From the NCBI RefSeq assembly GCF_026125785.1, contig NZ_JAHCKL010000003.1, positions 62,001 through 126,000 of the forward strand: 64,000 nucleotides of DNA, written 5' to 3'. Within the stretch, counting starts at the first letter, position 1, and each line of letters opens with the position of its first letter. The translations under genes were made by a program, and so were the position numbers. The stretch is from Hydrogenophaga sp. Its GTDB lineage: Bacteria > Pseudomonadota > Gammaproteobacteria > Burkholderiales > Burkholderiaceae_C. Positions 1-64,000 of the stretch are shown piece by piece. The notes beneath the pieces were generated by a model. That model saw only the letters and a program-made list of their open reading frames with translations. It did not search any database and had not been told where the DNA came from.

Positions 1-449
1 CGGTAGATGTTGCCGATGTGCTGTCCGCTGAGGATCTGTATCCACTCGCCCAGTGCGCCGGGTTCGCCCAGGTGGTCGCGCCAGTAGACCGCCAGTTGCG
101 CGCCCACCAGCGGCAGCGCCTCGATCCAGGGCGGCACCGGGGCGCCGTGGCGGTTGGCGTCGAGCAACCAGTTCACCAGGATGGAGGCTTCCTGCAGCGC
201 GTAGTGCAAGGCCAGTATGAGCGGCACCACGAGGACCCCCATCACCACCACCAGGGCCAGGCTGGCGGCCAGCGTGGTGCTGCCATTGCAGCGCGCCACC
301 AGACGCTGGTAGAGCGGCCAGCTCGCAAAGCCCACGATGAGCGCGGCCAGTACCGGGACGACGAAACCGCGGAAGAAGTAGACCCCGGCGGCGAGCACCA
401 GGAACAGCAGGACGCGGGCAATGAGCGAAATGGGCATCACAGGGGGCAT
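1..449 (-). CDS. AI-2E family transporter (PerM-like permease), 3' part outside window
   Basis: The first 149 codons of a membrane protein are present; the rest lies beyond the window edge. The N-terminus reads MPPVMPISLIARVLLFLVLA, and hydrophobic stretches near residues 8-45 and 60-85 look like transmembrane segments. The order of hydrophobic segments and the polar stretch that follows (residues ~90-150) fit the AI-2E/PerM exporter family (PF01594). The family is broad: a few members export autoinducer-2 and others act as ion antiporters, so no substrate is assigned. ATG at 449 is used; a second in-frame ATG lies at 437. The LysR gene in the same orientation begins upstream and ends 36 bases before this start. 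Confidence 0.7.
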   Translation of the reverse strand, partial: MPPVMPISLIARVLLFLVLAAGVYFFRGFVVPVLAALIVGFASWPLYQRLVARCNGSTTLAASLALVVVMGVLVVPLILALHYALQEASILVNWLLDANRHGAPVPPWIEALPLVGAQLAVYWRDHLGEPGALGEWIQILSGQHIGNIY

Positions 450-485
450 CGGGAAATTCTGACAGATGGACCCGGCAGGGCCGTG

Positions 486-1379
486 TCAGTTCACCGGCTG
501 GCGCAGGGAACGCTCCAGATGGTCGATCAGCAGGCGGACCTTGGGTGACACATGCTTGCGGCTCGGGTACACCGCGTGGATGCCCAGTTCGGGACAGCGG
601 TAGTCCGGCAGCAGCGCCACCAGCGTGCCCGCGCGCAGATCGTCCTCCACCAGAAAGGCGGGCTGCATGATCACACCCGCGTGGCGCAGCGCCGCCGCGC
701 GGCAGGTGTCGCCGCTGTTGGTGCGCAGGCGTGGCTCCACCTTCACCGAGGCCGGTCCCCCTGGCCCTTCGAAAGACCAGGTGTCGCCCATGGAGAGCAG
801 GCTGTAGGCCACCACACTGTGCCGCGCCAGGTCGGCCGGCTCGCGCGGCCGGCCGTGGCGGCGCAGGTAGGCGGGCGAGGCACAGACCACCATGCGCGTG
901 GTGGCCAACTGCCGGCTCACCAGGGAGGACGCCGGCAGGCGCGCGATGCGCACCGCGAGGTCGAAGCCTTCCTCCACCAGGTCGACCATGCGGTCGGAGA
1001 GCACCACGTCGAGCTTCACACGCGGATGGCGGGCCAGGAAGCCCGGCCACAGAGGCGCCAGGCGCAGCAGGCCGAAACTCACGGGTGCACTCACCTTGAG
1101 CAACCCGGTGGCCTCGCCGCTGCGCGAGGTGATCTCGGCTTCGGCCTCGGCCACGCCGGCCAGCAGTTCCTTGCAGCGCGCGTGGAACACCTCGCCCTCG
1201 GCGGTCAGCGAGAGGCGGCGCGTCGTCCGGTGCAGCAGCCTCACGCCCAGGCGCGTCTCCAGATCGGCCACCAGGCGCGAGACCACCGGGCGGGAGAGCG
1301 CCAGCGCATCGGCCGCGCCGACGAAGCTGCCGGCATCGACCACCGCGGAGAACACGCTCATTTCCTGGAAACGGTCCAT
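486..1379 (-). CDS. LysR-family transcriptional regulator
   Basis: A 297-residue LysR-type regulator. The N-terminal winged helix-turn-helix (residues ~1-60, with the LSRPVVSRLVADLETRLGVR recognition region) is followed by a co-inducer-binding substrate domain (residues ~90-290). The ATG at 1379 is chosen because the family normally begins with a motif like MDRFQEMSVFSAVV; an upstream in-frame extension to 1520 would add 47 residues unlike the family and overlap the neighbouring gene. It is divergent from the DODA-type dioxygenase gene at 1513, so that gene is the likely target (inference from the usual LysR arrangement). Confidence 0.9.
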   Translation of the reverse strand: MDRFQEMSVFSAVVDAGSFVGAADALALSRPVVSRLVADLETRLGVRLLHRTTRRLSLTAEGEVFHARCKELLAGVAEAEAEITSRSGEATGLLKVSAPVSFGLLRLAPLWPGFLARHPRVKLDVVLSDRMVDLVEEGFDLAVRIARLPASSLVSRQLATTRMVVCASPAYLRRHGRPREPADLARHSVVAYSLLSMGDTWSFEGPGGPASVKVEPRLRTNSGDTCRAAALRHAGVIMQPAFLVEDDLRAGTLVALLPDYRCPELGIHAVYPSRKHVSPKVRLLIDHLERSLRQPVN

Positions 1380-1512
1380 TTGTTCTGATTTTTGGAACAG
1401 TTCATGAAGAATATCGGAGTTTATCTTTGATATCGGGACATATACAGTGCCTCCATGCACCGTGCGGGGTGGGCTGTTCCCTCTGCGGCGGTGTGCTGAA
1501 AGGACCTCGACC

Positions 1513-2331
1513 ATGAACACGCTGCCCAGCCTCTTTGTTTCCCACGGCGCACCCAGCTACGCGCTGGAGCCCGGCCTGGCCGGCGCCCAACTCGGGGCGC
1601 TGGGGCGGGCCCTGCCGCGCCCGCGCGCGGTGCTGGTGGTCTCGCCGCACTGGATGACGCACCAGGCGGCCGTGGCCACCTCGCCCCGGCCGGCCACCAT
1701 CCACGACTTTGGGGGCTTCGCGCCCGCGCTCTACGACCTGGCCTACCCCGCGCCCGGCGAGCCGGCGCTGGCCGGGCGTGCCCTGGCCCTGTTGCAGGCC
1801 GAAGGCTGGAACGCGCGTGCCGATGCGCAGCGCGGCCTGGACCATGGCGCCTGGGTGCCGCTGATGCACCTGTTCCCGCAGGCCGACGTGCCAGCCTTCC
1901 AGGTGTCCCTGCCGGCGCGTCTGCAGGCGCAGGCCGCGTTCGACTTCGGCCGCGCGCTCGCGCCGCTGGCGGCCGAAGGCGTGCTCATCGTTGGCTCGGG
2001 CAGCCTCACGCACAACCTCTACGAGTTCCGCGAGCACCACGCCGGCGAAGCGGGTTATGCCGTGGCCTTTACCGAATGGGTGCGCGAAGCCGTGCAGACA
2101 GGCGACGTGGCGCGTCTGGTGCACACGCTGGAGCGTGCGCCCCATGCGCAGCGCGCCCACCCCACCGCCGAGCACTTCCTGCCGTTGCTGGTGGCCCTGG
2201 GTGCCGCGCCCGCCGCGCTGCCGGCCACGGTGCTGCCGGGCGGCGTCGTGCATGGCGTGCTGTCCATGGAGTCCTACGTCTTTGGCGAGGCCATCGCGCT
2301 GGAGCCGGTGGCCGCGCTGGAGACCGCCTGA
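1513..2331 (+). CDS. DODA-type extradiol ring-opening dioxygenase (LigB/YgiD family)
   Basis: 272 residues, the usual length for the class III extradiol dioxygenase family that includes 4,5-DOPA dioxygenase YgiD. Conserved histidines are visible: His11 in FVSHGAP, His46 in VVSPHW, His111 in GLDHGAWVPL, His167 in GSGSLTHN and His221 in HPTAEHFLPLL. These are the expected metal ligands and acid/base residues. The family cleaves catechol-like rings with Fe(II) or Zn(II). The natural substrate cannot be read from sequence. The gene is divergent from the LysR gene and is followed after 7 bases by a small gene probably in the same transcript. Confidence 0.88.
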   Translation: MNTLPSLFVSHGAPSYALEPGLAGAQLGALGRALPRPRAVLVVSPHWMTHQAAVATSPRPATIHDFGGFAPALYDLAYPAPGEPALAGRALALLQAEGWNARADAQRGLDHGAWVPLMHLFPQADVPAFQVSLPARLQAQAAFDFGRALAPLAAEGVLIVGSGSLTHNLYEFREHHAGEAGYAVAFTEWVREAVQTGDVARLVHTLERAPHAQRAHPTAEHFLPLLVALGAAPAALPATVLPGGVVHGVLSMESYVFGEAIALEPVAALETA

Positions 2332-2338
2332 GGATGGC

Positions 2339-2797
2339 GTGACCGTCCTCCTGCACATTGGCGAGCGCGAGACGCGCCTGTCGTTGCCCGGTGAGGCGCC
2401 GTTCGTGCTGGCCATCGGCACGCTGCGGCCGGGGGCCATGCCGTGGCGGCAGGACCCGCCTTCGGCGCCGGCACTGGAGAGCGCGATCGCCGACGTCGAG
2501 GACCAGGTGATGCCGCTGCTTCGCCGGTTGCCCGCGGGTGCCGACCTGCACAGCGCGGACCGCGAGGCGCACGCGCTGCTGGCCTGGGCCGGCCTGGGCA
2601 ACGGAGAGGGCGCGCAGACGCTGCCGATCGACGATGTGGAGCGTGCCTTCAACGAGCTCGCGGCCATCTCGCTGGGGCGCCCGGCGGCCTCGTCCAGCCT
2701 GCCGGTGGGGGGCGCGTTCACCGCCTACGTGCTGATCCTGCGGGAATGCATGCACCACCTCGGTTTTCGCACGCTCACCGTGGCGGGTCCGGTCTGA
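2339..2797 (+). CDS. conserved hypothetical protein, 152 aa, GTG start
   Basis: A 152-residue soluble protein with no domain I recognise. I place the start at GTG 2339 because GAGG lies just upstream across the stop codon of the dioxygenase gene, and there is no suitable ATG in frame. Reading begins VTVLLHIGERETRLSLPG and ends at TGA 2797. The seven-base gap to the dioxygenase implies cotranscription. Sequence composition and frame usage match neighbouring genes, so I treat it as a real gene of unknown function. Confidence 0.65.
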   Translation: MTVLLHIGERETRLSLPGEAPFVLAIGTLRPGAMPWRQDPPSAPALESAIADVEDQVMPLLRRLPAGADLHSADREAHALLAWAGLGNGEGAQTLPIDDVERAFNELAAISLGRPAASSSLPVGGAFTAYVLILRECMHHLGFRTLTVAGPV

Positions 2798-2808
2798 GGG
2801 GGCTCCAC

Positions 2809-3540
2809 TCAGGCCGGCGGCGCCACCTGTTGCGCCAGGTAGACCTGGTGCAGCGTGATCTTGCGCACCTCGACCTGGCTGGCCTGGATGTGCGAGCGCA
2901 GCAGCAGGTCGGCGCGGTCGGCCTTGCGCGCGAGGATGGCGCGCAGGATCTTGGCGTGTTCTTCGTAGGTGGCGTCGATGCGCATCTGCTTGAGGAAGTC
3001 CAGCCGGCGGATGATGCGGATGCGCTCGGTGACCTCGTGGTGCACGCGCGCCAGCTCCGCGTTGCCGGCCGCGCGCACCAGCGTCTCGTGAAAGGCCTCG
3101 TCCCAGGCCGCCACCTGGGTGGGGTCGTTGCTGCGCTCGGCCACCGGAACCAGCCAGCGGTCCTTGAGTTCCTGCAGCAGCGTTTCCGCCGTGCCCACGT
3201 CCTGCTGGCACAGGCGCTGCACAGCCGTGGTCTCCAGCACCATGCGCAGGTCGTAGAGCTGGTCGAACTTGTCGAAGTCGAACGGCAGCACGCGCCAGCC
3301 GCTGCGGAACATCACCTCGACCAGGCCCTCCTGCTGCAGGCGGAACAGGGCCTGGCGCACCGGCGTGCGCGAGACCTCCAGCCGCGCGCAGAGCTCGTGT
3401 TCGGTGAAGCGGTCGCCGGGCACCAGCCGGAAGTCGGCGATGTCGCGCTTGAGTTGCTCGTACACCTCGTTGGCGCGAGAGCGGTGGGCGGTGGCCAGCG
3501 TTTCGCTGCTGGCAGGTCGGCGGGGGGACGTCTTGTGCAC
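2809..3540 (-). CDS. GntR-family (FCD) transcriptional regulator, tail of ureide operon
   Basis: A 243-residue regulator with an N-terminal winged HTH of GntR type (residues ~25-90, including LCARLEVSRTPVRQALFRLQ) and an all-helical FCD effector domain (residues ~100-230). The start is GTG 3540; the Shine-Dalgarno is weak. It is the last gene of a run of fourteen co-directional genes starting near 16.87 kb, 32 bases after the cysteine hydrolase gene. FCD regulators usually repress their own catabolic operon and release DNA on binding a pathway acid. A ureide or carboxylated intermediate as effector is inference. A candidate operator, CTTGGATACAAG, lies at the head of the run (16887-16898). 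Confidence 0.88.
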   Translation of the reverse strand: MHKTSPRRPASSETLATAHRSRANEVYEQLKRDIADFRLVPGDRFTEHELCARLEVSRTPVRQALFRLQQEGLVEVMFRSGWRVLPFDFDKFDQLYDLRMVLETTAVQRLCQQDVGTAETLLQELKDRWLVPVAERSNDPTQVAAWDEAFHETLVRAAGNAELARVHHEVTERIRIIRRLDFLKQMRIDATYEEHAKILRAILARKADRADLLLRSHIQASQVEVRKITLHQVYLAQQVAPPA

Positions 3541-3572
3541 GGGGAAACTCTATCGCATCGTCGTCGGTGGCA

Positions 3573-4235
3573 TCAGGCCTGCAGCGCCGCCAGCAGTGGC
3601 GCGCTCGGCGCGGTCCAGCCGACGATGGCACCCTGCGCACGGATCATCTCCAGCGCGGCGGCCTTGAAATGGGGGAAATAGCTCTCGGTACAGTCTTCCA
3701 GCAGCAGGCAGTCGTAGCCCCGGTCGTTGGCCTCGCGCATGCTGGTCTGCACGCAGACCTCGGTGGTCACGCCCATGAACAGCAGGTGGGTGATGCCAGC
3801 GCCCTGGAGCAGTGCGTGCAGGGGCGTGGCATGAAAAGCCCCTTTGCCCGGCTTGTCCAGCACGATCTCACCGTCCACGGGCGCCAGTGCCGGGATGATC
3901 TGGTTGCCCGGCTCCCCCGTCACCAGGATGCGGCCCATGGGCCCGGCATCGCCGATGCGCAGCGTCGGGTTGCCGCGCAGGCGCTTGGCTGGCGGACAGT
4001 CGGAGAGGTCCGGTGCGTGCGCTTCGCGTGTGTGCACCACCAGGCCGCCCGCGCGGCGCCAGGCCGACAGCACGGCCTTGCAGGCCGGCACGATGGCCTC
4101 CAGCAGTGCCACGTCGTTGCCCAGCGTCTCGCCGAAGCCGCCGGGTTCGATGAAGTCGCGCTGCATGTCAATGATGACCAGCGCGGTGCGGGCCACGTCA
4201 AAGCTGTACGGGAAAGGTTGGGCGTCGATGTGCAT
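3573..4235 (-). CDS. isochorismatase-fold cysteine hydrolase (amidohydrolase), BiuH/RutB-like paralogue
   Basis: 220 residues with the catalytic triad of the isochorismatase-like hydrolases: Asp23 ([11 protein letters not shown]), Lys128 (LDKPGKGAF) and Cys161 ([10 protein letters not shown]). A cis-peptide-type GVTTEVC segment precedes the nucleophile. This family hydrolyses small amides such as biuret, triuret, ureidoacrylate and N-carbamoylsarcosine. It is clearly related to, but distinct from, the BiuH-like protein at 5809-6498, and shares the PAKR..GN and [20 protein letters not shown] regions. Its stop is 32 bases from the GntR gene and its ATG is 2 bases from the preceding ATPase stop. 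In this operon it probably acts on a related ureide; exact substrate unknown. Confidence 0.85.
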
Positions 4236-4237
4236 GT

Positions 4238-5812
4238 TCAGTGGTGTCCGCCGCCCATGTGGGCGCCGAGTACGTGGCGTTCGGCCTGGGCGGCCGGGGT
4301 TTCAAAGACGGCGCGACCTTCGCTCATCACCACGATGCGGTCGGCCAGTTCCAGCAGTTCGTCCAGGTCCTCGCTGATCAGCAGCACCGCGCCGCCGGCC
4401 TCCCGCACGCCGCGCAGGCGGCCGTGGATGTCGGCCACCGCCGCGAAGTCCAGGCCGAACACCGGGTTGGCCGCGATCAGCACATGAATCTGGCCATGCA
4501 ATTCGCGCGCCAGCACCGCGCGCTGCACGTTGCCGCCGGAGAGGCTGCGAATGGGCGCATCCTCGCCCTGGGTCTTGATGCCGTAGGCGGCGATCCACTC
4601 GCGCGCCCGGTTGCGCCAGCGGCCAAAGCGCAGCAGACCGCCCACGCACAGCGGGGCGCGGTCGAAGTCGCGCAGCGCCATGTTCTGCGCCACCGACAGC
4701 TCGCCCACGCAGGCGTTGCGCAGCGGTTCCTCGGGCAGGCTGCGCACCTGGAGGCGGTGGTTCTCCTCGCGCCGCGCCGCATAGGGCTGACCCTGGACAT
4801 GCACCTGGCCGGCCGCGCGCGGGCGCTGGCCCACCAGCGCCTCGACCAGCTCACGCTGGCCGTTGCCGGAGACGCCGGCCACGCCCAGGATTTCACCGGC
4901 GGCCACCTTCAGGCTGAGCCCGCGCACCGCCAGCGTGCCCCGGTCGCCCATCACATCCAGACCCTTCACGTCCAGCGCCACCGCGCCTGGCGCCACGCCG
5001 GCAGCGGCCATGGGCGCCGCCGGCGTGGCACGTGGCTCAGCCGTGGTGTCCGACGCGCCCACCATCGCCTGGGCCAGCAGCGCCGGGCTGGTGTCGGCCA
5101 CGTGGCAGTGGTGCACCGCCCGGCCCCGGCGCAGCACGGTCACGTCGTCGGCGTAGGTCATGACCTCGCGGAACTTGTGCGTGATGATGAGCACCGTGCA
5201 CAGCCCGCTGCGCGCGAACTGCCGCACATGGCCCAACACCTCGTCGGCTTCCTGCGGCGTGAGCACCGAGGTCGGCTCGTCCAGGATCAGCAGGCGCGGC
5301 TTCAGGTAGAGCTGCTTGAGCAGTTCGAGCTTCTGTTTCTCGCCCGCGGCCAGCGCCTGGGGCCGCGCGTCCAGGTCCAGGCGGAACGGCGTGGTCTCCA
5401 GGAAAGCCGCCAGCTCGGCGCGCTGGCGTTTCCAGTCGATCAGGGCGGGCGCCTTGCCGCCGGCCAGCAACAGGTTCTCGGCCACCGTCATGCCCGGCGC
5501 CAGCGTGAAGTGCTGGTAGACCATGCCAATGCCCAGGCCGCGCGCCACCACCGGGTTGGGGATGCTCTGCTCGCGCCCGTCGATCAGGATGCTGCCCGCG
5601 CTGGGCCGCTGGAAGCCCGCCACGCACTTGACCAGCGTGCTCTTGCCGGCACCGTTCTCGCCCAGCAGCGCATGCACCGTGCCTGGCGCGACCTTCAGGC
5701 TCACGCGGTCCAGCGCCGTGAAGCTGCCGAAGCGCATGCTCATGTCGTACGTGTCCAGCGCCAGCGCGCCGGAGGCCGGCGGCAGGCCGCCGATGGGGTT
5801 GTCATCGCTCAT
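4238..5812 (-). CDS. ABC transporter ATP-binding protein, BMP/simple-sugar type (two NBDs)
   Basis: 524 residues with two fused nucleotide-binding domains, the layout of RbsA/YufO-type ATPases that serve BMP-family nucleoside importers. The first domain has a canonical Walker [10 protein letters not shown] (residues 51-59), and the Walker [17 protein letters not shown]. The second, from about residue 260, has the degenerate [10 protein letters not shown] loop and the signature [15 protein letters not shown], typical of this class. The start at 5812 (MSDDNPIGG) overlaps the end of the biuret hydrolase gene by 4 bases. It should power the permeases at 6537-8554 together with the binding protein at 9108-10217. 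Substrate: a ureide, purine or nucleoside-like solute by family and context. Confidence 0.9.
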
Positions 5813-6498
5813 GCCAGGGCCTCCAGAACCGCCGGTGAGGCGGCGTGCGCACCGAACACACCGCCCTGCATGGTGATCATCTTCAGCGCCGCCTCGTGGT
5901 TGCCGCGGTCGGTGGCGGCGGTGCAGTCCGACAGCAGCAGGCACTCGAAGCCCCGGTCGTTCGCGTCGCGCATCGTGGTGTGCACGCACACGTCGGTGGT
6001 GATGCCGGTGAGCATGAGGTTCTGTATGCCGCGCGTGCGCAGCAGCAGCTCCAGGTCGGTGGCGTAGAACGAGCCCTTGCCAGGCTTGTCGATGACGACC
6101 TCGCCAGGCCAGGGTGCCAGTTCGGGAATGATTTCCCAGCCCGGCTCGCCGCGCACCAGGATGCGGCCACACGGACCGTCGTCGCCGATGCCCACGCCGC
6201 CGGTGCCGATCTGCCGCGACCGCCAGCGCTTGTTGGCCGGCAGGTCCGACAGGTCGGGCCGATGGCCTTCCCGGGTGTGGATGATGGGATAGCCGGCGGC
6301 CCGCATGGCCGCCATCAGCGTCTTGAGCGGCGCGATGGGCGCGCGCGTGAGCGAGATGTCGTAACCCATCTTGTCCACATAGCCACCCACGCCGCAGAAG
6401 TCGGTCTGCATGTCGATCACGATCAGTGCCGTGTTCTCCGGGCGCAGGTCGCCGTTGTAAGGCCAGGCGTAAGGGTGAGCGTCGATGAAGCGTTCCAT
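5809..6498 (-). CDS. biuH: biuret amidohydrolase / triuret hydrolase (BiuH/TrtA-type cysteine hydrolase)
   Basis: 229 residues. The N-terminal block [20 protein letters not shown], then [40 protein letters not shown] and [20 protein letters not shown], match what I remember of Rhizobium biuret hydrolase almost motif for motif. The triad falls at Asp29, Lys138 and Cys171. BiuH converts biuret to allophanate plus ammonia; the close relative TrtA converts triuret to carboxybiuret. Sequence inspection alone does not separate the two. The surrounding genes (AtzE/G/H and allophanate hydrolase AtzF) support this pathway. The stop overlaps the following ATPase start by 4 bases; the upstream permease stop is 38 bases away. 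Confidence 0.8.
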
Positions 6499-6536
6499 GT
6501 CAGTCCTTGGTCATGTAGGCGCAGGGGGGTGTGTCT

Positions 6537-7457
6537 TCATCTATTTGAAGAGAGTTCCGTGGGGCTGCCCGGCACGATCACGCCCGGCCGGCAGGTGATC
6601 ACCAGGATCAGCAGCGTGAGCACGTAGGGCACGATGTTGAAGAGGTGGTAACCCCATCCGATGCCGACCGACTGCAGGGCCGGGCCGATCGCGCCCGCGC
6701 CGCCGAACAGCAGCGCCGCGCCCGTGCAGCGCAGCGGGCTCCAGCGCGCGAAGATCACCAGGGCGACGGCGATCAGGCCCTGGCCGCTGGAGATGCCTTC
6801 GTTCCAGCTCCCCGGGTAGAACAGCGTGAGCGAGGCGCCGCCCAGGCCCGCGATGAGGCCGCCGCCGGCCGTGGCCGCGATGCGGATGCCCGAGACCGAG
6901 TAGCCCAGCGCGCGCGTGGCGTTGGCCGAATCGCCCGCCATGCGCACCAGCAGCCCGGCGCGCGTGTTCGAGAAGGCCCAGGCCATCAGGCCGGCCAGTG
7001 CCAGGCCGATCGGCAGCATGGCATTGATCTGCAGCGCCGAGCGCACCGCGGGCGAGTCGCTCCAGAAACCCAGCGGGATCGCGGGCAGTTGCGGCGCCTG
7101 CGGCTGGATCAGCGGTTTGCCAAGGTAGAACGCCAGCCCCATGCCCAGCAGCATCAGCGCGATGCCGGTGGCAATGTCGTTCACGCGTGGCAGGGAGCAC
7201 AACACGCCGTGCAGCAGCGCCAGCAGCGCACCGCTGAGCGCACCCGCCAGCACGCCGATCCAGGGTGAGCCGCTGAGGTAGGAGGCGCCGAAGGCCGTCA
7301 TGGCCGAGAGCACCAGAACGCCTTCCAGTCCGAGGTTGATGCGGCCGGCCTTTTCGGTGAGGCATTCGCCCAGGCTCACGAACAGGAAAGGCACACCCAC
7401 GCGCAGCGCGCCACCGACGATGCCGGCGAAGAAGACGATCCAGGCATCGGTGGTCAT
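6537..7457 (-). CDS. ABC transporter permease 2 of BMP-type importer
   Basis: 306 residues, highly hydrophobic, with about eight to ten predicted membrane segments. The ERAGRINLGLEG-like segment (EKAGRINLGLEGVLVLSAM), the RVNDIATGIALMLLGMGLAF stretch and GDSANATRALGYSVSGIRI are typical of the BPD_transp_2 (RbsC/YufQ) permease family used by BMP-dependent nucleoside importers. ATG 7457 overlaps the stop of the other permease by 4 bases, so the two should be translationally coupled and form a heterodimeric channel. It works with the ATPase at 4238-5812 and the BMP binding protein at 9108-10217. Confidence 0.9.
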   Translation of the reverse strand: MTTDAWIVFFAGIVGGALRVGVPFLFVSLGECLTEKAGRINLGLEGVLVLSAMTAFGASYLSGSPWIGVLAGALSGALLALLHGVLCSLPRVNDIATGIALMLLGMGLAFYLGKPLIQPQAPQLPAIPLGFWSDSPAVRSALQINAMLPIGLALAGLMAWAFSNTRAGLLVRMAGDSANATRALGYSVSGIRIAATAGGGLIAGLGGASLTLFYPGSWNEGISSGQGLIAVALVIFARWSPLRCTGAALLFGGAGAIGPALQSVGIGWGYHLFNIVPYVLTLLILVITCRPGVIVPGSPTELSSNR

Positions 7458-8554
7458 GCTTGTTTCTCCTCGCCCGCGCGCTCGGGCGCGGGCATGACCA
7501 GGGGGACCGGCTCGGATGGGCCGAAGCGGGCAAAGCGAGCGAAGAAGGACCGCCAGTCGCGCTCGCGCAAGGTCTCGCTGGCCAGGATCAGCACGAAGGC
7601 GATGCCCTGCAGCAGCAGCACCGAAGCGTCCGGCAGACCCAGCCGGCGCTGCAGCAGGCTGCCCGCGGCACCGAAACCGCCGAACAGGATGGCCACCGGA
7701 ATCACCGCCAGCGGGTGGTGCCGTGCGATGAAGGAGACCAGGATGCCCGCGTAGCCGTAGCCGGCGATGAGCGCCGCGTTCGCGCTGGTGTGCACGGCGG
7801 CCACCTCGATCGCGCCCGCCAGGCCAGCGGCCGCGCCGCCCAGCGCGCAGGCCAGCAGCACCAGCCGCGTGGCCGGCAGGCCCACGAGCTGAGCCGCGCG
7901 CGGGTTGCCGCCGACCACGCGCACCGCGAAGCCCGAGGGCGTGAAGCGCAGCCACAGCCCGGCCGCCAGGCAGGCCACCACGCCCACCACCAGGCCCCAG
8001 TGCACGTCGGTGCCGGCCATGCCACCGATCAGCAGCGCATCGGGCAGTGCCGGCGTGGACGGTTTGTTCAGGCTGGCGGGGTCGCGCAGCGGGCCCTCCA
8101 CGATGTGCTTGAACAGGCCGATGGCCACGTAGGCCAGCAGCAGGCTGCTGATGGTCTCGTTGATGCCACGGTACTGGCGCAGCCAGCCGGCCAGCGCGAT
8201 CCACAGCGCCCCCGCCAGCGCACCCGCCACACCCACCAACACCGTGCCGAACGCGTTCTCCGGCAGCCGCACCGCGTGCGCCAGTGCCGCGCAGGCCAGG
8301 CCGCCCAGCACCAGCGCGCCTTCGCCGCCGATCACGGTCAGCCCGGCGCGCGCCGGAATCGCCACGCACAGCGCGGTCAGCATCAGTGGGGCGGCGCGCT
8401 GCAGGGTGTTCTGCCAGGAGAAGGCGTCACCGAAGGCACCCTTGAACAGCAGCACCCACACCTCCACCGGATTCACGCCCGCGAACGAGACGAAGAGCCC
8501 GAACAGCAGCAAGGCCGCGAGGATGGCGCCCATGGGGAGAAGGATGTTGCGCAT
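7454..8554 (-). CDS. ABC transporter permease 1 of BMP-type importer
   Basis: 366 residues. It begins MRNILLPMGAILAALLLFGL, a membrane anchor, and continues with family motifs such as RAGLTVIGGEGALVLGGLAC, RGINETISSLLLAYVAIGLF and GYGYAGILVSFIARHHPLAV, characteristic of the YufP-like permease of BMP/nucleoside importers. The start at 8554 is preferred over an in-frame extension into the repeat array. The 3' end overlaps permease 2 by 4 bases. The 553-base gap to the upstream binding-protein gene is filled by the repeat array at 8586-9066, which may uncouple expression of the two. Confidence 0.9.
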   Translation of the reverse strand: MRNILLPMGAILAALLLFGLFVSFAGVNPVEVWVLLFKGAFGDAFSWQNTLQRAAPLMLTALCVAIPARAGLTVIGGEGALVLGGLACAALAHAVRLPENAFGTVLVGVAGALAGALWIALAGWLRQYRGINETISSLLLAYVAIGLFKHIVEGPLRDPASLNKPSTPALPDALLIGGMAGTDVHWGLVVGVVACLAAGLWLRFTPSGFAVRVVGGNPRAAQLVGLPATRLVLLACALGGAAAGLAGAIEVAAVHTSANAALIAGYGYAGILVSFIARHHPLAVIPVAILFGGFGAAGSLLQRRLGLPDASVLLLQGIAFVLILASETLRERDWRSFFARFARFGPSEPVPLVMPAPERAGEEKQA

Positions 8555-8585
8555 GGCTATGTCGAGTTGAACCTGCTGGCCAGCC

Positions 8586-9066
8586 CCATCTCCGTTCGGG
8601 TGGGGCCCATCGAAACCCACCCGCGCCCGCATTGCGCGAGGCCTTCGACAGGCTCAGGCCGAACGGGGAGTCTGGGTCTCGGACGCACGGGAGCGCTGGG
8701 CTTGGGTCGCACAGGGGTGCTGTACTTGGGTTGCTCGGGAGCGCTGTGCTTGTGTTGCACGGGAGTGCTGTGCTTGGTTCGCACGGAATGAGCCACCCCC
8801 TCCGTTCGGGCTGAGCTTGTCGAAGCCCACCCCCACCCGGAGTGTGCGAGGCCTTCGACAGGCTCAGGCCGAACGGGGAGTCTGGGTCTCGGACGCGCGG
8901 GAGCGCTGGGCTTGGGTCGCACAGGGGTGCTGTACTTGGGTTGCTCGGGCGTGCTGTGCTTGGTTCGCACGGGATGAGCCACCCCCTCCGTTCGGGCTGA
9001 GCTTGTCGAAGCCCACCCCCACGCGGAGCGTGCGAGGCCTTCGACAGGCTCAGGCCGAACGGGAGT
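8586..9066. repeat. Array of palindromic repeats plus larger tandem units, inside the BMP transporter operon
   Basis: This 553-base interval (8555-9107) contains no credible gene. It holds alternating direct and inverted copies of the core TTCGGGCTGAGCCTGTCGAA: reverse-orientation copies begin near 8642, 8852 and 9038, and forward copies near 8803 and 8991, with a degraded one at 8592. Around them is a larger duplicated unit. The block starting GCCTTCGACAGG recurs at 8641, 8851 and 9037, giving tandem spacings of 210 and 186 bases, and each complete unit carries the same stretch of guanine-rich filler. Paired arms can form strong hairpins in RNA. The array lies between a binding-protein gene and its permease genes, the position where REP elements stabilise upstream mRNA in malEFG. 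Confidence 0.9.
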
Positions 9067-9107
9067 TTTTTGCCCACACCGAACGGGAGCTGGCGAAACG
9101 GTGGGCA

Positions 9108-10217
9108 TCACACGCTGCCTTGCACGCCTTCCACCAGGTAGTTCATCTTCTCCAGTTCCAGGTCTGTCTGCTTGAACACCTTGCCGGCCGCGATGACCGT
9201 GCCGCCCTTGTTGTCCTTGAGCGGGCCCTTGAAGATGTCGAAGCTGCCGGCCAGCATCTGCGCCTTGACGCCGTCGGCCTGCTTCTTCGCCGCGTCGGTC
9301 ACCGCCGGGCCGTAGGCCGAGGGCTTCACGAAGCCCTCCTTGAGGCCGCCGCGCACGAAGTTGGGGTGGGGCTTGCCGCTGCGCGCGGCTTCCAGGAAGG
9401 CGGTGTAGGCGGTGAGCCAGTTCCATTCGGCGCCGGTCAGGTAGGCCTGCGGTGCGAGCTTGGCCTGGCTGGCGTGGTAGCCGCAGACCATCTTGCCGCG
9501 CTTGGCGGCGGTCTCGACGATGACCTTGGGGCCGTCCACGTGCATGGTGAACACGTCCACGCCCTGGTCGGCCAGGCTGTTGGTGGCCTCGGCTTCCTTG
9601 ACCGGCATGGACCAGTCGCCCGTGAAGATCACGCTGGTGGTGATGCCGGGCTTGACCGAGCGCGCGCCCATGGTGAAAGCGTTGATGTTGCGCAGCACCT
9701 GCGGGATCGGCTTGGCCGCGATGAAGCCGAGCTTGCCGCTCTTGCTCATGTGGCCGGCGATCACGCCGTTGAGGTACTGGCACTCGTCGATGTAGCCGAA
9801 GAAGCTGGCGGTGTTCTTGGGGTGCTTGCCCTCGGTCCACATGCCGCCGCAGTGGGCGAAGCGCGCGTCCGGGTACTTGGCCGCGACCGCCAGCATGTGC
9901 GGGTCGAAGTAGCCGAACGAAGTCGGGAACACCAGCGAGGCGCCGTCCTGCGCGATCATGCCGGTCATGCTGCGCTGGACGGCCGCGGTCTCGGGCACGT
10001 TTTCTTCTTCCACGACCTTCACGCCGGCCATCTTCTTGAGCTGTGCTGCAGCCTCGGCGTGGGCCTGGTTGTAGCCGTAGTCGTCGCGCGGGCCAACGTA
10101 GATCACACCCACCGTGATGGGCTTGGCCTGGGCGAAGGCGAATGGGCTGCTGGCGGCCGCGCCAAGGGCGGCCAGGGTCTTGAGGGAGTCGCGGCGGTTG
10201 GGCAGTGGGAAGTTCAT
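9108..10217 (-). CDS. BMP-family ABC transporter substrate-binding protein
   Basis: 369 residues. A signal region with twin arginines (NRRDSLKTLAALGAAAS, then FAFAQA) suggests export, possibly by Tat. The mature part starts KPITVGVIYVGPRDDYGYNQ and has the conserved GMIAQDGASLVFPTSFGYFD and YIDECQYLNGVIAGHMSKSG segments of the PF02608 BMP lipoprotein-like/PnrA family, usually specific for purine nucleosides and related heterocycles. It is not a lipoprotein: no lipobox cysteine is seen. It sits between AtzH and the permeases in the ureide island, so a ureide or purine breakdown product is a reasonable ligand guess. Confidence 0.9.
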   Translation of the reverse strand: MNFPLPNRRDSLKTLAALGAAASSPFAFAQAKPITVGVIYVGPRDDYGYNQAHAEAAAQLKKMAGVKVVEEENVPETAAVQRSMTGMIAQDGASLVFPTSFGYFDPHMLAVAAKYPDARFAHCGGMWTEGKHPKNTASFFGYIDECQYLNGVIAGHMSKSGKLGFIAAKPIPQVLRNINAFTMGARSVKPGITTSVIFTGDWSMPVKEAEATNSLADQGVDVFTMHVDGPKVIVETAAKRGKMVCGYHASQAKLAPQAYLTGAEWNWLTAYTAFLEAARSGKPHPNFVRGGLKEGFVKPSAYGPAVTDAAKKQADGVKAQMLAGSFDIFKGPLKDNKGGTVIAAGKVFKQTDLELEKMNYLVEGVQGSV

Positions 10218-10274
10218 GGTGAAAGCTCCAGGACAGGGTGGGGTGGGAGTGCGGGACAGGTGGTGATCGGCGGG

Positions 10275-10649
10275 TCAGGACAGCCAGCTCACGTGCGCCG
10301 AGACGACGCGCCAGCCTTCGGGCATGCGCGCCCAGGTCTGGCTCTGCCGGCCGGTGCGCTCGCTGCCGGCGCGGTGGAACTCGGTGTTGGCGGTGGCGAA
10401 ATCGCGTCCATAGGTGGTGATGACCGTGCGGCCCAGCGTGCGCGCCAGGCCGGCCGAAGGCCGCGCGGCGCGGAAGGCCTGGATCTCGCGGTAGCCGTAC
10501 AGGTTCTCGGTGGCGCCGTAGCGCAGGGTGTGGGGGCTGTCCCAGAACAGTTCGTCGAGCACGGCGACGTCGTTGGCGACAAGTGCCCGCTCATAGCGCT
10601 CGAACGCCGCCGTCACCTCGGCCAGCACGGTGGGCAGGTTGATCTCCAT
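10275..10649 (-). CDS. atzH: AtzH-like / HpxZ-like protein (DUF3225, SnoaL-like fold)
   Basis: 124 residues beginning [20 protein letters not shown]. The pattern of a helical N-terminus, then [20 protein letters not shown] and a C-terminal [18 protein letters not shown] fits the small alpha+beta-barrel AtzH/HpxZ family. Members are encoded next to AtzE/HpxY amidases in cyanuric acid and oxalurate operons. AtzH has been described as an amidase-related accessory protein; its role is not deducible from sequence. ATG 10649 overlaps the atzE stop by one base (TGATG), implying translational coupling. Confidence 0.85.
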
Positions 10650-12043
10650 CACAGGTTCACCTCCTTCACATGCGAGACGCCCGCGCGCTCCAGCGCCCAG
10701 CCTGCGCGCAGCGCGAGGTCCTCGCGCCAGGGCGCGGCGATCAGCTGTACGCCGATCGGCAGGCCGTCCATTCCCTGCGGCCACAGCGGCGCGGCGACCA
10801 CGGGGCAACCGGCAAAGGAAATCGGTTGCGTGAGCAGGCCGATGGAAGGGCGGCAGGGAAAACGCTGGCCGTTGATGTCGATCCACTCGGTGCCGATGGC
10901 GGGTGCCGCCACCGGCGTGGCCGGCGCGATCAGCACGTCCCAGTCGCGGAACAGGGCATTCACCTTGTCGCGGTAGACGCGGCGGAAACGCTGGGCGCGC
11001 ACATACCACGCAGCCGGCTGCAGCGCGCCCGCGATGAAGCGGTCCACCGAGAGCGGTTCAAAATCCGCCGCCTGCGTGCGCAGGCGCTGCAGGTGCAGGG
11101 CGCCGCCCTCACTGGCGGTGGTGATGAAGGCCGCCGCGCGGGCCTCGGCCGCATCGGGCCAGAGCGCGGTGCCTCTGGCGCCCAGGGCCGCCGCAGCCTG
11201 GGCCACCGCCAGCCGCGCGGGGGCACTGGCGAAGTCCTCGAACCAGCCTCCCAGCACGCCCACGCGCAGGCCCTGCATGCCCAGCCCCAGGGCGCGGGTG
11301 ACGGGCTGCACGGTGGTGGCCAGGCAGCCTGGGTCCAATGGGTCCGGGCCTTGCAGCGCGTCGTAGGCCAGGGCCAGGCCGGTCGGGTCGTCGGCGAAAG
11401 GGCCAAGGTGGTCGATGCTGTAGACGAAGGGGTAGCTGCCCCGGCGCGAGAGCCGGCCAAAGGTGGGCTTGAGGCCCCAGACGCCGCAGAAGGAGGAGGG
11501 CACGCGGATGGAGCCATTGGTGTCGGACCCCAGCGTGAGCGGCACCTGGCCGGCGGCCACCGCCGCGCCCGAACCGCCCGACGAGCCGCCGGCCACATGG
11601 CCCAGGCGGTGCGGGTTGTGGCAGGGGCCGTAGTGCGTGTTCTCGGTGGTGAAACCGTAGGCGTACTCGTCCATGTTGAGCGAGCCCACCAGCACCGCGC
11701 CAGCGGCCTGCAACCGCTGCACCAGGACCGCGTCGGCGGTGGCCGGCGGGTGGGCGCGGTTGACCTTGGAGCCGGCCAGCGTCACCTCGCCGGCGATGTC
11801 GAACAGGTTCTTGACGGCGAACGGAACGCCGGCCAGCGGGCCCAGCGGCTCGCCGCGCGCGCGCTGTGCATCCAGCCGCGCGGCCTGCTCGCGTGCGGCC
11901 TCGAAGCGCGTTCCGGTGAAGGCATTGATGCGCGGCTCGGTTGCCTCGATGCGGTCGATGCACGCGGCCAGCACCTCGGTGGCGCTGCGCTGGCCGCTGA
12001 GCACCGCCTGCGCGGTCTGGCTGAGGCTGGGCGGCAGGGCCAT
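10649..12043 (-). CDS. atzE: AtzE-family amidohydrolase (1-carboxybiuret hydrolase catalytic subunit)
   Basis: 464 residues of the amidase signature family. The Ser-cisSer-Lys triad is visible as Lys78 ([12 protein letters not shown]), Ser154 ([10 protein letters not shown]) and Ser178 ([13 protein letters not shown]), with the 24-residue serine spacing usual for GatA-type amidases. Together with the adjacent AtzG-like and AtzH-like genes it forms the AtzE/HpxY module. AtzE with AtzG deaminates 1-carboxybiuret to 1,3-dicarboxyurea in the s-triazine pathway; HpxY acts in oxalurate use. ATG 12043 is one base past the atzG stop. Neighbouring biuret hydrolase and allophanate hydrolase favour the carboxybiuret reading over oxalurate. 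Confidence 0.88.
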
Positions 12044-12044
12044 G

Positions 12045-12269
12045 TCAGCGCTCCTCCTGACGGAAAGGGGCAGGCCGGTAGATCTCGGCGATCTCGTCCT
12101 CATCGCGCAGAGGAAAGGCTTCGAGCAACGCGGCCATGGCGGCGGTGCGCTGCAGGTGCGTGGCCACGCGCGCGGCCTGCGCCGCGTCCAGCAGCAGGCC
12201 TGCGGCCACGGCGGCGGCCTGCACGTAGGCCAGGGTCTGGGTTTCGTTCATGAGCGTGGCAATCGGCAT
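12045..12269 (-). CDS. atzG: AtzG-like small subunit (DUF4089)
   Basis: 74 residues, predicted all helical, in the AtzG/GatC-like family of small subunits that stabilise the AtzE amidase. Family-type features are the N-terminal AYVQAAAVAAGLLLD helix, the RVATHLQRTAAMAALLEAFP helix and the acidic DEDEIAEIYRPAPF tail. Starts at 12269 and 12251 are both possible; AGGGAC upstream favours 12269. The stop is one base before atzE begins. The Shine-Dalgarno region lies only a few bases from a repeat stem-loop (12281-12344), which could affect its translation. Confidence 0.85.
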   Translation of the reverse strand: MPIATLMNETQTLAYVQAAAVAAGLLLDAAQAARVATHLQRTAAMAALLEAFPLRDEDEIAEIYRPAPFRQEER

Positions 12270-12280
12270 GAGTCCCTACT

Positions 12281-12344
12281 TCCCGTTCGGTCTGAGCCTG
12301 TCGAAGACCCCGCGAGCACTTCGACAGGCTCAGTGCGAACGGGA
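12281..12344. repeat. Inverted pair of TTCGGGCTGAGCCTGTCGAA-type repeats before atzG
   Basis: Two 26-base arms, 12281-12306 and 12319-12344, are reverse complements with two mismatches, separated by 13 bases. Each is a copy of the same dispersed repeat found at 8.6-9.1, 21.5 and 26.3 kb. In RNA of the ureide operon it would form a long hairpin ending 11 bases upstream of the atzG start codon. The rest of the 154-base gap to the upstream ATPase gene shows only a degraded CCGAACGG fragment near 12400. Confidence 0.9.
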
Positions 12345-12423
12345 CATAGCTCCCCCAGCGAGGTAAGTGACTCACCCGGAAAAGGGCGTGATTCACCCCG
12401 AACGGTGTGTGGCAGGCCGTGTG

Positions 12424-13248
12424 TCACCGCCGCACCTCGCGCTGGAAGATCTCCAGGCTGCGCTTCTTGGCCGCGATGAAGCTGGGTTCGGACAGCGTGG
12501 CCACGGTGCGCGGGCGCGCGTCTTCGTAGGGCAGGATCTCGGCCACCTTGGTGGGCCGCTTGGTCAGCAGCAGCACCTGGTCGGCGAGGTAGACGGCTTC
12601 TTCGAGGTCGTGGGAGACCAGCATCATGGTGGTGCCGGTCTGCATGAACACCTCCTGCAGCTTCTCGCGGATGAACAGCGTCATCTCGAAGTCCAGCGCG
12701 GAGAAGGGTTCGTCCAGGAACAGCACCTCCGGGTTGGGCGCGAGCGCGCGCATGATGGACGCCGTCTGCTGCTGCCCGCCCGAGAGTTCGTAGGGGTAGC
12801 GGTTGAGGTCGAACTTGACATCGAACGAGGCCACCAGTTCGGCCATGCGGCGGTCCACCTCGGCTTTGCTGCGGCCTTCCAGCTTGAGCGGGTAGGCGAT
12901 GTTGTCGATGGTGCGCATCCACGGGAACATCGCTTCGCGGTAGTTCTGGAACACGTAGCCGATCTTGGTGTCCTTCAGGCTCTTGCCGTCGAACAGGATC
13001 TCGCCGCTGTCGATCGGGATCAGGCCCGCGATCATGTTGATCAGCGTGCTCTTGCCGCAGCCATTGGGGCCGAACACGGAGACGATCTTGTGCTTGGGAA
13101 TGTCCAGGTCGAAGTTCTCGTACAGCGGCCAGCCCGCGAAGTGCTTGGTCAAGCCCCGGATGGTGATGTGCGTGCCGGCCGGCCCGGGCTGGAACGCCGG
13201 GGCGGGCACGTCGGCGTCGAAGGACGTGGCATTCAGAACAGCGTTCAT
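12424..13248 (-). CDS. ABC transporter ATP-binding protein, NitT/TauT (SsuB-like) type
   Basis: 274 residues. Walker A GPNGCGKST, the Q-loop in YVFQNYREAMFPWM, signature LSGGQQQTASIMRAL and Walker B EVLFLDEPFSALD are all intact. The FQNYREAMFPWMRTIDNIAYPL stretch is typical of the ATPases of nitrate, taurine and pyrimidine-precursor importers. ATG 13248 overlaps the permease stop by 4 bases. It forms a complete importer with the genes at 13245-14078 and 14084-15106. Substrate is unproven; placement between AtzF and AtzGEH suggests a ureide such as biuret or triuret. Confidence 0.92.
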   Translation of the reverse strand: MNAVLNATSFDADVPAPAFQPGPAGTHITIRGLTKHFAGWPLYENFDLDIPKHKIVSVFGPNGCGKSTLINMIAGLIPIDSGEILFDGKSLKDTKIGYVFQNYREAMFPWMRTIDNIAYPLKLEGRSKAEVDRRMAELVASFDVKFDLNRYPYELSGGQQQTASIMRALAPNPEVLFLDEPFSALDFEMTLFIREKLQEVFMQTGTTMMLVSHDLEEAVYLADQVLLLTKRPTKVAEILPYEDARPRTVATLSEPSFIAAKKRSLEIFQREVRR

Positions 13249-14078
13249 CTTCCGCTCCAGTGGACGATCTTTCTTTCGATGACGAGGAACAGCACGTTGA
13301 GCGCGTAGCCCAGCGCACCGGCGGCGAGGATGGACGCGTACATGTCCTTCACGTTCATGACCTGCTGCGAGTTGATGATCCGGTTGCCCAGGCCGCTGTC
13401 GGCACCGATGAACATCTCGGCCACGATGACGATCACCAGCGCCATGGACACGGCCGATCGCAGGCCGACGAAGCTGGGCTGCAGGCTCTCCCACACCAGC
13501 ACGTCCTTGAACACCTGCCAGCGCGTGGCGCCCATCACCTTGGCGGCCATCACGCGCTGCTTGCGCGCGTTGATCACGCCGTAGGCGCTGTTGAACACCA
13601 CGATCAGCAGCGCGCCGAACGCAGCGATGGCGACCTTGTTGATGTCGGAGACGCCGAAGATCATGAGGAACAGCGGGATCAGCGCCGACGAGGGTGTGGA
13701 GCGGAAAAAGTCGATCAGGAACTCCACGCTGCGGTAGGCCTTCTCGTTGCTGCCGAGCAGCACGCCCAGCGGCATGCCGACGATGGCGGCGATCAGGAAG
13801 GCCTGCACGGTGCGCCAGACGGTGACAGCGAAGTCGGCCAGCAGCGGGCCACCGGCCAGGCCGCCGAGCAGCGCGCCCAGCGCGTCCAGCGGCGGTGGCA
13901 GCAGGATGGCCTTGATGAAGCCGGTGCGCACCGCGAGGTCCCAGATGATGAACAGCACCGCGGGGCCCACGAAGGGCAGGGCTTTGCCCCAGTCCTTCTT
14001 GCGGGGCGCGGTGCCGGCGTCCACCGAGGCGGGTGGTGCCCAGGGTTTGCCGGCGCTGCCGGACGGGTTGGCGCTCAT
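13245..14078 (-). CDS. ABC transporter permease, NitT/TauT (SsuC-like) type
   Basis: 277 residues with about six membrane segments. The EAA-loop region reads AAKVMGATRWQVFKDVLVWE, the standard contact site for the ATPase. Residues 1-35 are a soluble, proline- and serine-rich tail. Family features include the FRSTPSSALIPLFLMIFGVS stretch common to SsuC/TauC permeases. The stop overlaps the ATPase start by 4 bases and the ATG at 14078 is 5 bases after the binding-protein stop, so all three are one unit. Confidence 0.92.
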   Translation of the reverse strand: MSANPSGSAGKPWAPPASVDAGTAPRKKDWGKALPFVGPAVLFIIWDLAVRTGFIKAILLPPPLDALGALLGGLAGGPLLADFAVTVWRTVQAFLIAAIVGMPLGVLLGSNEKAYRSVEFLIDFFRSTPSSALIPLFLMIFGVSDINKVAIAAFGALLIVVFNSAYGVINARKQRVMAAKVMGATRWQVFKDVLVWESLQPSFVGLRSAVSMALVIVIVAEMFIGADSGLGNRIINSQQVMNVKDMYASILAAGALGYALNVLFLVIERKIVHWSGR

Positions 14079-14083
14079 GCCGC

Positions 14084-15106
14084 TCAGCCCTTGTAGAGCA
14101 TGGTGTCGACCACCAGGCGCGAACTGAAGATGCCCTTCTCCGAGAACAGGTCGAAGAACTTCTGGAAGTGCGCCACGTCGGCCGGCGTGAACTCGTTGTA
14201 GAGGGTGTAGGCGGCCAGGGGAACCTCGCCGGTCAGCGCGCCTTCGATGGCGGTGTAGCCCTTGAGGTACTGGCGTGCCTCGGTGGCCTTGGTGCGCACG
14301 TAGGTGACGCCCTTGGCGTAGGCGGCGATGAATTTCTTCGCCGCCTCCGGGTTCTTCTTGATGAAGTCCGAAGACAGTGCGGCCGAACCGCCGAACCAGG
14401 GCGCCATCGGGTCGCCCAGCACGTAGCGCGCGATCACACCGGCTTCCAGCACCTTGGTGGTGCCGTTCATGCGGCCGATGGTGCCCGTGGGCTCCAGCGT
14501 GTAGGCGCCATCGACCTGGCCGGCCGCGAGCGCGGCCACGTGCTGACCGATCGGCAGCTCCACCACCGTGGCGCCGGTGGCGCCGCCGCGCTCCAGCACG
14601 GTCTTGGCCAAGGTCACGTTCTGGATGCCGGGGCCGGAAGCGATGCGCTTGCCCTTGAGGTCGGCCATCACCTTGGCCGGGCTGGCCACCGGCACGATGA
14701 CTTCGTCCAGCACGTTCTTCGCGTTGCTGGGGTTGGAGCAGAAGATCTTGAAGGTGCCGGGCTGGGCCAGTTCGCCGATGGCGATGTTGGCCGAGCCGGT
14801 GCCGTTGGCGGTGGCGTCGGCGCGGCCGGAGAGTACGGCCTCCATCACCTGTTGCGCGCCGGCGAACTTCAAGGGCTCCACGTCCAGGCCGGCCTCCTTG
14901 AAGTAGCCCAGTTCCACCGCCGAATAGAACGGCAGGCCGGCGGCGATGGGCCAGTAGCCGACGCGGATCTTGGGGCTGCCTTGCGCGCGCAGCACGCCGG
15001 GGGCGCCCAGCAGGCCGAGCGCGGCGCCAGCAGCACCGGCCTGCAGCACGCGGCGGCGGCGCGCATCGACGGTGGGAAGCGAAAGGGCTTGGAGGTGATG
15101 GGTCAT
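14084..15106 (-). CDS. ABC transporter substrate-binding protein, NitT/TauT (NMT1/SsuA-like)
   Basis: 340 residues. The N-terminus contains RRRRVLQAGAAGAALGLLG, a twin-arginine-like export signal, followed by VLRAQG. The mature domain begins KIRVGYWPIAAGLPFYSAVE and continues ELGYFKEAGLDVEPLKFAGA, the hallmark of the NMT1/SsuA family that binds taurine, nitrate, pyrimidine precursors or ureides. It is 43 bases downstream of atzF and 5 bases before its permease gene. A GCAGGAG Shine-Dalgarno precedes ATG 15106. Confidence 0.9.
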   Translation of the reverse strand: MTHHLQALSLPTVDARRRRVLQAGAAGAALGLLGAPGVLRAQGSPKIRVGYWPIAAGLPFYSAVELGYFKEAGLDVEPLKFAGAQQVMEAVLSGRADATANGTGSANIAIGELAQPGTFKIFCSNPSNAKNVLDEVIVPVASPAKVMADLKGKRIASGPGIQNVTLAKTVLERGGATGATVVELPIGQHVAALAAGQVDGAYTLEPTGTIGRMNGTTKVLEAGVIARYVLGDPMAPWFGGSAALSSDFIKKNPEAAKKFIAAYAKGVTYVRTKATEARQYLKGYTAIEGALTGEVPLAAYTLYNEFTPADVAHFQKFFDLFSEKGIFSSRLVVDTMLYKG

Positions 15107-15149
15107 GGGGAACTCCTGCAGGTTGAAGACGAAGGGTGGGGAAGCGGGG

Positions 15150-16871
15150 TCAGGGCAGAGCCATGGCGTCGTTCACGTAGGCGCGCCAGCCGCCGTGGTG
15201 GGTGATGTCGGTGGCGCCCTCCAGCGCCAGGGGCTCGCACAGGAAGCCCTGCACGCTGCTGCCGTCGGCCAGTTGCAGCGTGCCGATGGACAGCGGGCCG
15301 GGCACCAGGGCGACGAAGCTGCCGTAGTGGGCCAACGGCATGTCCCAGACCTCGACCTCGATGCGCGCACCGACGCCGGGCGCCACGCGCAGCAGGCCCG
15401 GCTTGGGTGGCGTGGTCCGTGGCAGCGCATACAGCCGGTACTGCGGCGCCGTGTGGGTGCGGGCCACGAGCGTGGCGCCGCGTTCGGTGAGCTGGCCGTT
15501 GAGCGGCATGCCCGAGAGGTGCGCACCCACCACCGCGACCCGCACCGTGGGTGCGGCGCTGCCTTCGAGCCCGGGAATGTTCTGCGGTGCCGGCAGCGGC
15601 TGGCCGGTGGCGCCGAGGGTGAGCCCGGTGGCATGGTGGAAGCGCTGCCCCAGTTCGGCCAGTTGCCAGTCCGATCCGCAGCGCCCGATGAGCGTGATGC
15701 CGAAGGGCAGGCCGTCGGCGCGCATGCTGGCGGGCACCGACAGCGCCGCATAGTCCAGCAGGTTGACGAAGTTGGTGTACGCGCCGAGCTGGCGGTTCAG
15801 CACCACGGGATCGGCCTGCATGGCCGCGATGGTGTGGTGCGTGGGCGCGGTCGGCACCACCAGCAGGTCGATGCCGTGCCACAGCGCCTGCGCCTCCTGC
15901 GCGAGCGCGGCCAGGCGGGTCTGCGCGTGCACCAGATCACTGGCGCTGTAGTCGCGCCCGCTGGCGATGATGCTGCGCACCGGCTCGATCACGTCGTCCT
16001 CGTGCGCGTCGAAGAAGGTGCGGATGGCTTCGTGGCGCTGCGCCACCAGCGCGCTGCCATACAGCATGTCGGCGCAGGCGGCCAGGGGCGAAAAGTCCAG
16101 GGGCACCGCCTCGCCGCCCAGGTCCTGCAGGCGCAGAAGGGCGTCGCTGAAGGCGGCGCGTGCGGCCTCGTCACCGAAGAATTCAGGCTCGGCCGGCAGG
16201 CCGAAGCGAAAGCGCGCGCGCAGGGGCTGGCGGGCCATGGGCAGCGTGCGCGAGTACGGATCTTGCGGATCGTGGGCGATGGCGGCGGCCAGGACGCGGG
16301 CCGCCAGCGCGACCGTGGGCGCGAAGATGGACACGCAGTCGACGGCCTGCGCCGCAGGCACCACGCCGCGCGCGCTCAGCAGCCCGCGCGAGGGCTTGAG
16401 GCCCACGATGTTGTTCAAGCCGGCCGGCACCCGGCCCGAGCCGGCGGTGTCGGTGCCGAGGGCAAAGTCCACCTGGCCCGTGGCCACCACATAGGCCGAG
16501 CCTGAACTGGAGCCGCCCGATACGTACAGCGGATGGATCGCATTCGGCACCGCGCCGTACGGTGAGCGCGTGCCGCTCAGGCCGCAGGCGAACTGGTCCA
16601 GGTTGGTCTTGCCGGTGAGCGTCGCACCAGCATCGAGCAGGCGGCGCACCACGCTGGCGTGCGCCCCGGGCGTGTAGGCAAAGGCGGGGCAGGCCGCCGT
16701 GGTGGGCCAGCCCGCCACGTCGATGTTGTCCTTCACCGCGAAGCGCAGGCCGGCCAGCGACCCGGCCGACGCCCCGGGCAAGGGCTCGGCGGGATGGTGG
16801 ATCCAGGCCTGCGGCGCCCATGTGGCTGCGCCGGACCGGGTCTCTGAGGAGGGTTGTGTGTCTTGCACCAT
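15150..16871 (-). CDS. atzF: allophanate hydrolase
   Basis: 573 residues. The N-terminal amidase domain has the triad Lys47 ([14 protein letters not shown]), Ser121 ([11 protein letters not shown]) and Ser145 ([20 protein letters not shown]). The C-terminal domain (from about residue 450: [18 protein letters not shown] to the end) is the small allophanate hydrolase C domain, whose presence distinguishes AtzF/DUR2-type enzymes from other amidases. AtzF hydrolyses allophanate and its deamination products, releasing two ammonia and two CO2 in total. It is the first gene of the minus-strand run, so its promoter should lie in 16872-17003. ATG 16871 is preferred to ATG 16886 because a GGA lies at suitable distance. 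Confidence 0.93.
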
Positions 16872-16886
16872 ATCAATGCATTCCAT

Positions 16887-16898
16887 CTTGGATACAAG
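16887..16898. promoter_or_regulatory. Candidate GntR/FCD operator at head of ureide operon
   Basis: CTTGGATACAAG is an interrupted inverted repeat (CTTG-N4-CAAG) 16 bases upstream of the atzF start, in the 132-base gap to the divergent chemoreceptor gene. FCD regulators commonly bind sites like TTGTATACAA, and this differs little from that pattern. No equally good copy was noticed in the operon's other gaps. The link to the regulator at 2809-3540 is inference. Confidence 0.4.
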
Positions 16899-17003
16899 AA
16901 CACATGCAAGATGAGTGCCAACTTTTCCACGTTGGCGAAGCGGTGGGCTCAAGCCGCCATGCGGGTGGCCGATAACCGGGCGAACAGCACAGGGAGGTTC
17001 CCC

Positions 17004-18557
17004 ATGTACCGTTTGTCCCAGACGCCCATTCGCCGCCAGCTCACGGTCCTGCTGGCCGTGGCGGCCTTCTTCCTGGTCTCGGTCGCCAGCGTCGGCGCCT
17101 GGGGCCTGGTCCGCAGCGCGAGCATCGCGAGCGCGGGCAACGACGTGAACATGCCCCGTCAGCGCGTGGGCAATGACCTGATCAAGGCCGTGAGCGCACG
17201 GGCCGTCGCGGCACGCAACCTCACGCTGGCCAGCGATCCGGCCGCGCGCGAGCAGGAGCTGGCCCACATCCAGCAGGCCCATGCCGCGACCCAGGCGGCA
17301 GTGAAAGAGCTGCAGTCGCTGACCGAGAGCGCCGATGCGCGCGAACGCGCCCTGGTGGACGCGGTGGTGGCCGCCGAGGCCGAATACGGTCCGGTGGCGT
17401 TGCGCATCACCGACGTGGCGGCCGGCGGCAACCGCCAGCAGGCGGCTGACATGATCATCGAGCTCTGCCGGCCGCTGCTGGTTCGCTTGGAGGGGGCTGT
17501 CGATGCGCTGCTCAGATACGAGGCCGCCGCCGCACAGCAGGACCACGAGAAACTGCTCGCGGGCACGCGCGGCGCCATGGTCTGGGTGGCGGCCCTGGGC
17601 CTGGGCGCCCTGGTGCTGCTGGTCTGGCTGGGCCTGGTGGTCACGCGCGGCCTGGTCCACAGCAGCCAGCACGCGCTGCGCGCGGTGGAGCAGATGGCCC
17701 AGGGCGACATGACCCTGCACCTGCAGGCCCAGGGCGACAGCGAACCGCAGCGCGTGCTGCGCTCCCTGGACCGCATGGCGGCCCGGTTGCGCGAGGTGCT
17801 GGGTTCGGTGCGCCAGGCCTCTGACCAGATCGCCACCGCCAGCAGCGAGGTGGCGCGCGGTGCCCAGGACCTCTCGGCCCGAACCGAACAGACGGCGTCC
17901 AACCTGCAGCGGACCGCCGCGAGCATGGAGCAGGTGACGTCCACCGTGCAGCAGTCCAGCGACTCGGCCCGCCAGGCCAGCCACCTGGCTGGCGAGTCCG
18001 CCGAGGTGGCCCGCCATGGTGGAGAGGTGGTGGGCCAGGTGGTGCGGACCATGGGAGAGATCCAGCGTGGCAGCCAGCGCATCGGCGAGATCATTGGCGT
18101 GATCGACGGCATCGCCTTCCAGACCAACATCCTGGCGCTCAACGCGGCGGTGGAGGCGGCGCGCGCGGGCGAGCAGGGCCGGGGCTTCGCGGTGGTGGCG
18201 GGCGAGGTGCGCAACCTGGCTCAGCGCAGCGCGCAGGCCGCACGGGAAATCAAGCAACTCATCGAAGGTGCGCACGCCCAGGTCGCCGACGGCACCCGGC
18301 TGGTCCAGGAGGCCGGCGGCACCATCACCGGCGTGGTGGACAACGCGCAGCGGGTGAGTGGCATCGTGAGCGAGATCATGGCGTCCAGCGCAGAGCAGGC
18401 CACCGGTGTCGGGCAGATCAACTCGGCGGTCGCGCAACTGGACCAGATGACTCAGCAGAACGCGGCGCTGGTGGAGCAGACCTCGGCCGCGGCGCTCAGC
18501 CTGCAGGAGCAGGCTCGCCTGCTGGCCAGCGCGGTGGCGGTGTTCCGCGTCGCCTGA
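17004..18557 (+). CDS. methyl-accepting chemotaxis protein
   Basis: 517 residues. TM1 lies at about residues 11-33 and TM2 at about 190-212. Between them is a periplasmic four-helix-bundle type sensor domain with [20 protein letters not shown] near its start. A HAMP region and coiled coil follow, with the conserved hairpin tip [20 protein letters not shown] and [20 protein letters not shown] near the middle of the signalling domain. No C-terminal CheR-docking pentapeptide is visible: it ends [11 protein letters not shown] 17004 has an AGGGAGG Shine-Dalgarno. Divergent from the ureide operon, so it could sense the same compounds, but that is speculative. Confidence 0.93.
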
Positions 18558-18652
18558 CGGGCGGTGGCGCCTTGACACGGTCCTGACACGGACGGCGGCT
18601 TCACTCGGGGCACGCGGCGGTCGTTGGTCGGCCGGCGCATCAGCCCCAGCCG

Positions 18653-19825
18653 ATGAAGACCGTCGATCTGATCTATTTCAACGCTGGCGGCGGCCACCGC
18701 GCCTCCGCCCTCGCCCTGCAGGCCGTCCTGCGCGAGCAGGGCCGCCCCTGGCTGGTGCGGCTGGTGAACCTGTTTGAGGTGCTGGACCCGCAGGGCCGCT
18801 TTCGCCGCGTGACCGGGCGCGCGCCCGAGGACTGGTACAACCAGCGCCTGGCGCGCGGCTGGACCCTGGGCATGGCGCAGGAACTGCGCGTGCTGCAGAC
18901 CCTGATCCGCGTGGCGCACCCGGCCCTGGTGCGCCGGCTGCGCCAGCACTGGCTGCGCACCGAACCGGACCTGGTGGTCTCCCTGGTGCCCAATTTCAAC
19001 CGGGCGCTTTACCAGAGCCTGGCCTCGGCACTGCCTGGCGTGCCGTATGCCACCGTGCTCACCGATCTGGCCGACGTGCCGCCCCGGTTCTGGATCGAGC
19101 GCGAGCAGCCGCAGCACCTCATCTGCGGCACGCCGCGCGCGGTGGCCCAGGCGCTGGCCATGGGCCATGCGCCGGCCCGTGTGCACGCCACCTCCGGCAT
19201 GATCATCCGGCCCGAGTTCTACCGCCAGCCTCCGCTGGACCGCGATCAGGCGCTGCGCAGCCTGGGTCTGGATCCGACGCGGCCCACCGGCATCGTGATG
19301 TTCGGCGGTCATGGCTCGCGGGCCATGGAAGGCATTGCGCGCCGGCTGGGAGGCGGCACCCAGCTCATCCTGATCTGTGGCCACAACAAGCCCCTGGCGG
19401 CGCGCCTGCAGGCGCTGCCGGTGCGGGCTCCGCGCCTGGTGCTGGGGTTCAGCAGCGAGGTGGCGCACTGCATGCGGCTGGCCGATTTCTTCATCGGCAA
19501 ACCCGGCCCGGGCAGCCTGAGCGAGGCCGTGCGCCAGGGCCTGCCGGTGATCGTGACCGACAACGCCTGGACCATGCCCCAGGAGCGCTACAACGCCCAG
19601 TGGGTGCGCGAGAACCACCTCGGCGTGGTGCACCGCAGCCTGCGCACCATCGAGCGCGCGGTGGCCGAACTGCTGGCCGACCTGGACGGCTTTCGCGCCA
19701 GCGTGCGGCGCATCGACAACCGCGCGCTGCTGGAAATCCCCGAGATCCTCGAGCGCCTGCTGCACGAGGCGCCAGACGCGCAGGGGACAGTGCCGGATAT
19801 TTTCGCCAAGCGTTTGATTGCTTAA
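18653..19825 (+). CDS. GT28-like glycosyltransferase (diacylglycerol glucosyltransferase / MGDG synthase family)
   Basis: 390 residues. The N-terminus VDLIYFNAGGGHRASALALQ is the GGGH acceptor-side motif of MGDG synthase, UgtP and MurG-type enzymes, and FIGKPGPGSLSEAVRQGLPV is the sugar-nucleotide-side motif in the C-terminal Rossmann domain. PEDWYNQRLARGWTLGMAQEL matches the MGDG-type middle. The family transfers glucose or galactose from a UDP sugar to diacylglycerol or a similar lipid at the membrane face. Acceptor and sugar are not certain. The gene stands alone between the chemoreceptor and the TetR gene. Confidence 0.8.
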   Translation: MKTVDLIYFNAGGGHRASALALQAVLREQGRPWLVRLVNLFEVLDPQGRFRRVTGRAPEDWYNQRLARGWTLGMAQELRVLQTLIRVAHPALVRRLRQHWLRTEPDLVVSLVPNFNRALYQSLASALPGVPYATVLTDLADVPPRFWIEREQPQHLICGTPRAVAQALAMGHAPARVHATSGMIIRPEFYRQPPLDRDQALRSLGLDPTRPTGIVMFGGHGSRAMEGIARRLGGGTQLILICGHNKPLAARLQALPVRAPRLVLGFSSEVAHCMRLADFFIGKPGPGSLSEAVRQGLPVIVTDNAWTMPQERYNAQWVRENHLGVVHRSLRTIERAVAELLADLDGFRASVRRIDNRALLEIPEILERLLHEAPDAQGTVPDIFAKRLIA

Positions 19826-19853
19826 ATTCGGGCGCGCTGCTATCGTGCGGCGC

Positions 19854-20540
19854 ATGTCCGTGCAAGCCGTCGATTCCACGCCCGCCAACACCCCGCGCCG
19901 CGCGCGCGGGCGGCCACGCAAGACCCTGGACGAACGCGATGATGGCAACCGCCGCCGCGCGCTCATCGCCGGGGCCGCGCGCCTGTTCCGCCAGCAAGGC
20001 TTTGCCGCCACCACCACACGCGGCATCGCCGCCGCCGTGGGCATGCATTCGGGTTCGCCCTTCTACCATTTCGAGAGCAAGGAGGCGCTGCTGGCGGCCG
20101 TGATGCTCGAAGGCATGCAAGGCGCGCTGCAGCGCCAGAACCGCGCGCTGGGGGCGTTGCCGGCAGATGCCTCGGCGCGGGAGCGCCTGCAGGTGCTGGT
20201 GCGCAACCACTTCGACGTGCTGCTCGGGCCCGACAGCGACTTCATTCCCGTGATGCTGTACGAGTGGCGCGCCATCAGCGCCCTGCAGCGCGGCGAGGTC
20301 AACCGCCTCAAGGACGAGTACGAGGCCGCCTGGGTTCCGGTGCTGGAGGCGCTGCACGCGCAGGGCAGTCTCGCCGCCGACCCGGTGCTGGCGCGGCTCA
20401 TGATCTTCGGCGCCCTCAACTGGTCGGCGCAGTGGTACATGCCGCCCTCGGGCCGCAGCGCCAAGGCGCGCGCGCGCGCTTCCCTGGACGAACTGGCCGG
20501 CGCCGCGCTGAAGCTGTTTCTGAAGGACATCGGCCCATGA
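19854..20540 (+). CDS. TetR-family regulator (AtuR-like by position)
   Basis: 228 residues. A basic arm RRARGRPRKT precedes the TetR HTH (residues ~37-85, with ATTTRGIAAAVGMHSGSPFY and HFESKEALLAAVM). The C-terminal ligand-binding domain is of the TetR_C type with FIPVMLYEWRAISALQRGEV. ATG 19854 is used. It overlaps the SDR gene by 3 bases (ATGA) and is the first gene of the acyl-CoA carboxylase operon. In Pseudomonas the TetR protein AtuR represses the acyclic terpene cluster and responds to acyl-CoA intermediates; the same role here is inference. Confidence 0.85.
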   Translation: MSVQAVDSTPANTPRRARGRPRKTLDERDDGNRRRALIAGAARLFRQQGFAATTTRGIAAAVGMHSGSPFYHFESKEALLAAVMLEGMQGALQRQNRALGALPADASARERLQVLVRNHFDVLLGPDSDFIPVMLYEWRAISALQRGEVNRLKDEYEAAWVPVLEALHAQGSLAADPVLARLMIFGALNWSAQWYMPPSGRSAKARARASLDELAGAALKLFLKDIGP

Positions 20541-21433
20541 GCGCACCTTCTGCCTACCGCTCTGTGTTTGCACCCGGCAGCTTTGCCGGCCGTGTGGTGG
20601 TGGTCACCGGCGGGGGCTCTGGCATTGGCCGCTGCACCGCCCATGAACTTGCCAGCCTGGGCGCCCATGTCGTGCTGGTCGGGCGCAACCTGGCCAAGCT
20701 GCAGGACGTCGCCGGGGAGATCGTGGCCGATGGTGGCCGCGCCAGCTTCCACGCCTGCGACATCCGGCAGGAGGACGCCGTGCGCACCGTGGTCACCGCC
20801 ATCATGGGCGCGCACGGGCGCATCGACGCCCTGGTCAACAACGCCGGCGGCCAGTACATCACGCCACTGGAGAACATCAGCGCCAAGGGCTGGCAGGCCG
20901 TGGTGGACACCAACCTGACCGGCGGTTTCCTGATGGCACGAGAGTGCTACGTGCAGGGCATGCAGGCCAGCGGCGGCGCCATCGTCAACATCGTGGCCGA
21001 CATCTGGGGCTCCATGCCGGGCATGGGCCACAGCGGCGCCGCACGCGCCGGCATGGTGAGCTTCACCGAAACCGCTGCGCTGGAATGGGCGCGCAGCGGC
21101 GTCCGGGTCAACGCCGTCGCGCCGGGCTACATCGCCTCCAGCGGCATGGACCACTATCCCCCCGAAGCCGGACCCATGCTGCGCGAGATGCGCGAGACGG
21201 TCCCGGCGGGCCGCTTCGGCAACGAAGCGGAAACCTCGGCCGCCATCGTCTTCCTGCTCAGCCCCGCGGCGAGCTTCATCAGCGGCAGCGTGCTGCGCGT
21301 CGACGGCGCGCGCCCGCAGGTGCGCCTGGGCTGGGGCCAGGTGGCCGCGCCGCAGGCCGCGCAGACGCGCGACGCCGTGAAGCCGTTCGATGGTTTTCAC
21401 CGCTACGTCACGCCCAAGGTGTTCCAGGAATGA
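20537..21433 (+). CDS. short-chain dehydrogenase/reductase, AtuB/PECR-like
   Basis: 298 residues. The Rossmann motif VVVTGGGSGIGRCTAHELAS and the NNAG motif (ALVNNAGGQYITPLE) are intact. At the catalytic site, where most SDRs have Y-x-x-x-K, it reads GHSGAARAG, so Tyr is His and Lys is Arg. The same HSGAARAG stretch occurs, as I recall, in peroxisomal trans-2-enoyl-CoA reductase, and LLSPAASFISG near the C-terminus also fits that family. It probably handles an enoyl- or hydroxyacyl-CoA in this operon. ATGA overlap with the TetR gene. A 249-base gap with tandem repeats separates it from the carboxyltransferase gene. Confidence 0.82.
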   Translation: MSAPSAYRSVFAPGSFAGRVVVVTGGGSGIGRCTAHELASLGAHVVLVGRNLAKLQDVAGEIVADGGRASFHACDIRQEDAVRTVVTAIMGAHGRIDALVNNAGGQYITPLENISAKGWQAVVDTNLTGGFLMARECYVQGMQASGGAIVNIVADIWGSMPGMGHSGAARAGMVSFTETAALEWARSGVRVNAVAPGYIASSGMDHYPPEAGPMLREMRETVPAGRFGNEAETSAAIVFLLSPAASFISGSVLRVDGARPQVRLGWGQVAAPQAAQTRDAVKPFDGFHRYVTPKVFQE

Positions 21434-21458
21434 AGCGACATCCGATCGAGTCAGGCCC

Positions 21459-21594
21459 TTTCCCGTACGGGCTGAACCCCCTTCCGTTCGAGTTGCGCCC
21501 CCTCCCGTTTGGGCTGAGCTCTCTCCCGTTCGGGCTGAGCTCTCTCCCGTTCGGGCTGAGCTCTCTCCCGTTCGGGCTGAGCTTGTCGAAGCCC
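21459..21594. repeat. 21-base tandem repeats built on the TTCGGGCTGAG core
   Basis: Between the SDR and carboxyltransferase genes, a 21-base unit (CTCCCGTTCGGGCTGAGCTC with one more T) is repeated about four times from 21502. The last copy continues into the full repeat end TGAGCTTGTCGAAGCCC. Two decayed copies lie upstream at 21459 and 21482. The remainder of the 249-base gap (21595-21682) holds the Shine-Dalgarno of the next gene and no other feature I can identify. This copy number expansion of only the left half of the element suggests slippage after insertion. Confidence 0.85.
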
Positions 21595-21682
21595 TGGCCC
21601 AGGTGTTGGCAAACCCGCCACCGCTTCATGCCTTGGCCCCTCCGCCAGGCCCGTTCGAACGCCTCACCCCGGAGACCGACAA

Positions 21683-23323
21683 GTGAACGGGTTTGACTCC
21701 AGCTTCAATCCGCAAAGCACGCAAGCGCTGCAACGCCGCGAGGCCATGCTGGCGCGCGTGGCGGAACTGCGCGCGCTCGAAGACCGCGCCGCCCAGGCCT
21801 CGGCGAAGTCGAAGCCGGTGTTCGACAAGCGTGGCCAGTTGCTGCCGCGCGAACGCGTGGCGCTGCTGCTGGATCCGGGTGCGCCCTATGTGCCGCTGTG
21901 CACCCTGGCGGGCTTTCTGCAGGACACCCGGGACCCTGGCACGTCCGTGCCTGGCGGCGGCATCGTGGCCGGCATGGGCTTCGTCGCCGGGGTGCGCTGC
22001 ATGGTGGTGGCCAGCGACTCGGGCATCGAGGCCGGTGCGATCCAGCCACGTGGCCTGGAGAAGATCCTTCGGGTGCAGGAGATCGCGCTGGAGAACCGCC
22101 TGCCCTTCGTGCACCTGGTGGAAAGCGCGGGCGCCAACCTCACCAAGTACAAGGTCGAAGGCTTTGTGCACGGGGGCTCCCTGTTCCGCAACCTGGCGCG
22201 GCTCTCGGCCGCCGGCATCCCGGTCATCACCGTGCAGCACGGATCGGGCACGGCGGGCGGTGCGTACATGCCGGGCTTGTCGGACGTGGTCGTCATGGTG
22301 CGCGGCCGCTCGCGCGCCTTCCTGGCCGGGCCGCCGCTGCTGATGGCGGCGACAGGCGAGGTGGCGACCGAAGAAGAACTGGGCGGTGCGGAGATGCACA
22401 CCACCGTGTCTGGCCTGGGCGAGTACCTGGCGCAGGACGACCGCGAGGCGCTGGGCATCGCGCGCCAGGTGGTGGCCTCCGTGCGGGAAACCGCTCGCAC
22501 GGGGCCTGTCGAAGCTTCTCCAGCCCCACAGGCCGGGGGGGCGTCCGGCCCCGCCTGCGATCCCGATGACCTGCTTGCCCTCATGCCCACGCACCACCGC
22601 GAGCCGGTGGACATGCACGAGGTCATGGCCCGTATCGCGGACGGCTCCCGGCTGCTGGCGTTCAAGCCGCTCTACGGCGCGGCCACGCTGTGCGTGCAGG
22701 CCCGCATTGGCGGGCACGCGGTGGGGCTCATCAGCAACAACGGACCCATCGACGTGGCCGGCGCGAACAAGGCCACGCACTTCATCCAGTGGATGTGCCA
22801 GTTGGGCCACCCCATCGTCTACCTGCAGAACACCACCGGCTACATGGTGGGCAAGGACAGTGAGCAGGGCGGCATGATCAAGCACGGCAGCAAGATGATC
22901 CAGGCCGTCACCAACGCCACGGTGCCCCAGATCACTATCCAGTGCGGCGCCTCTTTTGGCGCCGGCAACTACGGCATGTGCGGACGCGGTTTCGCGCCGC
23001 GCTTCCTGTTCAGCTGGCCGCAGGCGAGGACGGCGGTGATGGGGGGCGAGCAGGCCGCGCGCACCATGCAGATCGTGGCCGAGGCGGGCATGGCCCGCAA
23101 GGGCATTGCACCCGACCCGGTGCAGATGCAGGCCCAGTTCGACCACATCGTGCAGGTGTTCGAGAGCCAGGCCGACGTCTTCCACACCAGTGGTCTGGTG
23201 CTGGACGACGGCGTGATCGACCCGCGCGACACTCGTGCCGTGCTGGCCTTCTGCCTGGACACCTGTGCCGAGGCGGCCGCGCGCGAACCCCGGCGCATGC
23301 AGTTCGGCGTGGCGCGCATGTAG
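21683..23323 (+). CDS. acyl-CoA carboxylase carboxyltransferase (beta) subunit, AtuC/GCC-like
   Basis: 546 residues; GTG 21683 start with GGAG 8 bases upstream. The two halves of the crotonase-like carboxyltransferase fold are visible, with the acyl-CoA site HGSGTAGGAYMPGLSD and the carboxybiotin site ASFGAGNYGMCGRGFAPRF. HGSGTAGGAYMPGLSD differs from the MGSCTAGGAYVPAM form I associate with methylcrotonyl-CoA carboxylase and is closer to geranyl-CoA carboxylase AtuC. The linker at residues ~270-290 (ETARTGPVEASPAPQ) contains a relic of the dispersed repeat. It should pair with the biotin carboxylase/BCCP subunit at 25400-27472. Confidence 0.88.
   Translation: MNGFDSSFNPQSTQALQRREAMLARVAELRALEDRAAQASAKSKPVFDKRGQLLPRERVALLLDPGAPYVPLCTLAGFLQDTRDPGTSVPGGGIVAGMGFVAGVRCMVVASDSGIEAGAIQPRGLEKILRVQEIALENRLPFVHLVESAGANLTKYKVEGFVHGGSLFRNLARLSAAGIPVITVQHGSGTAGGAYMPGLSDVVVMVRGRSRAFLAGPPLLMAATGEVATEEELGGAEMHTTVSGLGEYLAQDDREALGIARQVVASVRETARTGPVEASPAPQAGGASGPACDPDDLLALMPTHHREPVDMHEVMARIADGSRLLAFKPLYGAATLCVQARIGGHAVGLISNNGPIDVAGANKATHFIQWMCQLGHPIVYLQNTTGYMVGKDSEQGGMIKHGSKMIQAVTNATVPQITIQCGASFGAGNYGMCGRGFAPRFLFSWPQARTAVMGGEQAARTMQIVAEAGMARKGIAPDPVQMQAQFDHIVQVFESQADVFHTSGLVLDDGVIDPRDTRAVLAFCLDTCAEAAAREPRRMQFGVARM
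22493..22515. repeat. Degraded in-gene copy of the dispersed repeat
   Basis: The 23 bases match the repeat consensus at about 18 positions, with the right half GGCCTGTCGAAGC intact and the left half mutated. It encodes RTGPVEA in the variable linker between the two carboxyltransferase halves, just as PVEA is encoded by intact copies elsewhere. The assignment as a relic rather than chance is moderate. Confidence 0.45.
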
Positions 23324-23394
23324 GTGGAACAGAACCCTGTCCGGACCGGCCCGGCTCGGACCAAGCGGAAGATGGATGGCAAAGGAGACAGCAG

Positions 23395-24567
23395 ATGCAG
23401 TTCACCCACGAACACCGTGAAATCCAGAAGACGCTCAAGCGCTTCATCGACGAGCAGATCAACCCGCATGTAGATGCCTGGGAGGCTGCCGAGATCTTTC
23501 CCGCGCACGAGGTGTTCAAAGGCCTGGGCGACCTGGGCCTGCTGGGCCTGACCAAGCCGGAGGCCCATGGGGGTGCCGGCCTGGACTACAGCTACAGCGT
23601 GGCCATGGCCGAGACGCTGGGGCACATCCACTGTGGTGGCGTGCCCATGGCCATCGGCGTGCAGACCGACATGGCCACGCCCGCGCTGGCGCGCTTCGGC
23701 TCGGAAGAGCTCAAGGCGCAGTTCCTCGCGCCGGCCATCCGTGGCGAGGCGGTCGGCTGCATCGGCGTGTCCGAGCCCGGCGCGGGCAGCGACGTGGCCG
23801 GCATCCAGAGCGTGGCGCGCAAGGACGGTGACGACTACGTGATCTCCGGCCAGAAGATGTGGATCACCAACAGCCTGCAGGCCGACTGGATGTGCATGCT
23901 CGTCAACACCAGCGATGGCCCGGCACACAAGAACAAGAGCCTGGTGATGGTGCCCATGCGGGAGAACGGGCGGTTGGTCAAGGGCATCGAGGTGGCGCAG
24001 AAGATCCGCAAGATTGGCATGCACAGCAGCGATACCGGGCTGATCTACTTCGACGAAGTGCGCGTGCCCCAACGCTACCGCATCGGCCAGGAAGGCGCGG
24101 GCTTCATCTACCAGATGCAGCAGTTCCAGGAGGAGCGCCTGTGGTGCGCGGCGAGCACGTTGCAAAGCCTCTCCAACTGCATCGAGTGGACGGTGGAGTG
24201 GGCGCAGGAGCGCAAGCTCTTTGGCGCCGCCCTGGCCGACCAGCAGTGGGTGCAGTTCAAGCTGGCCGAGCTCAAGACCGAGGTCGAGTCGCTGCGCGCG
24301 TTGACCTACCAGGCTTGTGAACACTATGTGGCCGGCGAGGACGTGACCGAGTGGGCCACCATGGCCAAGCTCAAGGCCGGCCGCCTGAACCGGACCGTGC
24401 CCGACACCTGCCTGCAGTTCTGGGGCGGCATGGGCTTCACACTGGAGAACAAGGTCTCGCGCATGTACCGCGACGGGCGGCTGGCCTCCATCGGCGGTGG
24501 TGCGGACGAAGTCATGCTGGGCATCCTCACCAAGATCATGGGCATCGCCAAGAGGCCGGGGCGATGA
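23395..24567 (+). CDS. acyl-CoA dehydrogenase, citronellyl-CoA dehydrogenase (AtuD)-like
   Basis: 390 residues of the acyl-CoA dehydrogenase family. FAD and substrate-binding blocks are clear: GCIGVSEPGAGSDVAGIQSV, YVISGQKMWITNSLQADWMC and RKIGMHSSDTGLIYFDEVRV. The C-terminal part has QFWGGMGFTLENKVSRMYRD and the active-site-region motif IGGGADEVMLGIL. The N-terminus MQFTHEHREIQKTLKRFIDE plus PEAHGGAGLDYSYSVAMAET resembles AtuD. It would oxidise a branched acyl-CoA before carboxylation. ATG 23395 has an AAAGGAG Shine-Dalgarno; the stop overlaps the next gene by ATGA. Confidence 0.88.
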   Translation: MQFTHEHREIQKTLKRFIDEQINPHVDAWEAAEIFPAHEVFKGLGDLGLLGLTKPEAHGGAGLDYSYSVAMAETLGHIHCGGVPMAIGVQTDMATPALARFGSEELKAQFLAPAIRGEAVGCIGVSEPGAGSDVAGIQSVARKDGDDYVISGQKMWITNSLQADWMCMLVNTSDGPAHKNKSLVMVPMRENGRLVKGIEVAQKIRKIGMHSSDTGLIYFDEVRVPQRYRIGQEGAGFIYQMQQFQEERLWCAASTLQSLSNCIEWTVEWAQERKLFGAALADQQWVQFKLAELKTEVESLRALTYQACEHYVAGEDVTEWATMAKLKAGRLNRTVPDTCLQFWGGMGFTLENKVSRMYRDGRLASIGGGADEVMLGILTKIMGIAKRPGR

Positions 24568-25403
24568 GCGTGGACCCCTTTCTCGTCGACCGTCAGGGCG
24601 ATACCGAGCGCTGGACGCTCAACGACCCGGCTTCGCGCAACGCGCTGTCCGACACCATGGTGCTGGGCCTGTACGAAGCCGCGCTGCGCGCGCAGCGGGA
24701 TCCGTCGCTGCGCTTCATCGTGCTCGATGGCGCGGGCGGCGCCTTCAGCGCCGGTGGCAGCCTGGGCGGTTTTGCCAGCGCCATTGGCCAGGCGCTGGCG
24801 CCGGGCGAGGAAGACCCGCTGGTGGCACTGAACCGGGGCTATGGCGACTTGCTCCATGCCCTGTGCGAGCTGCCGCAACTGCTGCTGTGCGTGGTGGACG
24901 GTGCCGCGATGGGCGGCGGATTCGGCCTGGTGTGCTGCGCCGACCATGTGATCGCCACCCGGCGCGCCACCCTGGGCACGCCCGAAGTCACGTTGGGCCT
25001 GCCGCCGGCGCAGATCGCCCCCTTCGTGTGGCAGCGGCTGGGCGATGCCGCCGCACGCCAGTGCCTGCTGCAGGGGCGCGTGCTGCGGGCCGAAGAAGCG
25101 CTGGCCGTGGGGCTGGTGGACGAACTGGTGGACGAGGCGGCGCTGGACGCCAGCGTGCGTGCCCGCGTGCAGGCGCTGCGCCGCGCTGCGCCCGCGGCGG
25201 TGGCCAGCACCAAGCGCCTGCTGCAGCGGCTGCGCGTTCGCGTGCCCGACCTGCGCGATGAGGCCGCCATTGCCTTCGCCACGGCCCTGCGCGGCCCGGA
25301 AGCGGCGGCCGGCCTGTCGGCGTTCGCGAAGAAGCACCCCGCGCCGTGGGCACAGGAGCCCGCGCGGGCCGGTGCCGGATCGGATGGGGGCGGCAAGACA
25401 TGA
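24564..25403 (+). CDS. enoyl-CoA hydratase/isomerase family protein (AtuE/LiuC-like)
   Basis: 279 residues of the crotonase fold. The oxyanion-hole segments are GAGGAFSAGGSLGGFAS and VDGAAMGGGFGLVCCADHVI, followed by LGTPEVTLGLPPAQIAPFVW. The last ~20 residues are glycine- and alanine-rich and extend the usual family end. Given its position between the carboxyltransferase/dehydrogenase and biotin carboxylase genes, it probably hydrates the carboxylated unsaturated acyl-CoA (isohexenyl-glutaconyl-CoA or methylglutaconyl-CoA). ATGA overlaps on both sides couple its translation to its neighbours. Confidence 0.85.
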   Translation: MSVDPFLVDRQGDTERWTLNDPASRNALSDTMVLGLYEAALRAQRDPSLRFIVLDGAGGAFSAGGSLGGFASAIGQALAPGEEDPLVALNRGYGDLLHALCELPQLLLCVVDGAAMGGGFGLVCCADHVIATRRATLGTPEVTLGLPPAQIAPFVWQRLGDAAARQCLLQGRVLRAEEALAVGLVDELVDEAALDASVRARVQALRRAAPAAVASTKRLLQRLRVRVPDLRDEAAIAFATALRGPEAAAGLSAFAKKHPAPWAQEPARAGAGSDGGGKT

Positions 25404-27472
25404 AGCGCCTCCTGATCGCCAACCGCGGCGAGATCGCCCGTCGCGTCATCCGCACCGCCCATGCCATGGGCATCGAGACCGTGGCCGTCTTTTCCGAGCC
25501 CGATGCCGGCGCGCTGCACGTGCGCGAGGCCACTGTCGCGTTCGCGCTCGGCGGCGCGGCCTCGGCCGACAGTTACCTGCGCGTGGACCGCCTGCTGGCT
25601 GCCGCGCGCGCCACCGGGGCGGACGCGTTGCACCCCGGTTACGGCTTTCTCAGCGAGGACGCGGATTTTGCCCAGGCCGTGATCGACGCCGGCCTGACCT
25701 GGGTCGGTCCTCCACCCGCCGCCATCCGCGCGCTGGGCAGCAAATCGGCGGCCAAGGCACTGGCGCAGGCGCAGGGCGTGCCCTGCCTGCCGGGCTACTT
25801 TGGCACCGACCAGCGCGACGAGACCTTTGTCGCCGAAGCCCGGCGCATGGGCTTTCCCCTCATGGTCAAGGCCGTGGCCGGTGGCGGCGGCCGCGGCATG
25901 CGCCTGGTGACCGAGGCGTCGCAATTGCCCGCTGCCTTGCAGAGTGCGCGTTCTGAGGCGCGGGCGGGCTTTGCGAATGCCGACCTGCTGATCGAACGCG
26001 CCCTGCTGCGGCCCCGGCATGTGGAGGTGCAGGTGTTTGCCGACGCGCATGGCCACTGCATCCACCTCGGTGAACGCGATTGCTCGGTGCAGCGCCGGCA
26101 CCAGAAGATCATCGAAGAAGCGCCCAGTCCGGTGGTCTCGCCCGCGCTGCGAGAGGCCTTGGGCCGGTGCGCGGTGGCACTGGCCCAGGCGGCGGGCTAT
26201 GTGGGGGCGGGGACGGTGGAGTTTCTGTTGGACGAGGTCGAACGGGAGGGCGAGGGCTTCGACAGGCTCAGCCCGAACGGTGGTGGACTCAGCCCGAACG
26301 GTGGTGGGCTCGGCCCGGATGGTGGACTCGGTTGGGATGGGGGTGAGACCACCCCCCCCGTTCGGGCTGAGCCTGTCGAAGCCCTCACCCACCCGGCCTT
26401 CTTCCTGATGGAGATGAACACCCGCCTGCAGGTGGAACACCCCGTCACGGAAGCGCTCACCGGCCTGGATCTCGTGGAATGGCAACTGCGCGTGGCGCGC
26501 GGCGAGCCGCTGCCGCTGACGCAGGACCAGGTGCGCCTGCAGGGCCATGCCATCGAGGTGCGCCTGTGCGCCGAAGACGAGCACCACACGCCGCACACCG
26601 GCCGCGTGCTCCGGTTCGACGCACCACCGCCCGTCCCGGGCCTGCGCTTCGACCATGCGCTGGAGGCCGGGACCGTGGTGACGCCTCACTACGACGCCAT
26701 GCTGGGCAAGCTCATCGCGCATGCACCCACGCGCACCGAAGCGGCGGACCGTCTGGCGTGTGCGCTCGATGGCACACGGCTGCTGGGCCTGCCCACCAAC
26801 CGGGCCTTTCTCGCCGCCTGCCTGCGCCATCCGGTATTCCGTGCCGGCGAAGCGCGCATTCCCTTCCTGGCCGAACAGGGCGAGGCCGTGCGCGCGGCCC
26901 TGAGCCCACCGGCCGACGCCGTACTGGCCGCCGTGCTGGCGGCGACCTTCCACGAACGGCCGCCCGCGCTGGCGCTGCCGTGCCCGTTCGCGCGCGGGCT
27001 GCGCTGGCAACACGGCGAGGCCTTGCTCGAACCCGTGTTGCGCGAAACCGGTGCCGCAAGCCTGCAAGTGGTCTTGGCGGGACGCGAGTGGCGGGCAGAG
27101 GTGTCGCCCGGCCGCGTGTGGGTGGACGGCGTCGCCTGGCCCGTGGCCGCGGTGCCACTGGGCGCCGGGCGCTGGCAGGTGCAGGCGGGCGCCCATACGC
27201 TGGAACTGCGCGACCTCAGCCTGGCCGCGCGCGAAGGGGCCGGTGGCGGCGCGGCCGCGCGCGAACTGCGCGCCCCGTTCAACGGCCGCCTGATCGCCGT
27301 GCATGCACAAGCCGGTGCGGCCCTCGCCAAAGGCGAGCCGTTGCTCGTCATCGAGTCCATGAAGCTCGAACACACCCTGGCCGCGCCGCGCGATCTGCGC
27401 GTGGAAGGTGTCTCGGTCGCCTCCGGCCAGCAGGTGGTGCCAGGGCAGTTGCTGGTGACGTTCGCGCCATGA
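25400..27472 (+). CDS. acyl-CoA carboxylase biotin carboxylase/BCCP (alpha) subunit with in-frame repeat insertion
   Basis: 690 residues. The biotin carboxylase N-domain begins MKRLLIANRGEIARRVIRTA. The ATP-grasp part shows KAVAGGGGRGMRLV and ERDCSVQRRHQKIIEEAPSP, then MEMNTRLQVEHPVTE. The C-terminal biotinyl domain ends with VIESMKLEHTLAAP, where Lys655 should carry biotin. Between GTVEFLLDEVER and FFLMEMNTR lies a foreign 45-residue segment (residues 285-329) encoded by a palindromic repeat at 26252-26386; related enzymes have only a short beta-turn there. The frame is kept, with no stop, so the protein may still work. It should form the holoenzyme with the subunit at 21683-23323. Confidence 0.9.
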   Translation: MKRLLIANRGEIARRVIRTAHAMGIETVAVFSEPDAGALHVREATVAFALGGAASADSYLRVDRLLAAARATGADALHPGYGFLSEDADFAQAVIDAGLTWVGPPPAAIRALGSKSAAKALAQAQGVPCLPGYFGTDQRDETFVAEARRMGFPLMVKAVAGGGGRGMRLVTEASQLPAALQSARSEARAGFANADLLIERALLRPRHVEVQVFADAHGHCIHLGERDCSVQRRHQKIIEEAPSPVVSPALREALGRCAVALAQAAGYVGAGTVEFLLDEVEREGEGFDRLSPNGGGLSPNGGGLGPDGGLGWDGGETTPPVRAEPVEALTHPAFFLMEMNTRLQVEHPVTEALTGLDLVEWQLRVARGEPLPLTQDQVRLQGHAIEVRLCAEDEHHTPHTGRVLRFDAPPPVPGLRFDHALEAGTVVTPHYDAMLGKLIAHAPTRTEAADRLACALDGTRLLGLPTNRAFLAACLRHPVFRAGEARIPFLAEQGEAVRAALSPPADAVLAAVLAATFHERPPALALPCPFARGLRWQHGEALLEPVLRETGAASLQVVLAGREWRAEVSPGRVWVDGVAWPVAAVPLGAGRWQVQAGAHTLELRDLSLAAREGAGGGAAARELRAPFNGRLIAVHAQAGAALAKGEPLLVIESMKLEHTLAAPRDLRVEGVSVASGQQVVPGQLLVTFAP
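26252..26386. repeat. 135-base palindromic repeat inserted in frame in the biotin carboxylase gene
   Basis: Perfect 29-base inverted arms at 26252-26280 and 26358-26386 (each containing TTCGGGCTGAGCCTGTCGAA or its complement) flank 77 bases. Within those are two more partial core copies (ending near 26300 and 26320) and guanine-rich filler. Length 135 = 45 codons, no stop in the reading frame. The coded segment runs from EGFDRLSPNGGG to PVRAEPVEAL. No target-site duplication is evident. Confidence 0.93.
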
Positions 27473-28641
27473 ACACGCTGTGCGCCACGCACTTCACCGC
27501 CGAGGACCGCGCCGCGCTCGTCGACACGGTGCGGCGCTTCGCCACGCAGGCCATCGCCCCGCACGTCGATGCGTGGGACGAGGCCGGCGCCTTTCCGCGC
27601 GAGCTGCACTTGCAGGCCGCCGCGCTCGGCCTGCTGGGCCTGGGCTACCCCGAGCACCTGGGAGGCACGCCCGCGACCTGGCGCGCGCGCAACGCCATGT
27701 CGCAGACGCTGGCCCGGCACGGCGGCAGCGGCGGCGTGATGGCCAGCCTCTTCACCCACAACATCGGCCTGCCGCCGGTGCTCGCGCATGGCAGCCCCGA
27801 ACTGCAGGCCGAGGTGATTCCCCCCGTGCTGCGCGGCGAACGCATCGCGGCACTGGGCATCACCGAACCCGGCGGCGGCTCCGACGTGGCCGCGCTGCGC
27901 ACCACCGCGCGGCTGGCGGACGATGGGTCGCACTGCGTGATCGACGGCGAGAAGGTGTTCATCACCTCCGGCATGCGCTGCGACTGGATCACCTTGGCGG
28001 TGCGCACCGATCCAGCCAACCAGGGCGCCGGTGGCATCGGCATGATCGTCGTGCCCTGCGATCTCCCCGGCATCTCGCGCAGTCCGCTGCGCAAGATGGG
28101 CTGGCTCTGCTCCGACACCGCCCACCTGCGTTTCGACGCGGTGCGCGTCCCGGTGCGTTACCTGCTCGGTGCCGAAGGTGCGGGGTTCCGCATGGTCATG
28201 GCCAACTTCAACGGCGAACGACTGGCCCTGGCCGCGATGGCGTTGGGTTTCGCCGAGGCCTGCCAAGACGAAGCCCTGGCCTGGGCCCGCCAGCGCCAGA
28301 CCTTCGGTGCGCCGCTGATCGAGAGGCAGGTGATCCGCCACCGGTTGATGGACATGCGCATGCGCATCGCCTCGACCCAGGCCTGGCTGGACGCACTGGC
28401 TGACCGCGCGGACGCCGGCGACGGCGGAGCCGACTGGGTGGCCCAGGTCTGCCTGCTCAAGAACCACGCCACCCAGACCATGCAGTTCTGCGCCGACGCG
28501 GCGGTGCAGACCCTGGGCGGCATGGGCTATATGCGCGGCACCGTCAGCGAACGCCTGTACCGCGAGGTCAAGGTCATGACCATTGGCGGTGGCGCCGAGG
28601 AAATCATGAAAGAGCTCGCCGCGAGACAATGGAACCTATGA
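27469..28641 (+). CDS. acyl-CoA dehydrogenase (second of the operon)
   Basis: 390 residues. It has ALGITEPGGGSDVAALRTTA and HCVIDGEKVFITSGMRCDWI for FAD/substrate contacts, RKMGWLCSDTAHLRFDAVRV, QTLGGMGYMRGTVSERLYRE, and ends with TIGGGAEEIMKELAARQ. It is only distantly similar to the first dehydrogenase (23395-24567), so it probably handles a different chain length or a later beta-oxidation step of the same substrate. ATGA overlaps with both the carboxylase alpha gene before it and the thioesterase gene after it. Confidence 0.88.
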   Translation: MNTLCATHFTAEDRAALVDTVRRFATQAIAPHVDAWDEAGAFPRELHLQAAALGLLGLGYPEHLGGTPATWRARNAMSQTLARHGGSGGVMASLFTHNIGLPPVLAHGSPELQAEVIPPVLRGERIAALGITEPGGGSDVAALRTTARLADDGSHCVIDGEKVFITSGMRCDWITLAVRTDPANQGAGGIGMIVVPCDLPGISRSPLRKMGWLCSDTAHLRFDAVRVPVRYLLGAEGAGFRMVMANFNGERLALAAMALGFAEACQDEALAWARQRQTFGAPLIERQVIRHRLMDMRMRIASTQAWLDALADRADAGDGGADWVAQVCLLKNHATQTMQFCADAAVQTLGGMGYMRGTVSERLYREVKVMTIGGGAEEIMKELAARQWNL

Positions 28642-29129
28642 GCAAGACCAACGCCCACCCCCCGCATCCCGTCGAATTCGAACCCGAGTTCGCCGATGGC
28701 CTGCGCGACATCTTCGAGGACAAGATCGTCTTCAACCGCGTGCTCGGCCTGCAGGTGCTTGGCATCAAGCCCGACCGCGTCACCGGCCGCATCACCATGA
28801 AGCCCGAACTGATCGGCCACTTCCTGCACAACCGTGTGCATGGCGGCGTGGTCAGCGCCGCGCTCGATGCCATGGGCGGCCTGGCCTGCGTGGCCGCCAT
28901 CGGTGGCCGCCATATGGACGAACCCCCGCAGCAGCGCCTGCAGCGCTTCAGCAAGCTCGGCACCATCGACCTGCGCATCGACTACCTGCGGCCCTGCGTG
29001 GGCACGCATTTCGACCTGACCGCCGAAGTGCTGCGCCTGGGCTCGCGCGTGGCGAACACGCGCATGGAGTTCCGCGCGGCGGACGGCAAGCTGCTGTGCA
29101 CCGGGGCCGGGGCCTACATCGTGTCCTGA
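28638..29129 (+). CDS. hotdog-fold thioesterase (YigI/PaaI-like)
   Basis: 163 residues. The hotdog core shows HNRVHGGVVSAALDAMGGLA (a helix with the HGGV motif of PaaI/YigI-type enzymes) and LGTIDLRIDYLRPCVGTHFD. It should hydrolyse an acyl-CoA, releasing free acid and CoA, perhaps as a relief valve for this operon. ATG 28638 (ATGA overlap) is chosen; ATG 28629 is the alternative and would add MEP. It is the last gene of the operon; its 3' end overlaps the convergent DUF2784 gene by 16 bases. Confidence 0.82.
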   Translation: MSKTNAHPPHPVEFEPEFADGLRDIFEDKIVFNRVLGLQVLGIKPDRVTGRITMKPELIGHFLHNRVHGGVVSAALDAMGGLACVAAIGGRHMDEPPQQRLQRFSKLGTIDLRIDYLRPCVGTHFDLTAEVLRLGSRVANTRMEFRAADGKLLCTGAGAYIVS

Positions 29130-29560
29130 GCCGTCCTGCGCCCAACACCGCGCGAGGTGGGGCGCACCCACCACCAGGCCAGCGCGACCAGAAGCGCGAA
29201 CACCGTGTAGGCCACGACGAACACCCACCAGGGCGCCTGCCAGTACAGCAGGCGCGAAAGCCAGTGCGCGATGAAACTCTCGCCATAGGCCGCCTGGCCG
29301 GCGATGCGGCGCAGGTCCTGTTCCCACACCGTCAGCGGACACAACTGGCCCAGCCAGGCCTGCACGGCGATGAAGACCATCAACCCCAGATGTGTCGCAC
29401 GCAGGCCGAAACGACGCACCCACTGCCAGCCCAACACGCCGCCAGCCAGCACCAGCGGCAGCAGCCCCACCACGAACACGACGATGCCCACATGCAGCGT
29501 CAGCAGCACGTCGGCCAGCAGCGCGGCGGTGGGCGGGGATGGGTGAATGGGGAGCGACAT
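29114..29560 (-). CDS. DUF2784 family membrane protein
   Basis: 148 residues with three to four hydrophobic helices (about residues 13-40, 50-70 and 108-130). The LADVLLTLHVGIVVFVVGLL start, LGWQWVRRFGLRATHLGLM, and CPLTVWEQDLRR motif define the DUF2784 family, inner-membrane proteins with no known function. ATG 29560 is used. Convergent with, and overlapping, the thioesterase gene. Confidence 0.85.
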   Translation of the reverse strand: MSLPIHPSPPTAALLADVLLTLHVGIVVFVVGLLPLVLAGGVLGWQWVRRFGLRATHLGLMVFIAVQAWLGQLCPLTVWEQDLRRIAGQAAYGESFIAHWLSRLLYWQAPWWVFVVAYTVFALLVALAWWWVRPTSRGVGRRTAQDTM

Positions 29561-29737
29561 GGGCAAGGCATCGTGCCAATGGGATTGCAGACCAGATTTT
29601 CTGACGGCTGCAGCCAGCGGGTTGAAATACCTCAACCGCCACTGTTTTTCAGGGTCATGCCCAAAAGGGGATGGCGGAGTTCTTCGAAGTCTTCGCCCAA
29701 CCTGGGGCGGCGATGGGCTGCTGACTTTCTCGCGTTC

Positions 29738-30160
29738 TCAGAATGCTGCGCGAGGCGTCGCTGAGAGACGACGCTTTTTGTGTGCAGTCGGCACGAGGCT
29801 GCGGGCCAGGCGCTTCAATAGGGAGGACCATGAAACTCGAAGCCCTTGATTCTCATGAGCGCGCTTGTGCTTGAGGTCGACCGGGGGCGTGCCGGTGAAG
29901 AGCGGTGTCAGATTGAGCACGGCCTGCATGGCTCTCACCTCTCCCTGCAGGAGGCACAGTATTTGCGCAAGATCCTGCCTCAGGTGCCACAGGCCATCCA
30001 GGTCCTGTGCCTGGCATATGCGTTGCCGTATCTCCATGTCTTGACGAAGACCATGTTCTCCGAGCAAGGCCAACATGGCCTGACGCACACGCAGCATGTG
30101 AAGCAACTCGACGGCCGTACGTGATTCGGCGTGGGCGGGGAGGGTGCTGGGCTGGGACAT
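29738..30160 (-). CDS. hypothetical protein, 140 aa
   Basis: A 140-residue protein I do not recognise. It is soluble, helix-rich in residues 15-90 (VELLHMLRVRQAMLALLGEH, DLAQILCLLQGEVRAMQAVL), with a basic C-terminal tail (LLKRLARSLVPTAHKKRRLS). CAGGAG lies at a good distance before ATG 30160, supporting a real gene. It stands alone, divergent from the receiver gene at 30501. The basic tail could bind nucleic acid, but nothing else supports that. Confidence 0.5.
   Translation of the reverse strand: MSQPSTLPAHAESRTAVELLHMLRVRQAMLALLGEHGLRQDMEIRQRICQAQDLDGLWHLRQDLAQILCLLQGEVRAMQAVLNLTPLFTGTPPVDLKHKRAHENQGLRVSWSSLLKRLARSLVPTAHKKRRLSATPRAAF
29755..29779 (+). terminator. Plus-strand intrinsic-terminator-like hairpin
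   Basis: GCGTCG (29755-29760) pairs with CGACGC (29769-29774) around an 8-base loop and is followed by TTTTT (29775-29779). The orientation is plus, but no plus-strand gene precedes it closer than the thioesterase gene ending at 29129. It lies antisense within the 3' end of the orphan gene. It may end a read-through transcript or an unannotated small RNA. Confidence 0.45.
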
Positions 30161-30500
30161 CTCGGACTCCTGGCGAACGGAAGTTCATTCAACCCCCGGG
30201 GGTTTATCGGGTCTACCTGTCCGGGTGGGTAGGGTCGGCGCACCCACGCTGATCGGCTCCTCGTGCCGCATCTATGCCCCTTGAACATCTTTTCGTTGAT
30301 GTTTATTCATGTTTTGTTCCTATCGAGAGGCAAGTGGGGAATGGCGACGTCGCGACCAATGGACGTGAAGAGAATCCATCGCCACATGCAGGGAGATGCC
30401 TCCGTTCCGGGTGATCCGGAACCCTCCGGGGCGTTCCCGTGCCAGGTGGCTGCGGATGTCTTTCCGCGCCGTGTCACCCACCCGGAACCGAGGACGGAGC
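30161..30500. other. 340-base divergent intergenic region with a perfect palindrome
   Basis: No credible gene is seen. AACCCCCGGGGGTT (30191-30204) is a perfect 14-base palindrome about 30 bases upstream of the orphan gene start. Positions 30287-30325 are markedly A+T-rich for this genome (TTGATGTTTATTCATG and following), as expected for a promoter of the receiver/LuxR pair. The Shine-Dalgarno-like AGGACGGAG lies at 30491-30499. Confidence 0.4.
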
Positions 30501-31457
30501 ATGCGATTGCCCTTGCTGAAGACCACCACCGCAGTGGTGTTCCTGGACGATGACGAGCGTTTCCTGGACACGCTGTCGTTGCTCATCCCCGAGCGATTTC
30601 CTGTGTCCCTTTTCACGCACCCGGCGGAGCTCGATGCCCGGCTGTCCCGTCTGGATGAGGACTTGGCCGAGGAGCAGCGGCTGCTGGGGGCCGTTGTGGA
30701 TGGAGGGAGCCGTGGCGCCCTGCGCTGCGCTCTGGACTACCTGGCCTGGACAGGGAGCGACCGAATTCCGGGTGTGCTGGTGTCGGATCACGCCATGCCT
30801 GCGGAGTCGGGTGTGTCCGTTTGCGCGCGCCACTGCCATGCTTTCGTGTTGCGCCGGGTGCTGCTTACAGGCGTGGCCGATGCGGCCCTGGCCATTCGTG
30901 CTGTCAACGAGGGTGCGATCGACGCCTTCCTGAGCAAGAACACCCCGTGCCTTGTGGAGCACCTCGTCGGCATGCTGCATGAGCAGAGCCTGCGGGCGCT
31001 GGAGATCCGGGGCCGGCGGTTGGCGGAGGGTTTGTCCGCGTGCTCGGAGCAACTGCTGTCCCGCCCGGAAATCGCCGCCGCATTGACGGGACGCCTCTCC
31101 ACGATGGGGCTGGTGGCGCATGTGGTGGTGGGGGATCCCCTGGGCGTTCTGGGAGTGTCCGCCGAAGGCCAGTGGATCTGGGTGCAGATCGAGACGGTGC
31201 AGAGTCTGCGGGATCTCGCGGACTGCCTGCATGAAATGGGTGTCGCGCCCGGTACCGTGCAAGGGGTGCGCGAATGCAGGGCCCTGCCCAATGTGGAGTT
31301 GGCGGCGGTGTTCGACGGCTTGCCGCCGAGGCTGTCGCCCCTGCAGGCGTTGGCGGCCACGGAGCCGGAGGTGTTCGCCGCGGTGTTCGATCTCTCAGCC
31401 GACGGGATGGCTTTGACGGTGCCTGCGCCCTTGACGCTGGCGGTGGCCGGGGAATGA
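30501..31457 (+). CDS. response regulator with atypical receiver (long insertion) and unknown output domain
   Basis: 318 residues. Receiver residues are present: acidic pair Asp17/Asp18 (VVFLDDDERF), phosphoacceptor Asp96 (GVLVSDHAMP), Thr123 (RVLLTGVADAAL) and Lys146 (AFLSKNTP). The spacing from the acidic pair to Asp96 is about 79 residues, against about 44 in CheY, so an insertion of roughly 35 residues (EEQRLLGAVVDGGSRGALRC region) interrupts the domain. Residues 175-318 form an output region I do not recognise, without an HTH. ATGA overlap couples it to the LuxR-type gene downstream. No histidine kinase is encoded nearby. ATG 30501 follows AGGACGGAG. Confidence 0.78.
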   Translation: MRLPLLKTTTAVVFLDDDERFLDTLSLLIPERFPVSLFTHPAELDARLSRLDEDLAEEQRLLGAVVDGGSRGALRCALDYLAWTGSDRIPGVLVSDHAMPAESGVSVCARHCHAFVLRRVLLTGVADAALAIRAVNEGAIDAFLSKNTPCLVEHLVGMLHEQSLRALEIRGRRLAEGLSACSEQLLSRPEIAAALTGRLSTMGLVAHVVVGDPLGVLGVSAEGQWIWVQIETVQSLRDLADCLHEMGVAPGTVQGVRECRALPNVELAAVFDGLPPRLSPLQALAATEPEVFAAVFDLSADGMALTVPAPLTLAVAGE

Positions 31458-32482
31458 GTGTCGCCGCGGGCAGGGCCGCGCGGCCTTTCGTTCTGGACGA
31501 ACGGGAATTCACCCTCGTGGCCCGCCAGGACCATGCTGGCCTGCATGTCTGGCTGGAGCGACCCGGAGGCCAGGTGTGGATGCCTGTGAGCGAGCCGTTG
31601 CCCGAGGGGCATGGCCTGGCTGTGGACCTGTTCCATGAGATCGTCGCGCTCACCTTCGACGATCCGGAGACCATCGTGGAGGAGGTCGGCCAGCGCAGCG
31701 GCTGGTTCGAGCCCACGGGCCGCACCGTGGCCTATCCGAGCAACCAGCAAAACGAGGTATGGCGGCTGACGCCGGCCTGTCTGGCGCTGATTCGCCCGCC
31801 GAACGTGACCGCCCGCATCCACCGGCTGCTGGACCAGGCCGCACCCGGGCGCATGCCGCCTGCCGGCTGCCTGGATGGCGTTGCCCGGTCCCTGCTCGGG
31901 CGTGTGCGCTGCCACGGTTATTCGGCGCTGGCGATGGCCCGCCCGGACGTGCTGTCCGCCTGCGAGGGGCCGGTGCAGCGCGTGCTGGCGGTGGCCACTT
32001 CCGCGCCGCTGTTCCACCACGCGCACGAGGTCTTGAGAAGCGCGATGCCCGGCGGTGAACTGGTGACGTCGGTCGATGCCTTGTCCGCGCCACCGCCCTG
32101 GCAGGGTTTTCTGCAGGACCTGGGGTACCGGCATGCGCTCGTCGTGCGTGTGCCGGTGGCGGCCACGGCGAGCTACGACTTCCTGCTCTGCAGCACCAGT
32201 GCCTGTGTCACCGATAGCCGACGCGATGGCGCGGCGCTGGAGGTGCTGCGTGCCTGGCCGACATGGCGCGAGACCGTGCAGCGTGAGATATGTCCGCTCA
32301 GCGCGCGCGAACGCGAGGCCCTGCAGGCGCTGGCTTCGGGCCTGACCGGTGCCGAGGCCAGCCTGCGGCTCGACTGCTCGGAGCGCACCTTCCGCATGCA
32401 TTCGGACAACGCGCGCCGCAAGCTGCGAGCGGCCAATGGCACGCAGGCGGTGCACCGGGCGCATCTGCTGTGCGCGTGGTAG
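31454..32482 (+). CDS. LuxR-type HTH regulator with unknown N-terminal domain
   Basis: 342 residues. The C-terminal ~55 residues form a LuxR/GerE HTH (CPLSAREREALQALASGLTG then LDCSERTFRMHSDNARRKLR). The recognition helix is close to SERTVKFH of quorum-sensing regulators but reads SERTFRMHSD. The N-terminal 280 residues match neither a receiver nor the usual autoinducer-binding domain as far as I can see. Tight coupling to the receiver protein suggests that protein controls it, or that both act in one pathway. A strong minus-strand terminator of the liv operon follows. Confidence 0.75.
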   Translation: MSVAAGRAARPFVLDEREFTLVARQDHAGLHVWLERPGGQVWMPVSEPLPEGHGLAVDLFHEIVALTFDDPETIVEEVGQRSGWFEPTGRTVAYPSNQQNEVWRLTPACLALIRPPNVTARIHRLLDQAAPGRMPPAGCLDGVARSLLGRVRCHGYSALAMARPDVLSACEGPVQRVLAVATSAPLFHHAHEVLRSAMPGGELVTSVDALSAPPPWQGFLQDLGYRHALVVRVPVAATASYDFLLCSTSACVTDSRRDGAALEVLRAWPTWRETVQREICPLSAREREALQALASGLTGAEASLRLDCSERTFRMHSDNARRKLRAANGTQAVHRAHLLCAW

Positions 32483-32500
32483 CGCGGGCGGTCGCCAGGC

Positions 32501-32534
32501 AAAAAAAACCGTCAGCACACGAGGTGCTGACGGT
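32501..32534 (-). terminator. Intrinsic terminator of the liv / acyl-CoA synthetase operon
   Basis: On the minus strand an 11-base perfect stem (ACCGTCAGCAC pairing with GTGCTGACGGT, 32508-32518 and 32524-32534) with a 5-base loop is followed by a run of eight U's (A's at 32501-32508 on plus). It lies about 70 bases after the livK stop and also separates it from the convergent LuxR gene. Confidence 0.9.
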
Positions 32535-32605
32535 CGCGCAAAAGCAAGGCGGTCTGTCGGACCCTATGGCGGCAGGCCGTCTTGCCCCTCTCAATCCTTC
32601 GTGCG

Positions 32606-33778
32606 TCAGTCCTTGGGCGACATGTACTCGGAGATCACTTTCCAGCGGCCGTCCTGGATCTGCGACAGGCGCGAGGCGTTGCTGCCCAGGCGCTTGGTCG
32701 GGCTGAAGGTCATTTCCGCGCTGCCGAAGATGTCGGGCGGAATCTTCATCGTGTCCATGGCCTTGATGAAGCTGTCGGTGGTCAGGTTGGGCCCCGCCTT
32801 GGTCGCGGCGCGGATGAAGGCGTCGATGGAACCGTAGCCGTAGACCGAGAACACGGTGGGGTCCTCATTGAACTTGGTCTGGTACTTGTTGGCCCAGAAG
32901 CGCAGAGGTTGCGAGGCCGAGTCGAGGTAGGGGTGCTGCACCGTCATGGCGGCGTAGAAGCCGTTCATCGCGGGGCCGCCCAGCTTGTGGATCAGGTCGG
33001 TGTAGGCGGCGCTGGAGCCCACGAAGGTGGGGTTGTAGCCCAGGCGTTTGGCGGTTGCGATGGCGCCGATGGTCTCGCGGATGATGGTGCCCAGCACGAC
33101 CAGATCGCACTGCTCGGAGGACAGCTTCTGGATCTGCGAGGCGAAATCGGTGGCGCCGCGCTTGTAGGTGGTCTCCACCGCCATGCTCATGCCCGCCGCC
33201 TTGAGGCCATCCTCCGCGCCGCGCTTGACCTCCAGGCCGAACTCGTCGTCCTGGTACATGCTGCACACCTTCTTCGCCCCCTTTTCCTTGGCCAGCAGGG
33301 GCGTGACGATCTTCATCTGGTCGTAGTAGGTGGCGGCGAAGGAGTACTTGAGCTTGTGGAATGGCTCGTACATCTGGCGCGCGGCGGTGATCGGGTAGAA
33401 GTTGACCACGTTCTTCTGGAACTGCACCGGCATGGCCGCCATGTTCTGAGCGGTGCCGATGTGGCCCACCATGGCGAAGATCTTGTCCTGGTTGACGAGC
33501 TTCTGGGCCGCCAGCACGGCGTTGCGCGGGTCGTACTTGGAGTCTTCCACCAACAACCGGATCTTGCGGCCATTGATGCCACCCTGCTCATTGGCTTCGT
33601 CCACGCGCAGCAGCATGCCCAGCCGAACCTGTTTGCCAAAGCCCGCGATGGGGCCCGAGAGATCCTGGATGGAGCCGATCACGATCTCGTCTTTGCTCAC
33701 GCCCTGGGTCTGGGCCTGCGCCGTGGTGCCTGCCGCCAATGCGGCGGCCGCCGCCATCAGTGTCAATCCGGTTTTCAT
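32606..33778 (-). CDS. branched-chain amino acid type ABC transporter substrate-binding protein (LivK-like)
   Basis: 390 residues. Signal peptide MKTGLTLMAAAAALAAGTTA followed by QAQ. The periplasmic binding fold starts DEIVIGSIQDLSGPIAGFGK and continues RLGMLLRVDEANEQGGINGR, the Peripla_BP_6 family pattern. In betaproteobacteria such proteins, when linked to acyl-CoA synthetase genes, often bind carboxylic acids and not amino acids. It is the last gene of the operon, 44 bases after the synthetase gene, and is followed by the terminator at 32501-32534. Confidence 0.9.
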   Translation of the reverse strand: MKTGLTLMAAAAALAAGTTAQAQTQGVSKDEIVIGSIQDLSGPIAGFGKQVRLGMLLRVDEANEQGGINGRKIRLLVEDSKYDPRNAVLAAQKLVNQDKIFAMVGHIGTAQNMAAMPVQFQKNVVNFYPITAARQMYEPFHKLKYSFAATYYDQMKIVTPLLAKEKGAKKVCSMYQDDEFGLEVKRGAEDGLKAAGMSMAVETTYKRGATDFASQIQKLSSEQCDLVVLGTIIRETIGAIATAKRLGYNPTFVGSSAAYTDLIHKLGGPAMNGFYAAMTVQHPYLDSASQPLRFWANKYQTKFNEDPTVFSVYGYGSIDAFIRAATKAGPNLTTDSFIKAMDTMKIPPDIFGSAEMTFSPTKRLGSNASRLSQIQDGRWKVISEYMSPKD

Positions 33779-33822
33779 GGTGCTTGTCTCCTTGGTTGGA
33801 TCGGTTTCGGGTGGCTGACTGA

Positions 33823-35682
33823 CTATGCCCCGTACATGGCGTCAATCTGGGGTGCGTACTTGGTCTGCACCAGCTTGCGCTTGAGCTTCATGGTGGGGGT
33901 GAGTTCCTCGTCTTCGGCGCTGAGCTGGGTGTCGAGCAGGAAGAACTTCTTGATCTGCTCCACGCGGGCGAACTTGGCATTCACTCGATCGATCTCGGCC
34001 TGGATCAGGGCCTGCACCTCGGGCGCGCGGGTGAGGCTGGCGTAGTTGGAGAAAGGCACGTCGTTGTCCTGCGCATACTTCTCCACGTTCTCCTGGTCGA
34101 TCATGATGATCACGGTGAGGTAGGGCCGCTTGTCGCCGATGACCACGGCGTCGGTGACGTAGGGGGAGAACTTGAGCTCGTTCTCCAGCTCACTGGGTGT
34201 GATGTTCTTGCCCCCTGCGGTGATGATGATGTCTTTCATGCGGTCGGTGATGCGGAAAAACCCTTCCTCATCGACCGTTCCCACATCGCCGGTGTGCAGC
34301 CAGCCATCGGGGTCGATGGTTTCGGCGGTCTTCTCCGGCAGGTTCAGGTAGCCCATGAACACATTGGGGCCTCGCACCAGGATCTCGCTGGTCTGCGGGT
34401 CCAGGCGCACCTCGTTGTAGGCGGCGGCCGGGCCGATGCTGCCGGGTTTGATGCGTTGGGCCGGAATGCCGGTGGAAGCCCCGCAGGTCTCCGTCATGCC
34501 CCACACCTCCAGCATGGGAACGCCCAGCGCGAGGTACCAGCGCACCAGGTCGGGTGAGATCGGCGCCGCGCCCGTGACCAGGAAGCGCGAGCGGTGGATG
34601 CCAATGAGCTTGCGCACGTTGTCCAGCACGAGCAGGCGTGCCAACCGGAAACGCAACTTCAGGCTGCCCGGCACGGTCTGCCCGGCCATCACACGGTCGG
34701 CCACCTGCTGGCCCACGCCGATCGCCCAGCCATAGGCGGCCTGCTGCAGCCGGCTGGCTTCCTTGAGCGCGATCATCACGCCCGAGTAGAACTTCTCCCA
34801 CACCCGGGGCACGGCGGTGAACACCGTGGGAGCGATCTCGCGCACGTTTTCCGGCACCGTCTCGGGGTTCTCCACGAAGTTGAGCCGGGCACCGGTGTAG
34901 AGCGAGAAATACTCACCGCCCATGCGCTCGGCGATGTGGCACAGGGGCAGGAAGCACATGCACTCGTCGCTGTCGTAGCGCGGCAGGATGGCGTTGTACC
35001 CGCGCACGGTGTAGACCAGACCGTGGTGGCTGTGCATGGCCCCTTTGGGCTTGCCGGTGGTGCCCGACGTATAGACCAGGATGGCCAGGTCGTCGGGCCT
35101 GACCGCGGCCACGCGCGCGGCCATTTCGTCCGGGTGCACGCGCAGGTGCTCACGCCCCAGTTCGCGCAGAGCCTGCAGGCTCATGACCTGCGGATCGTCC
35201 AGCTCGCGCAGGCCATCCATGTCGCTGACGACGATCTTGCGCAACAGGGGCAGGCGCTCGCGCACCTCCAGCGTCTTGTCCAGCTGTTCGTCGTCTTCCA
35301 CGAACAGCACCGTGGTGCGCGAGTCCTCGCAGAGGTACTGCACCTGCTCGGCGGCGTCGGTGGGGTAGATGCCATTGGACACGCCGCCGGCACACAGCAC
35401 CGCGAGGTCGCACAGCACCCAATCGATGGTGGTGTTGGAGAGGATGGAGGCGGTTTCCCGGGGCTGGAAGCCCAGCGCCATCAGCCCGTGCGCAATCTCG
35501 CGAACCGCTTCACCGGTCTGGTTCCAAGTCCAGCTCCGCCAGATGCCGAAATCCTTCTGCCTCAGCCACACCGTGTCGCCGCGCGCCTTCACGCCATTCC
35601 AGAACATGGCTGGAATGGTGTCGCCGTCCAGCACGATCCGTGTCTGCGGCTGAATGTGAGAGAGGTCCCAGAGGTAGGTCAT
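33823..35682 (-). CDS. AMP-dependent acyl-CoA synthetase (long-chain FACS type)
   Basis: 619 residues of the ANL superfamily. The P-loop is LVYTSGTTGKPKGAMHSHHG, the hinge region is GWLHTGDVGTVDEEGFFRIT, and the C-domain lysine loop is ITAGGKNITPSELENELKF. It activates a carboxylic acid to its acyl-CoA with ATP. Embedding between livF and livK genes implies that the importer and synthetase act on the same carboxylic acid: import then activation. Chain length is not deducible. The ATG at 35682 lies 72 bases after the livF stop. Confidence 0.92.
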   Translation of the reverse strand: MTYLWDLSHIQPQTRIVLDGDTIPAMFWNGVKARGDTVWLRQKDFGIWRSWTWNQTGEAVREIAHGLMALGFQPRETASILSNTTIDWVLCDLAVLCAGGVSNGIYPTDAAEQVQYLCEDSRTTVLFVEDDEQLDKTLEVRERLPLLRKIVVSDMDGLRELDDPQVMSLQALRELGREHLRVHPDEMAARVAAVRPDDLAILVYTSGTTGKPKGAMHSHHGLVYTVRGYNAILPRYDSDECMCFLPLCHIAERMGGEYFSLYTGARLNFVENPETVPENVREIAPTVFTAVPRVWEKFYSGVMIALKEASRLQQAAYGWAIGVGQQVADRVMAGQTVPGSLKLRFRLARLLVLDNVRKLIGIHRSRFLVTGAAPISPDLVRWYLALGVPMLEVWGMTETCGASTGIPAQRIKPGSIGPAAAYNEVRLDPQTSEILVRGPNVFMGYLNLPEKTAETIDPDGWLHTGDVGTVDEEGFFRITDRMKDIIITAGGKNITPSELENELKFSPYVTDAVVIGDKRPYLTVIIMIDQENVEKYAQDNDVPFSNYASLTRAPEVQALIQAEIDRVNAKFARVEQIKKFFLLDTQLSAEDEELTPTMKLKRKLVQTKYAPQIDAMYGA

Positions 35683-35754
35683 GGTGGGTGGGGGTTGAGC
35701 GTTGGGCGGTAGGTGGGGAAGACGCTCGACGCCGAACGCCGAACGTCCAACCTC

Positions 35755-36543
35755 TCATCTCCAGTTCTTCTTCTTTTTCCAGCGCCGGTCGGCGCGCACG
35801 CCGGCCTCCTTCATGCCCAGGTAGAACTCCTTGATGTCGTCCTTCTCGCGCAGGTGGGCGCAGGTGTCTTCCATCACGATGCGGCCGTTCTCCAGCACGT
35901 AGCCGTAGTCGGACGCGTTGAGGGCCATGTTGGCGTTCTGCTCGACCAGCAGAATGGTGGTGCCGCGATCGCGGTTGATGCGCACCACGATCTCGAAGAT
36001 CTCCTTGGTGAGCTTGGGTGAGAGGCCCAGGCTGGGCTCATCGAGCAGGATCAGGTCCGGGTCGGCCATGAGGGCGCGGCTGATGGCCAGCATCTGCTGC
36101 TGGCCACCCGAGAGCAGGCCGGCGTCCTGCAGTGCACGTTCCCGAAGAATGGGGAAATAGGCGTAGACGGACTCCATGTCGCGCGCCACGCCGTCGCGGT
36201 CCTTGCGGGTGTAGGCGCCCATGAGCAGGTTGTCGCGCACCGAGAGCAGCGGGAACACCTCGCGGCCTTCCGGCACATGCGAGAGGCCCTGCTGCACGAT
36301 GAAGGCGGGGTCGTGGGCGGTGATGTCCTCGCCCTTGAACTCGATGCTGCCTTTGCGCGGGTCGATGATGCCGCTGATGGTCTTGAGGATGGTGGTCTTG
36401 CCCGCGCCGTTGGAGCCCAGCACGGTGGCGATCTCGCCCCGGCGCACCTGCAGGCTGACGCCGCGTATGGCCTTGATCGGACCGTACGCGCTCTCCACGT
36501 TGGACAGCTTGAGCACGGGGGCGTCTGTGGTCGCGACCGTCAT
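35755..36543 (-). CDS. ABC transporter ATP-binding protein LivF-like
   Basis: 262 residues. Walker A GSNGAGKTT, signature LSGGQQQMLAISRAL, Walker B LILLDEPSLGLSP and the H-loop follow the LivF pattern. The basic C-terminal end (RADRRWKKKKNWR) extends about 15 residues beyond the usual family end. ATG 36543 overlaps the livG stop by 4 bases. Confidence 0.92.
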   Translation of the reverse strand: MTVATTDAPVLKLSNVESAYGPIKAIRGVSLQVRRGEIATVLGSNGAGKTTILKTISGIIDPRKGSIEFKGEDITAHDPAFIVQQGLSHVPEGREVFPLLSVRDNLLMGAYTRKDRDGVARDMESVYAYFPILRERALQDAGLLSGGQQQMLAISRALMADPDLILLDEPSLGLSPKLTKEIFEIVVRINRDRGTTILLVEQNANMALNASDYGYVLENGRIVMEDTCAHLREKDDIKEFYLGMKEAGVRADRRWKKKKNWR

Positions 36544-37370
36544 GCGTTCACCTTCCTGAGGGGCGTTTCGCGGCGCAGGCTGGAGACATCGTCCACGCTG
36601 CCCAGGTAGGCCTCGATCACACCCGGGTCGCTCTGCACCTCGGCCGGCGTGCCGGTGGCCAGTTCGCTGCCCATGCTCATGGCGAGCACACGGTCCGACA
36701 CCTTGGAGACCAGGCTCATGTCGTGTTCCACCATCAGCACCGTGATGCCCAGTTCGTCCTTGATGTCGCTGATCCAGAATGCCATGTCCTCGGTCTCTTC
36801 CACGTTCAAGCCGGAGGAGGGTTCGTCGAGCAGCAACAGCCGGGGCTCGGTACACAGGGCGCGCGCCAGCTCGACCACTTTGCGCACGCCGTACGGCAGG
36901 CCGGCCACCATGGATTCGCGGTGGTGCTGCAGGTCCAGCAGGTCGATGACGTGTTCCACCTTCTCGCGCGCCTCGATCTCGGCGGCCCGGGTGCGCCGCG
37001 TGAAAAGGATCTCGCTCCACAGACCGGTACGCCGGTGCGTGTGGCGTCCGATCAGCAGGTTTTGCAGCACGGTGGCGTGCTCGAAGAGTTCGATGTTCTG
37101 GAAGGTGCGCGCGATACCCAGGCCGGCGATGCGGTGCGGCGCCTGCTCGGTCAGCCGCAGGGTTCCGTCCGGGCCTTCGTAGTCGATGGTGCCGGTGGTC
37201 GGTGTGTAGATGCGGCTGATCAGGTTGAAGACCGTCGTCTTGCCCGCGCCGTTGGGGCCGATGAGGGTGAACACCTCGCCCTTCTTCACGTCGAAGCTCA
37301 CGTTGTTGACCGCCAGCACGCCGCCGAAGCGCACACTGAGGTTCCGGGCCGACAGGAGAACCTGGTTCAT
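36540..37370 (-). CDS. ABC transporter ATP-binding protein LivG-like
   Basis: 276 residues. Walker A GPNGAGKTT, the LivG-specific ARTFQNIELFEHATVLQNLL stretch, signature LPYGVRKVVELARAL and Walker B LLLLDEPSSGLN are clear. It pairs with LivF as the second ATPase. ATGA overlaps with both livM and livF indicate tight coupling. Confidence 0.92.
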   Translation of the reverse strand: MNQVLLSARNLSVRFGGVLAVNNVSFDVKKGEVFTLIGPNGAGKTTVFNLISRIYTPTTGTIDYEGPDGTLRLTEQAPHRIAGLGIARTFQNIELFEHATVLQNLLIGRHTHRRTGLWSEILFTRRTRAAEIEAREKVEHVIDLLDLQHHRESMVAGLPYGVRKVVELARALCTEPRLLLLDEPSSGLNVEETEDMAFWISDIKDELGITVLMVEHDMSLVSKVSDRVLAMSMGSELATGTPAEVQSDPGVIEAYLGSVDDVSSLRRETPLRKVNA

Positions 37371-38443
37371 TTCAGCCGATCCGATTTCTGGAAGGATTTC
37401 TGCCGCTTGAACATGCCCTTGCGGTAGAACGGAAAAAGTTGGAACCAGGTGCGGACCTTGAGCCAGCGTCCGTACAGGCCCATGGGCTCGAACAGCACGA
37501 AGGCAATGAGCACCGCCCCATACACCGCGCCCTGCAGGCCGGCGGCCTGGCCGATGGCGGCGGGCAGGAAGTCCTTGCCCAGCGCGATGAGCTGCGGCAT
37601 CACGATGAGGAAGATGGCGCCGAGGAAGGCGCCGTGGATGGACCCCAGCCCGCCAATGACCACCATCAGCAGCAGGTCGATGGACTGGATGATGCTGAAC
37701 TGCTCGGGCGAGAGGAACTGGATCTTGTGCGCGTACAGCGCGCCGCCGATGCCCGCCAGCGCCGCGGACAGCGCGAACGACAGCGTCTTGTAGCGTGCGA
37801 GATGGATGCCCATGCTCTGCGCCGAGATCTCCGAATCGCGGATGGCGACGAAGGCGCGGCCGGTGGGGCTGCGCATGAGGTTGACGATGGCCAGCGTGGC
37901 CAGCACAGTGACGGTCAGGCACAGGAAGTAGAACTCGTTGGTCGAGTCCAGCTCCCAGCCGAACAGGGCGGGGTAGCTCACCATCAGCCCCGCGTTGCCG
38001 CCGGTGAGGTGCTCCCAGCGCGCGATGACCTCTTCGACGATGAAGCCGAAGGCCAGTGTGGCCATGCCGAGGTAGATGCCCTTGACGCGCAGCGCCGGCA
38101 GGCCGACCACCATGCCCACCGCCGCCGAGAGCAGGCCCGCGCAGGCCAGCGCCAGGGGGAAAGGCACGCCGGCATTGACCATGATGGCCTGTGTATAGGC
38201 CCCCACGCCCAGGAAGGCGGCATGGCCCAGCGAGAACAGCCCGGTGAAGCCGGCCAGCAGCATCAGCCCAAGGCCGACGATGGCGTAGATCAGCACGAAG
38301 GTGAGCTGCGCGAGCCAGTACTCCGCAACGATCCAGGGCGCGACCAGCAGAAACAGGCAGAGCAGGCCGTACCAGAAGACATGACCGCCGTGCTTGGCCA
38401 GCCGGATGTCCTGGTCGTAGTCGGTCTTGAACAGGAATCTCAT
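37367..38443 (-). CDS. ABC transporter permease LivM-like
   Basis: 358 residues, about nine to ten membrane helices. The family motifs TGLFSLGHAAFLGVGAYTQA, GIYLGMATLAFGFIVEEVIA and GRAFVAIRDSEISAQSMGIH are conserved. It forms the channel with LivH. ATG 38443 is 73 bases after the livH stop; the 3' end overlaps livG by 4 bases. Confidence 0.92.
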   Translation of the reverse strand: MRFLFKTDYDQDIRLAKHGGHVFWYGLLCLFLLVAPWIVAEYWLAQLTFVLIYAIVGLGLMLLAGFTGLFSLGHAAFLGVGAYTQAIMVNAGVPFPLALACAGLLSAAVGMVVGLPALRVKGIYLGMATLAFGFIVEEVIARWEHLTGGNAGLMVSYPALFGWELDSTNEFYFLCLTVTVLATLAIVNLMRSPTGRAFVAIRDSEISAQSMGIHLARYKTLSFALSAALAGIGGALYAHKIQFLSPEQFSIIQSIDLLLMVVIGGLGSIHGAFLGAIFLIVMPQLIALGKDFLPAAIGQAAGLQGAVYGAVLIAFVLFEPMGLYGRWLKVRTWFQLFPFYRKGMFKRQKSFQKSDRLK

Positions 38444-38516
38444 GCCAGAAATCCTCTTCCCGCAGTGCCTTCGGCGCCCGGCGCGGCCGGCCGGTTCTGG
38501 CAGCGTGGTGGGCGCG

Positions 38517-39392
38517 TCATACTTTTTTCCTCAGCGTCTCGCCGAAGAGGCCGTTGGGCTTGAGCACCAGCATGAGCAGCACCACCACATAGGGCGCTAC
38601 ATCCTTGAAGCCCTCGGGCAGGTAGAACCCGGAGAGCGCCTCGACGATGCCGATAATCAGGCCGCCCACGATGGCGCCGGGCAGGCTGCCGAAGCCTCCC
38701 ACCACGGCGGCCGGGAAGGCCTTGAGGCCGATGAAGCCCATGTTGGCGTGCACGAAGGTGATGGGCGCGAGCAGCAGGCCGGCCACGGCGGCCACGCCCG
38801 CCGCCAGGCCCCACACCAGGCCGTTGAGTCGCTTGACCGGGATGCCCATGTAGTAGGCCGCGAGCTGGTTCTGCGACGCGGCCTGCATGGCGATGCCGAG
38901 CTTGCTGTAGCGGAACATCGCGAACAACAGGCCGCAGAGCAGGGCGGTGGAGCCGATCACCACCACCTGTTCGGCCGACACCACCAGTTCACCCAGGCGC
39001 AGCACCTCGTTGGCGTAGGGCACAGGCAGGGTGTGCGTGTCGGTGCCTATGTCAGGGATCATGGTGATCAGGCCGCGCAGCAGATAACCCACGCCGATGG
39101 TGAGCATGACGATGGAGAACGCAGGCTGGCCCAGGATGGGGCGGATGACCACGCGTTCGATGGCCACGCCGAACAGGCCCATGGCCACGATGGCCGCCGG
39201 CACCGAGAGCCAGAACGGAAAGCCCAGCATGGTCATGGCCGCCAGCCCGAAGAACGCGCCCACCATCATCAGGTCGCCCTGGGCGAAGCTCACCGTCTCC
39301 GTGGCCTTGTAGATCAGCACGAAACCCAGGGCAATGAGGCCGTAGATGCAGCCCTGGGCCACGCCGCTGATCAGCAGCTGCAGCAGTTGCAC
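38517..39392 (-). CDS. ABC transporter permease LivH-like, first gene of operon
   Basis: 291 residues with about eight membrane helices. GCIYGLIALGFVLIYKATET and VSFAQGDLMMVGAFFGLAAM near the start are the LivH signature. Start codon is GTG 39392, with AGGAG six to seven bases upstream. The operon promoter should lie in the 213-base gap up to the divergent AtuA-like gene, which also holds GGGG-N4-CCCC (39481-39492), a possible operator. Confidence 0.92.
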   Translation of the reverse strand: MQLLQLLISGVAQGCIYGLIALGFVLIYKATETVSFAQGDLMMVGAFFGLAAMTMLGFPFWLSVPAAIVAMGLFGVAIERVVIRPILGQPAFSIVMLTIGVGYLLRGLITMIPDIGTDTHTLPVPYANEVLRLGELVVSAEQVVVIGSTALLCGLLFAMFRYSKLGIAMQAASQNQLAAYYMGIPVKRLNGLVWGLAAGVAAVAGLLLAPITFVHANMGFIGLKAFPAAVVGGFGSLPGAIVGGLIIGIVEALSGFYLPEGFKDVAPYVVVLLMLVLKPNGLFGETLRKKV

Positions 39393-39605
39393 ACGTGTCT
39401 CCTAATATTCTTGTCGTGGCCGTAGCGGCGTGGCCAGACGCTGAGCCAAGTTATAGCTGTCCTCCCCGGGACTGGCGCTAGGGGTTGTCCCCCATCCTGA
39501 GTCGCTCACGTGATATGAAGATGAAACATCCCCTGCGCGCCGCGCGGCGGAGGGCACTTCTTCGTACGCAGCCGGCCGACCTTCGGTGCGGCAGAGACCA
39601 TTGAC

Positions 39606-41012
39606 ATGAAATCCATACGAATCGGCGCGGGCCTGGGCTTCTATGGCGACAACTGGGAACCCGTGGTGGCGAGCATCGAGCGCGGCGGCGTGCAGTTCAT
39701 CGCCAGTGACCACCTGGCCGAACTCACCCTGGCCATCCTGCAGAAAGACCGGCAGCGCGATCCCGCGCTGGGTTATGCGCGCGACGTGGTGCCCATGCTG
39801 CTGCGGCTTTGGCCGCTGATGCGCGAGCGTGGCGTGCGCTTTGTCTGCAACGCGGGGGGGCTGAACCCCGGCGGGGCGGCGCAGGCCGTGCTGGCTGCCT
39901 TCGCGTCCCGTGGCTGGACAGCGCGCATCGCCGTGGTCAGCGGCGACGACGTGCTGCCGCGTCTGCTGGGCACCGCTGAGGCCGACACGCCGGACTTCGC
40001 ACACCTGTTCACGGGTGAGCCGCTCGCGCGCGTGCGCGAGCGGCTCGTGTTCGGCAACGCCTACCTCGGGGCGCAGCCCATCGTGGACGCGCTCGATGCC
40101 GGCGCCGACATCGTGATCACCGGCCGCGTGGCGGACGCCGCGCTGTTCCTCGGGCCGCTGGTGCATGGTCTGGGCTGGACGCTGCGGGGCGCTCGCGACG
40201 CGCAGGCGCTGGACCGCCTGGCCCAGGGGCTCACCGTGGGCCATCTGCTGGAGTGCTCCGGCCAGGGCAGTGGCGGCAACTTCGGCAGCCAGGGTGCCTG
40301 GCGGCAGATCCCCGACCTCGCGCACATCGGCTATCCCATCGCCGAGGTCTGGGAGGACGGCAGTGCGCTCCTCACCAAGGCGCCGGGCACCGGGGGGCGC
40401 GTGAACTTCGACACCGTGCGCCAGCAACTGCTCTACGAGGTGCACGACCCGCATGCTTACCACTCGCCGGATGTGGTGCTGGACATGGGCGCCATCAGTT
40501 TGATCGACGAGGGGGGCGACCGCGTGCGGCTCACCGGTGCGCGTGGCGCGGCACCGAGCGACATGCTCAAGGTGGTGGCCGGCTTCAGCGATGGCTTCAA
40601 GGCCGAGGTCACCTGGGGTTTCTCATGGCCCGATGCCTGGGACAAGGCGCAGGCCGCGCAGGCCACCATCCGCACCCTGTTGAAAGAGCGGCGCATTCCG
40701 CACGAAGAGCTGTACGTGGAGTACCCGGGGTTGAACTCCGCGCACGGGGCCCTCGCCCCCATGCCGGCGGCCGACGCGCTCAACCAGGCCAATGAGATCT
40801 GGACGCGGCTGGTGCTGCGCACCGCCGAGAAGTCCGCCGCCGACGGCTTTGGGCGCCTGTTCCCCTGGATGGGGCTGAGCGGGCCGGCCTACACCTGCGG
40901 CTTCACCGGACTGCACAACACCAGCGAACTGCTGGGCATCTGGCCCACGCTGATACCCCGCGCGCTGGTCGAGCCCGCTGTGACGGTGACTTGGGCGGGA
41001 GAGCCAGCATGA
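39606..41012 (+). CDS. AtuA-family protein (DUF1446, acyclic terpene utilisation)
   Basis: 468 residues. The start IRIGAGLGFYGDNWEPVVAS and later IVITGRVADAALFLGPLVHG, GHLLECSGQGSGGNFGSQGA and YPIAEVWEDGSALLTKAPGT define the DUF1446/AtuA family. AtuA is required for growth of Pseudomonas on acyclic terpenes, but its reaction is unknown. ATGA overlap with the small ferredoxin-fold gene next to it, which in other bacteria is fused to AtuA's C-terminus. It is divergent from the liv/synthetase operon, so both may respond to the same substrate. Confidence 0.85.
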   Translation: MKSIRIGAGLGFYGDNWEPVVASIERGGVQFIASDHLAELTLAILQKDRQRDPALGYARDVVPMLLRLWPLMRERGVRFVCNAGGLNPGGAAQAVLAAFASRGWTARIAVVSGDDVLPRLLGTAEADTPDFAHLFTGEPLARVRERLVFGNAYLGAQPIVDALDAGADIVITGRVADAALFLGPLVHGLGWTLRGARDAQALDRLAQGLTVGHLLECSGQGSGGNFGSQGAWRQIPDLAHIGYPIAEVWEDGSALLTKAPGTGGRVNFDTVRQQLLYEVHDPHAYHSPDVVLDMGAISLIDEGGDRVRLTGARGAAPSDMLKVVAGFSDGFKAEVTWGFSWPDAWDKAQAAQATIRTLLKERRIPHEELYVEYPGLNSAHGALAPMPAADALNQANEIWTRLVLRTAEKSAADGFGRLFPWMGLSGPAYTCGFTGLHNTSELLGIWPTLIPRALVEPAVTVTWAGEPA

Positions 41013-41383
41013 GCCCGCTTCTTCGCGTACCGCTGGTGCGTCTGGCGCACGCGCGCAGCGGCGACAAGGCCGACTGGGTCGACTTCGGGCTCTTTGCCTG
41101 GAACGAGGCCGGTTACCGCGTGCTGGCGCGCGAGGTCACGGTGGCCCGCGTGCAAGCGCATTTCGCGCCCTGGTTGCCCGGCCAGGTGGACAGGTGGCCG
41201 CTGCCGAACATCCTGGCCATCAAGCTGGTGCTGCGCGGCGCGCTGCAGGGCGGTGGCGCGCGCAACCTGCGGCTGGACAACCTGGGCAAGGCCATGGCTG
41301 GGGCCCTGCTGCGCATGGAGGTCGAGGTGACGCAGGCCGAACTCGACGAGGTGCTGAACAACCCGCGCATGGGAGTGTGGTGA
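41009..41383 (+). CDS. AtuA C-terminal ferredoxin-fold-like domain protein
   Basis: 124 residues. LVRLAHARSGDKADWVDFGL is the typical motif of the small domain (RSGDKG-type) found after DUF1446 proteins, either fused or as a separate protein as here. Function unknown; probably forms a complex with the AtuA-like protein. Start ATG 41009 (ATGA overlap); the stop overlaps the crotonase-family start by one base (TGATG). Confidence 0.82.
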   Translation: MSPLLRVPLVRLAHARSGDKADWVDFGLFAWNEAGYRVLAREVTVARVQAHFAPWLPGQVDRWPLPNILAIKLVLRGALQGGGARNLRLDNLGKAMAGALLRMEVEVTQAELDEVLNNPRMGVW

Positions 41384-42177
41384 TGACGGATGCGGTGACG
41401 ACGGACAGGCTGGGTGAGATCTGGGTGGTCACGCTGGACCGCCCCGAGGTGCGCAATGCGGTGGACAGCCCGACCGCCCGCGCGCTGTACGACACCTTCC
41501 TGGCGTTCGAAGACGACGCCCAGGCCCGCGTGGCGGTGTTCCACGGCGCACACGGCCACTTCTGCGCCGGCTGGGACCTGCAGTTCGGCGCGCGGCTGGC
41601 GGCCGGGGGCGACACCGGCGGGCTGGACCTGGATTTCGCCGCAGACGACGCGCGCGCCTTGGGGCCCATGGGACCCTCGCGCCTGCAACTGACCAAACCC
41701 GTGGTGGCTGCGGTGAGCGGTGCGGCGGTGGCCGGGGGCATGGAGCTGGCACTGTGGTGCGACATGCGGGTGGTCGAGGAGGACGCCTACTTCGGCGTCT
41801 ACTGCCGCCGCTTCGGCGTGCCGCTGATCGACGGGGGAACCGTGCGCCTGCCGCGCCTGATCGGCATGGGCCACGCGATGGACCTCATCCTGACCGGCCG
41901 CAAGGTGGAGGCGGCCGAGGCCTTGCAGATGGGCCTGGCCAACCGCGTGGTGCCGAGCGGACAGGCGCGCGATGCCGCGATCGCGCTGGCGCGGCAGCTT
42001 GCCGCTTTTCCACAGGCCACGATGCGCGCCGACCGAGAGAGCGCCCTGCGCCAATGGGACCTGCCGCTGGGCGAGGCGCTGCGCCAGGAGTGGGCGCGGG
42101 GGCGAGAGCGCATACCCGATGCGCTGGAGGGGGCTCGGCGTTTCTCGGCGGGGGAAGGACGCCATGGGCGGTTTTGA
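41383..42177 (+). CDS. enoyl-CoA hydratase/isomerase family protein
   Basis: 264 residues, crotonase fold. GAHGHFCAGWDLQFGARLAA supplies the first oxyanion-hole segment, VSGAAVAGGMELALWCDMRV the second. VYCRRFGVPLIDGGTVRLPR places it in the group of crotonase proteins with an aspartate in the active-site region, a frequent partner of AtuA-like genes. It is the third gene of the trio. It is not close to the hydratase at 24564. Confidence 0.87.
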   Translation: MTDAVTTDRLGEIWVVTLDRPEVRNAVDSPTARALYDTFLAFEDDAQARVAVFHGAHGHFCAGWDLQFGARLAAGGDTGGLDLDFAADDARALGPMGPSRLQLTKPVVAAVSGAAVAGGMELALWCDMRVVEEDAYFGVYCRRFGVPLIDGGTVRLPRLIGMGHAMDLILTGRKVEAAEALQMGLANRVVPSGQARDAAIALARQLAAFPQATMRADRESALRQWDLPLGEALRQEWARGRERIPDALEGARRFSAGEGRHGRF

Positions 42178-42252
42178 GGTCTTCCGGTTCTTCTCTGGCA
42201 GGGGGCCAACGGCCCATGAAAACCACCCCACCGACCTTCCTATGATCACCCC

Positions 42253-43002
42253 ATGACCCAGGAAGGCCCCCATTCCCCACCTCCCGCCGAGGTGCTGGTC
42301 CTGCAGCACACCCTCGAAGATCCACCCGGCTACCTTGGCCGGTGGCTGGACGCCCGGGGCATCCCCTGGCAGGTGCGCTGCGCCGAAGCCGGGGAGGCCT
42401 ATCCGGCCAGTGTGCGTGGCTACCGCGCGCTGGCGGTGCTGGGCGGCGAGTGGAGCGCGAACGACGACCGGCCCTCGCTGCGCCAGGCCGAGTCGCTGAT
42501 CCGGGAGGCGGACGCGCTGGGGGTGCCGGTGATCGGGCATTGCCTGGGCGGGCAACTGATGGCGCGCGCCTGGGGCGGCCGGGTGGCACGCCTGCCCCAG
42601 CCCGAGGTGGGCTGGCTGCCCATGCGTCGCCGCGACAGTGCCATGGCGCGGCATTGGCTGGGAGAGGACGCGCAGGCCACGGTCTACCAATGGCACTACG
42701 ACAGCTTTGTCACGCTGCCGCCGGGGGCGCAACTGCTGGCTTCGTCGGCGGCGTGTGCGCACCAGGCCTTTGCCATCGGTCCTCACCTGGCCATGCAGTT
42801 CCACATCGAGATCACGCCGGACAAGATCAACGAGTGGCTGGCCCATCCCGGTGCGGTCTACCCCGACGCCGTGGGGCGGTACCCGGACAGTGTGCAGGAT
42901 CCGGCGCGCATGAGGGCTGCCACGCGGCACCACCAGGCGGGGAGCGAAGCGCTGGCGGACCACATCTACCAGGCCTGGCGCGAACGCTGGGCGCCGGCCT
43001 GA
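42253..43002 (+). CDS. class I glutamine amidotransferase-like protein
   Basis: 249 residues. The triad Cys97 (VIGHCLGGQLMA), His184 and Glu186 (MQFHIEITPDK) is complete, as in the GuaA-like stand-alone glutaminase domain family (COG0518). No synthetase domain is attached. Such proteins may act on gamma-glutamyl compounds or as unknown amidases. Start at ATG 42253; 75 bases after the crotonase gene, probably a separate unit. Confidence 0.82.
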   Translation: MTQEGPHSPPPAEVLVLQHTLEDPPGYLGRWLDARGIPWQVRCAEAGEAYPASVRGYRALAVLGGEWSANDDRPSLRQAESLIREADALGVPVIGHCLGGQLMARAWGGRVARLPQPEVGWLPMRRRDSAMARHWLGEDAQATVYQWHYDSFVTLPPGAQLLASSAACAHQAFAIGPHLAMQFHIEITPDKINEWLAHPGAVYPDAVGRYPDSVQDPARMRAATRHHQAGSEALADHIYQAWRERWAPA

Positions 43003-43014
43003 TGCACCGGACGG

Positions 43015-43464
43015 TCAGCCTTTCATCGCAGCCGAGAGGTGTTCCAGGCCATCGCGCGGAATCGGCCGCGGCCGGCCCTCCAGGTCGATCGCCACATAGG
43101 TCAGACTGGCTTCGGTGACCTTGACGTACTGGCCCTGGGTCAGGAAGCGTTCGGCGAACACCTCCACCATCACCGTGATGGAGGTGCGGCCCACGCGCGT
43201 GACGTGGGCGAAGAAGCTGAGGATGTCGCCCACGCGCACCGGTTGCTTGAAGATGAACTGGTTCACCGCCACCGTGGCCATGCGGCCGCGCACGTAGCGC
43301 GCGGGCAGTACCGCGCCGGCCAGGTCGACCTGCGCCATCACCCAGCCGCCGAAGATGTCGCCATTGGCGTTGCAGTCGGCGGGCATGGGAATGACCTTGA
43401 GCACCAGTTCCCGGTGGTCGTCGGGCAGGGTGGAAAACGCGTTCGAACTTGAATCGTTGGACAT
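43015..43464 (-). CDS. acyl-CoA thioesterase (YciA-like hotdog)
   Basis: 149 residues. PMPADCNANGDIFGGWVMAQ is the catalytic region of YciA/BACH thioesterases (Asn and Asp in NANGDIFGG), followed by VNQFIFKQPVRVGDILSFFA and VTRVGRTSITVMVEVFAERF. It hydrolyses acyl-CoA esters in the cytoplasm. ATG 43464 is preferred; the in-frame upstream extension would overlap the divergent exporter gene. The 40-base space to ATG 43505 must hold both promoters or one bidirectional promoter. Confidence 0.88.
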   Translation of the reverse strand: MSNDSSSNAFSTLPDDHRELVLKVIPMPADCNANGDIFGGWVMAQVDLAGAVLPARYVRGRMATVAVNQFIFKQPVRVGDILSFFAHVTRVGRTSITVMVEVFAERFLTQGQYVKVTEASLTYVAIDLEGRPRPIPRDGLEHLSAAMKG

Positions 43465-43504
43465 GGGCACAATCTTGAGGCCTGTACTGCCCCCATTGTC
43501 CTGC

Positions 43505-45352
43505 ATGCGCCGAGAATCCTCCGCCCCTTCGGGCATCGCTCTGCCCGCCCCCACGGGAGCGTCGGGCGCACCGTCCACCCCCCGGTCCGACTGGGCCACG
43601 CTCAGGCGCCTGCTGCCCTATCTGTGGCAGTACAAGGTGCGGGTGGTGCTGGCGCTGGCCTTCATGGTGGTGGCCAAGATGGCCAACGTCGGGGTGCCGC
43701 TGCTGCTCAAGGAACTGGTGGATGCCATGACCCTCCCGCCGGGCAGCGCGACCGCGCTGCTGGTGGTGCCGCTGGGCCTGCTGCTGGCCTATGGGCTGCT
43801 GCGCCTGTCCACCAGCGTGTTCACCGAGCTGCGCGAACTGATTTTCGCCAAGGCCACCGAGGGCGCCACCCGCAGCATCGCCCTGCAGGTGTTTGGTCAC
43901 CTGCATGCGCTGTCGCTGCGCTTTCACTTGGAGCGCCAGACCGGTGGCATGACGCGCGACATCGAACGCGGTACGCGCGGTGTGCAGTCGCTGATCTCCT
44001 ATTCGCTCTACAGCATCTTCCCGACCCTGGTCGAGGTGGGCTTCGTGCTGGTGCTGCTGGGTACCCGCTTCGACATGGGCTACGTCTGGATCACGCTGGT
44101 GGCGCTGGTGCTGTACATCGTGTTTACCGTGACGGTCACCGAATGGCGCACCAAGTTCCGCCGCCAGATGAACGAGCTGGAGTCGACCAGCCAGAGCCGC
44201 GCCATCGACTCCTTGCTCAACTACGAGACCGTCAAGTACTTCAACAACGAAGCTTTCGAAGCGCGCCGCTACGACGAGGCGCTGGAGCGGTTGCGCCGCG
44301 CGCGGATCAAGAGCCAGACCACGCTGTCCATGCTCAATGCCGGGCAGCAACTGGTGATCGCCGTGGCGCTGGTACTCATGCTCTGGCGTGCCACGCAGGG
44401 CGTGGCCAACGGCGAACTCACGCTGGGTGACCTGGTGATGGTCAATGCGTTCATGATCCAGCTCTACATTCCGCTGGGTTTTCTGGGCGTGCTCTACCGG
44501 GAAATCAAGCAGAGCCTGACCGATCTCGACAAGATGTTCGTGCTGCTGGAGAAGGAGCGCGAGGTGGCCGACGCACCCGAGGCGCAACCGCTGGTGCTGG
44601 CGGGGCCGCCCGTGGTGCGCTTCGAGAACGTGCGTTTCTCCTACGAGCCGGCGCGGGAAATCCTGCATGGCGTCAGCTTCGAGATACCGGCGGGCAGGAC
44701 CGTGGCCGTGGTCGGCCCCTCGGGATCGGGCAAGAGCACGCTGGCGCGTCTGCTGTACCGCTTCTACGACGTGAGCAACGCAGACGAAGGCGGCCGCATC
44801 ACGCTGGACGGCCAGGACATCAAGGCCGTGACCCAGGCCAGCCTTCGGCAGGCCATAGGCATCGTGCCGCAGGACACGGTGCTGTTCAACGACACCATCG
44901 AATACAACATCCTGTACGGCAAGCCGGACGCCGGCCACGAGGCCGCGGTGCGTGCCGCCCAGGCTGCGCACATCCACCAGTTCATCGAACGGCTGCCGCA
45001 GGGTTACAAGACCATGGTGGGGGAGCGGGGCCTGAAGCTGTCGGGCGGTGAAAAGCAGCGTGTGGCGATCGCCCGCACCTTGCTCAAGAACCCACCCCTC
45101 GTCATCTTCGACGAAGCCACCTCGGCGCTCGACTCGGCCAACGAGCGCGCCATTCAGGCCGAACTGAAAAGCGCCGCGCGCAACAAGACCACCCTGGTGA
45201 TCGCTCACCGCCTGTCCACGGTGGTGGACGCCCACGAAATCCTGGTGCTGGTGAACGGTGAGATCGTGGAACGCGGCGCGCATGCCGACCTGCTCGCCCG
45301 AGGCGGTGTCTACGCGGGCATGTGGGCGCTGCAGCAGAGCAGTGCCGAATAG
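43505..45352 (+). CDS. Atm1/HMT-type ABC exporter (fused TMD-NBD)
   Basis: 615 residues. A six-helix membrane domain (residues ~38-330) carries the NYETVKYFNNEAFEARRYDE stretch specific to the Atm1/ABCB7 subgroup. The nucleotide-binding domain has GPSGSGKSTLARLLYRFYDV, LSGGEKQRVAIARTLLKNPP and VIFDEATSALDSANERAIQA. Atm1-type exporters move glutathione conjugates or polysulfides; in Cupriavidus a relative (AtmA) contributes to nickel and cobalt tolerance. It would work as a homodimer in the inner membrane. Confidence 0.92.
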   Translation: MRRESSAPSGIALPAPTGASGAPSTPRSDWATLRRLLPYLWQYKVRVVLALAFMVVAKMANVGVPLLLKELVDAMTLPPGSATALLVVPLGLLLAYGLLRLSTSVFTELRELIFAKATEGATRSIALQVFGHLHALSLRFHLERQTGGMTRDIERGTRGVQSLISYSLYSIFPTLVEVGFVLVLLGTRFDMGYVWITLVALVLYIVFTVTVTEWRTKFRRQMNELESTSQSRAIDSLLNYETVKYFNNEAFEARRYDEALERLRRARIKSQTTLSMLNAGQQLVIAVALVLMLWRATQGVANGELTLGDLVMVNAFMIQLYIPLGFLGVLYREIKQSLTDLDKMFVLLEKEREVADAPEAQPLVLAGPPVVRFENVRFSYEPAREILHGVSFEIPAGRTVAVVGPSGSGKSTLARLLYRFYDVSNADEGGRITLDGQDIKAVTQASLRQAIGIVPQDTVLFNDTIEYNILYGKPDAGHEAAVRAAQAAHIHQFIERLPQGYKTMVGERGLKLSGGEKQRVAIARTLLKNPPLVIFDEATSALDSANERAIQAELKSAARNKTTLVIAHRLSTVVDAHEILVLVNGEIVERGAHADLLARGGVYAGMWALQQSSAE

Positions 45353-45371
45353 GGCTTGCGCAAGAGCCTTC

Positions 45372-46898
45372 CTACATTTTTCCCGTGCGCTCGTACCGTG
45401 CGTGCCACGACAGTGCTTCGTCCAGCAGGTGCGGGGTGTGCAGGCCGCCGCCGTGCCCGCTGCGCCCCAGGGCTTCGGCGCGCTCCAGGTAGTCCTGCAG
45501 TGCCGGCCGGTAGTCCGGGTGCGCGCAGCGCTCGATAACCACCCGGGCACGCTGGCGGGGCGAGAGGCCGCGCAGATCCGCCAGACCCTGTTCGGTGACC
45601 ACGATCTGCACGTCGTGCTCGGTATGGTCCACGTGGCTGACCATGGGCACGATGCAAGACACGCTGCCGCCCTTGGCCGTGGACGGCGTCATGAAGATCG
45701 AGAGATAGGCGTTGCGCGCGAAGTCGCCCGAGCCGCCGATACCGTTCATGATGCGCGTGCCCATCACGTGTGTGGAATTGACGTTGCCGTAGATGTCCGC
45801 CTCGATCATGCCGTTCATGGCGATGACGCCCAGGCGGCGGATCACCTCCGGGTGGTTGCTGATTTCCTGCGGCCTCAGCACGATGCGCTGTCGGTAGAAG
45901 TCCAGGTGGGCGAGGAATTCCTCGGAGGCTGCCGGGCTGAGCGAGAGCGCGGTGGCCGAGGCAAAGGCCAGCTTGCCGGACTTCAGCATGTCCAGCATGC
46001 CGTCCTGCAGCACCTCGGTGTAGGCGGTCAGGCCCTCGAAGCGGCCCTGGTTCAGGCCGGAGAGCACGGCGTTGGCGATGTTGCCCACCCCCGATTGCAA
46101 TGGCAGCAGGCCTGGCGGCAGCCGGCCCTTGCCCACCTCGTGCTCCAGGAACTCCAGGATGTGGCCGGCAATGCGCTGCGAGGCCTCGTCGGGCGGCGTG
46201 AAGCTGGAATTGCGGTCCGGCATGTGCGTCTCCACGATGGCGACCACTTTCTGCGGATCGCAGCGCAGATAGGGTTCGCCGATGCGGTCGCCGGTGTGCG
46301 TGAGCGGGATGGGCTGGCGCGCCGGTGGCCGCTGCGTGCCGTAGTAGATGTCGTGCATGCCCTCGAGTCCCTCCGGCTGCCAGCTGTTGACTTCCAGAAT
46401 GACGCGCTGCGCCTGGTCCAGCCAGGTCTTGTTGTTGCCGACCGATGACGAAGGAATCAGGCGCCCGTCCTCCAGAATGCCTGCGACCTCCACCACCGCG
46501 GTGTCGAGCTGTCCCAGAAAGCCGAACCAGACGAACTGCGCCACGTGCGAGAGGTGGATGTCGATGTACGCCATGTGCCCCGCGTTGATGCGCTGGCGGC
46601 AGGTCGGGTCCGACTGGTAAGGCAGGCGCATCTCGATGCCGCCCACCTGTGCCAGCGCACCGTCGAGTTCGGGCGCGGTGGAAGCGCCGGTCCACACGCC
46701 GATGCGAAAAGGCTCACCGGCCTCGTGCTGCCGGGCAATGTGCCGAGCCAGCGCCTGCGGAATGACCTTGGGATAGCCCGCGCCGGTGAACCCGCTCATG
46801 CCGACGTTGTCGCCATGCCGTATCAGCGCGGCGGCGGCGTCGGCGGACATGATCTTGGCGCGCAGGCCAGCGTGGGCGATTCGAGGGTGGTGGGACAT
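45372..46898 (-). CDS. acetyl-CoA hydrolase/transferase (succinyl-CoA:acetate CoA-transferase-like)
   Basis: 508 residues, class I CoA-transferase of the AcH family. GMSGFTGAGYPKVIPQALAR is the N-terminal CoA-binding region, NGMIEADIYGNVNSTHVMGT contains the catalytic glutamate, and GIGGSGDFARNAYLSIFMTP completes the site. It transfers CoA between short acids or hydrolyses acetyl-CoA. AAGGAG before ATG 46898 decides the start. The upstream CTAGGGTAAACCCTAG palindrome (46923-46938) may be its operator. Divergent from a LysR gene. Confidence 0.9.
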   Translation of the reverse strand: MSHHPRIAHAGLRAKIMSADAAAALIRHGDNVGMSGFTGAGYPKVIPQALARHIARQHEAGEPFRIGVWTGASTAPELDGALAQVGGIEMRLPYQSDPTCRQRINAGHMAYIDIHLSHVAQFVWFGFLGQLDTAVVEVAGILEDGRLIPSSSVGNNKTWLDQAQRVILEVNSWQPEGLEGMHDIYYGTQRPPARQPIPLTHTGDRIGEPYLRCDPQKVVAIVETHMPDRNSSFTPPDEASQRIAGHILEFLEHEVGKGRLPPGLLPLQSGVGNIANAVLSGLNQGRFEGLTAYTEVLQDGMLDMLKSGKLAFASATALSLSPAASEEFLAHLDFYRQRIVLRPQEISNHPEVIRRLGVIAMNGMIEADIYGNVNSTHVMGTRIMNGIGGSGDFARNAYLSIFMTPSTAKGGSVSCIVPMVSHVDHTEHDVQIVVTEQGLADLRGLSPRQRARVVIERCAHPDYRPALQDYLERAEALGRSGHGGGLHTPHLLDEALSWHARYERTGKM

Positions 46899-46922
46899 CC
46901 GGGTCTCCTTGGGTGGCAAAAA

Positions 46923-46938
46923 CTAGGGTAAACCCTAG
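46923..46938. promoter_or_regulatory. Candidate operator CTAGGGTAAACCCTAG
   Basis: Seven-base perfect inverted arms (CTAGGGT / ACCCTAG) with two central bases lie 24 bases upstream of the CoA-transferase start, in the 144-base gap to the divergent LysR gene. The position would allow control by that LysR protein or by a two-fold symmetric repressor. Binding protein not known. Confidence 0.45.
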
Positions 46939-47042
46939 GTAAGGAGCGGGATGTTATCGGAGTGCGGGCGGTTCAAGGCGGCCAGCCTGTCACCGGTGTG
47001 ATGGCGGCATTTCACGCAAGGCGGCGCGCATAATCCGCGCCC

Positions 47043-47969
47043 ATGGAAACCAAATGGCTCGAAGATTTTGTCAGCCTCGCTGAGACCCGAAGCTTCAGCC
47101 GCTCGGCCCAGTTGCGGCATGTCACCCAGCCCGCGTTCTCCCGGCGCATCCAGTCGCTGGAAGCCTGGGCCGGCACCGATCTGGTGGACCGCTCCTCCTA
47201 TCCCACGCGCCTCACTCCCGCTGGCCAGACGCTGTATGACCAGGCGCTGGAGATGCTGCAGGCGCTGCAGAGCACGCGCACCATGCTGCGCGCCCACACG
47301 GCGGCGGCGCAGGACGTGATCGAGTTTGCCGTTCCGCATACGCTGGCCTTCACCTTCTTTCCCTCCTGGCTCTCCGGCCTGCGCGAGACCTGTGGTCCGA
47401 TCAAGAGCCGGCTGATCGCGCTCAATGTGCACGACGCGGTCATGCGCCTGGTGGAGGGCAGCTGCGACCTGCTGATCGCTTACCACCACGCTTCCCAGCC
47501 CATACAACTGGACGCCACGCGCTACGAAATGCTCCCACTGGGCACCGAACGGCTGGCACCCTATGTGCGGCCCAATGCCAAGGGTGCGCCGCTGTTCGCC
47601 TTGCCCGGCACGGTCAGCCAGCCGCTGCCTTACCTGGCGTATGCGCCTGGCGCCTACCTGGGCCGCGCGGTGGACCAGATGCTCAAGGTGAGCACCACGC
47701 CGGTGCACCTGGAGCGGCTCTACGAGACCGACATGGCCGAAGGCCTCAAGGCCATGGCGCTCGAAGGCCACGGCATCGCCTTTCTGCCGGCCAGCGCGGT
47801 GCGCAACGAGGTGGCCGCCCGCAAGCTGGTGCCTGCCGGCGAAGGACTGGAGACCTCGCTGGATATCCGCCTCTACCGCGCCCGGCCACACGACGTGCAG
47901 AAAGGCAAGCGCGCGGTGCAGGTGTTCTGGGATCGGCTGGCCGCCAGCCTGGGGCAGGCGACGGTTTGA
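47043..47969 (+). CDS. LysR-family transcriptional regulator
   Basis: 308 residues. HTH at residues ~1-60 ([20 protein letters not shown], then [20 protein letters not shown]) and a substrate domain after residue ~90. It resembles the HypT/YjiE subgroup of LysR regulators in its [20 protein letters not shown] start, but specificity is unknown. Probable -10 CATAAT lies near 47030. Thirteen bases separate its stop from the pyrC start. Confidence 0.9.
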
Positions 47970-47982
47970 GAGAATCGGGGGC

Positions 47983-49035
47983 ATGAACGCTCCCCACGCC
48001 CAGCCCGACACCCTGACCTTCACCCGGCCCGACGACTGGCACCTGCACGTGCGCGACGGCGAGGTGCTGTCCACCGTGGTGCCCCACACCGCCGCGCAGT
48101 TCGGTCGCGCCATCATCATGCCCAACCTGAAGCCGCCGGTGACCACCGCGGCGCAGGCCGTGGCCTACCGGGACCGCATCCGTGCCGCCGTGCCTGCGGG
48201 CATGGACTTCGAGCCGCTGATGACCCTCTATCTCACCGACAACCTGCCGCCCGAGGAGATCGCGCACGCGAAGGACGTCGGCGTGGTGGCCCTCAAGCTC
48301 TACCCGGCGGGTGCCACCACCAACAGCGATGCGGGGGTGACCGACATCCGCAAGACCTACAAGACCCTGGAGGCGATGCAACGCGCCGGTCTCCTGCTGC
48401 TGGTGCACGGCGAGGTGACCTCGTCCGACATCGATCTGTTCGACCGCGAGGCCGTTTTCATCGACCAGCAGCTCATCCCGCTGCGCCGCGACTTTCCCGA
48501 ACTGAAGATCGTGATGGAGCACATCACGACGAAGGAGGCCGCGCAGTACGTGGCCGAGGCTGGTGCCCATACGGCGGCCACCATCACCGCGCACCACCTG
48601 CTGTTCAACCGCAACGCCATCTTCACGGGGGGCATCCGCCCCCACTATTACTGCCTGCCGGTGCTCAAGCGTGAGACCCACCGCCAGGCGCTGGTCGCGG
48701 CGGCCACCAGCGGCAGCGACCGCTTCTTCCTCGGCACCGACAGCGCGCCGCACCCGGCCCATCTCAAGGAGCATGCCACGGGTTGCGCCGGCTGCTACAC
48801 CGCGCACGCCGCGGTCGAGATGTACGCCGAAGCTTTCGACGCCGCTGGCGCGCTCGACCGCCTCGAAGGTTTCGCCAGTTTCCATGGCCCGGACTTCTAC
48901 GGCCTGCCCCGCAACCGCGGCACCATCACGCTGCGGCGCGAGGCCTGGACCACGCCCGAGCACTTCCCCTTCGGCCAGGCCGAGCTCAAGCCCTTGCGCG
49001 GTGGCGAGGCGCTGCCGTGGCGTCTGCAGGCCTGA
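47983..49035 (+). CDS. pyrC: dihydroorotase
   Basis: 350 residues, class II dihydroorotase of de novo pyrimidine synthesis. Metal ligands His20 and His22 ([12 protein letters not shown]), the carboxylated lysine Lys105 ([15 protein letters not shown]), histidines in LVHGEVT and VMEHITT, and the catalytic aspartate in [15 protein letters not shown] are all present. The enzyme interconverts carbamoyl-aspartate and dihydroorotate in the cytoplasm. The 3' end overlaps the DUF3025 gene by 19 bases. Confidence 0.96.
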
Positions 49036-49790
49036 GCGGGCCGTTGCCATCCGGGCCGGAGCCGGACTGGGCGGATCCCTGGTACGTGCCGTTGGCCGAT
49101 CCGGGGCGGGCGGTGGCGGCGGCGTGGGCAAGCGGGCAGCCATTGACGCATGCGCTCCAGGGCGCGGGTCCGGGTCCGGTGCGCTTCGTGCCCCAGGCCG
49201 CCTTGCCCGATGGCGTGGCCTATGAGCAGTTCATTGCTGAAACGGGCCAGGTTCCCACGCGCGAGAACCTGCACGACTTTTTCAACGGTCTGTGCTGGCT
49301 GCGGTTTCCGGCGTCCAAACAGCGGCTGAACCGCCTGCAGGCCGCCGAGATCACGGCCCACGGTATTGGCGCGGTGCGTGGGCCCGTGCGGGATGCGCTG
49401 ACGCTGTTCGATGAAAACGCCGCGCTCCTGCAGGCGCCCGCTCCGTTGTGGACCGCCTTGCTGGCGCGCGACTGGGTGCGGCTTTTCGTGTCATTGCGAC
49501 CGCTGTGGCCGCAGGCGCGCCTGGTGCTGTTTGGCCATGCGCTGCTTGAGAAGCTGGCCACTCCGTACAAGTCGATCACCGCCCATGTGCTTCGGGAGCC
49601 GGTGCCCCTGTCCCTCGCAGACGATCTGGCCGCCTGGGATGGCTGGCTGGCCGCCAGGCTGCACGCGCCGCTGCTGGCCGGCAAGCCGTTCGCGCCGTTG
49701 CCGGTGCTGGGCGTGCCGGGCTGGTGGGCCGCCAACGAGCTCCCCGGCTTCTACGAGGACGCCACCGTGTTCCGTCCGCCCCGCGCTTGA
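49017..49790 (+). CDS. DUF3025 domain protein
   Basis: 257 residues. [20 protein letters not shown] and the nearby LNRLQAAEI mark the DUF3025 family, of unknown function. No in-frame ATG is available near the pyrC end; GTG 49017 has GAGG eight bases upstream and overlaps pyrC by 19 bases. TTG 49044 or GTG 49086 are alternatives. It is commonly found next to pyrC in betaproteobacteria. Its last codons contain the -35 element of a probable heat-shock promoter for htpX. Confidence 0.8.
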
Positions 49791-49812
49791 ATTCCACCTC
49801 TGCGGCCCCACA
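49786..49812 (+). promoter_or_regulatory. Probable sigma-32 (heat-shock) promoter of htpX
   Basis: CTTGAA (49786-49791), a 14-base spacer, then CCCCACA (49806-49812) closely match the sigma-32 consensus CTTGAAA-N13/14-CCCCATNT. It starts inside the DUF3025 stop codon and lies about 140 bases upstream of the htpX start. HtpX is a known heat-shock protease in enterobacteria, which supports the reading. Confidence 0.6.
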
Positions 49813-49950
49813 CTCGGTTCTCGGTATCATGCGCCGTCCCGCGACGGCACGAGATGCCAGGAACGCCGAGAAGGCGGGAACCCCAAGGCCCTTTCGAGAG
49901 TCGCAAGCGCAGCCCGGCGCCCCACGCGCCCCTGTCCATCTGGAGAAAAC

Positions 49951-50820
49951 ATGAAACGCATCCTGTTGTTTGTTCTGACCAACTTCGCCGTCATGGCGGT
50001 GCTGCTGGTCACCACCCGCATCCTGGGCGTGGACCGTTTCCTCACGGCCAATGGCCTGAACATGACCGCCCTGGCGGGCTTCTCGCTCGTGATCGGTTTT
50101 GGCGGCGCCATCATCTCGCTGCTGATGAGCAAGCCCATGGCCAAGTTCAGCACCGGTGCGCGCGTGATCAACCAGCCCCAGACCGCCGATGAGGCCTGGA
50201 TCGTGGAGACCGTGCGCCGCTTCGCCGACAAGGCCGGCATCGGCATGCCCGAGGTGGCGATCTTCGAAGGTGCGCCGAACGCCTTTGCCACGGGTGCCTT
50301 CAAGAACTCCGCGCTGGTGGCCGTGTCCACCGGCCTGCTGCAGAACATGACCCGCGAGGAGGTCGAGGCCGTGATCGGCCACGAGGTCGCGCACGTGGCC
50401 AATGGCGACATGGTGACGATGACGCTCATCCAGGGCGTGATGAACACCTTTGTGGTGTTCCTCAGCCGGGTGATCGGCTACGCGGTGGACGCCTTCCTGC
50501 GCCGGGGCAGCGACAACAACTCCGGCCCGGGGATCGGCTACATGGTGACGACCATCGTGATGGACATCGTGCTGGGTTTCCTGGCCGCCATCATCGTGGC
50601 CTGGTTCAGCCGCCAGCGCGAGTTCCGCGCCGATGCCGGAGCCACCCAGCTCATGGGCCGCAAGCAGCCCATGATCAACGCGCTGGCCCGCCTGGGTGGC
50701 CTCACGCCGGGCGAACTGCCCAAGACCATGCAGGCCCTGGGCATCACCGGTGGCCTGGGCAAGCTGTTCTCGACCCATCCGCCGATCGAGGAGCGCATCG
50801 CCGCCCTGCAGAAGGGCTGA
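49951..50820 (+). CDS. htpX: membrane zinc metalloprotease HtpX
   Basis: 289 residues, M48B family. Two N-terminal membrane helices (residues ~4-22 and ~38-58), the zinc motif His144-Glu145-x-x-His148 ([13 protein letters not shown]), and the third ligand glutamate in [12 protein letters not shown]. Two further hydrophobic segments lie at about 155-170 and 190-215. It degrades misfolded membrane proteins together with FtsH. ATG 49951 follows TGGAGA. An intrinsic terminator lies 35 bases after the stop. Confidence 0.95.
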
Positions 50821-50854
50821 TGAGGCCCCTGCCCGGTGCAGGACTCCCAAGAAA

Positions 50855-50879
50855 GAAAGCGACCCTTCGGGTCGCTTTC
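50855..50879. terminator. Hairpin terminator after htpX, possibly bidirectional
   Basis: GAAAGCGACCC and GGGTCGCTTTC form an 11-base perfect stem with a TTC loop. Flanking A-rich and T-rich bases give partial U-runs on both strands. It separates htpX from the convergent glycine-zipper gene. Confidence 0.8.
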
Positions 50880-50916
50880 TGCTTTCTGGCCTTGTAGTGA
50901 GTGCGTTGCCGGGTGC

Positions 50917-51669
50917 TCAGCGGTTGCGTTCCCAGCGGTCATCGCCACGGCGATCGTCGTCGCGTCGCTCGTAGCGGCCACCTCGGCGGTCGTCGTCGCG
51001 GCGGGGGTCGTAGTAGCCCGGGCCCCAGCGATAGCCGTGGATGGGCATCACCACTGGTGGGGCGGCGCGGTACACCGGGTAAGACGGGTAGAACTGCGTG
51101 CCGATCACCACGCGCGTGGTCGGTTCCACATACTGCACCTGGGGCTGGTAAGACGGGTAGGTCGTGGCCGGCGGCGGAGGCGGCATGGCATCCACCGGCG
51201 TGACGTTCAGGCGCACAAAGCGGCCCGGGTCCTGGGGCATCTGCACGCGGTACTGACGTCCGGCGTACTCATAGACCACGTCGTAGGCCACGGTGCGGTT
51301 CTCGTAGAACGTCTGCGTGCCGCACTGGCGGTAGGTCTCGGTGTAGGGCTGGCTGGGGCCTTCGATGCGGTTGCCCAGGATGGCTCCGCCGATGATGCCG
51401 ATGGCGGTGGCCGCCGCGCGGCCGCTGCCGTTGCCCACGGCGTTGCCCATGGCACCGCCCGCAATGCCGCCGATCAGCGCGCCGGCACCGGACTTCTGGC
51501 CCGGGTAGGTCACCTGCTGGTCGCCGCAGACCTCGCGTGGCACGGCGACCTGCTGGATCACGGGGGTGCTGCTGATCACGCGACCCTGTTCTTCCTGGGC
51601 CTGGGCCAGCCCGCTGCCGGCCAGGGCAAACAGGCCGGTCATCACGGGGATCAGGACGGGGGATTTCAT
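50917..51669 (-). CDS. glycine-zipper 2TM domain outer-membrane-type protein
   Basis: 250 residues. A signal peptide (MKSPVLIPVMTGLFALAGSG, then LAQAQ) is followed by the glycine zipper GALIGGIAGGAMGNAVGNGS and IGIIGGAILGNRIEG, the PF05433 Rick_17kDa_Anti/2TM motif. The middle has QCGTQTFYENRTVAYDVVYE with two cysteines. The C-terminus is proline/tyrosine-rich and ends in an Arg/Asp repeat tail (DDRRGGRYERRDDDRRGDDR). Such proteins sit in the envelope; function unclear. CAGGAG precedes ATG 51669. Confidence 0.85.
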   Translation of the reverse strand: MKSPVLIPVMTGLFALAGSGLAQAQEEQGRVISSTPVIQQVAVPREVCGDQQVTYPGQKSGAGALIGGIAGGAMGNAVGNGSGRAAATAIGIIGGAILGNRIEGPSQPYTETYRQCGTQTFYENRTVAYDVVYEYAGRQYRVQMPQDPGRFVRLNVTPVDAMPPPPPATTYPSYQPQVQYVEPTTRVVIGTQFYPSYPVYRAAPPVVMPIHGYRWGPGYYDPRRDDDRRGGRYERRDDDRRGDDRWERNR

Positions 51670-51730
51670 GTTGAGCTCCTGAAAGACTCCTGAGGCGGAG
51701 TACGGTAGTGTGGAGCTTGCCCTTGCCGTG

Positions 51731-53605
51731 TCAAGCCAGCGTGCTGGCGGTGTAAAGATTTGTTGTCCCCGCTGGCGGCAGACCCAGCAGATCGCGTGCC
51801 ACGGCCTCGGCCACCTTGAGGCCGTCGACGCCGGCCGACAGGATGCCGCCGGCGTAGCCAGCGCCTTCCCCGGCCGGATACAAGCCCTGGGTGTTGAGGC
51901 TCTGGCCGTCATTGCCGCGCGTGATGCGCAAGGGCGAGGAGGTGCGCGTCTCCACGCCGGTGAGGACCGCGTCGGGCATGTCGTAGCCACGGATCTTGCG
52001 TCCGAAGATCGGCAGCGCTTCGCGCATGGCGTCAATGGCGTAGGCGGGCAGGGCCGGCGCGAGGTCGCCCAGCTTCACGCCTGGCCGGTAGGAGGGGAGT
52101 ACTTCGCCGAGCGTGGTGGAGGGACGTTGCTGCAGAAAGTCGCCCACGAGCTGGCCCGGGGCATCGTAGTTGGCGCCGCCCAGTTCGTAGGCGCGCGATT
52201 CCAGCTGGCGCTGCAGCACCACACCGGCCAGGGGGTGCGTGCGCCCCTGCGCCACCAGGGCTTCGGCCTGTGCCGCGTAGCGGGGACCGTCGGCCTCGCC
52301 AAAGGCCGCGGTCCAGAGCGGGGCATCCTGAGGGAAATGCTGCGGGAAGTCGGCCGGTTCTATGCCGACCACCAGGCCGGCATTGGCGTTGCGCTCGTTG
52401 CGTGAGTACTGGCTCATGCCATTGGTGACGACGCGGCCGGGCTCGGAGGTCGCGGCCACCACGGTGCCGCCCGGACACATGCAGAAGCTGTAGACGGCGC
52501 GCCCGTTCTTCGCATGGTGGACCAGTTTGTAGTCGGCCGCTCCGAGCAGGGGGTGGCCGGCGTGGCGGCCCCAGCGCGCGCGGTCGATCACCCCCTGGGG
52601 ATGCTCGATGCGAAAGCCGATCGAGAAGGGCTTGGCTTCCATGAACACCCCTGCGTCCCAGAGCATGGCAAAGGTGTCTCGTGCGCTGTGGCCCAGCGCC
52701 AGCACCACGCGCCGCGCTGGCAGGGTCTGCAGTTCGCCCCCGTCCAGGCGCCGTACCTTCAGGGCTTGGACGTGTCGCGAGCCGCTGTCGCTCCCACTGG
52801 CCGCCAGCACCAGGCCTTCCACCTGATGCTGGAAACGGATCTCGCCGCCCAGGGCAACGATCTTCTCGCGCATGGCCTCGACCACGCGCACCAGCTTGAA
52901 CGTGCCGATGTGCGGGTGCGCGGTGAACAGGATTTCCGGCGGAGCGCCGGCGTCGACGAACTCCTGCATCACCTTGCGCCCGAGAAAGCGCGGGTCCTTG
53001 ATCTGGCTGTAGAGCTTGCCGTCCGAGAACAGGCCAGCGCCGCCCTCGCCGTACTGCACATTGCTCTGGGGGTTCAGCTCGTGGCGGCGCCACAGGCCCC
53101 AGGTGTCTCGGGTGCGCTCGCGCACCGGCTTGCCGCGTTCGAGCACGATGGGCCGCCAGCCCATCTGCGCCAGCGCCAGCGCGGCCAGCAGGCCGCAGGG
53201 ACCCAGGCCGACCACGACGGGGCGGTCGTTCTCGTCGGCGGGGCCCCCGGCCGGGGCCAGCCCGGGAGGTTGCCAGCGCATGTCCGGCGTGGGCTGCACA
53301 TGGGGTTTGCCGGCGAGCTGTTCCAGCAGAGCGGCCTCCTGCGCGGGATCGGCGAGAGCCACGTCCACGATGTACACCGCCAGCAGCTCGGCCTTGCGGG
53401 CGTCGAAGCTGCGCTTGTACACCTGCAACCGGGCGATCCGGGCGGGTTCCGTGCCCAGGGCCTCGGCGGCCAGGCGGGTGAGCGCCTCGACAGGGTGGGG
53501 CGGGGGCAGGCGGTCAGCGTCGGTTTCGCTGGGCGCGTCGGCGGCGCGGCGGTGTTCGGCCGGCACGGCGGCCAATGGCAGCTTGAGTTCAGAGAGGCGG
53601 ATCAT
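51731..53605 (-). CDS. FAD-dependent dehydrogenase, COG2509 family
   Basis: 624 residues. The dinucleotide-binding motif is PVVVGLGPCGLLAALALAQM (residues ~128-147), then ERTRDTWGLWRRHELNPQSN and VQYGEGGAGLFSDGKLYSQI, typical of the uncharacterised COG2509 oxidoreductases. The C-terminal half includes SFCMCPGGTVVAATSEPGRV and YPAGEGAGYAGGILSAGVDG. The N-terminal ~110 residues form the ferredoxin-like BFD-type lead domain usual in this family. Substrate unknown. Confidence 0.88.
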   Translation of the reverse strand: MIRLSELKLPLAAVPAEHRRAADAPSETDADRLPPPHPVEALTRLAAEALGTEPARIARLQVYKRSFDARKAELLAVYIVDVALADPAQEAALLEQLAGKPHVQPTPDMRWQPPGLAPAGGPADENDRPVVVGLGPCGLLAALALAQMGWRPIVLERGKPVRERTRDTWGLWRRHELNPQSNVQYGEGGAGLFSDGKLYSQIKDPRFLGRKVMQEFVDAGAPPEILFTAHPHIGTFKLVRVVEAMREKIVALGGEIRFQHQVEGLVLAASGSDSGSRHVQALKVRRLDGGELQTLPARRVVLALGHSARDTFAMLWDAGVFMEAKPFSIGFRIEHPQGVIDRARWGRHAGHPLLGAADYKLVHHAKNGRAVYSFCMCPGGTVVAATSEPGRVVTNGMSQYSRNERNANAGLVVGIEPADFPQHFPQDAPLWTAAFGEADGPRYAAQAEALVAQGRTHPLAGVVLQRQLESRAYELGGANYDAPGQLVGDFLQQRPSTTLGEVLPSYRPGVKLGDLAPALPAYAIDAMREALPIFGRKIRGYDMPDAVLTGVETRTSSPLRITRGNDGQSLNTQGLYPAGEGAGYAGGILSAGVDGLKVAEAVARDLLGLPPAGTTNLYTASTLA

Positions 53606-53688
53606 GGGGCGTGGGGCTTGTGGTGATCAAGCAGGCGGCGAACCCGGTATTGTCGTCAAAGCAACACCATCGCTGCAATGTGAAAATG

Positions 53689-53720
53689 ACCCGGGTTAAA
53701 TTATTTAATCCGGGTACAAT
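53689..53720 (+). promoter_or_regulatory. Palindromic operator overlapping a -10 element of the DUF2239 gene
   Basis: Thirteen-base arms at 53689-53701 (ACCCGGGTTAAAT) and 53703-53715 (ATTTAATCCGGGT) are inverted with one mismatch around one central base. TACAAT (53715-53720) directly adjoins and makes a good -10 hexamer. Transcription would then start near 53727, four to five bases before ATG 53731. Confidence 0.55.
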
Positions 53721-53730
53721 GGCCGACATC

Positions 53731-54318
53731 ATGGATGCAACGCCTTCTCCAGCCCACTGCACGGCTTTCCTGGGAGCCCGGCGCGTGGCTTTCGGTACCT
53801 ACGACGAAGTCGCGCGCGCGCTGTCGGCGCTGGACCTGTCGGCCGGCGGTCTGCTGGTGTTTGACGACGCGACCGGTGCCCAGGTCGATCACCCCTGGCC
53901 TGCGGGCTACCCGGCACCTGCGGAGGACGCGGTTCCCGCGCCGGCGGCGGCCGCCGCCCCCAGCGTGGGCCGGCCGCGCCTGGGTGTGGTGGCGCGTGAA
54001 GTGACGCTGCTGCCGCGCCATTGGACGTGGCTGGCGCAACAACCCGGCGGCGCATCGGCGGCGCTGCGGCGCCTGGTCGACGAAGCCCGTCGCACCCATG
54101 CGGAACGCGACGGGCAGCGCCAGGCGACCGAGCGGGCCTACCGCTTCATGAGCGCGATCGGCGGGGGATTCGCCGGCTTTGAAGAAGCCTCGCGCGCCCT
54201 GTTTGCCCACGATGCCCAGGCCTTGGCGCGTCACATTGCAGCCTGGCCACCCGACGTGCAGGCGCATCTGGTCTGGCTCGCGCGCGATGCGTTCGACGCC
54301 GCTCCCTCCACCGACTGA
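53731..54318 (+). CDS. DUF2239 family protein
   Basis: 195 residues from ATG 53731. Family features are CTAFLGARRVAFGTYDEVAR near the start, GRPRLGVVAREVTLLPRHWT and WLAQQPGGASAALRRLVDEA in the middle, and AYRFMSAIGGGFAGFEEASR. DUF2239 has no assigned function. An in-frame ATG at 53719 lies within the likely -10 hexamer TACAAT, so 53731 is preferred; the mRNA would be almost leaderless. The operator-like palindrome at 53689-53715 suggests inducible control. The MATE gene starts 17 bases later. Confidence 0.82.
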   Translation: MDATPSPAHCTAFLGARRVAFGTYDEVARALSALDLSAGGLLVFDDATGAQVDHPWPAGYPAPAEDAVPAPAAAAAPSVGRPRLGVVAREVTLLPRHWTWLAQQPGGASAALRRLVDEARRTHAERDGQRQATERAYRFMSAIGGGFAGFEEASRALFAHDAQALARHIAAWPPDVQAHLVWLARDAFDAAPSTD

Positions 54319-54335
54319 CTCCGGTTGACCTCACC

Positions 54336-55691
54336 ATGCACCCTCCCTCTCAAGGTCCGCTCTGGCGGGTTTATCTCGTTTTCCTCGTGCCGATGGTCCT
54401 GTCCAACGTCCTGCAAGGGCTGTCGGGCACGCTCAATGGCATCTTCATCGGCCAGATGCTGGGCACGCACGCGCTGGCCGCGGTATCGGGCATGTTTCCC
54501 ATCGTGTTCTTCTTCATCTCGCTGGTGATCGGCCTGGGGGCGGGCGCTTCGGTGCTGATCGGGCAGGCCTGGGGTGCGCGCGAACCGCACAAGGTCAAGG
54601 CCATCGCGGGCGCTTCGCTCACGCTGGGGGCTCTGATCGGCCTCGTGGCGGCGGCGCTCGGAGCGGTGTTCGCCCGGCCAGCCATGCAGGCGCTCGGGAC
54701 GCCGCCGGACGTGTTGGAGGCCGCCGTGTCGTACGCCCGCGTGATGCTGCTCATCATGCCGTTGCTGCTGGTGTTCATCCTGTTCACGCAGCTTCTGCGC
54801 GGCGTGAGCGATACCGTCTCGCCGTTGCTGGCGTTGCTGCTCTCCACGCTGCTGGGGCTGGCACTCACACCCGCGCTCATCAAGGGCTGGCTCGGCCTGC
54901 CTGCGCTGGGCATACAGAGCGCTGCCTACGCGGGTCTGGTGTCCTACGCGGCGGCGCTGGGTTTCCTGGTCTGGCGATTGGGGCGACAGCGCCATGTGCT
55001 GGCCTTCGACCGCGAACTTCTGGCCGCTCTGCGCCTGGATCGCGCCATCCTGGCCAAGGTGATGCGCATCGGCCTGCCCACCGGACTGCAGATGGTGGTG
55101 ATCTCGCTGTCGGAACTCGTGATCCTGGCGCTGGTGAACAGCCACGGTTCGCAAGCCACGGCCTCCTATGGCGCGGTGACGCAGGTGGTGAACTACGTGC
55201 AGTTCCCGGCGCTGTCCATCGCCATCACCGCGTCCATCCTGGCGGCCCAGTCGATCGGCGCCGGCCGTGTCGAACGGCTGGGGGCGATCCTGCGTACCGG
55301 TCTGTGGCTCAACTTGGCGCTCACCGGTTCGCTGGTGCTGCTGGGGTACCTGCTGTCGCACCATCTGCTGGGACTGTTCCTCACGCAGCCCGAGGTACGC
55401 CTCCAGGCCGAGCACCTGCTGCACATCATGCTCTGGAGCATGCTGCTGTTCGGTTTCCAGGCGGTGGTGGGCGGCATCATGCGCGCCAGCGGTGTCGTGC
55501 TGGTGCCGATGGCGATCTCCATCTTCTGCATCATCGGCGTCGAACTGCCGGCCGCCTGGCTGCTGGACCGGCAGTTCGGCCTGCAGGGCATCTGGATCGC
55601 CTTTCCGGTGGCCTACCTGGCCATGCTGGTGCTGCAGACGGCGTACTACCGCGGGGTCTGGCGCCACCGCCGCATCGAGCGCCTGGTCTGA
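54336..55691 (+). CDS. MATE family efflux transporter
   Basis: 451 residues with about twelve membrane helices. The two MATE halves show VPMVLSNVLQGLSGTLNGIF near the start and GLPTGLQMVVISLSELVILA in the second half, with GAREPHKVKAIAGASLTLGA between helices. MATE proteins export cationic drugs or metabolites in exchange for sodium ions or protons. Seventeen bases after the DUF2239 stop, probably one transcript. The 3' end is 18 bases from rnpB. Confidence 0.92.
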   Translation: MHPPSQGPLWRVYLVFLVPMVLSNVLQGLSGTLNGIFIGQMLGTHALAAVSGMFPIVFFFISLVIGLGAGASVLIGQAWGAREPHKVKAIAGASLTLGALIGLVAAALGAVFARPAMQALGTPPDVLEAAVSYARVMLLIMPLLLVFILFTQLLRGVSDTVSPLLALLLSTLLGLALTPALIKGWLGLPALGIQSAAYAGLVSYAAALGFLVWRLGRQRHVLAFDRELLAALRLDRAILAKVMRIGLPTGLQMVVISLSELVILALVNSHGSQATASYGAVTQVVNYVQFPALSIAITASILAAQSIGAGRVERLGAILRTGLWLNLALTGSLVLLGYLLSHHLLGLFLTQPEVRLQAEHLLHIMLWSMLLFGFQAVVGGIMRASGVVLVPMAISIFCIIGVELPAAWLLDRQFGLQGIWIAFPVAYLAMLVLQTAYYRGVWRHRRIERLV

Positions 55692-55709
55692 CAAGGGATA
55701 ATCGGCCCG

Positions 55710-56055
55710 TGGAGCGCGCCAGACCGCCGCTGGCACGAGACCCGAAAGGGTGTGCTGGAGGAACGTCCGGACTGCACAGGACAGCGTAGGAGGTAACACC
55801 TCTCCACCGAAAGGCCCAGAGAGCTTGCTTGAAGGGCCCCAAGGTGAGGATCAGAGCAACAGAGACGAGCCGATTCAGTTCGGGTGAAACGGGCAATCTC
55901 TACGCGCAGCAATACCAAATAGGCCAGCGTTGACGTGGTTCCGCGGAGCTGGCGGGTAGGTAGCACCGAGCCGGGGGGTGACCCCCGGCCCAGATGAATG
56001 GCGGTCACATCCGGGGCGACCCGGATGCACAGAATCCGGCTTATCGGCGCGCTTC
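55710..56055 (+). ncRNA. rnpB: RNase P RNA, bacterial type A
   Basis: About 346 bases carrying the conserved landmarks: GGAGGAACGTCCGGACTGCA near the 5' side, AGAGACGAGCCGATTC with GGGTGAAACGGGCAATCTC in the middle, AATACCAAATAGGCC, and CAGAATCCGGCTTATCGG at the 3' end (a TTCA-type end follows). The first and last ~9 bases (GAGCGCGCC with GGCGCGCTT) pair as helix P1. GATAAT at 55697-55702 is a likely -10. It processes tRNA precursor 5' ends together with RnpA. Confidence 0.95.
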
Positions 56056-56064
56056 ACACTTTTA

Positions 56065-56201
56065 CCCCCACGCTCCGCCGCTTCGCGGGTCGCTGCCCCC
56101 CGAGGGGGCTGATCCGCCTTGGGGCGGCCCGGCGGCGGATCGGTTTCCCCCACGCTCCGGCGCTGCGCGGGTCGCTGTCGTCCGAGGGGGCTGATCCGCC
56201 G
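56065..56201. repeat. Two copies of a CCCCCACGCTCCG-type dispersed intergenic repeat
   Basis: Two units, starting at 56065 and 56147 (82-base spacing), share CCCCCACGCTCCG, CGCGGGTCGCTG and CGAGGGGGCTGATCCGCC. The first has an additional TTGGGGCGGCCCGGCGG tail. The GCCCCCCGAGGGGGC hairpin of the first copy may help terminate rnpB on one strand and the fusion gene on the other. This family is, as I recall, abundant in Comamonadaceae genomes. Confidence 0.85.
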
Positions 56202-56202
56202 T

Positions 56203-57924
56203 CTACAGATTGAAGCCGCCCAGGCTCTGGATGCGTTCCACGTGTGCCATAAGTGAGCGTTTGGCCACGGGCCACAGGCGTTCGGGCACGTCGTCGTAGG
56301 CCAGCTTCACCCAGTCGTCGGGTGAGCCTTCGGGCACGGCGCGCAAGGCGCTGGCGACCTTGGCTTCGCGCTTGAGCCGGTGTGCCTTGAGCTGGGCGAT
56401 CGCGGCGCGCGCACCGCCCTCGACCGGCGCGCTGGGGTTGTCCGCACTCTGGCGCAGGTCGCCCAGCACGTGGCCGTGGGCGGGCAGGATGAATTCGATG
56501 CCGTGCCGTTCGCACAGGGCGTCGAGCCGGTCCAGCGAGTCCAGGTAGGCGCTCATGTTGCCGTCGGGTGGATCGATCACCGTGGTGCTGCCGTTGAGGA
56601 TGTGGTCGCCCGTGAAAAGCAGGCCGTCTTCCACCAGCGCCAGGCACAGGTGGTTGGCGGCATGGCCGGGTGTGTGGATCACCTCCAGCGTGTGGGAGAC
56701 CATGCCGCTGGCGGACTGCCCAAGCAGCACGATCTGTTCGCCGTCAGCCAGCAGGCGCTCCGGGTTGAAGCGGCTGTTCTCGCGCGCGGTCTCGGCGCTG
56801 GGCAGGCCCAGGATGGCGGGTTTTTCCAGGCCGGCGGCGACGCACAGGGCTTGCAGGCGCGGCGCGCCGGGCGAGTGGTCCGGGTGCGAATGGGTGCACA
56901 CGATGGCCTGGATGCGGCCGCCCGCCGCGCGCCACAGCCGCTCGATGTGCGCGGGTTCGTCCGGCCCGGGGTCGATCACCACGTGGCCGCTGGCCGGGTC
57001 GCCCACCACGTAGCTGTTGGTGCCGGGGCCGGTCATGTAGCCTGGGTTGGGTGCGGTCAGGCGCTGCACGTTCTTCAGCAGGGCCACGGGTTGTTCGTGC
57101 TGCCAGTCCAGGCTGTGCACGATCTGGCCGTCGGGGCTGACCAGGGCGAGTTCGCCGAACGGCGCCTCGTGCTCCATGTGGCGCGACTCGGCGCCGTGCG
57201 TGAGGCCGGCGCGCGGGCAGCTCGTCCACAGCGGCTGCTCGTTGGCCGCGCACGCATCCAGCACCGCCTGCACGTTCGCGTAGGCCTGCAGGCGTTCGAG
57301 CGTGCGTATGGTCGGAAAGATGATGAAGAAGCTGCCTGCCTTGTGGCGCTCCAGCGCGTCCTGCGGTCGCACCCAGACCGGTTCGAACTGCTCGGCCTCG
57401 TCGGCCACAGGGGCTTGTCCGGCCGGCATGCGCGCCACCAGGAAGGGCACGTCGAACCGGCGCGGCAGGTCGCGGTCGGTGATCCAGTGCGCGAGCACGA
57501 ACACGCCGGCCGCGTCCAGGGTGAGGCCGCGCGCCTGGCATTGCGCGGCGAACGGCGCCTTGCGGTCCAGGAGGGCGATGTCGCTGTCATCGACCAGCGC
57601 GCCATCGGCCCGGCGGGCCAGCAGCACGCCCAGTTCTTCGAAGCTCTCGCGGATGGCTGCGATGGCCTGCGTCAGGTGCAGGTCACTCTGTGTGGGCCGG
57701 CGCGTGGCGACGCCGTGCGACTGCGCATCCGCGGCGTCGATGCCGCCGCCGGGAAACACGTAAGCACCGGGCGCGAAGCTCGCGGTCATGGAGCGGCGTG
57801 TCATCAGCACCTCGATGCCCGGGCGGTCTGGGTCGGTGCTGTCGCGCAGCAGCAGCACGGTGGCGGCGGGCCGGACAGCGGCGAGGGGGCGGGTGGGGTG
57901 CAGGAGTTGGGTGGGTCGGACCAT
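56203..57924 (-). CDS. NUDIX hydrolase - metallo-beta-lactamase-fold fusion protein
   Basis: 573 residues. Residues ~15-270 form a NUDIX-like domain (LMTRRSMTASFAPGAYVFPG, GGID, and a Nudix-box-like AIAAIRESFEELGVLLARRA). Residues ~285-573 form an MBL domain with IVCTHSHPDHSPGAPRLQAL (HxHxDH), LEVIHTPGHAANHLCL and LLFTGDHILNGSTTVIDPPD, similar to human LACTB2. ATG 57924 is used; a TTG at 57942 would add six residues. The NUDIX part may cleave CoA or nucleotide diphosphates, the MBL part phosphoesters or thioesters; the joint role is unknown. The same fusion occurs in related betaproteobacteria as far as I recall. Confidence 0.85.
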   Translation of the reverse strand: MVRPTQLLHPTRPLAAVRPAATVLLLRDSTDPDRPGIEVLMTRRSMTASFAPGAYVFPGGGIDAADAQSHGVATRRPTQSDLHLTQAIAAIRESFEELGVLLARRADGALVDDSDIALLDRKAPFAAQCQARGLTLDAAGVFVLAHWITDRDLPRRFDVPFLVARMPAGQAPVADEAEQFEPVWVRPQDALERHKAGSFFIIFPTIRTLERLQAYANVQAVLDACAANEQPLWTSCPRAGLTHGAESRHMEHEAPFGELALVSPDGQIVHSLDWQHEQPVALLKNVQRLTAPNPGYMTGPGTNSYVVGDPASGHVVIDPGPDEPAHIERLWRAAGGRIQAIVCTHSHPDHSPGAPRLQALCVAAGLEKPAILGLPSAETARENSRFNPERLLADGEQIVLLGQSASGMVSHTLEVIHTPGHAANHLCLALVEDGLLFTGDHILNGSTTVIDPPDGNMSAYLDSLDRLDALCERHGIEFILPAHGHVLGDLRQSADNPSAPVEGGARAAIAQLKAHRLKREAKVASALRAVPEGSPDDWVKLAYDDVPERLWPVAKRSLMAHVERIQSLGGFNL

Positions 57925-57967
57925 TTCCGCATTGTGCGGCAAACGGTCGGTGCCGGCGGGGCAGGGC

Positions 57968-58708
57968 TCAGCTGGCGCCGAGCGCGGCCATTTCGGGCGA
58001 GAGGCCTTGCCAGGCGATGTCGAAACCGGCGCGTTCGCGCGCAGGCGGCAGGGGCGCGCTGCGCAGTGCCCAACGCGCGCCCGCGAGCACGCTGTCGATC
58101 ACCGGGATAGGGACCTCGGGCTGCACGGCTGCGGCCATGCCGGCCAGGCCTGCACCGCCCAGGATCACCGCTTCCACGCCCATCTGGCGAGAGGCGTCGC
58201 GGCAGGCCTGGGCCAGCAGCGTGCGCGCGGCCGCCGGGTCGGCGGCGAGTTGGGCGCCGGTGGGCACCACCGTGTGGATGCCGGCCAGTTGCTGGGCTTG
58301 GCCCAGCGCCTGCGCCAGGCGCTGCAGCATGGGCCCCCAGCGCGCTCCGCCGGTGACGACGGCGTAGCGGCCATGGCGCGCCGCTTCGATGAAGGCGGCT
58401 TCGGCCAGGCCGGTCACGGGCACCGGGCTGCTCTCGCGCAAGGCCATGAGACCGGGGTCGCCGAAGCAGCCGATGAGCACCGCGTCGGGCGCCGATGCGT
58501 CCGGGCCGGCCAGCGCGGCGGCCCAGGCGTCGAGCGCGGCATGGGCGGCCACGGCGTAGCTGGCTTCGTCGGCGATGTAGGGCGAGCCAAAGCGCGCGGT
58601 GACCGTGCGCACCCGGACGTGCAGGCCGGCGGCCTGCTGCACGTGGGTTTGCAGCAGGGTGCTGACGCTGGCCGAGGTGTTGGGGTTGACGACCAGGAGC
58701 TGGCGCAT
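57968..58708 (-). CDS. Asp/Glu/hydantoin racemase-like protein with one catalytic cysteine replaced
   Basis: 246 residues. The start MRQLLVVNPNTSASVSTLLQ is typical of hydantoin racemase-like proteins. The first catalytic cysteine is Cys81 (LIGCFGDPGL). The second, normally in LGCAG, reads VILGGAGLAG, so position 185 is Gly. One-cysteine relatives may be isomerases or decarboxylases rather than racemases. It lies 10 bases after the GntR regulator and is the last gene of the minus-strand operon headed at 63695. ATG 58708 is used. Confidence 0.8.
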   Translation of the reverse strand: MRQLLVVNPNTSASVSTLLQTHVQQAAGLHVRVRTVTARFGSPYIADEASYAVAAHAALDAWAAALAGPDASAPDAVLIGCFGDPGLMALRESSPVPVTGLAEAAFIEAARHGRYAVVTGGARWGPMLQRLAQALGQAQQLAGIHTVVPTGAQLAADPAAARTLLAQACRDASRQMGVEAVILGGAGLAGMAAAVQPEVPIPVIDSVLAGARWALRSAPLPPARERAGFDIAWQGLSPEMAALGAS

Positions 58709-58718
58709 GGCTTCACAC

Positions 58719-59432
58719 TCAGACCGCGCCAACCGCAGGAGCGAAGAGGCTTTCCAGGTCCGGCGCCCTGCCAGCGGGCGGCGAGAAGTCGAGCTGGGAC
58801 TCCAGCCGGTCCAGGTGCGTGCGCATCAGGCGCGCGGCTTCGCGCGCATCGCGCAGGCGGATCGCCGCGAGCAGGGCCCGGTGCTCCACGCAGCCGCAGG
58901 CGGTGGCCTCTCGCCGCGCCCGGCTGTGGTCGGCGCTGTAGGCCATGAGCACGAGCGAGGTGCGCGAGACCATCTCGCGCAGGATGCGCTCCATGGTCTG
59001 CTGGGCCGCACGCCGCGCGATCAGCAGGTGGAAGTCGCCGGACAGGCGTATGGCTCGGCGCATCTCGCCAGCATCGCGCGCGGCTTCTTCTTCGCGGATG
59101 CACTGGGCCAGCGTCTGCAGGTCTTCGGGGGTCGCGCGGTCGACGAAGCGTTCGACCAACTGCGACTCGATCAGGCGACGGACCTCGAACACTTCGCGGG
59201 CCTCCTGCTCGCTGGGGCGGGCGATGGTGGCCCCCCGGTTGGGCGTGAGCTTGACCACCTGTTCGTTGGCCAGGCGCACCAGCACCGGGCGGATGCGGGT
59301 GCGCGAGACGCCGAACGCGCTGGCCAGCCGGTCTTCCACCAGTTTGGTGCCAGGGGGCAGGCGGTGGTCCAGGATGGCCGACACCACCCGGTCGTAGATC
59401 AACTGGTCGGTGGCGGGCGACTTGAGGCTCAC
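58719..59432 (-). CDS. GntR-family (FCD) transcriptional regulator
   Basis: 237 residues with GntR wHTH (YDRVVSAILDHRLPPGTKLV, SRTRIRPVLVRLANE) and FCD domain. I start at GTG 59432 because GGAGGG lies seven bases upstream; GTG 59495 would add 21 unlikely residues and overlap the permease gene. It is encoded between the permeases and the racemase gene, so it probably controls this operon, perhaps through the 35-base palindrome at 63729-63763. Confidence 0.87.
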   Translation of the reverse strand: MSLKSPATDQLIYDRVVSAILDHRLPPGTKLVEDRLASAFGVSRTRIRPVLVRLANEQVVKLTPNRGATIARPSEQEAREVFEVRRLIESQLVERFVDRATPEDLQTLAQCIREEEAARDAGEMRRAIRLSGDFHLLIARRAAQQTMERILREMVSRTSLVLMAYSADHSRARREATACGCVEHRALLAAIRLRDAREAARLMRTHLDRLESQLDFSPPAGRAPDLESLFAPAVGAV

Positions 59433-59484
59433 GGAAAAGCCCTCCGCTCGGCTGGCTGCGGACGCGAGGGCAGACGGACGGGGG

Positions 59485-60378
59485 TCATGCGCCACGGCCC
59501 CGTTTCTGGCGACGCCCCAGCCACAGGGCGAGCGAGACGGCCACGCCCATCACCAGCAGCGAGACCACGGTGGTGACCGTGCCCAGGGCATAGATGGCGG
59601 GTGTGGTGACGGTGGAGGTCAGGCCCTGCAACTCCAGCGGCAGGGTGTTGACGTCGCCGATGGCCTGCGAGGTGCGGGCGATCTCGTCCCAGCTCAGCGT
59701 GAAGCCGAACATGCCTATGCCCACGACCGAGGGGCCGATCAGCGGCAGCACCACATGCCGGAAGCTCTGCCACGGCGTGGCGCCCAGGTCGCGCGCGGCT
59801 TCCTCGTACGCCGGGTTGAAGCGGTTGAACACCGCGAACATGATCAGCAGGCCAAACGGCAGGGTCCAGGTGAGGTGGGCACCCAGCGCCGAGGTCAGCA
59901 GGCCGAGCGCCGTGCCGTAGTTCTCCAGCGCGCCAGTGGCACCGACGGCCTCCAGCAGCCACTTCAGGCCGCCGTCGAGCAAGCGGAACTGCAGGCCGAT
60001 GCCCAGCGAGACGATGATGGAGGGCATGATCAGGCTGGCCACCGTGACGTAGAAGAGTGTGTCGCCGCCGCGCAGCCGCTTGCGGAACGCCAGCCCCGCC
60101 AGCACCGAGAGCACCACGGTGAGCAGCATCACTGCGCCGCCCAGCATCAGCGAACGCAGGAAGGCCGCGCCAATGTCCACCGTACCCAGGCCTTCGGCCA
60201 GGCGGGCGAACCAGTGCAGCGAGAAGCCGCGCAGCGGAAAGGTGAGGCCGCCCTCGGGTCCCTGGAAGCTCAGGATGAAGATGACGAACATCGGGCCGTA
60301 CATGAACAGCACGAACAGGCCAAAGACGATGGCCAGCGGCCAGAAGCCGGGCGTGCGGGGCTCGGAGATCCGGGTCAT
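59485..60378 (-). CDS. ABC transporter permease, PotC-like
   Basis: 297 residues with six membrane helices. EEAARDLGATPWQSFRHVVL is the EAA loop that contacts the ATPase. It begins MTRISEPRTPGFWPLAIVFG. The family imports spermidine/putrescine or related cations and some other compounds. Two bases separate it from the PotB-like gene. The stop lies 52 bases upstream of the regulator's start. Confidence 0.92.
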   Translation of the reverse strand: MTRISEPRTPGFWPLAIVFGLFVLFMYGPMFVIFILSFQGPEGGLTFPLRGFSLHWFARLAEGLGTVDIGAAFLRSLMLGGAVMLLTVVLSVLAGLAFRKRLRGGDTLFYVTVASLIMPSIIVSLGIGLQFRLLDGGLKWLLEAVGATGALENYGTALGLLTSALGAHLTWTLPFGLLIMFAVFNRFNPAYEEAARDLGATPWQSFRHVVLPLIGPSVVGIGMFGFTLSWDEIARTSQAIGDVNTLPLELQGLTSTVTTPAIYALGTVTTVVSLLVMGVAVSLALWLGRRQKRGRGA

Positions 60379-60380
60379 GT

Positions 60381-61304
60381 TCAGAGCTCCTTTCTGATGT
60401 CGACCAGGCGCGTGAGCCCCCAGATGATCATCAGCACCACGGCCAGCAGGATCACCGCGTTGGCCGCGGCCAGCGGAAACTGCAGGTAGGAGGTCTGCAC
60501 CTGGATGATCTTGCCCACCGAGGCGATCTGCTGGCCGCCCATCACGCCGATGGTGACGAAGTCGCCCATGACGATGGTGATCACGAAGATGGAGCCGATG
60601 ATGATGCCGGTCTTGCACAGAGGAACGATCACGTTCCACAGCGTCTGCCAGCCGGAGGCGCCGCTGTCGCTGGCGGCTTCGAGCAGGCTGCGGTCTATGC
60701 GCATCATGCTGTTGAAGATCGGCACGATCATGAACATGGTGTAGAGGTGCACGAAGGCCAGCACCACGGAGAAGTCGGAGAACAGCAGCCACTCCACCGG
60801 CTCGTCGACCACGCCCAGACCCATGAGGCCCTGGTTGACCAGGCCATGGCGGCCCAGCAGCGGCACCCAGGAGATCATTCGGATCACGTTGGACGTCCAG
60901 AACGGCACCGTGCACAGCACGAACAGCAGCGTCTGCATGCCGGGCGAACGCACGTGAAAGGCCAGGAAATACGCCACCGCGAAGCCCAGCACCAGCGTGA
61001 TCAGCCAGACCAGGAAGCTGAACTTCAGCGTGGACAGGTAGGTCGAGAGGGTGACGCAGAAGTCGCCATGGTCGGTCAGCGCCGAACAGCCCTCGAAGAC
61101 CGAGACATAGTTGCGCAGTGTGAACGCCGGGATCAGTTCGTACTCGTTGAAGTCCCAGAAGCTGACCATCACGATCAGCGCCAGCGGGATCAGGAAGAAC
61201 AGCACGAACACCAGCGTGAACGGCGCGGCCTGCCACCAGGCCGGCACCGTGCGCGCGGGGCCCTGCGTGGCCGGCGCCATGCGTGGGTTGGACGTGCTGC
61301 TCAT
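60381..61304 (-). CDS. ABC transporter permease, PotB-like
   Basis: 307 residues, six membrane helices. The EAA loop is LLEAASDSGASGWQTLWNVI. A periplasmic loop has EGCSALTDHGDFCVTLSTYL with two cysteines, which could form a disulphide. ATG 61304 is chosen over 61340 because the latter overlaps the binding-protein stop and lacks a Shine-Dalgarno. The gene overlaps the preceding one's 3' region only if the longer start is used; with ATG 61304 there is a 22-base gap. Confidence 0.92.
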   Translation of the reverse strand: MSSTSNPRMAPATQGPARTVPAWWQAAPFTLVFVLFFLIPLALIVMVSFWDFNEYELIPAFTLRNYVSVFEGCSALTDHGDFCVTLSTYLSTLKFSFLVWLITLVLGFAVAYFLAFHVRSPGMQTLLFVLCTVPFWTSNVIRMISWVPLLGRHGLVNQGLMGLGVVDEPVEWLLFSDFSVVLAFVHLYTMFMIVPIFNSMMRIDRSLLEAASDSGASGWQTLWNVIVPLCKTGIIIGSIFVITIVMGDFVTIGVMGGQQIASVGKIIQVQTSYLQFPLAAANAVILLAVVLMIIWGLTRLVDIRKEL

Positions 61305-61326
61305 GGGCGCGGCGCGGGTCAGGCCG

Positions 61327-62610
61327 TCAGGCCGCCACAAACTCGTTCCACTTCCGCACCATGTACTCGTTCTCGTCCATCACCGCGTTCCAGCAGGCGA
61401 TGCCGCCCATGCGCTGCTCGTAGCTGCCGCCGTCGCGCACCGCGCCTGCCTTGGCCAGCACGTCGCCGTTGGGGCTCTTGATGTCCTGCGAGGCGGGCTT
61501 GCCCTCCATCCAGTAGGCCCACTCGTAGGCGTCCATCTTGGCCTTGGCCGTGTCCAGCACGGCGCTGTAGTAGCCCTGGCGGTTGAGGTAGGCGCCGGCC
61601 CAGCCGTCGAGGAACCAGTTGATGAACTCGTAGGCGCCATCCAGCTTCTTGCCGTTGAGCGTGGCGGGCACGCCGAAGCCGGCGGCCCAGGCGCGGTAGC
61701 CTTCCTTGAGCGGCTGGAACACGCAGTCGATGCCCTTGGTGCGCACGGCGGTCACGGCCGGGCTCCACATGGACTGGATCACCACCTCGCCCGAGGCCAT
61801 GAGGTTGACCGACTCGTTGAAGTCCTTCCACAGCGCGCGGAACTGGCCGGCCTTCTTGGCTTCGATCAGGGTCTTGATCGTCAGGTCGATCTCGGCCTTG
61901 CTCATGTTGCCCTTGTCCTTGTACTTGTGGATGCCCATGGCTTCCACCACCATGGCCGCGTCCATGATGCCGATCGAAGGAATGTTCAGGATGGCGGCCT
62001 TGCCCTTGAACTGCGGGTTCAGCAGCTCGGCCCAGGAACTGATCGGGCGCTTGATCAGGTCGGGGCGGATGCCCAGCGTGTCGGCGTTGTACACGGTGGG
62101 GATGAGCGTCATGTACTGCGTGGGCGTCGCGGAGAATTTCTTGCTCTTCTCGCTCTCCAGGAACATCACCTTCTTGGGCGCCGTGCCCTGGTCGCCCACG
62201 GCCTTGCCGGCGATCTCACCCTTGGTGAAGAGCGGGGTGATCTTGTCGGCGTTCTTGATCTTTCTGGTGTCGATGCCCTTGAGGTTGCCGGTGGGCACGA
62301 TCTTCTTGAGCGAGAAGTACTCGGTGTCGATCAGGTCGAAGCTGTTGGGCGCGGTCACGGCGCGCTTGGTCACGTCGTCCGTGGTCACGGCGACGTACTG
62401 GATCTCGATGCCGGTGTCGGCCTTGAATTTCTCTGCAATGGCCTTGTCCTGGTTCACCGCGGTGCCCAGGTAGCGCAGCACGATCTTCTCCTGGGCGTGC
62501 ACGAAGGGGGCAACGCCGCTGGCCAGGATGCCGGCCGTGCCTTGCAGCAGGCTGCGTCGGCTCAGGCCCGTCTGGGTGGAAAAAGTGGGTTCGAGTTCGG
62601 TTTTCGACAT
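61327..62610 (-). CDS. ABC transporter substrate-binding protein, PotD/extracellular solute-binding family 1
   Basis: 427 residues. The N-terminus includes LSRRSLLQGTAGILASGVAP, a twin-arginine signal, with HAQ as a cleavage region. The mature part starts KIVLRYLGTAVNQDKAIAEK and shows ATPTQYMTLIPTVYNADTLG and FIKGKAAILNIPSIGIMDAA-like stretches of the SBP_bac_1/8 family. Ligand unknown; context with a racemase-like protein suggests an amino-acid or polyamine-like compound. Confidence 0.9.
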   Translation of the reverse strand: MSKTELEPTFSTQTGLSRRSLLQGTAGILASGVAPFVHAQEKIVLRYLGTAVNQDKAIAEKFKADTGIEIQYVAVTTDDVTKRAVTAPNSFDLIDTEYFSLKKIVPTGNLKGIDTRKIKNADKITPLFTKGEIAGKAVGDQGTAPKKVMFLESEKSKKFSATPTQYMTLIPTVYNADTLGIRPDLIKRPISSWAELLNPQFKGKAAILNIPSIGIMDAAMVVEAMGIHKYKDKGNMSKAEIDLTIKTLIEAKKAGQFRALWKDFNESVNLMASGEVVIQSMWSPAVTAVRTKGIDCVFQPLKEGYRAWAAGFGVPATLNGKKLDGAYEFINWFLDGWAGAYLNRQGYYSAVLDTAKAKMDAYEWAYWMEGKPASQDIKSPNGDVLAKAGAVRDGGSYEQRMGGIACWNAVMDENEYMVRKWNEFVAA

Positions 62611-62681
62611 GGCGAATCTCCAGCGGTTCGGGTGGTGGGAGGAATGAAAAAAGAAGGAAGGAAAACGCGGGTGGTGGTGAT

Positions 62682-63695
62682 TCAGCCCGCGAAGCTGTGT
62701 GCCTGCCAGGCCGCCCAGCTCAGGCTCACACGATCGCCGGGGGCATAGGGCCGCTCGGTGAACCGGGATTCGGGCAGCATCACGGAGATGCTCTCACCGC
62801 CGCCCTCGCTGAGGTGCAGGCCCAGCAGCACATACGTGCCCTGGTACTCGACGTCGTTCACCGTCGCGGGCCAGCCGTTCGCCCCGCTGTCCAGCGGAGC
62901 GACATGGATGTGGTCGTTGCGCACAGCCACCTTGCCCTGCGTGGTCTGCAGCACGTTGTGGCCGCCCATGAAGCGCGCCACGAATTCGGTGGCCGGCCGG
63001 TTGTAGACCTCGTGCGGCGAGCCGATCTGCTCGATACGCCCCTGGTTCATCACCACCATGGTGTCGGCCAGTGCCATGGCCTCTTCCTGGGAATGCGTGA
63101 CGTGGATGAAGGTCAGGCCGAGTTCCTTCTGCCAGCGCCGCAATTCGGCGCGCATCTGGATGCGCAGGAAGGGGTCGAGGGCGGACAGCGGCTCGTCCAG
63201 CAGCAGCACGCGGGGTTGCGTGATGAGCGCACGGGCCAGGGCCACCCTCTGCTGCTGGCCGCCGGAGAGTTCGCCCGGCTTGCGCTGCGCCAGATGTCCC
63301 ATGGCCACACGCTCCAGCAGGTCCTGCGCCTGGCGGTGGCGGGCCTCGCGCGCCATGCCCTTCATCTTCAGGCTGAAGGCCACGTTGTCCAGTGCCGAGA
63401 GGTGCGGGAAAAGCGCGAAGCTCTGGAACATCATCGCTGTGCCGCGTTCGGCCGCCGGCAGGTCCGTGATGTTGCGGTTCTCCATCAGGATGTCGCCGCT
63501 GGTGGTGCTCTCGTGCCCTGCGATCATGCGCAGCGTGGTGCTCTTGCCGCAGCCCGAGGGCCCGAGCAGGCAGCAGTAGCTGCCGCTGGCGATGCGCAGG
63601 TGTATGCCGTCCACCGCCACGCTGCCGGCGGCGTACTGCTTGGTCAGCGCAACGAGTTCGATGCCAGCGGCCTGGGAGGCGGCGGAAGTGTTCAT
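62682..63695 (-). CDS. ABC transporter ATP-binding protein, PotA-like, first gene of operon
   Basis: 337 residues. Walker A GPSGCGKST, Q-loop TAMMFQSFALFPHLSALDNV, signature LSGGQQQRVALARALITQPR and Walker B LLLDEPLSALDPFLR are intact. A C-terminal TOBE-like domain follows residue ~240. ATG 63695 is used; in-frame ATG 63713 and an extension to 63761 would place the start inside the palindrome at 63729-63763. Shine-Dalgarno weak. Confidence 0.92.
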   Translation of the reverse strand: MNTSAASQAAGIELVALTKQYAAGSVAVDGIHLRIASGSYCCLLGPSGCGKSTTLRMIAGHESTTSGDILMENRNITDLPAAERGTAMMFQSFALFPHLSALDNVAFSLKMKGMAREARHRQAQDLLERVAMGHLAQRKPGELSGGQQQRVALARALITQPRVLLLDEPLSALDPFLRIQMRAELRRWQKELGLTFIHVTHSQEEAMALADTMVVMNQGRIEQIGSPHEVYNRPATEFVARFMGGHNVLQTTQGKVAVRNDHIHVAPLDSGANGWPATVNDVEYQGTYVLLGLHLSEGGGESISVMLPESRFTERPYAPGDRVSLSWAAWQAHSFAG

Positions 63696-63728
63696 GCCGC
63701 TCGCTGATTGCATAAGCTGTGCCAGGGC

Positions 63729-63763
63729 TTTTGTACGCAATCTGGAGCAGATTGCGTACAAAA
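63729..63763. promoter_or_regulatory. 35-base perfect palindrome, probable operator of the PotA-like operon
   Basis: TTTTGTACGCAATCTG (63729-63744) and CAGATTGCGTACAAAA (63748-63763) are perfect 16-base inverted arms around GAG. It lies 34 bases upstream of the PotA-like start and 128 bases from dapF. Each arm contains TTGTACGCAA, similar to FCD-regulator half-sites, so the GntR protein at 58719-59432 is a candidate binder. It is not followed by a U-run adequate for a terminator in the gene-ending direction. Confidence 0.6.
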
Positions 63764-63890
63764 AGGCACCTTGCCTGTGCGCATGGGCACCTCAGGCCGG
63801 GTTGGATGGCCAAGGTGGTGCGCCTGCGCCGGGCGACCTCGGTGCTCGCGCCAGCGCGGTGCGCACCGTGCTGGGCGGATAATCCGCACC

Positions 63891-64000
63891 ATGCACATCC
63901 GATTCACCAAGATGCAGGGCGCGGGCAACGATTTCGTGGTGCTCGACGAGACCCGCGGTCGGCTGGGCCTGAGCGCGGCCCAGTACCGCTTCCTGGCCGA
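63891..64000 (+). CDS. dapF: diaminopimelate epimerase, 5' part only
   Basis: The first 36 codons are present before the window ends. [20 protein letters not shown] is the conserved DapF start (KMxGxGNDF). The enzyme interconverts LL- and meso-diaminopimelate for lysine and peptidoglycan synthesis. GATAAT sits close upstream, near 63879, as a possible -10. The active-site cysteines lie beyond the window. Confidence 0.93.

Follow-up and report, generated by a model that had tools for sequence, protein, structure and literature searches.

Recurrent in-frame repeat inserts in a beta-hairpin of a biotin carboxylase domain in Hydrogenophaga and its relatives

The gene of an acyl-CoA carboxylase alpha subunit in Hydrogenophaga sp. 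carries a palindromic insert which is a copy of an interspersed hairpin repeat, named family A here. The insert lies in a beta-hairpin of the biotin carboxylase domain, and this beta-hairpin is a hotspot for in-frame repeat inserts among orthologues. With a probability of about 0.8, the insert represents a non-autonomous REP-like hairpin repeat that landed in frame in a tolerant hairpin turn, a site subject to recurrent colonisation. The computations showed the repeat family, the in-frame position, the empty sister, the recurrence of several families at one site, purifying selection and a predicted disordered loop. The window, i.e. the whole stretch of DNA analysed, comprises 64 kb of contig NZ_JAHCKL010000003.1 (positions 62,001 to 126,000); coordinates refer to it.

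The palindromic insert and its gene

The carboxylase gene (25400..27472, + strand) is intact and encodes 690 amino acids. Domain matches (Biotin_carb_N, CPSase_L_D2, Biotin_carb_C and Biotin_lipoyl) identify an alpha subunit with biotin carboxylase and BCCP. All NCBIfam matches remained below the equivalog cut-offs. The closest solved structure by sequence is the methylcrotonyl-CoA carboxylase alpha subunit of P. aeruginosa (3u9s); by fold, the structure model best matches methylcrotonyl- and propionyl-CoA carboxylases. Superposition of the full-length fold matches is poor (TM about 0.6-0.7); the biotin carboxylase domains alone superpose to about 2-3 Å in many entries. The flanking ORFs resemble a carboxyltransferase, two acyl-CoA dehydrogenases, an enoyl-CoA hydratase and a thioesterase, the last being the only neighbour to pass a curated cut-off.

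Inverted-repeat comparison delimits an element of 135 nt from arm to arm (26252..26386, + strand; residues 285-329). The left arm (26252..26280) and the right arm (26358..26386), both listed on the + strand, are identical over 29 nt after reverse-complementing, and the element is read through in frame and stop-free within the single ORF. Both properties had been described correctly in a first-pass annotation of the sequence. A repeat search extended the arms to 44 nt at 91% complementarity. Copies of the family A core GTTCGGGCTGAGCCTGTCGAAG were found with 0 mismatches at 26257..26278 (- strand) and 26360..26381 (+ strand). Four degenerate direct repeats (26260..26345, + strand) with steps of 21, 21 and 18 nt span the left core and the spacer towards the right arm. 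For the single strand 26243-26395, the predicted RNA fold has -114 kcal/mol (z -8.7 against 200 shuffles).

The whole beta-hairpin, GTVEFL to LQVEH (26210..26440, + strand), has 77 residues in the window protein and 25-29 in insert-free orthologues. An alignment with a sister lacking the insert, proposed in the first-pass annotation, was obtained with L061 from Hydrogenophaga sp. IBVHS1. Its hairpin is empty and has 25 residues, so the window protein has gained about 52 residues, seven of them outside the 135-nt element. An insertion of 45 residues exactly between GTVEFLL and MEMN had been claimed; the in-frame insertion at this place stands, while the number has to be raised and the second hairpin strand (AFFLMEMN) is retained. 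The junctions of window and empty sister were compared by eye, and the sequences are too divergent to delimit a target-site duplication.

In the AlphaFold2 model, 594 of the 690 residues have a pLDDT of at least 70. Residues 282-330 with the insert (26243..26389, + strand) have a pLDDT below 50 and lie between the strands 269-277 and 334-340. Mean pLDDT varies between 64 and 83 among the five structure models. The insert is predicted to form a disordered loop. Each hairpin strand bears a glutamate, E274 and E338, that is invariant in 32 aligned orthologues. By alignment offset, E274 corresponds to E276 of the Escherichia coli biotin carboxylase, in which E276 and E288 are presumably Mg-ATP ligands. 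Between the window gene and the empty sister, dN/dS amounts to 0.11 for the part left of the insert and 0.23 for the part right of it; between two empty orthologues, it is 0.14 and 0.25, respectively. The gene is under purifying selection and is without signs of decay.

Family A repeats in the genome and in the genus

The family A core occurs in 106 copies (49+57) at up to three mismatches in the 4.17-Mb genome (46 contigs), against 1+0 matches of the reversed core as control. Ten cores are located in the window, with 0 expected. A cluster of five cores (8643..9060) and a pair (12285..12340) are not in-frame inserts according to a codon test, and a single core (21570..21591, + strand) lies upstream of the carboxyltransferase-like ORF starting at 21683. 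The consensus of 104 aligned copies consists of ccGTTC, a 5-nt stem arm, the loop with GAGCYTGTCGA and the second stem arm. Counted in fetched loci without a shuffled control, 87 of 106 distinct copies have arms that pair perfectly. Seven arm pairs occur: GGGCT/AGCCC (49), GCCCT/AGGGC (29) and five others (9 together). Since the arms stay complementary through all seven, compensatory changes preserve the hairpin although its sequence varies. Close pairs of copies, in a count covering 97 of the 106 copies, are inverted in 44 of 46 cases (21 +- at a distance of 12-29 nt and 23 -+ at 29-191 nt); two are ++. Family A combines two features of REP-type sequences, a short hairpin-forming repeat and a high genomic copy number.

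The exact pattern GTTCGSSCTGAGCYTGTCGAAG is present in 44 of 60 genus genomes, window genome included, with 0-88 copies per genome. A longer family A pattern was found in 13 of 274 genomes of the class. The window genome has 76 copies of it, another genus genome 56, and 11 others up to ten each. A literature search in open-licence papers found no family A sequence string in print. Genome G005 carries the arrays L180, L181 and L200.

The repeat had been regarded as peptide-compatible in several frames. Four of the six frames of the 135 nt are indeed open, but shuffled consensus sequences are about as open. The number of open frames observed for the consensus was reached by 78% (family A), 31% (family B) and 78% (family C) of composition-matched shuffles, and a special coding adaptation of the repeats is not supported. 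A homology search gave weak repeat-only matches to unrelated places.

The candidate examined as mobiliser was Y1_Tnp, a RAYT-like gene present once in the window genome. Motifs of families A, B and C are absent from its 3.3-kb locus. Of the 60 genus genomes, 51 possess such a gene, mostly as a single copy, among them genomes with zero family A copies, e.g. G007, G027 and G039. A role as evident mobiliser is not supported, as no repeat lies beside the copy of the window genome and genomes without family A possess it. No mobiliser for family A was found in the window genome.

The beta-hairpin in orthologues

The hairpin was read from GTVEFL to LQVEH in loci of the 60 genus genomes and 80 named records, which gave 108 homologues after merging of duplicates, with L046 as a diverged member (51% identity). 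Twenty-eight carry in-frame inserts of family A, B or C, some of them stacked: B in 16, C in six, A in three, B with C in two, A with B in one. No large insert is present in 74 (at most 29 residues), and six hairpins of 32-54 residues match no family. The first-pass annotation had named the same loop without the DNA repeat, in unrelated bacteria, as a counter-case; repeat-free hairpins of the fetched orthologues have 25-29 residues, save for these six.

Family B is a unit of roughly 77 nt, read as FAAGPPQGETAPSGGSDPRSGGAWG in one frame and as SPPGRPKAK in another. Family C, a short palindrome, reads PHPxPLPxGEG. Between consensus strings of different families, the longest common substring has 4-6 nt, and the families occupy the hairpin in different reading frames. 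The longest hairpin, 182 residues in L162, is built from five complete B units of 28 residues plus partial sequence. L178 combines C with four B units; in L078, two B units accompany an A pair. Inserts of other families are in frame at the hairpin of H. taeniospiralis CCUG 15921 and H. aromaticivorans D2P1, both with family C, and of Acidovorax sp. sic0104, with family B. Hydrogenophaga, Acidovorax and Curvibacter include members whose hairpin is empty and 25 residues long.

Repeat-motif matches concentrate in the hairpin. Forty-five of 49 matches in the 108 carboxylase genes lie within it, on 12,309 of 216,813 nt scanned, inserts counted; the four outside are in L071, L135 and, twice, L140. 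The next-largest internal insertion has 21 residues in an alignment of 72 distinct full-length sequences. A carboxylase tree was built without the hairpin turn by a quick search with SH-aLRT support; 31 of its 105 inner branches are unsupported. Presence and absence of inserts require at least 16 changes on this tree, and all labels 25, with gains and losses pooled in both counts. The nearest neighbour of the window gene is the empty L061 (SH-aLRT 95). A hotspot is a better reading than a common origin, because the families are without appreciable similarity and empty relatives exist.

In-frame copies in other genes

The codon-usage test was applied to 51 family A clusters of the window genome and yielded nine in-frame candidates, seven of them in conserved genes; some other clusters were left unplaced by it, which bears on the mainly extragenic location expected of REP-type repeats. 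Two candidates were discarded, as the copy of L142 lies 5′ of a carboxylase gene and that of L158 within an ORF of 105 amino acids. The seven are located in six genes, carboxylase alpha, PurL (twice), MutL, SelO, XdhB and a UvrA-like gene. The suggested survey for further in-gene copies thus added five conserved genes. Together with the empty sister and purifying selection, the six genes bear out the initial idea of a spreading repeat that tolerates coding insertion in the manner of the Rickettsia palindromic elements (RPEs).

Most of the SelO insert is aligned opposite gaps in a solved SelO. In XdhB, matched stretches to chain B of 1jro run to query residue 449 and again from 495 (chain 379 and 386, respectively). 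The copy spans about residues 454-508, so its end is aligned loosely to the chain. For the UvrA-like protein, the stretches matched to a solved UvrA break off at query residue 663 and start again at 723 (chain 795 and 799).

PurL was matched in 54 of 60 genus genomes, and 30 loci were fetched. Site 1, situated between two Pfam domains, carries A in five, B in five and C in four loci, site 2 A in three and C in six; six assignments (L238, L240, L241, L242, L245 and L256) were made by reading the sequence context, and several loci are incomplete. Short pieces at site 1, e.g. EVGSVGAA and STGSGRTEK, suggest in-frame trimming of inserts. The MutL linker contains family A in 12 of 30 loci fetched and no match to B or C in these 30. 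Three family B matches fall into the N-terminal part of MutL ORFs, possibly upstream of the true start. The use of one loop by A, B and C extends beyond the carboxylase, since PurL site 1 holds all three, yet it is not general.

Supply, tolerance and alternative explanations

The preferred mechanism combines a supply of repeats with the tolerance of a few sites. A non-autonomous REP-like hairpin repeat would insert in frame into the turn of the biotin carboxylase beta-hairpin, and we infer transposition as the route. The repeats would insert widely, and most coding insertions are probably purged. A few loops may tolerate long disordered inserts, presumably neutral, and unrelated repeats would accumulate there repeatedly. 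Inserts would then expand in tandem, and trimming in frame might afterwards leave short remnants of them.

Under this model, genomes rich in a family should show it more often in the loop. The relation was tested in the genus genomes whose hairpin could be read (47 of 60). Where the hairpin holds an A insert (three genomes), the genome has 85, 86 and 86 further A copies; the median of the 44 genomes lacking such an insert is 3 (one-sided p 0.002, relatedness ignored). Among these 44, 37 have at most 11 copies and three have 69, 81 and 85. The copy number of family B, compared between 15 genomes with and 32 without an insert, gave p 0.03, again ignoring relatedness. Supply and tolerance fit the data best.

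A target preference at the DNA level, drawing repeats to the hairpin site irrespective of protein tolerance, is unlikely. All three families share the site in the carboxylase and site 1 of PurL, and the empty sister has the host codons CTG-GAG-GGC, similar to the terminal GAGGGC of the window element. The families are nevertheless without appreciable similarity to one another, and the sites, a hairpin turn and an inter-domain gap of PurL, are those predicted by tolerance. Quite improbable is an adaptive role of the disordered loop or of a strong mRNA stem in regulating the enzyme or its translation. The recurrence at one site and the very stable predicted RNA stem would agree with it, but recurrence is equally expected from tolerance plus supply. 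Family, reading frame and length vary between species, and 74 of the 108 orthologues manage with a hairpin of at most 29 residues.

The loop might also be an ancestral expansion lost secondarily by the empty orthologues. The changes on the tree cannot separate gain from loss, and similar inserts occur in some neighbouring species (e.g. L071/L165 and L074/L171). This origin is very improbable, as three families without appreciable similarity (longest common substring 4-6 nt) stand at the site in different frames and the empty hairpins of three genera would need many precise excisions. Hardly credible is a pseudogene, which the first-pass annotation had raised itself, or an assembly artefact. 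The genome is a draft examined at assembly level, which would leave room for the latter; the ORF is free of stops, dN/dS to the sister is low, and in records of named strains, other families are inserted in frame at this very site.

Beyond the window gene, we lean towards a wider reading of supply and tolerance. A small set of permissive loops in core enzymes would serve several unrelated mobile repeats as common sinks, being filled, expanded in tandem and trimmed in the course of evolution. Interspersed palindromes would thereby keep supplying essential proteins across a bacterial family with new disordered loops.

Relation to known repeats and implications

Palindromic inserts kept in frame are already known as a kind, from RPEs, intragenic GTAG/CGTC REPs and RU elements. 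RPEs are described as palindromic repeats that entered unrelated genes in frame and code for solvent-exposed stretches (PMC3767692, PMC10969869). In R. japonica, different RPE groups lie near one another in one gene, and the parts of the source consulted leave a hotspot or a common origin open (PMC3767692). Family A palindromes are likewise in frame in diverse conserved genes. RPEs belong to another lineage, and the likeness concerns the mode of insertion; here, in addition, families without appreciable similarity share one site and an empty sister site exists.

GTAG/CGTC REPs are, in the sections consulted, short hairpin repeats, mostly intergenic and frequently dimeric, with an unpaired GTAG or CGTC tag at one end and copies inside uvrA and other repair genes (Di Nocera 2013, PMC3733652). 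The same sections report different REPs at about the same recB site in two Xanthomonas species, and GTAG-1 elements with 5-bp stems in the betaproteobacterial Thauera; Acidovorax, Comamonas, Variovorax and Leptothrix are unmentioned in the main text (PMC3733652). Family A shares the short hairpin, the frequent pairing, the 5-bp stem of the Thauera elements and a copy in a UvrA-like gene. However, neither tag is present, the consensus beside the stem being CC-GTTC (104 copies), and membership in the GTAG or CGTC family was rejected. REPINs and RAYT-linked REPs are characterised by high copy number and inverted neighbouring copies. Family A resembles them in both, but differs in that the RAYT-like gene of its genome is without the family A motif and such genes occur where family A is missing. 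The enterobacterial RU elements are MITE-like repeats inside genes that keep the reading frame (Delihas 2007, PMC2759123). They are other elements in other hosts, and the abstract is silent on a site common to several families. The open-licence papers searched contain no description of family A or of a loop common to unrelated repeat families, a weak kind of absence. As far as these searches went, both are new.

If permissive loops are indeed sinks, the question of hotspot or common origin for RPE-4/6/7 would be answered in favour of hotspots, at least here. Recurrent colonisation by three families, together with empty relatives, makes the choice between hotspot and common ancestry of coding palindromes directly testable and offers large insertions in a conserved enzyme as natural replicates. 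Loops that possibly tolerate 50-150 extra residues would be useful in protein engineering. Long loops annotated as 'lineage-specific' can be repeats, and repeat peptides such as VRAEPVEA, FDRLSPNG and ASTGSART can mislead homology searches.

Additional sites of insertion

Within the genome that holds the window, family A repeats are also inserted in frame in the genes for XdhB (L008, G000:C3; copy region of 54 residues), a UvrA-like protein (L145, G000:C10), SelO (L005, G000:C1) and PurL (L004/L143, G000:C1). PurL of the genus genomes (loci L232-L261) carries two sites that are colonised by repeats with the reading frames remaining open. The first site is occupied by members of the three families A, B and C, the second by A and C. 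In the MutL linker, family A was present in 12 of 30 fetched loci (L202-L231), and the linker gave no match to B or C.

Stacked inserts occur at the beta-hairpin of the biotin carboxylase domain. L162 (G005) contains a tandem array of five B units of 28 residues, L178 (G056) family C together with four B units, and L078 a pair of A units together with two B units. A family B insert was also found at this hairpin in a diverged homologue of 51% identity (L046, G030).

Other family A copies and the RAYT-like gene

Elsewhere in the window, family A forms a cluster of five cores at 8643-9060, with further copies at 12285-12340 and a single one at 21570-21591. The codon-usage test identified no in-frame insert among these copies.

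The window's genome harbors a single RAYT-like Y1_Tnp gene (L141, G000:C9:51295-51597). Such genes are present in 51/60 genomes of the genus, mostly one per genome, and occur also in genomes lacking family A.

In locus L142, a family A copy (approximately 1675-1696) is located immediately upstream of another biotin carboxylase-type gene and may represent a leader element.
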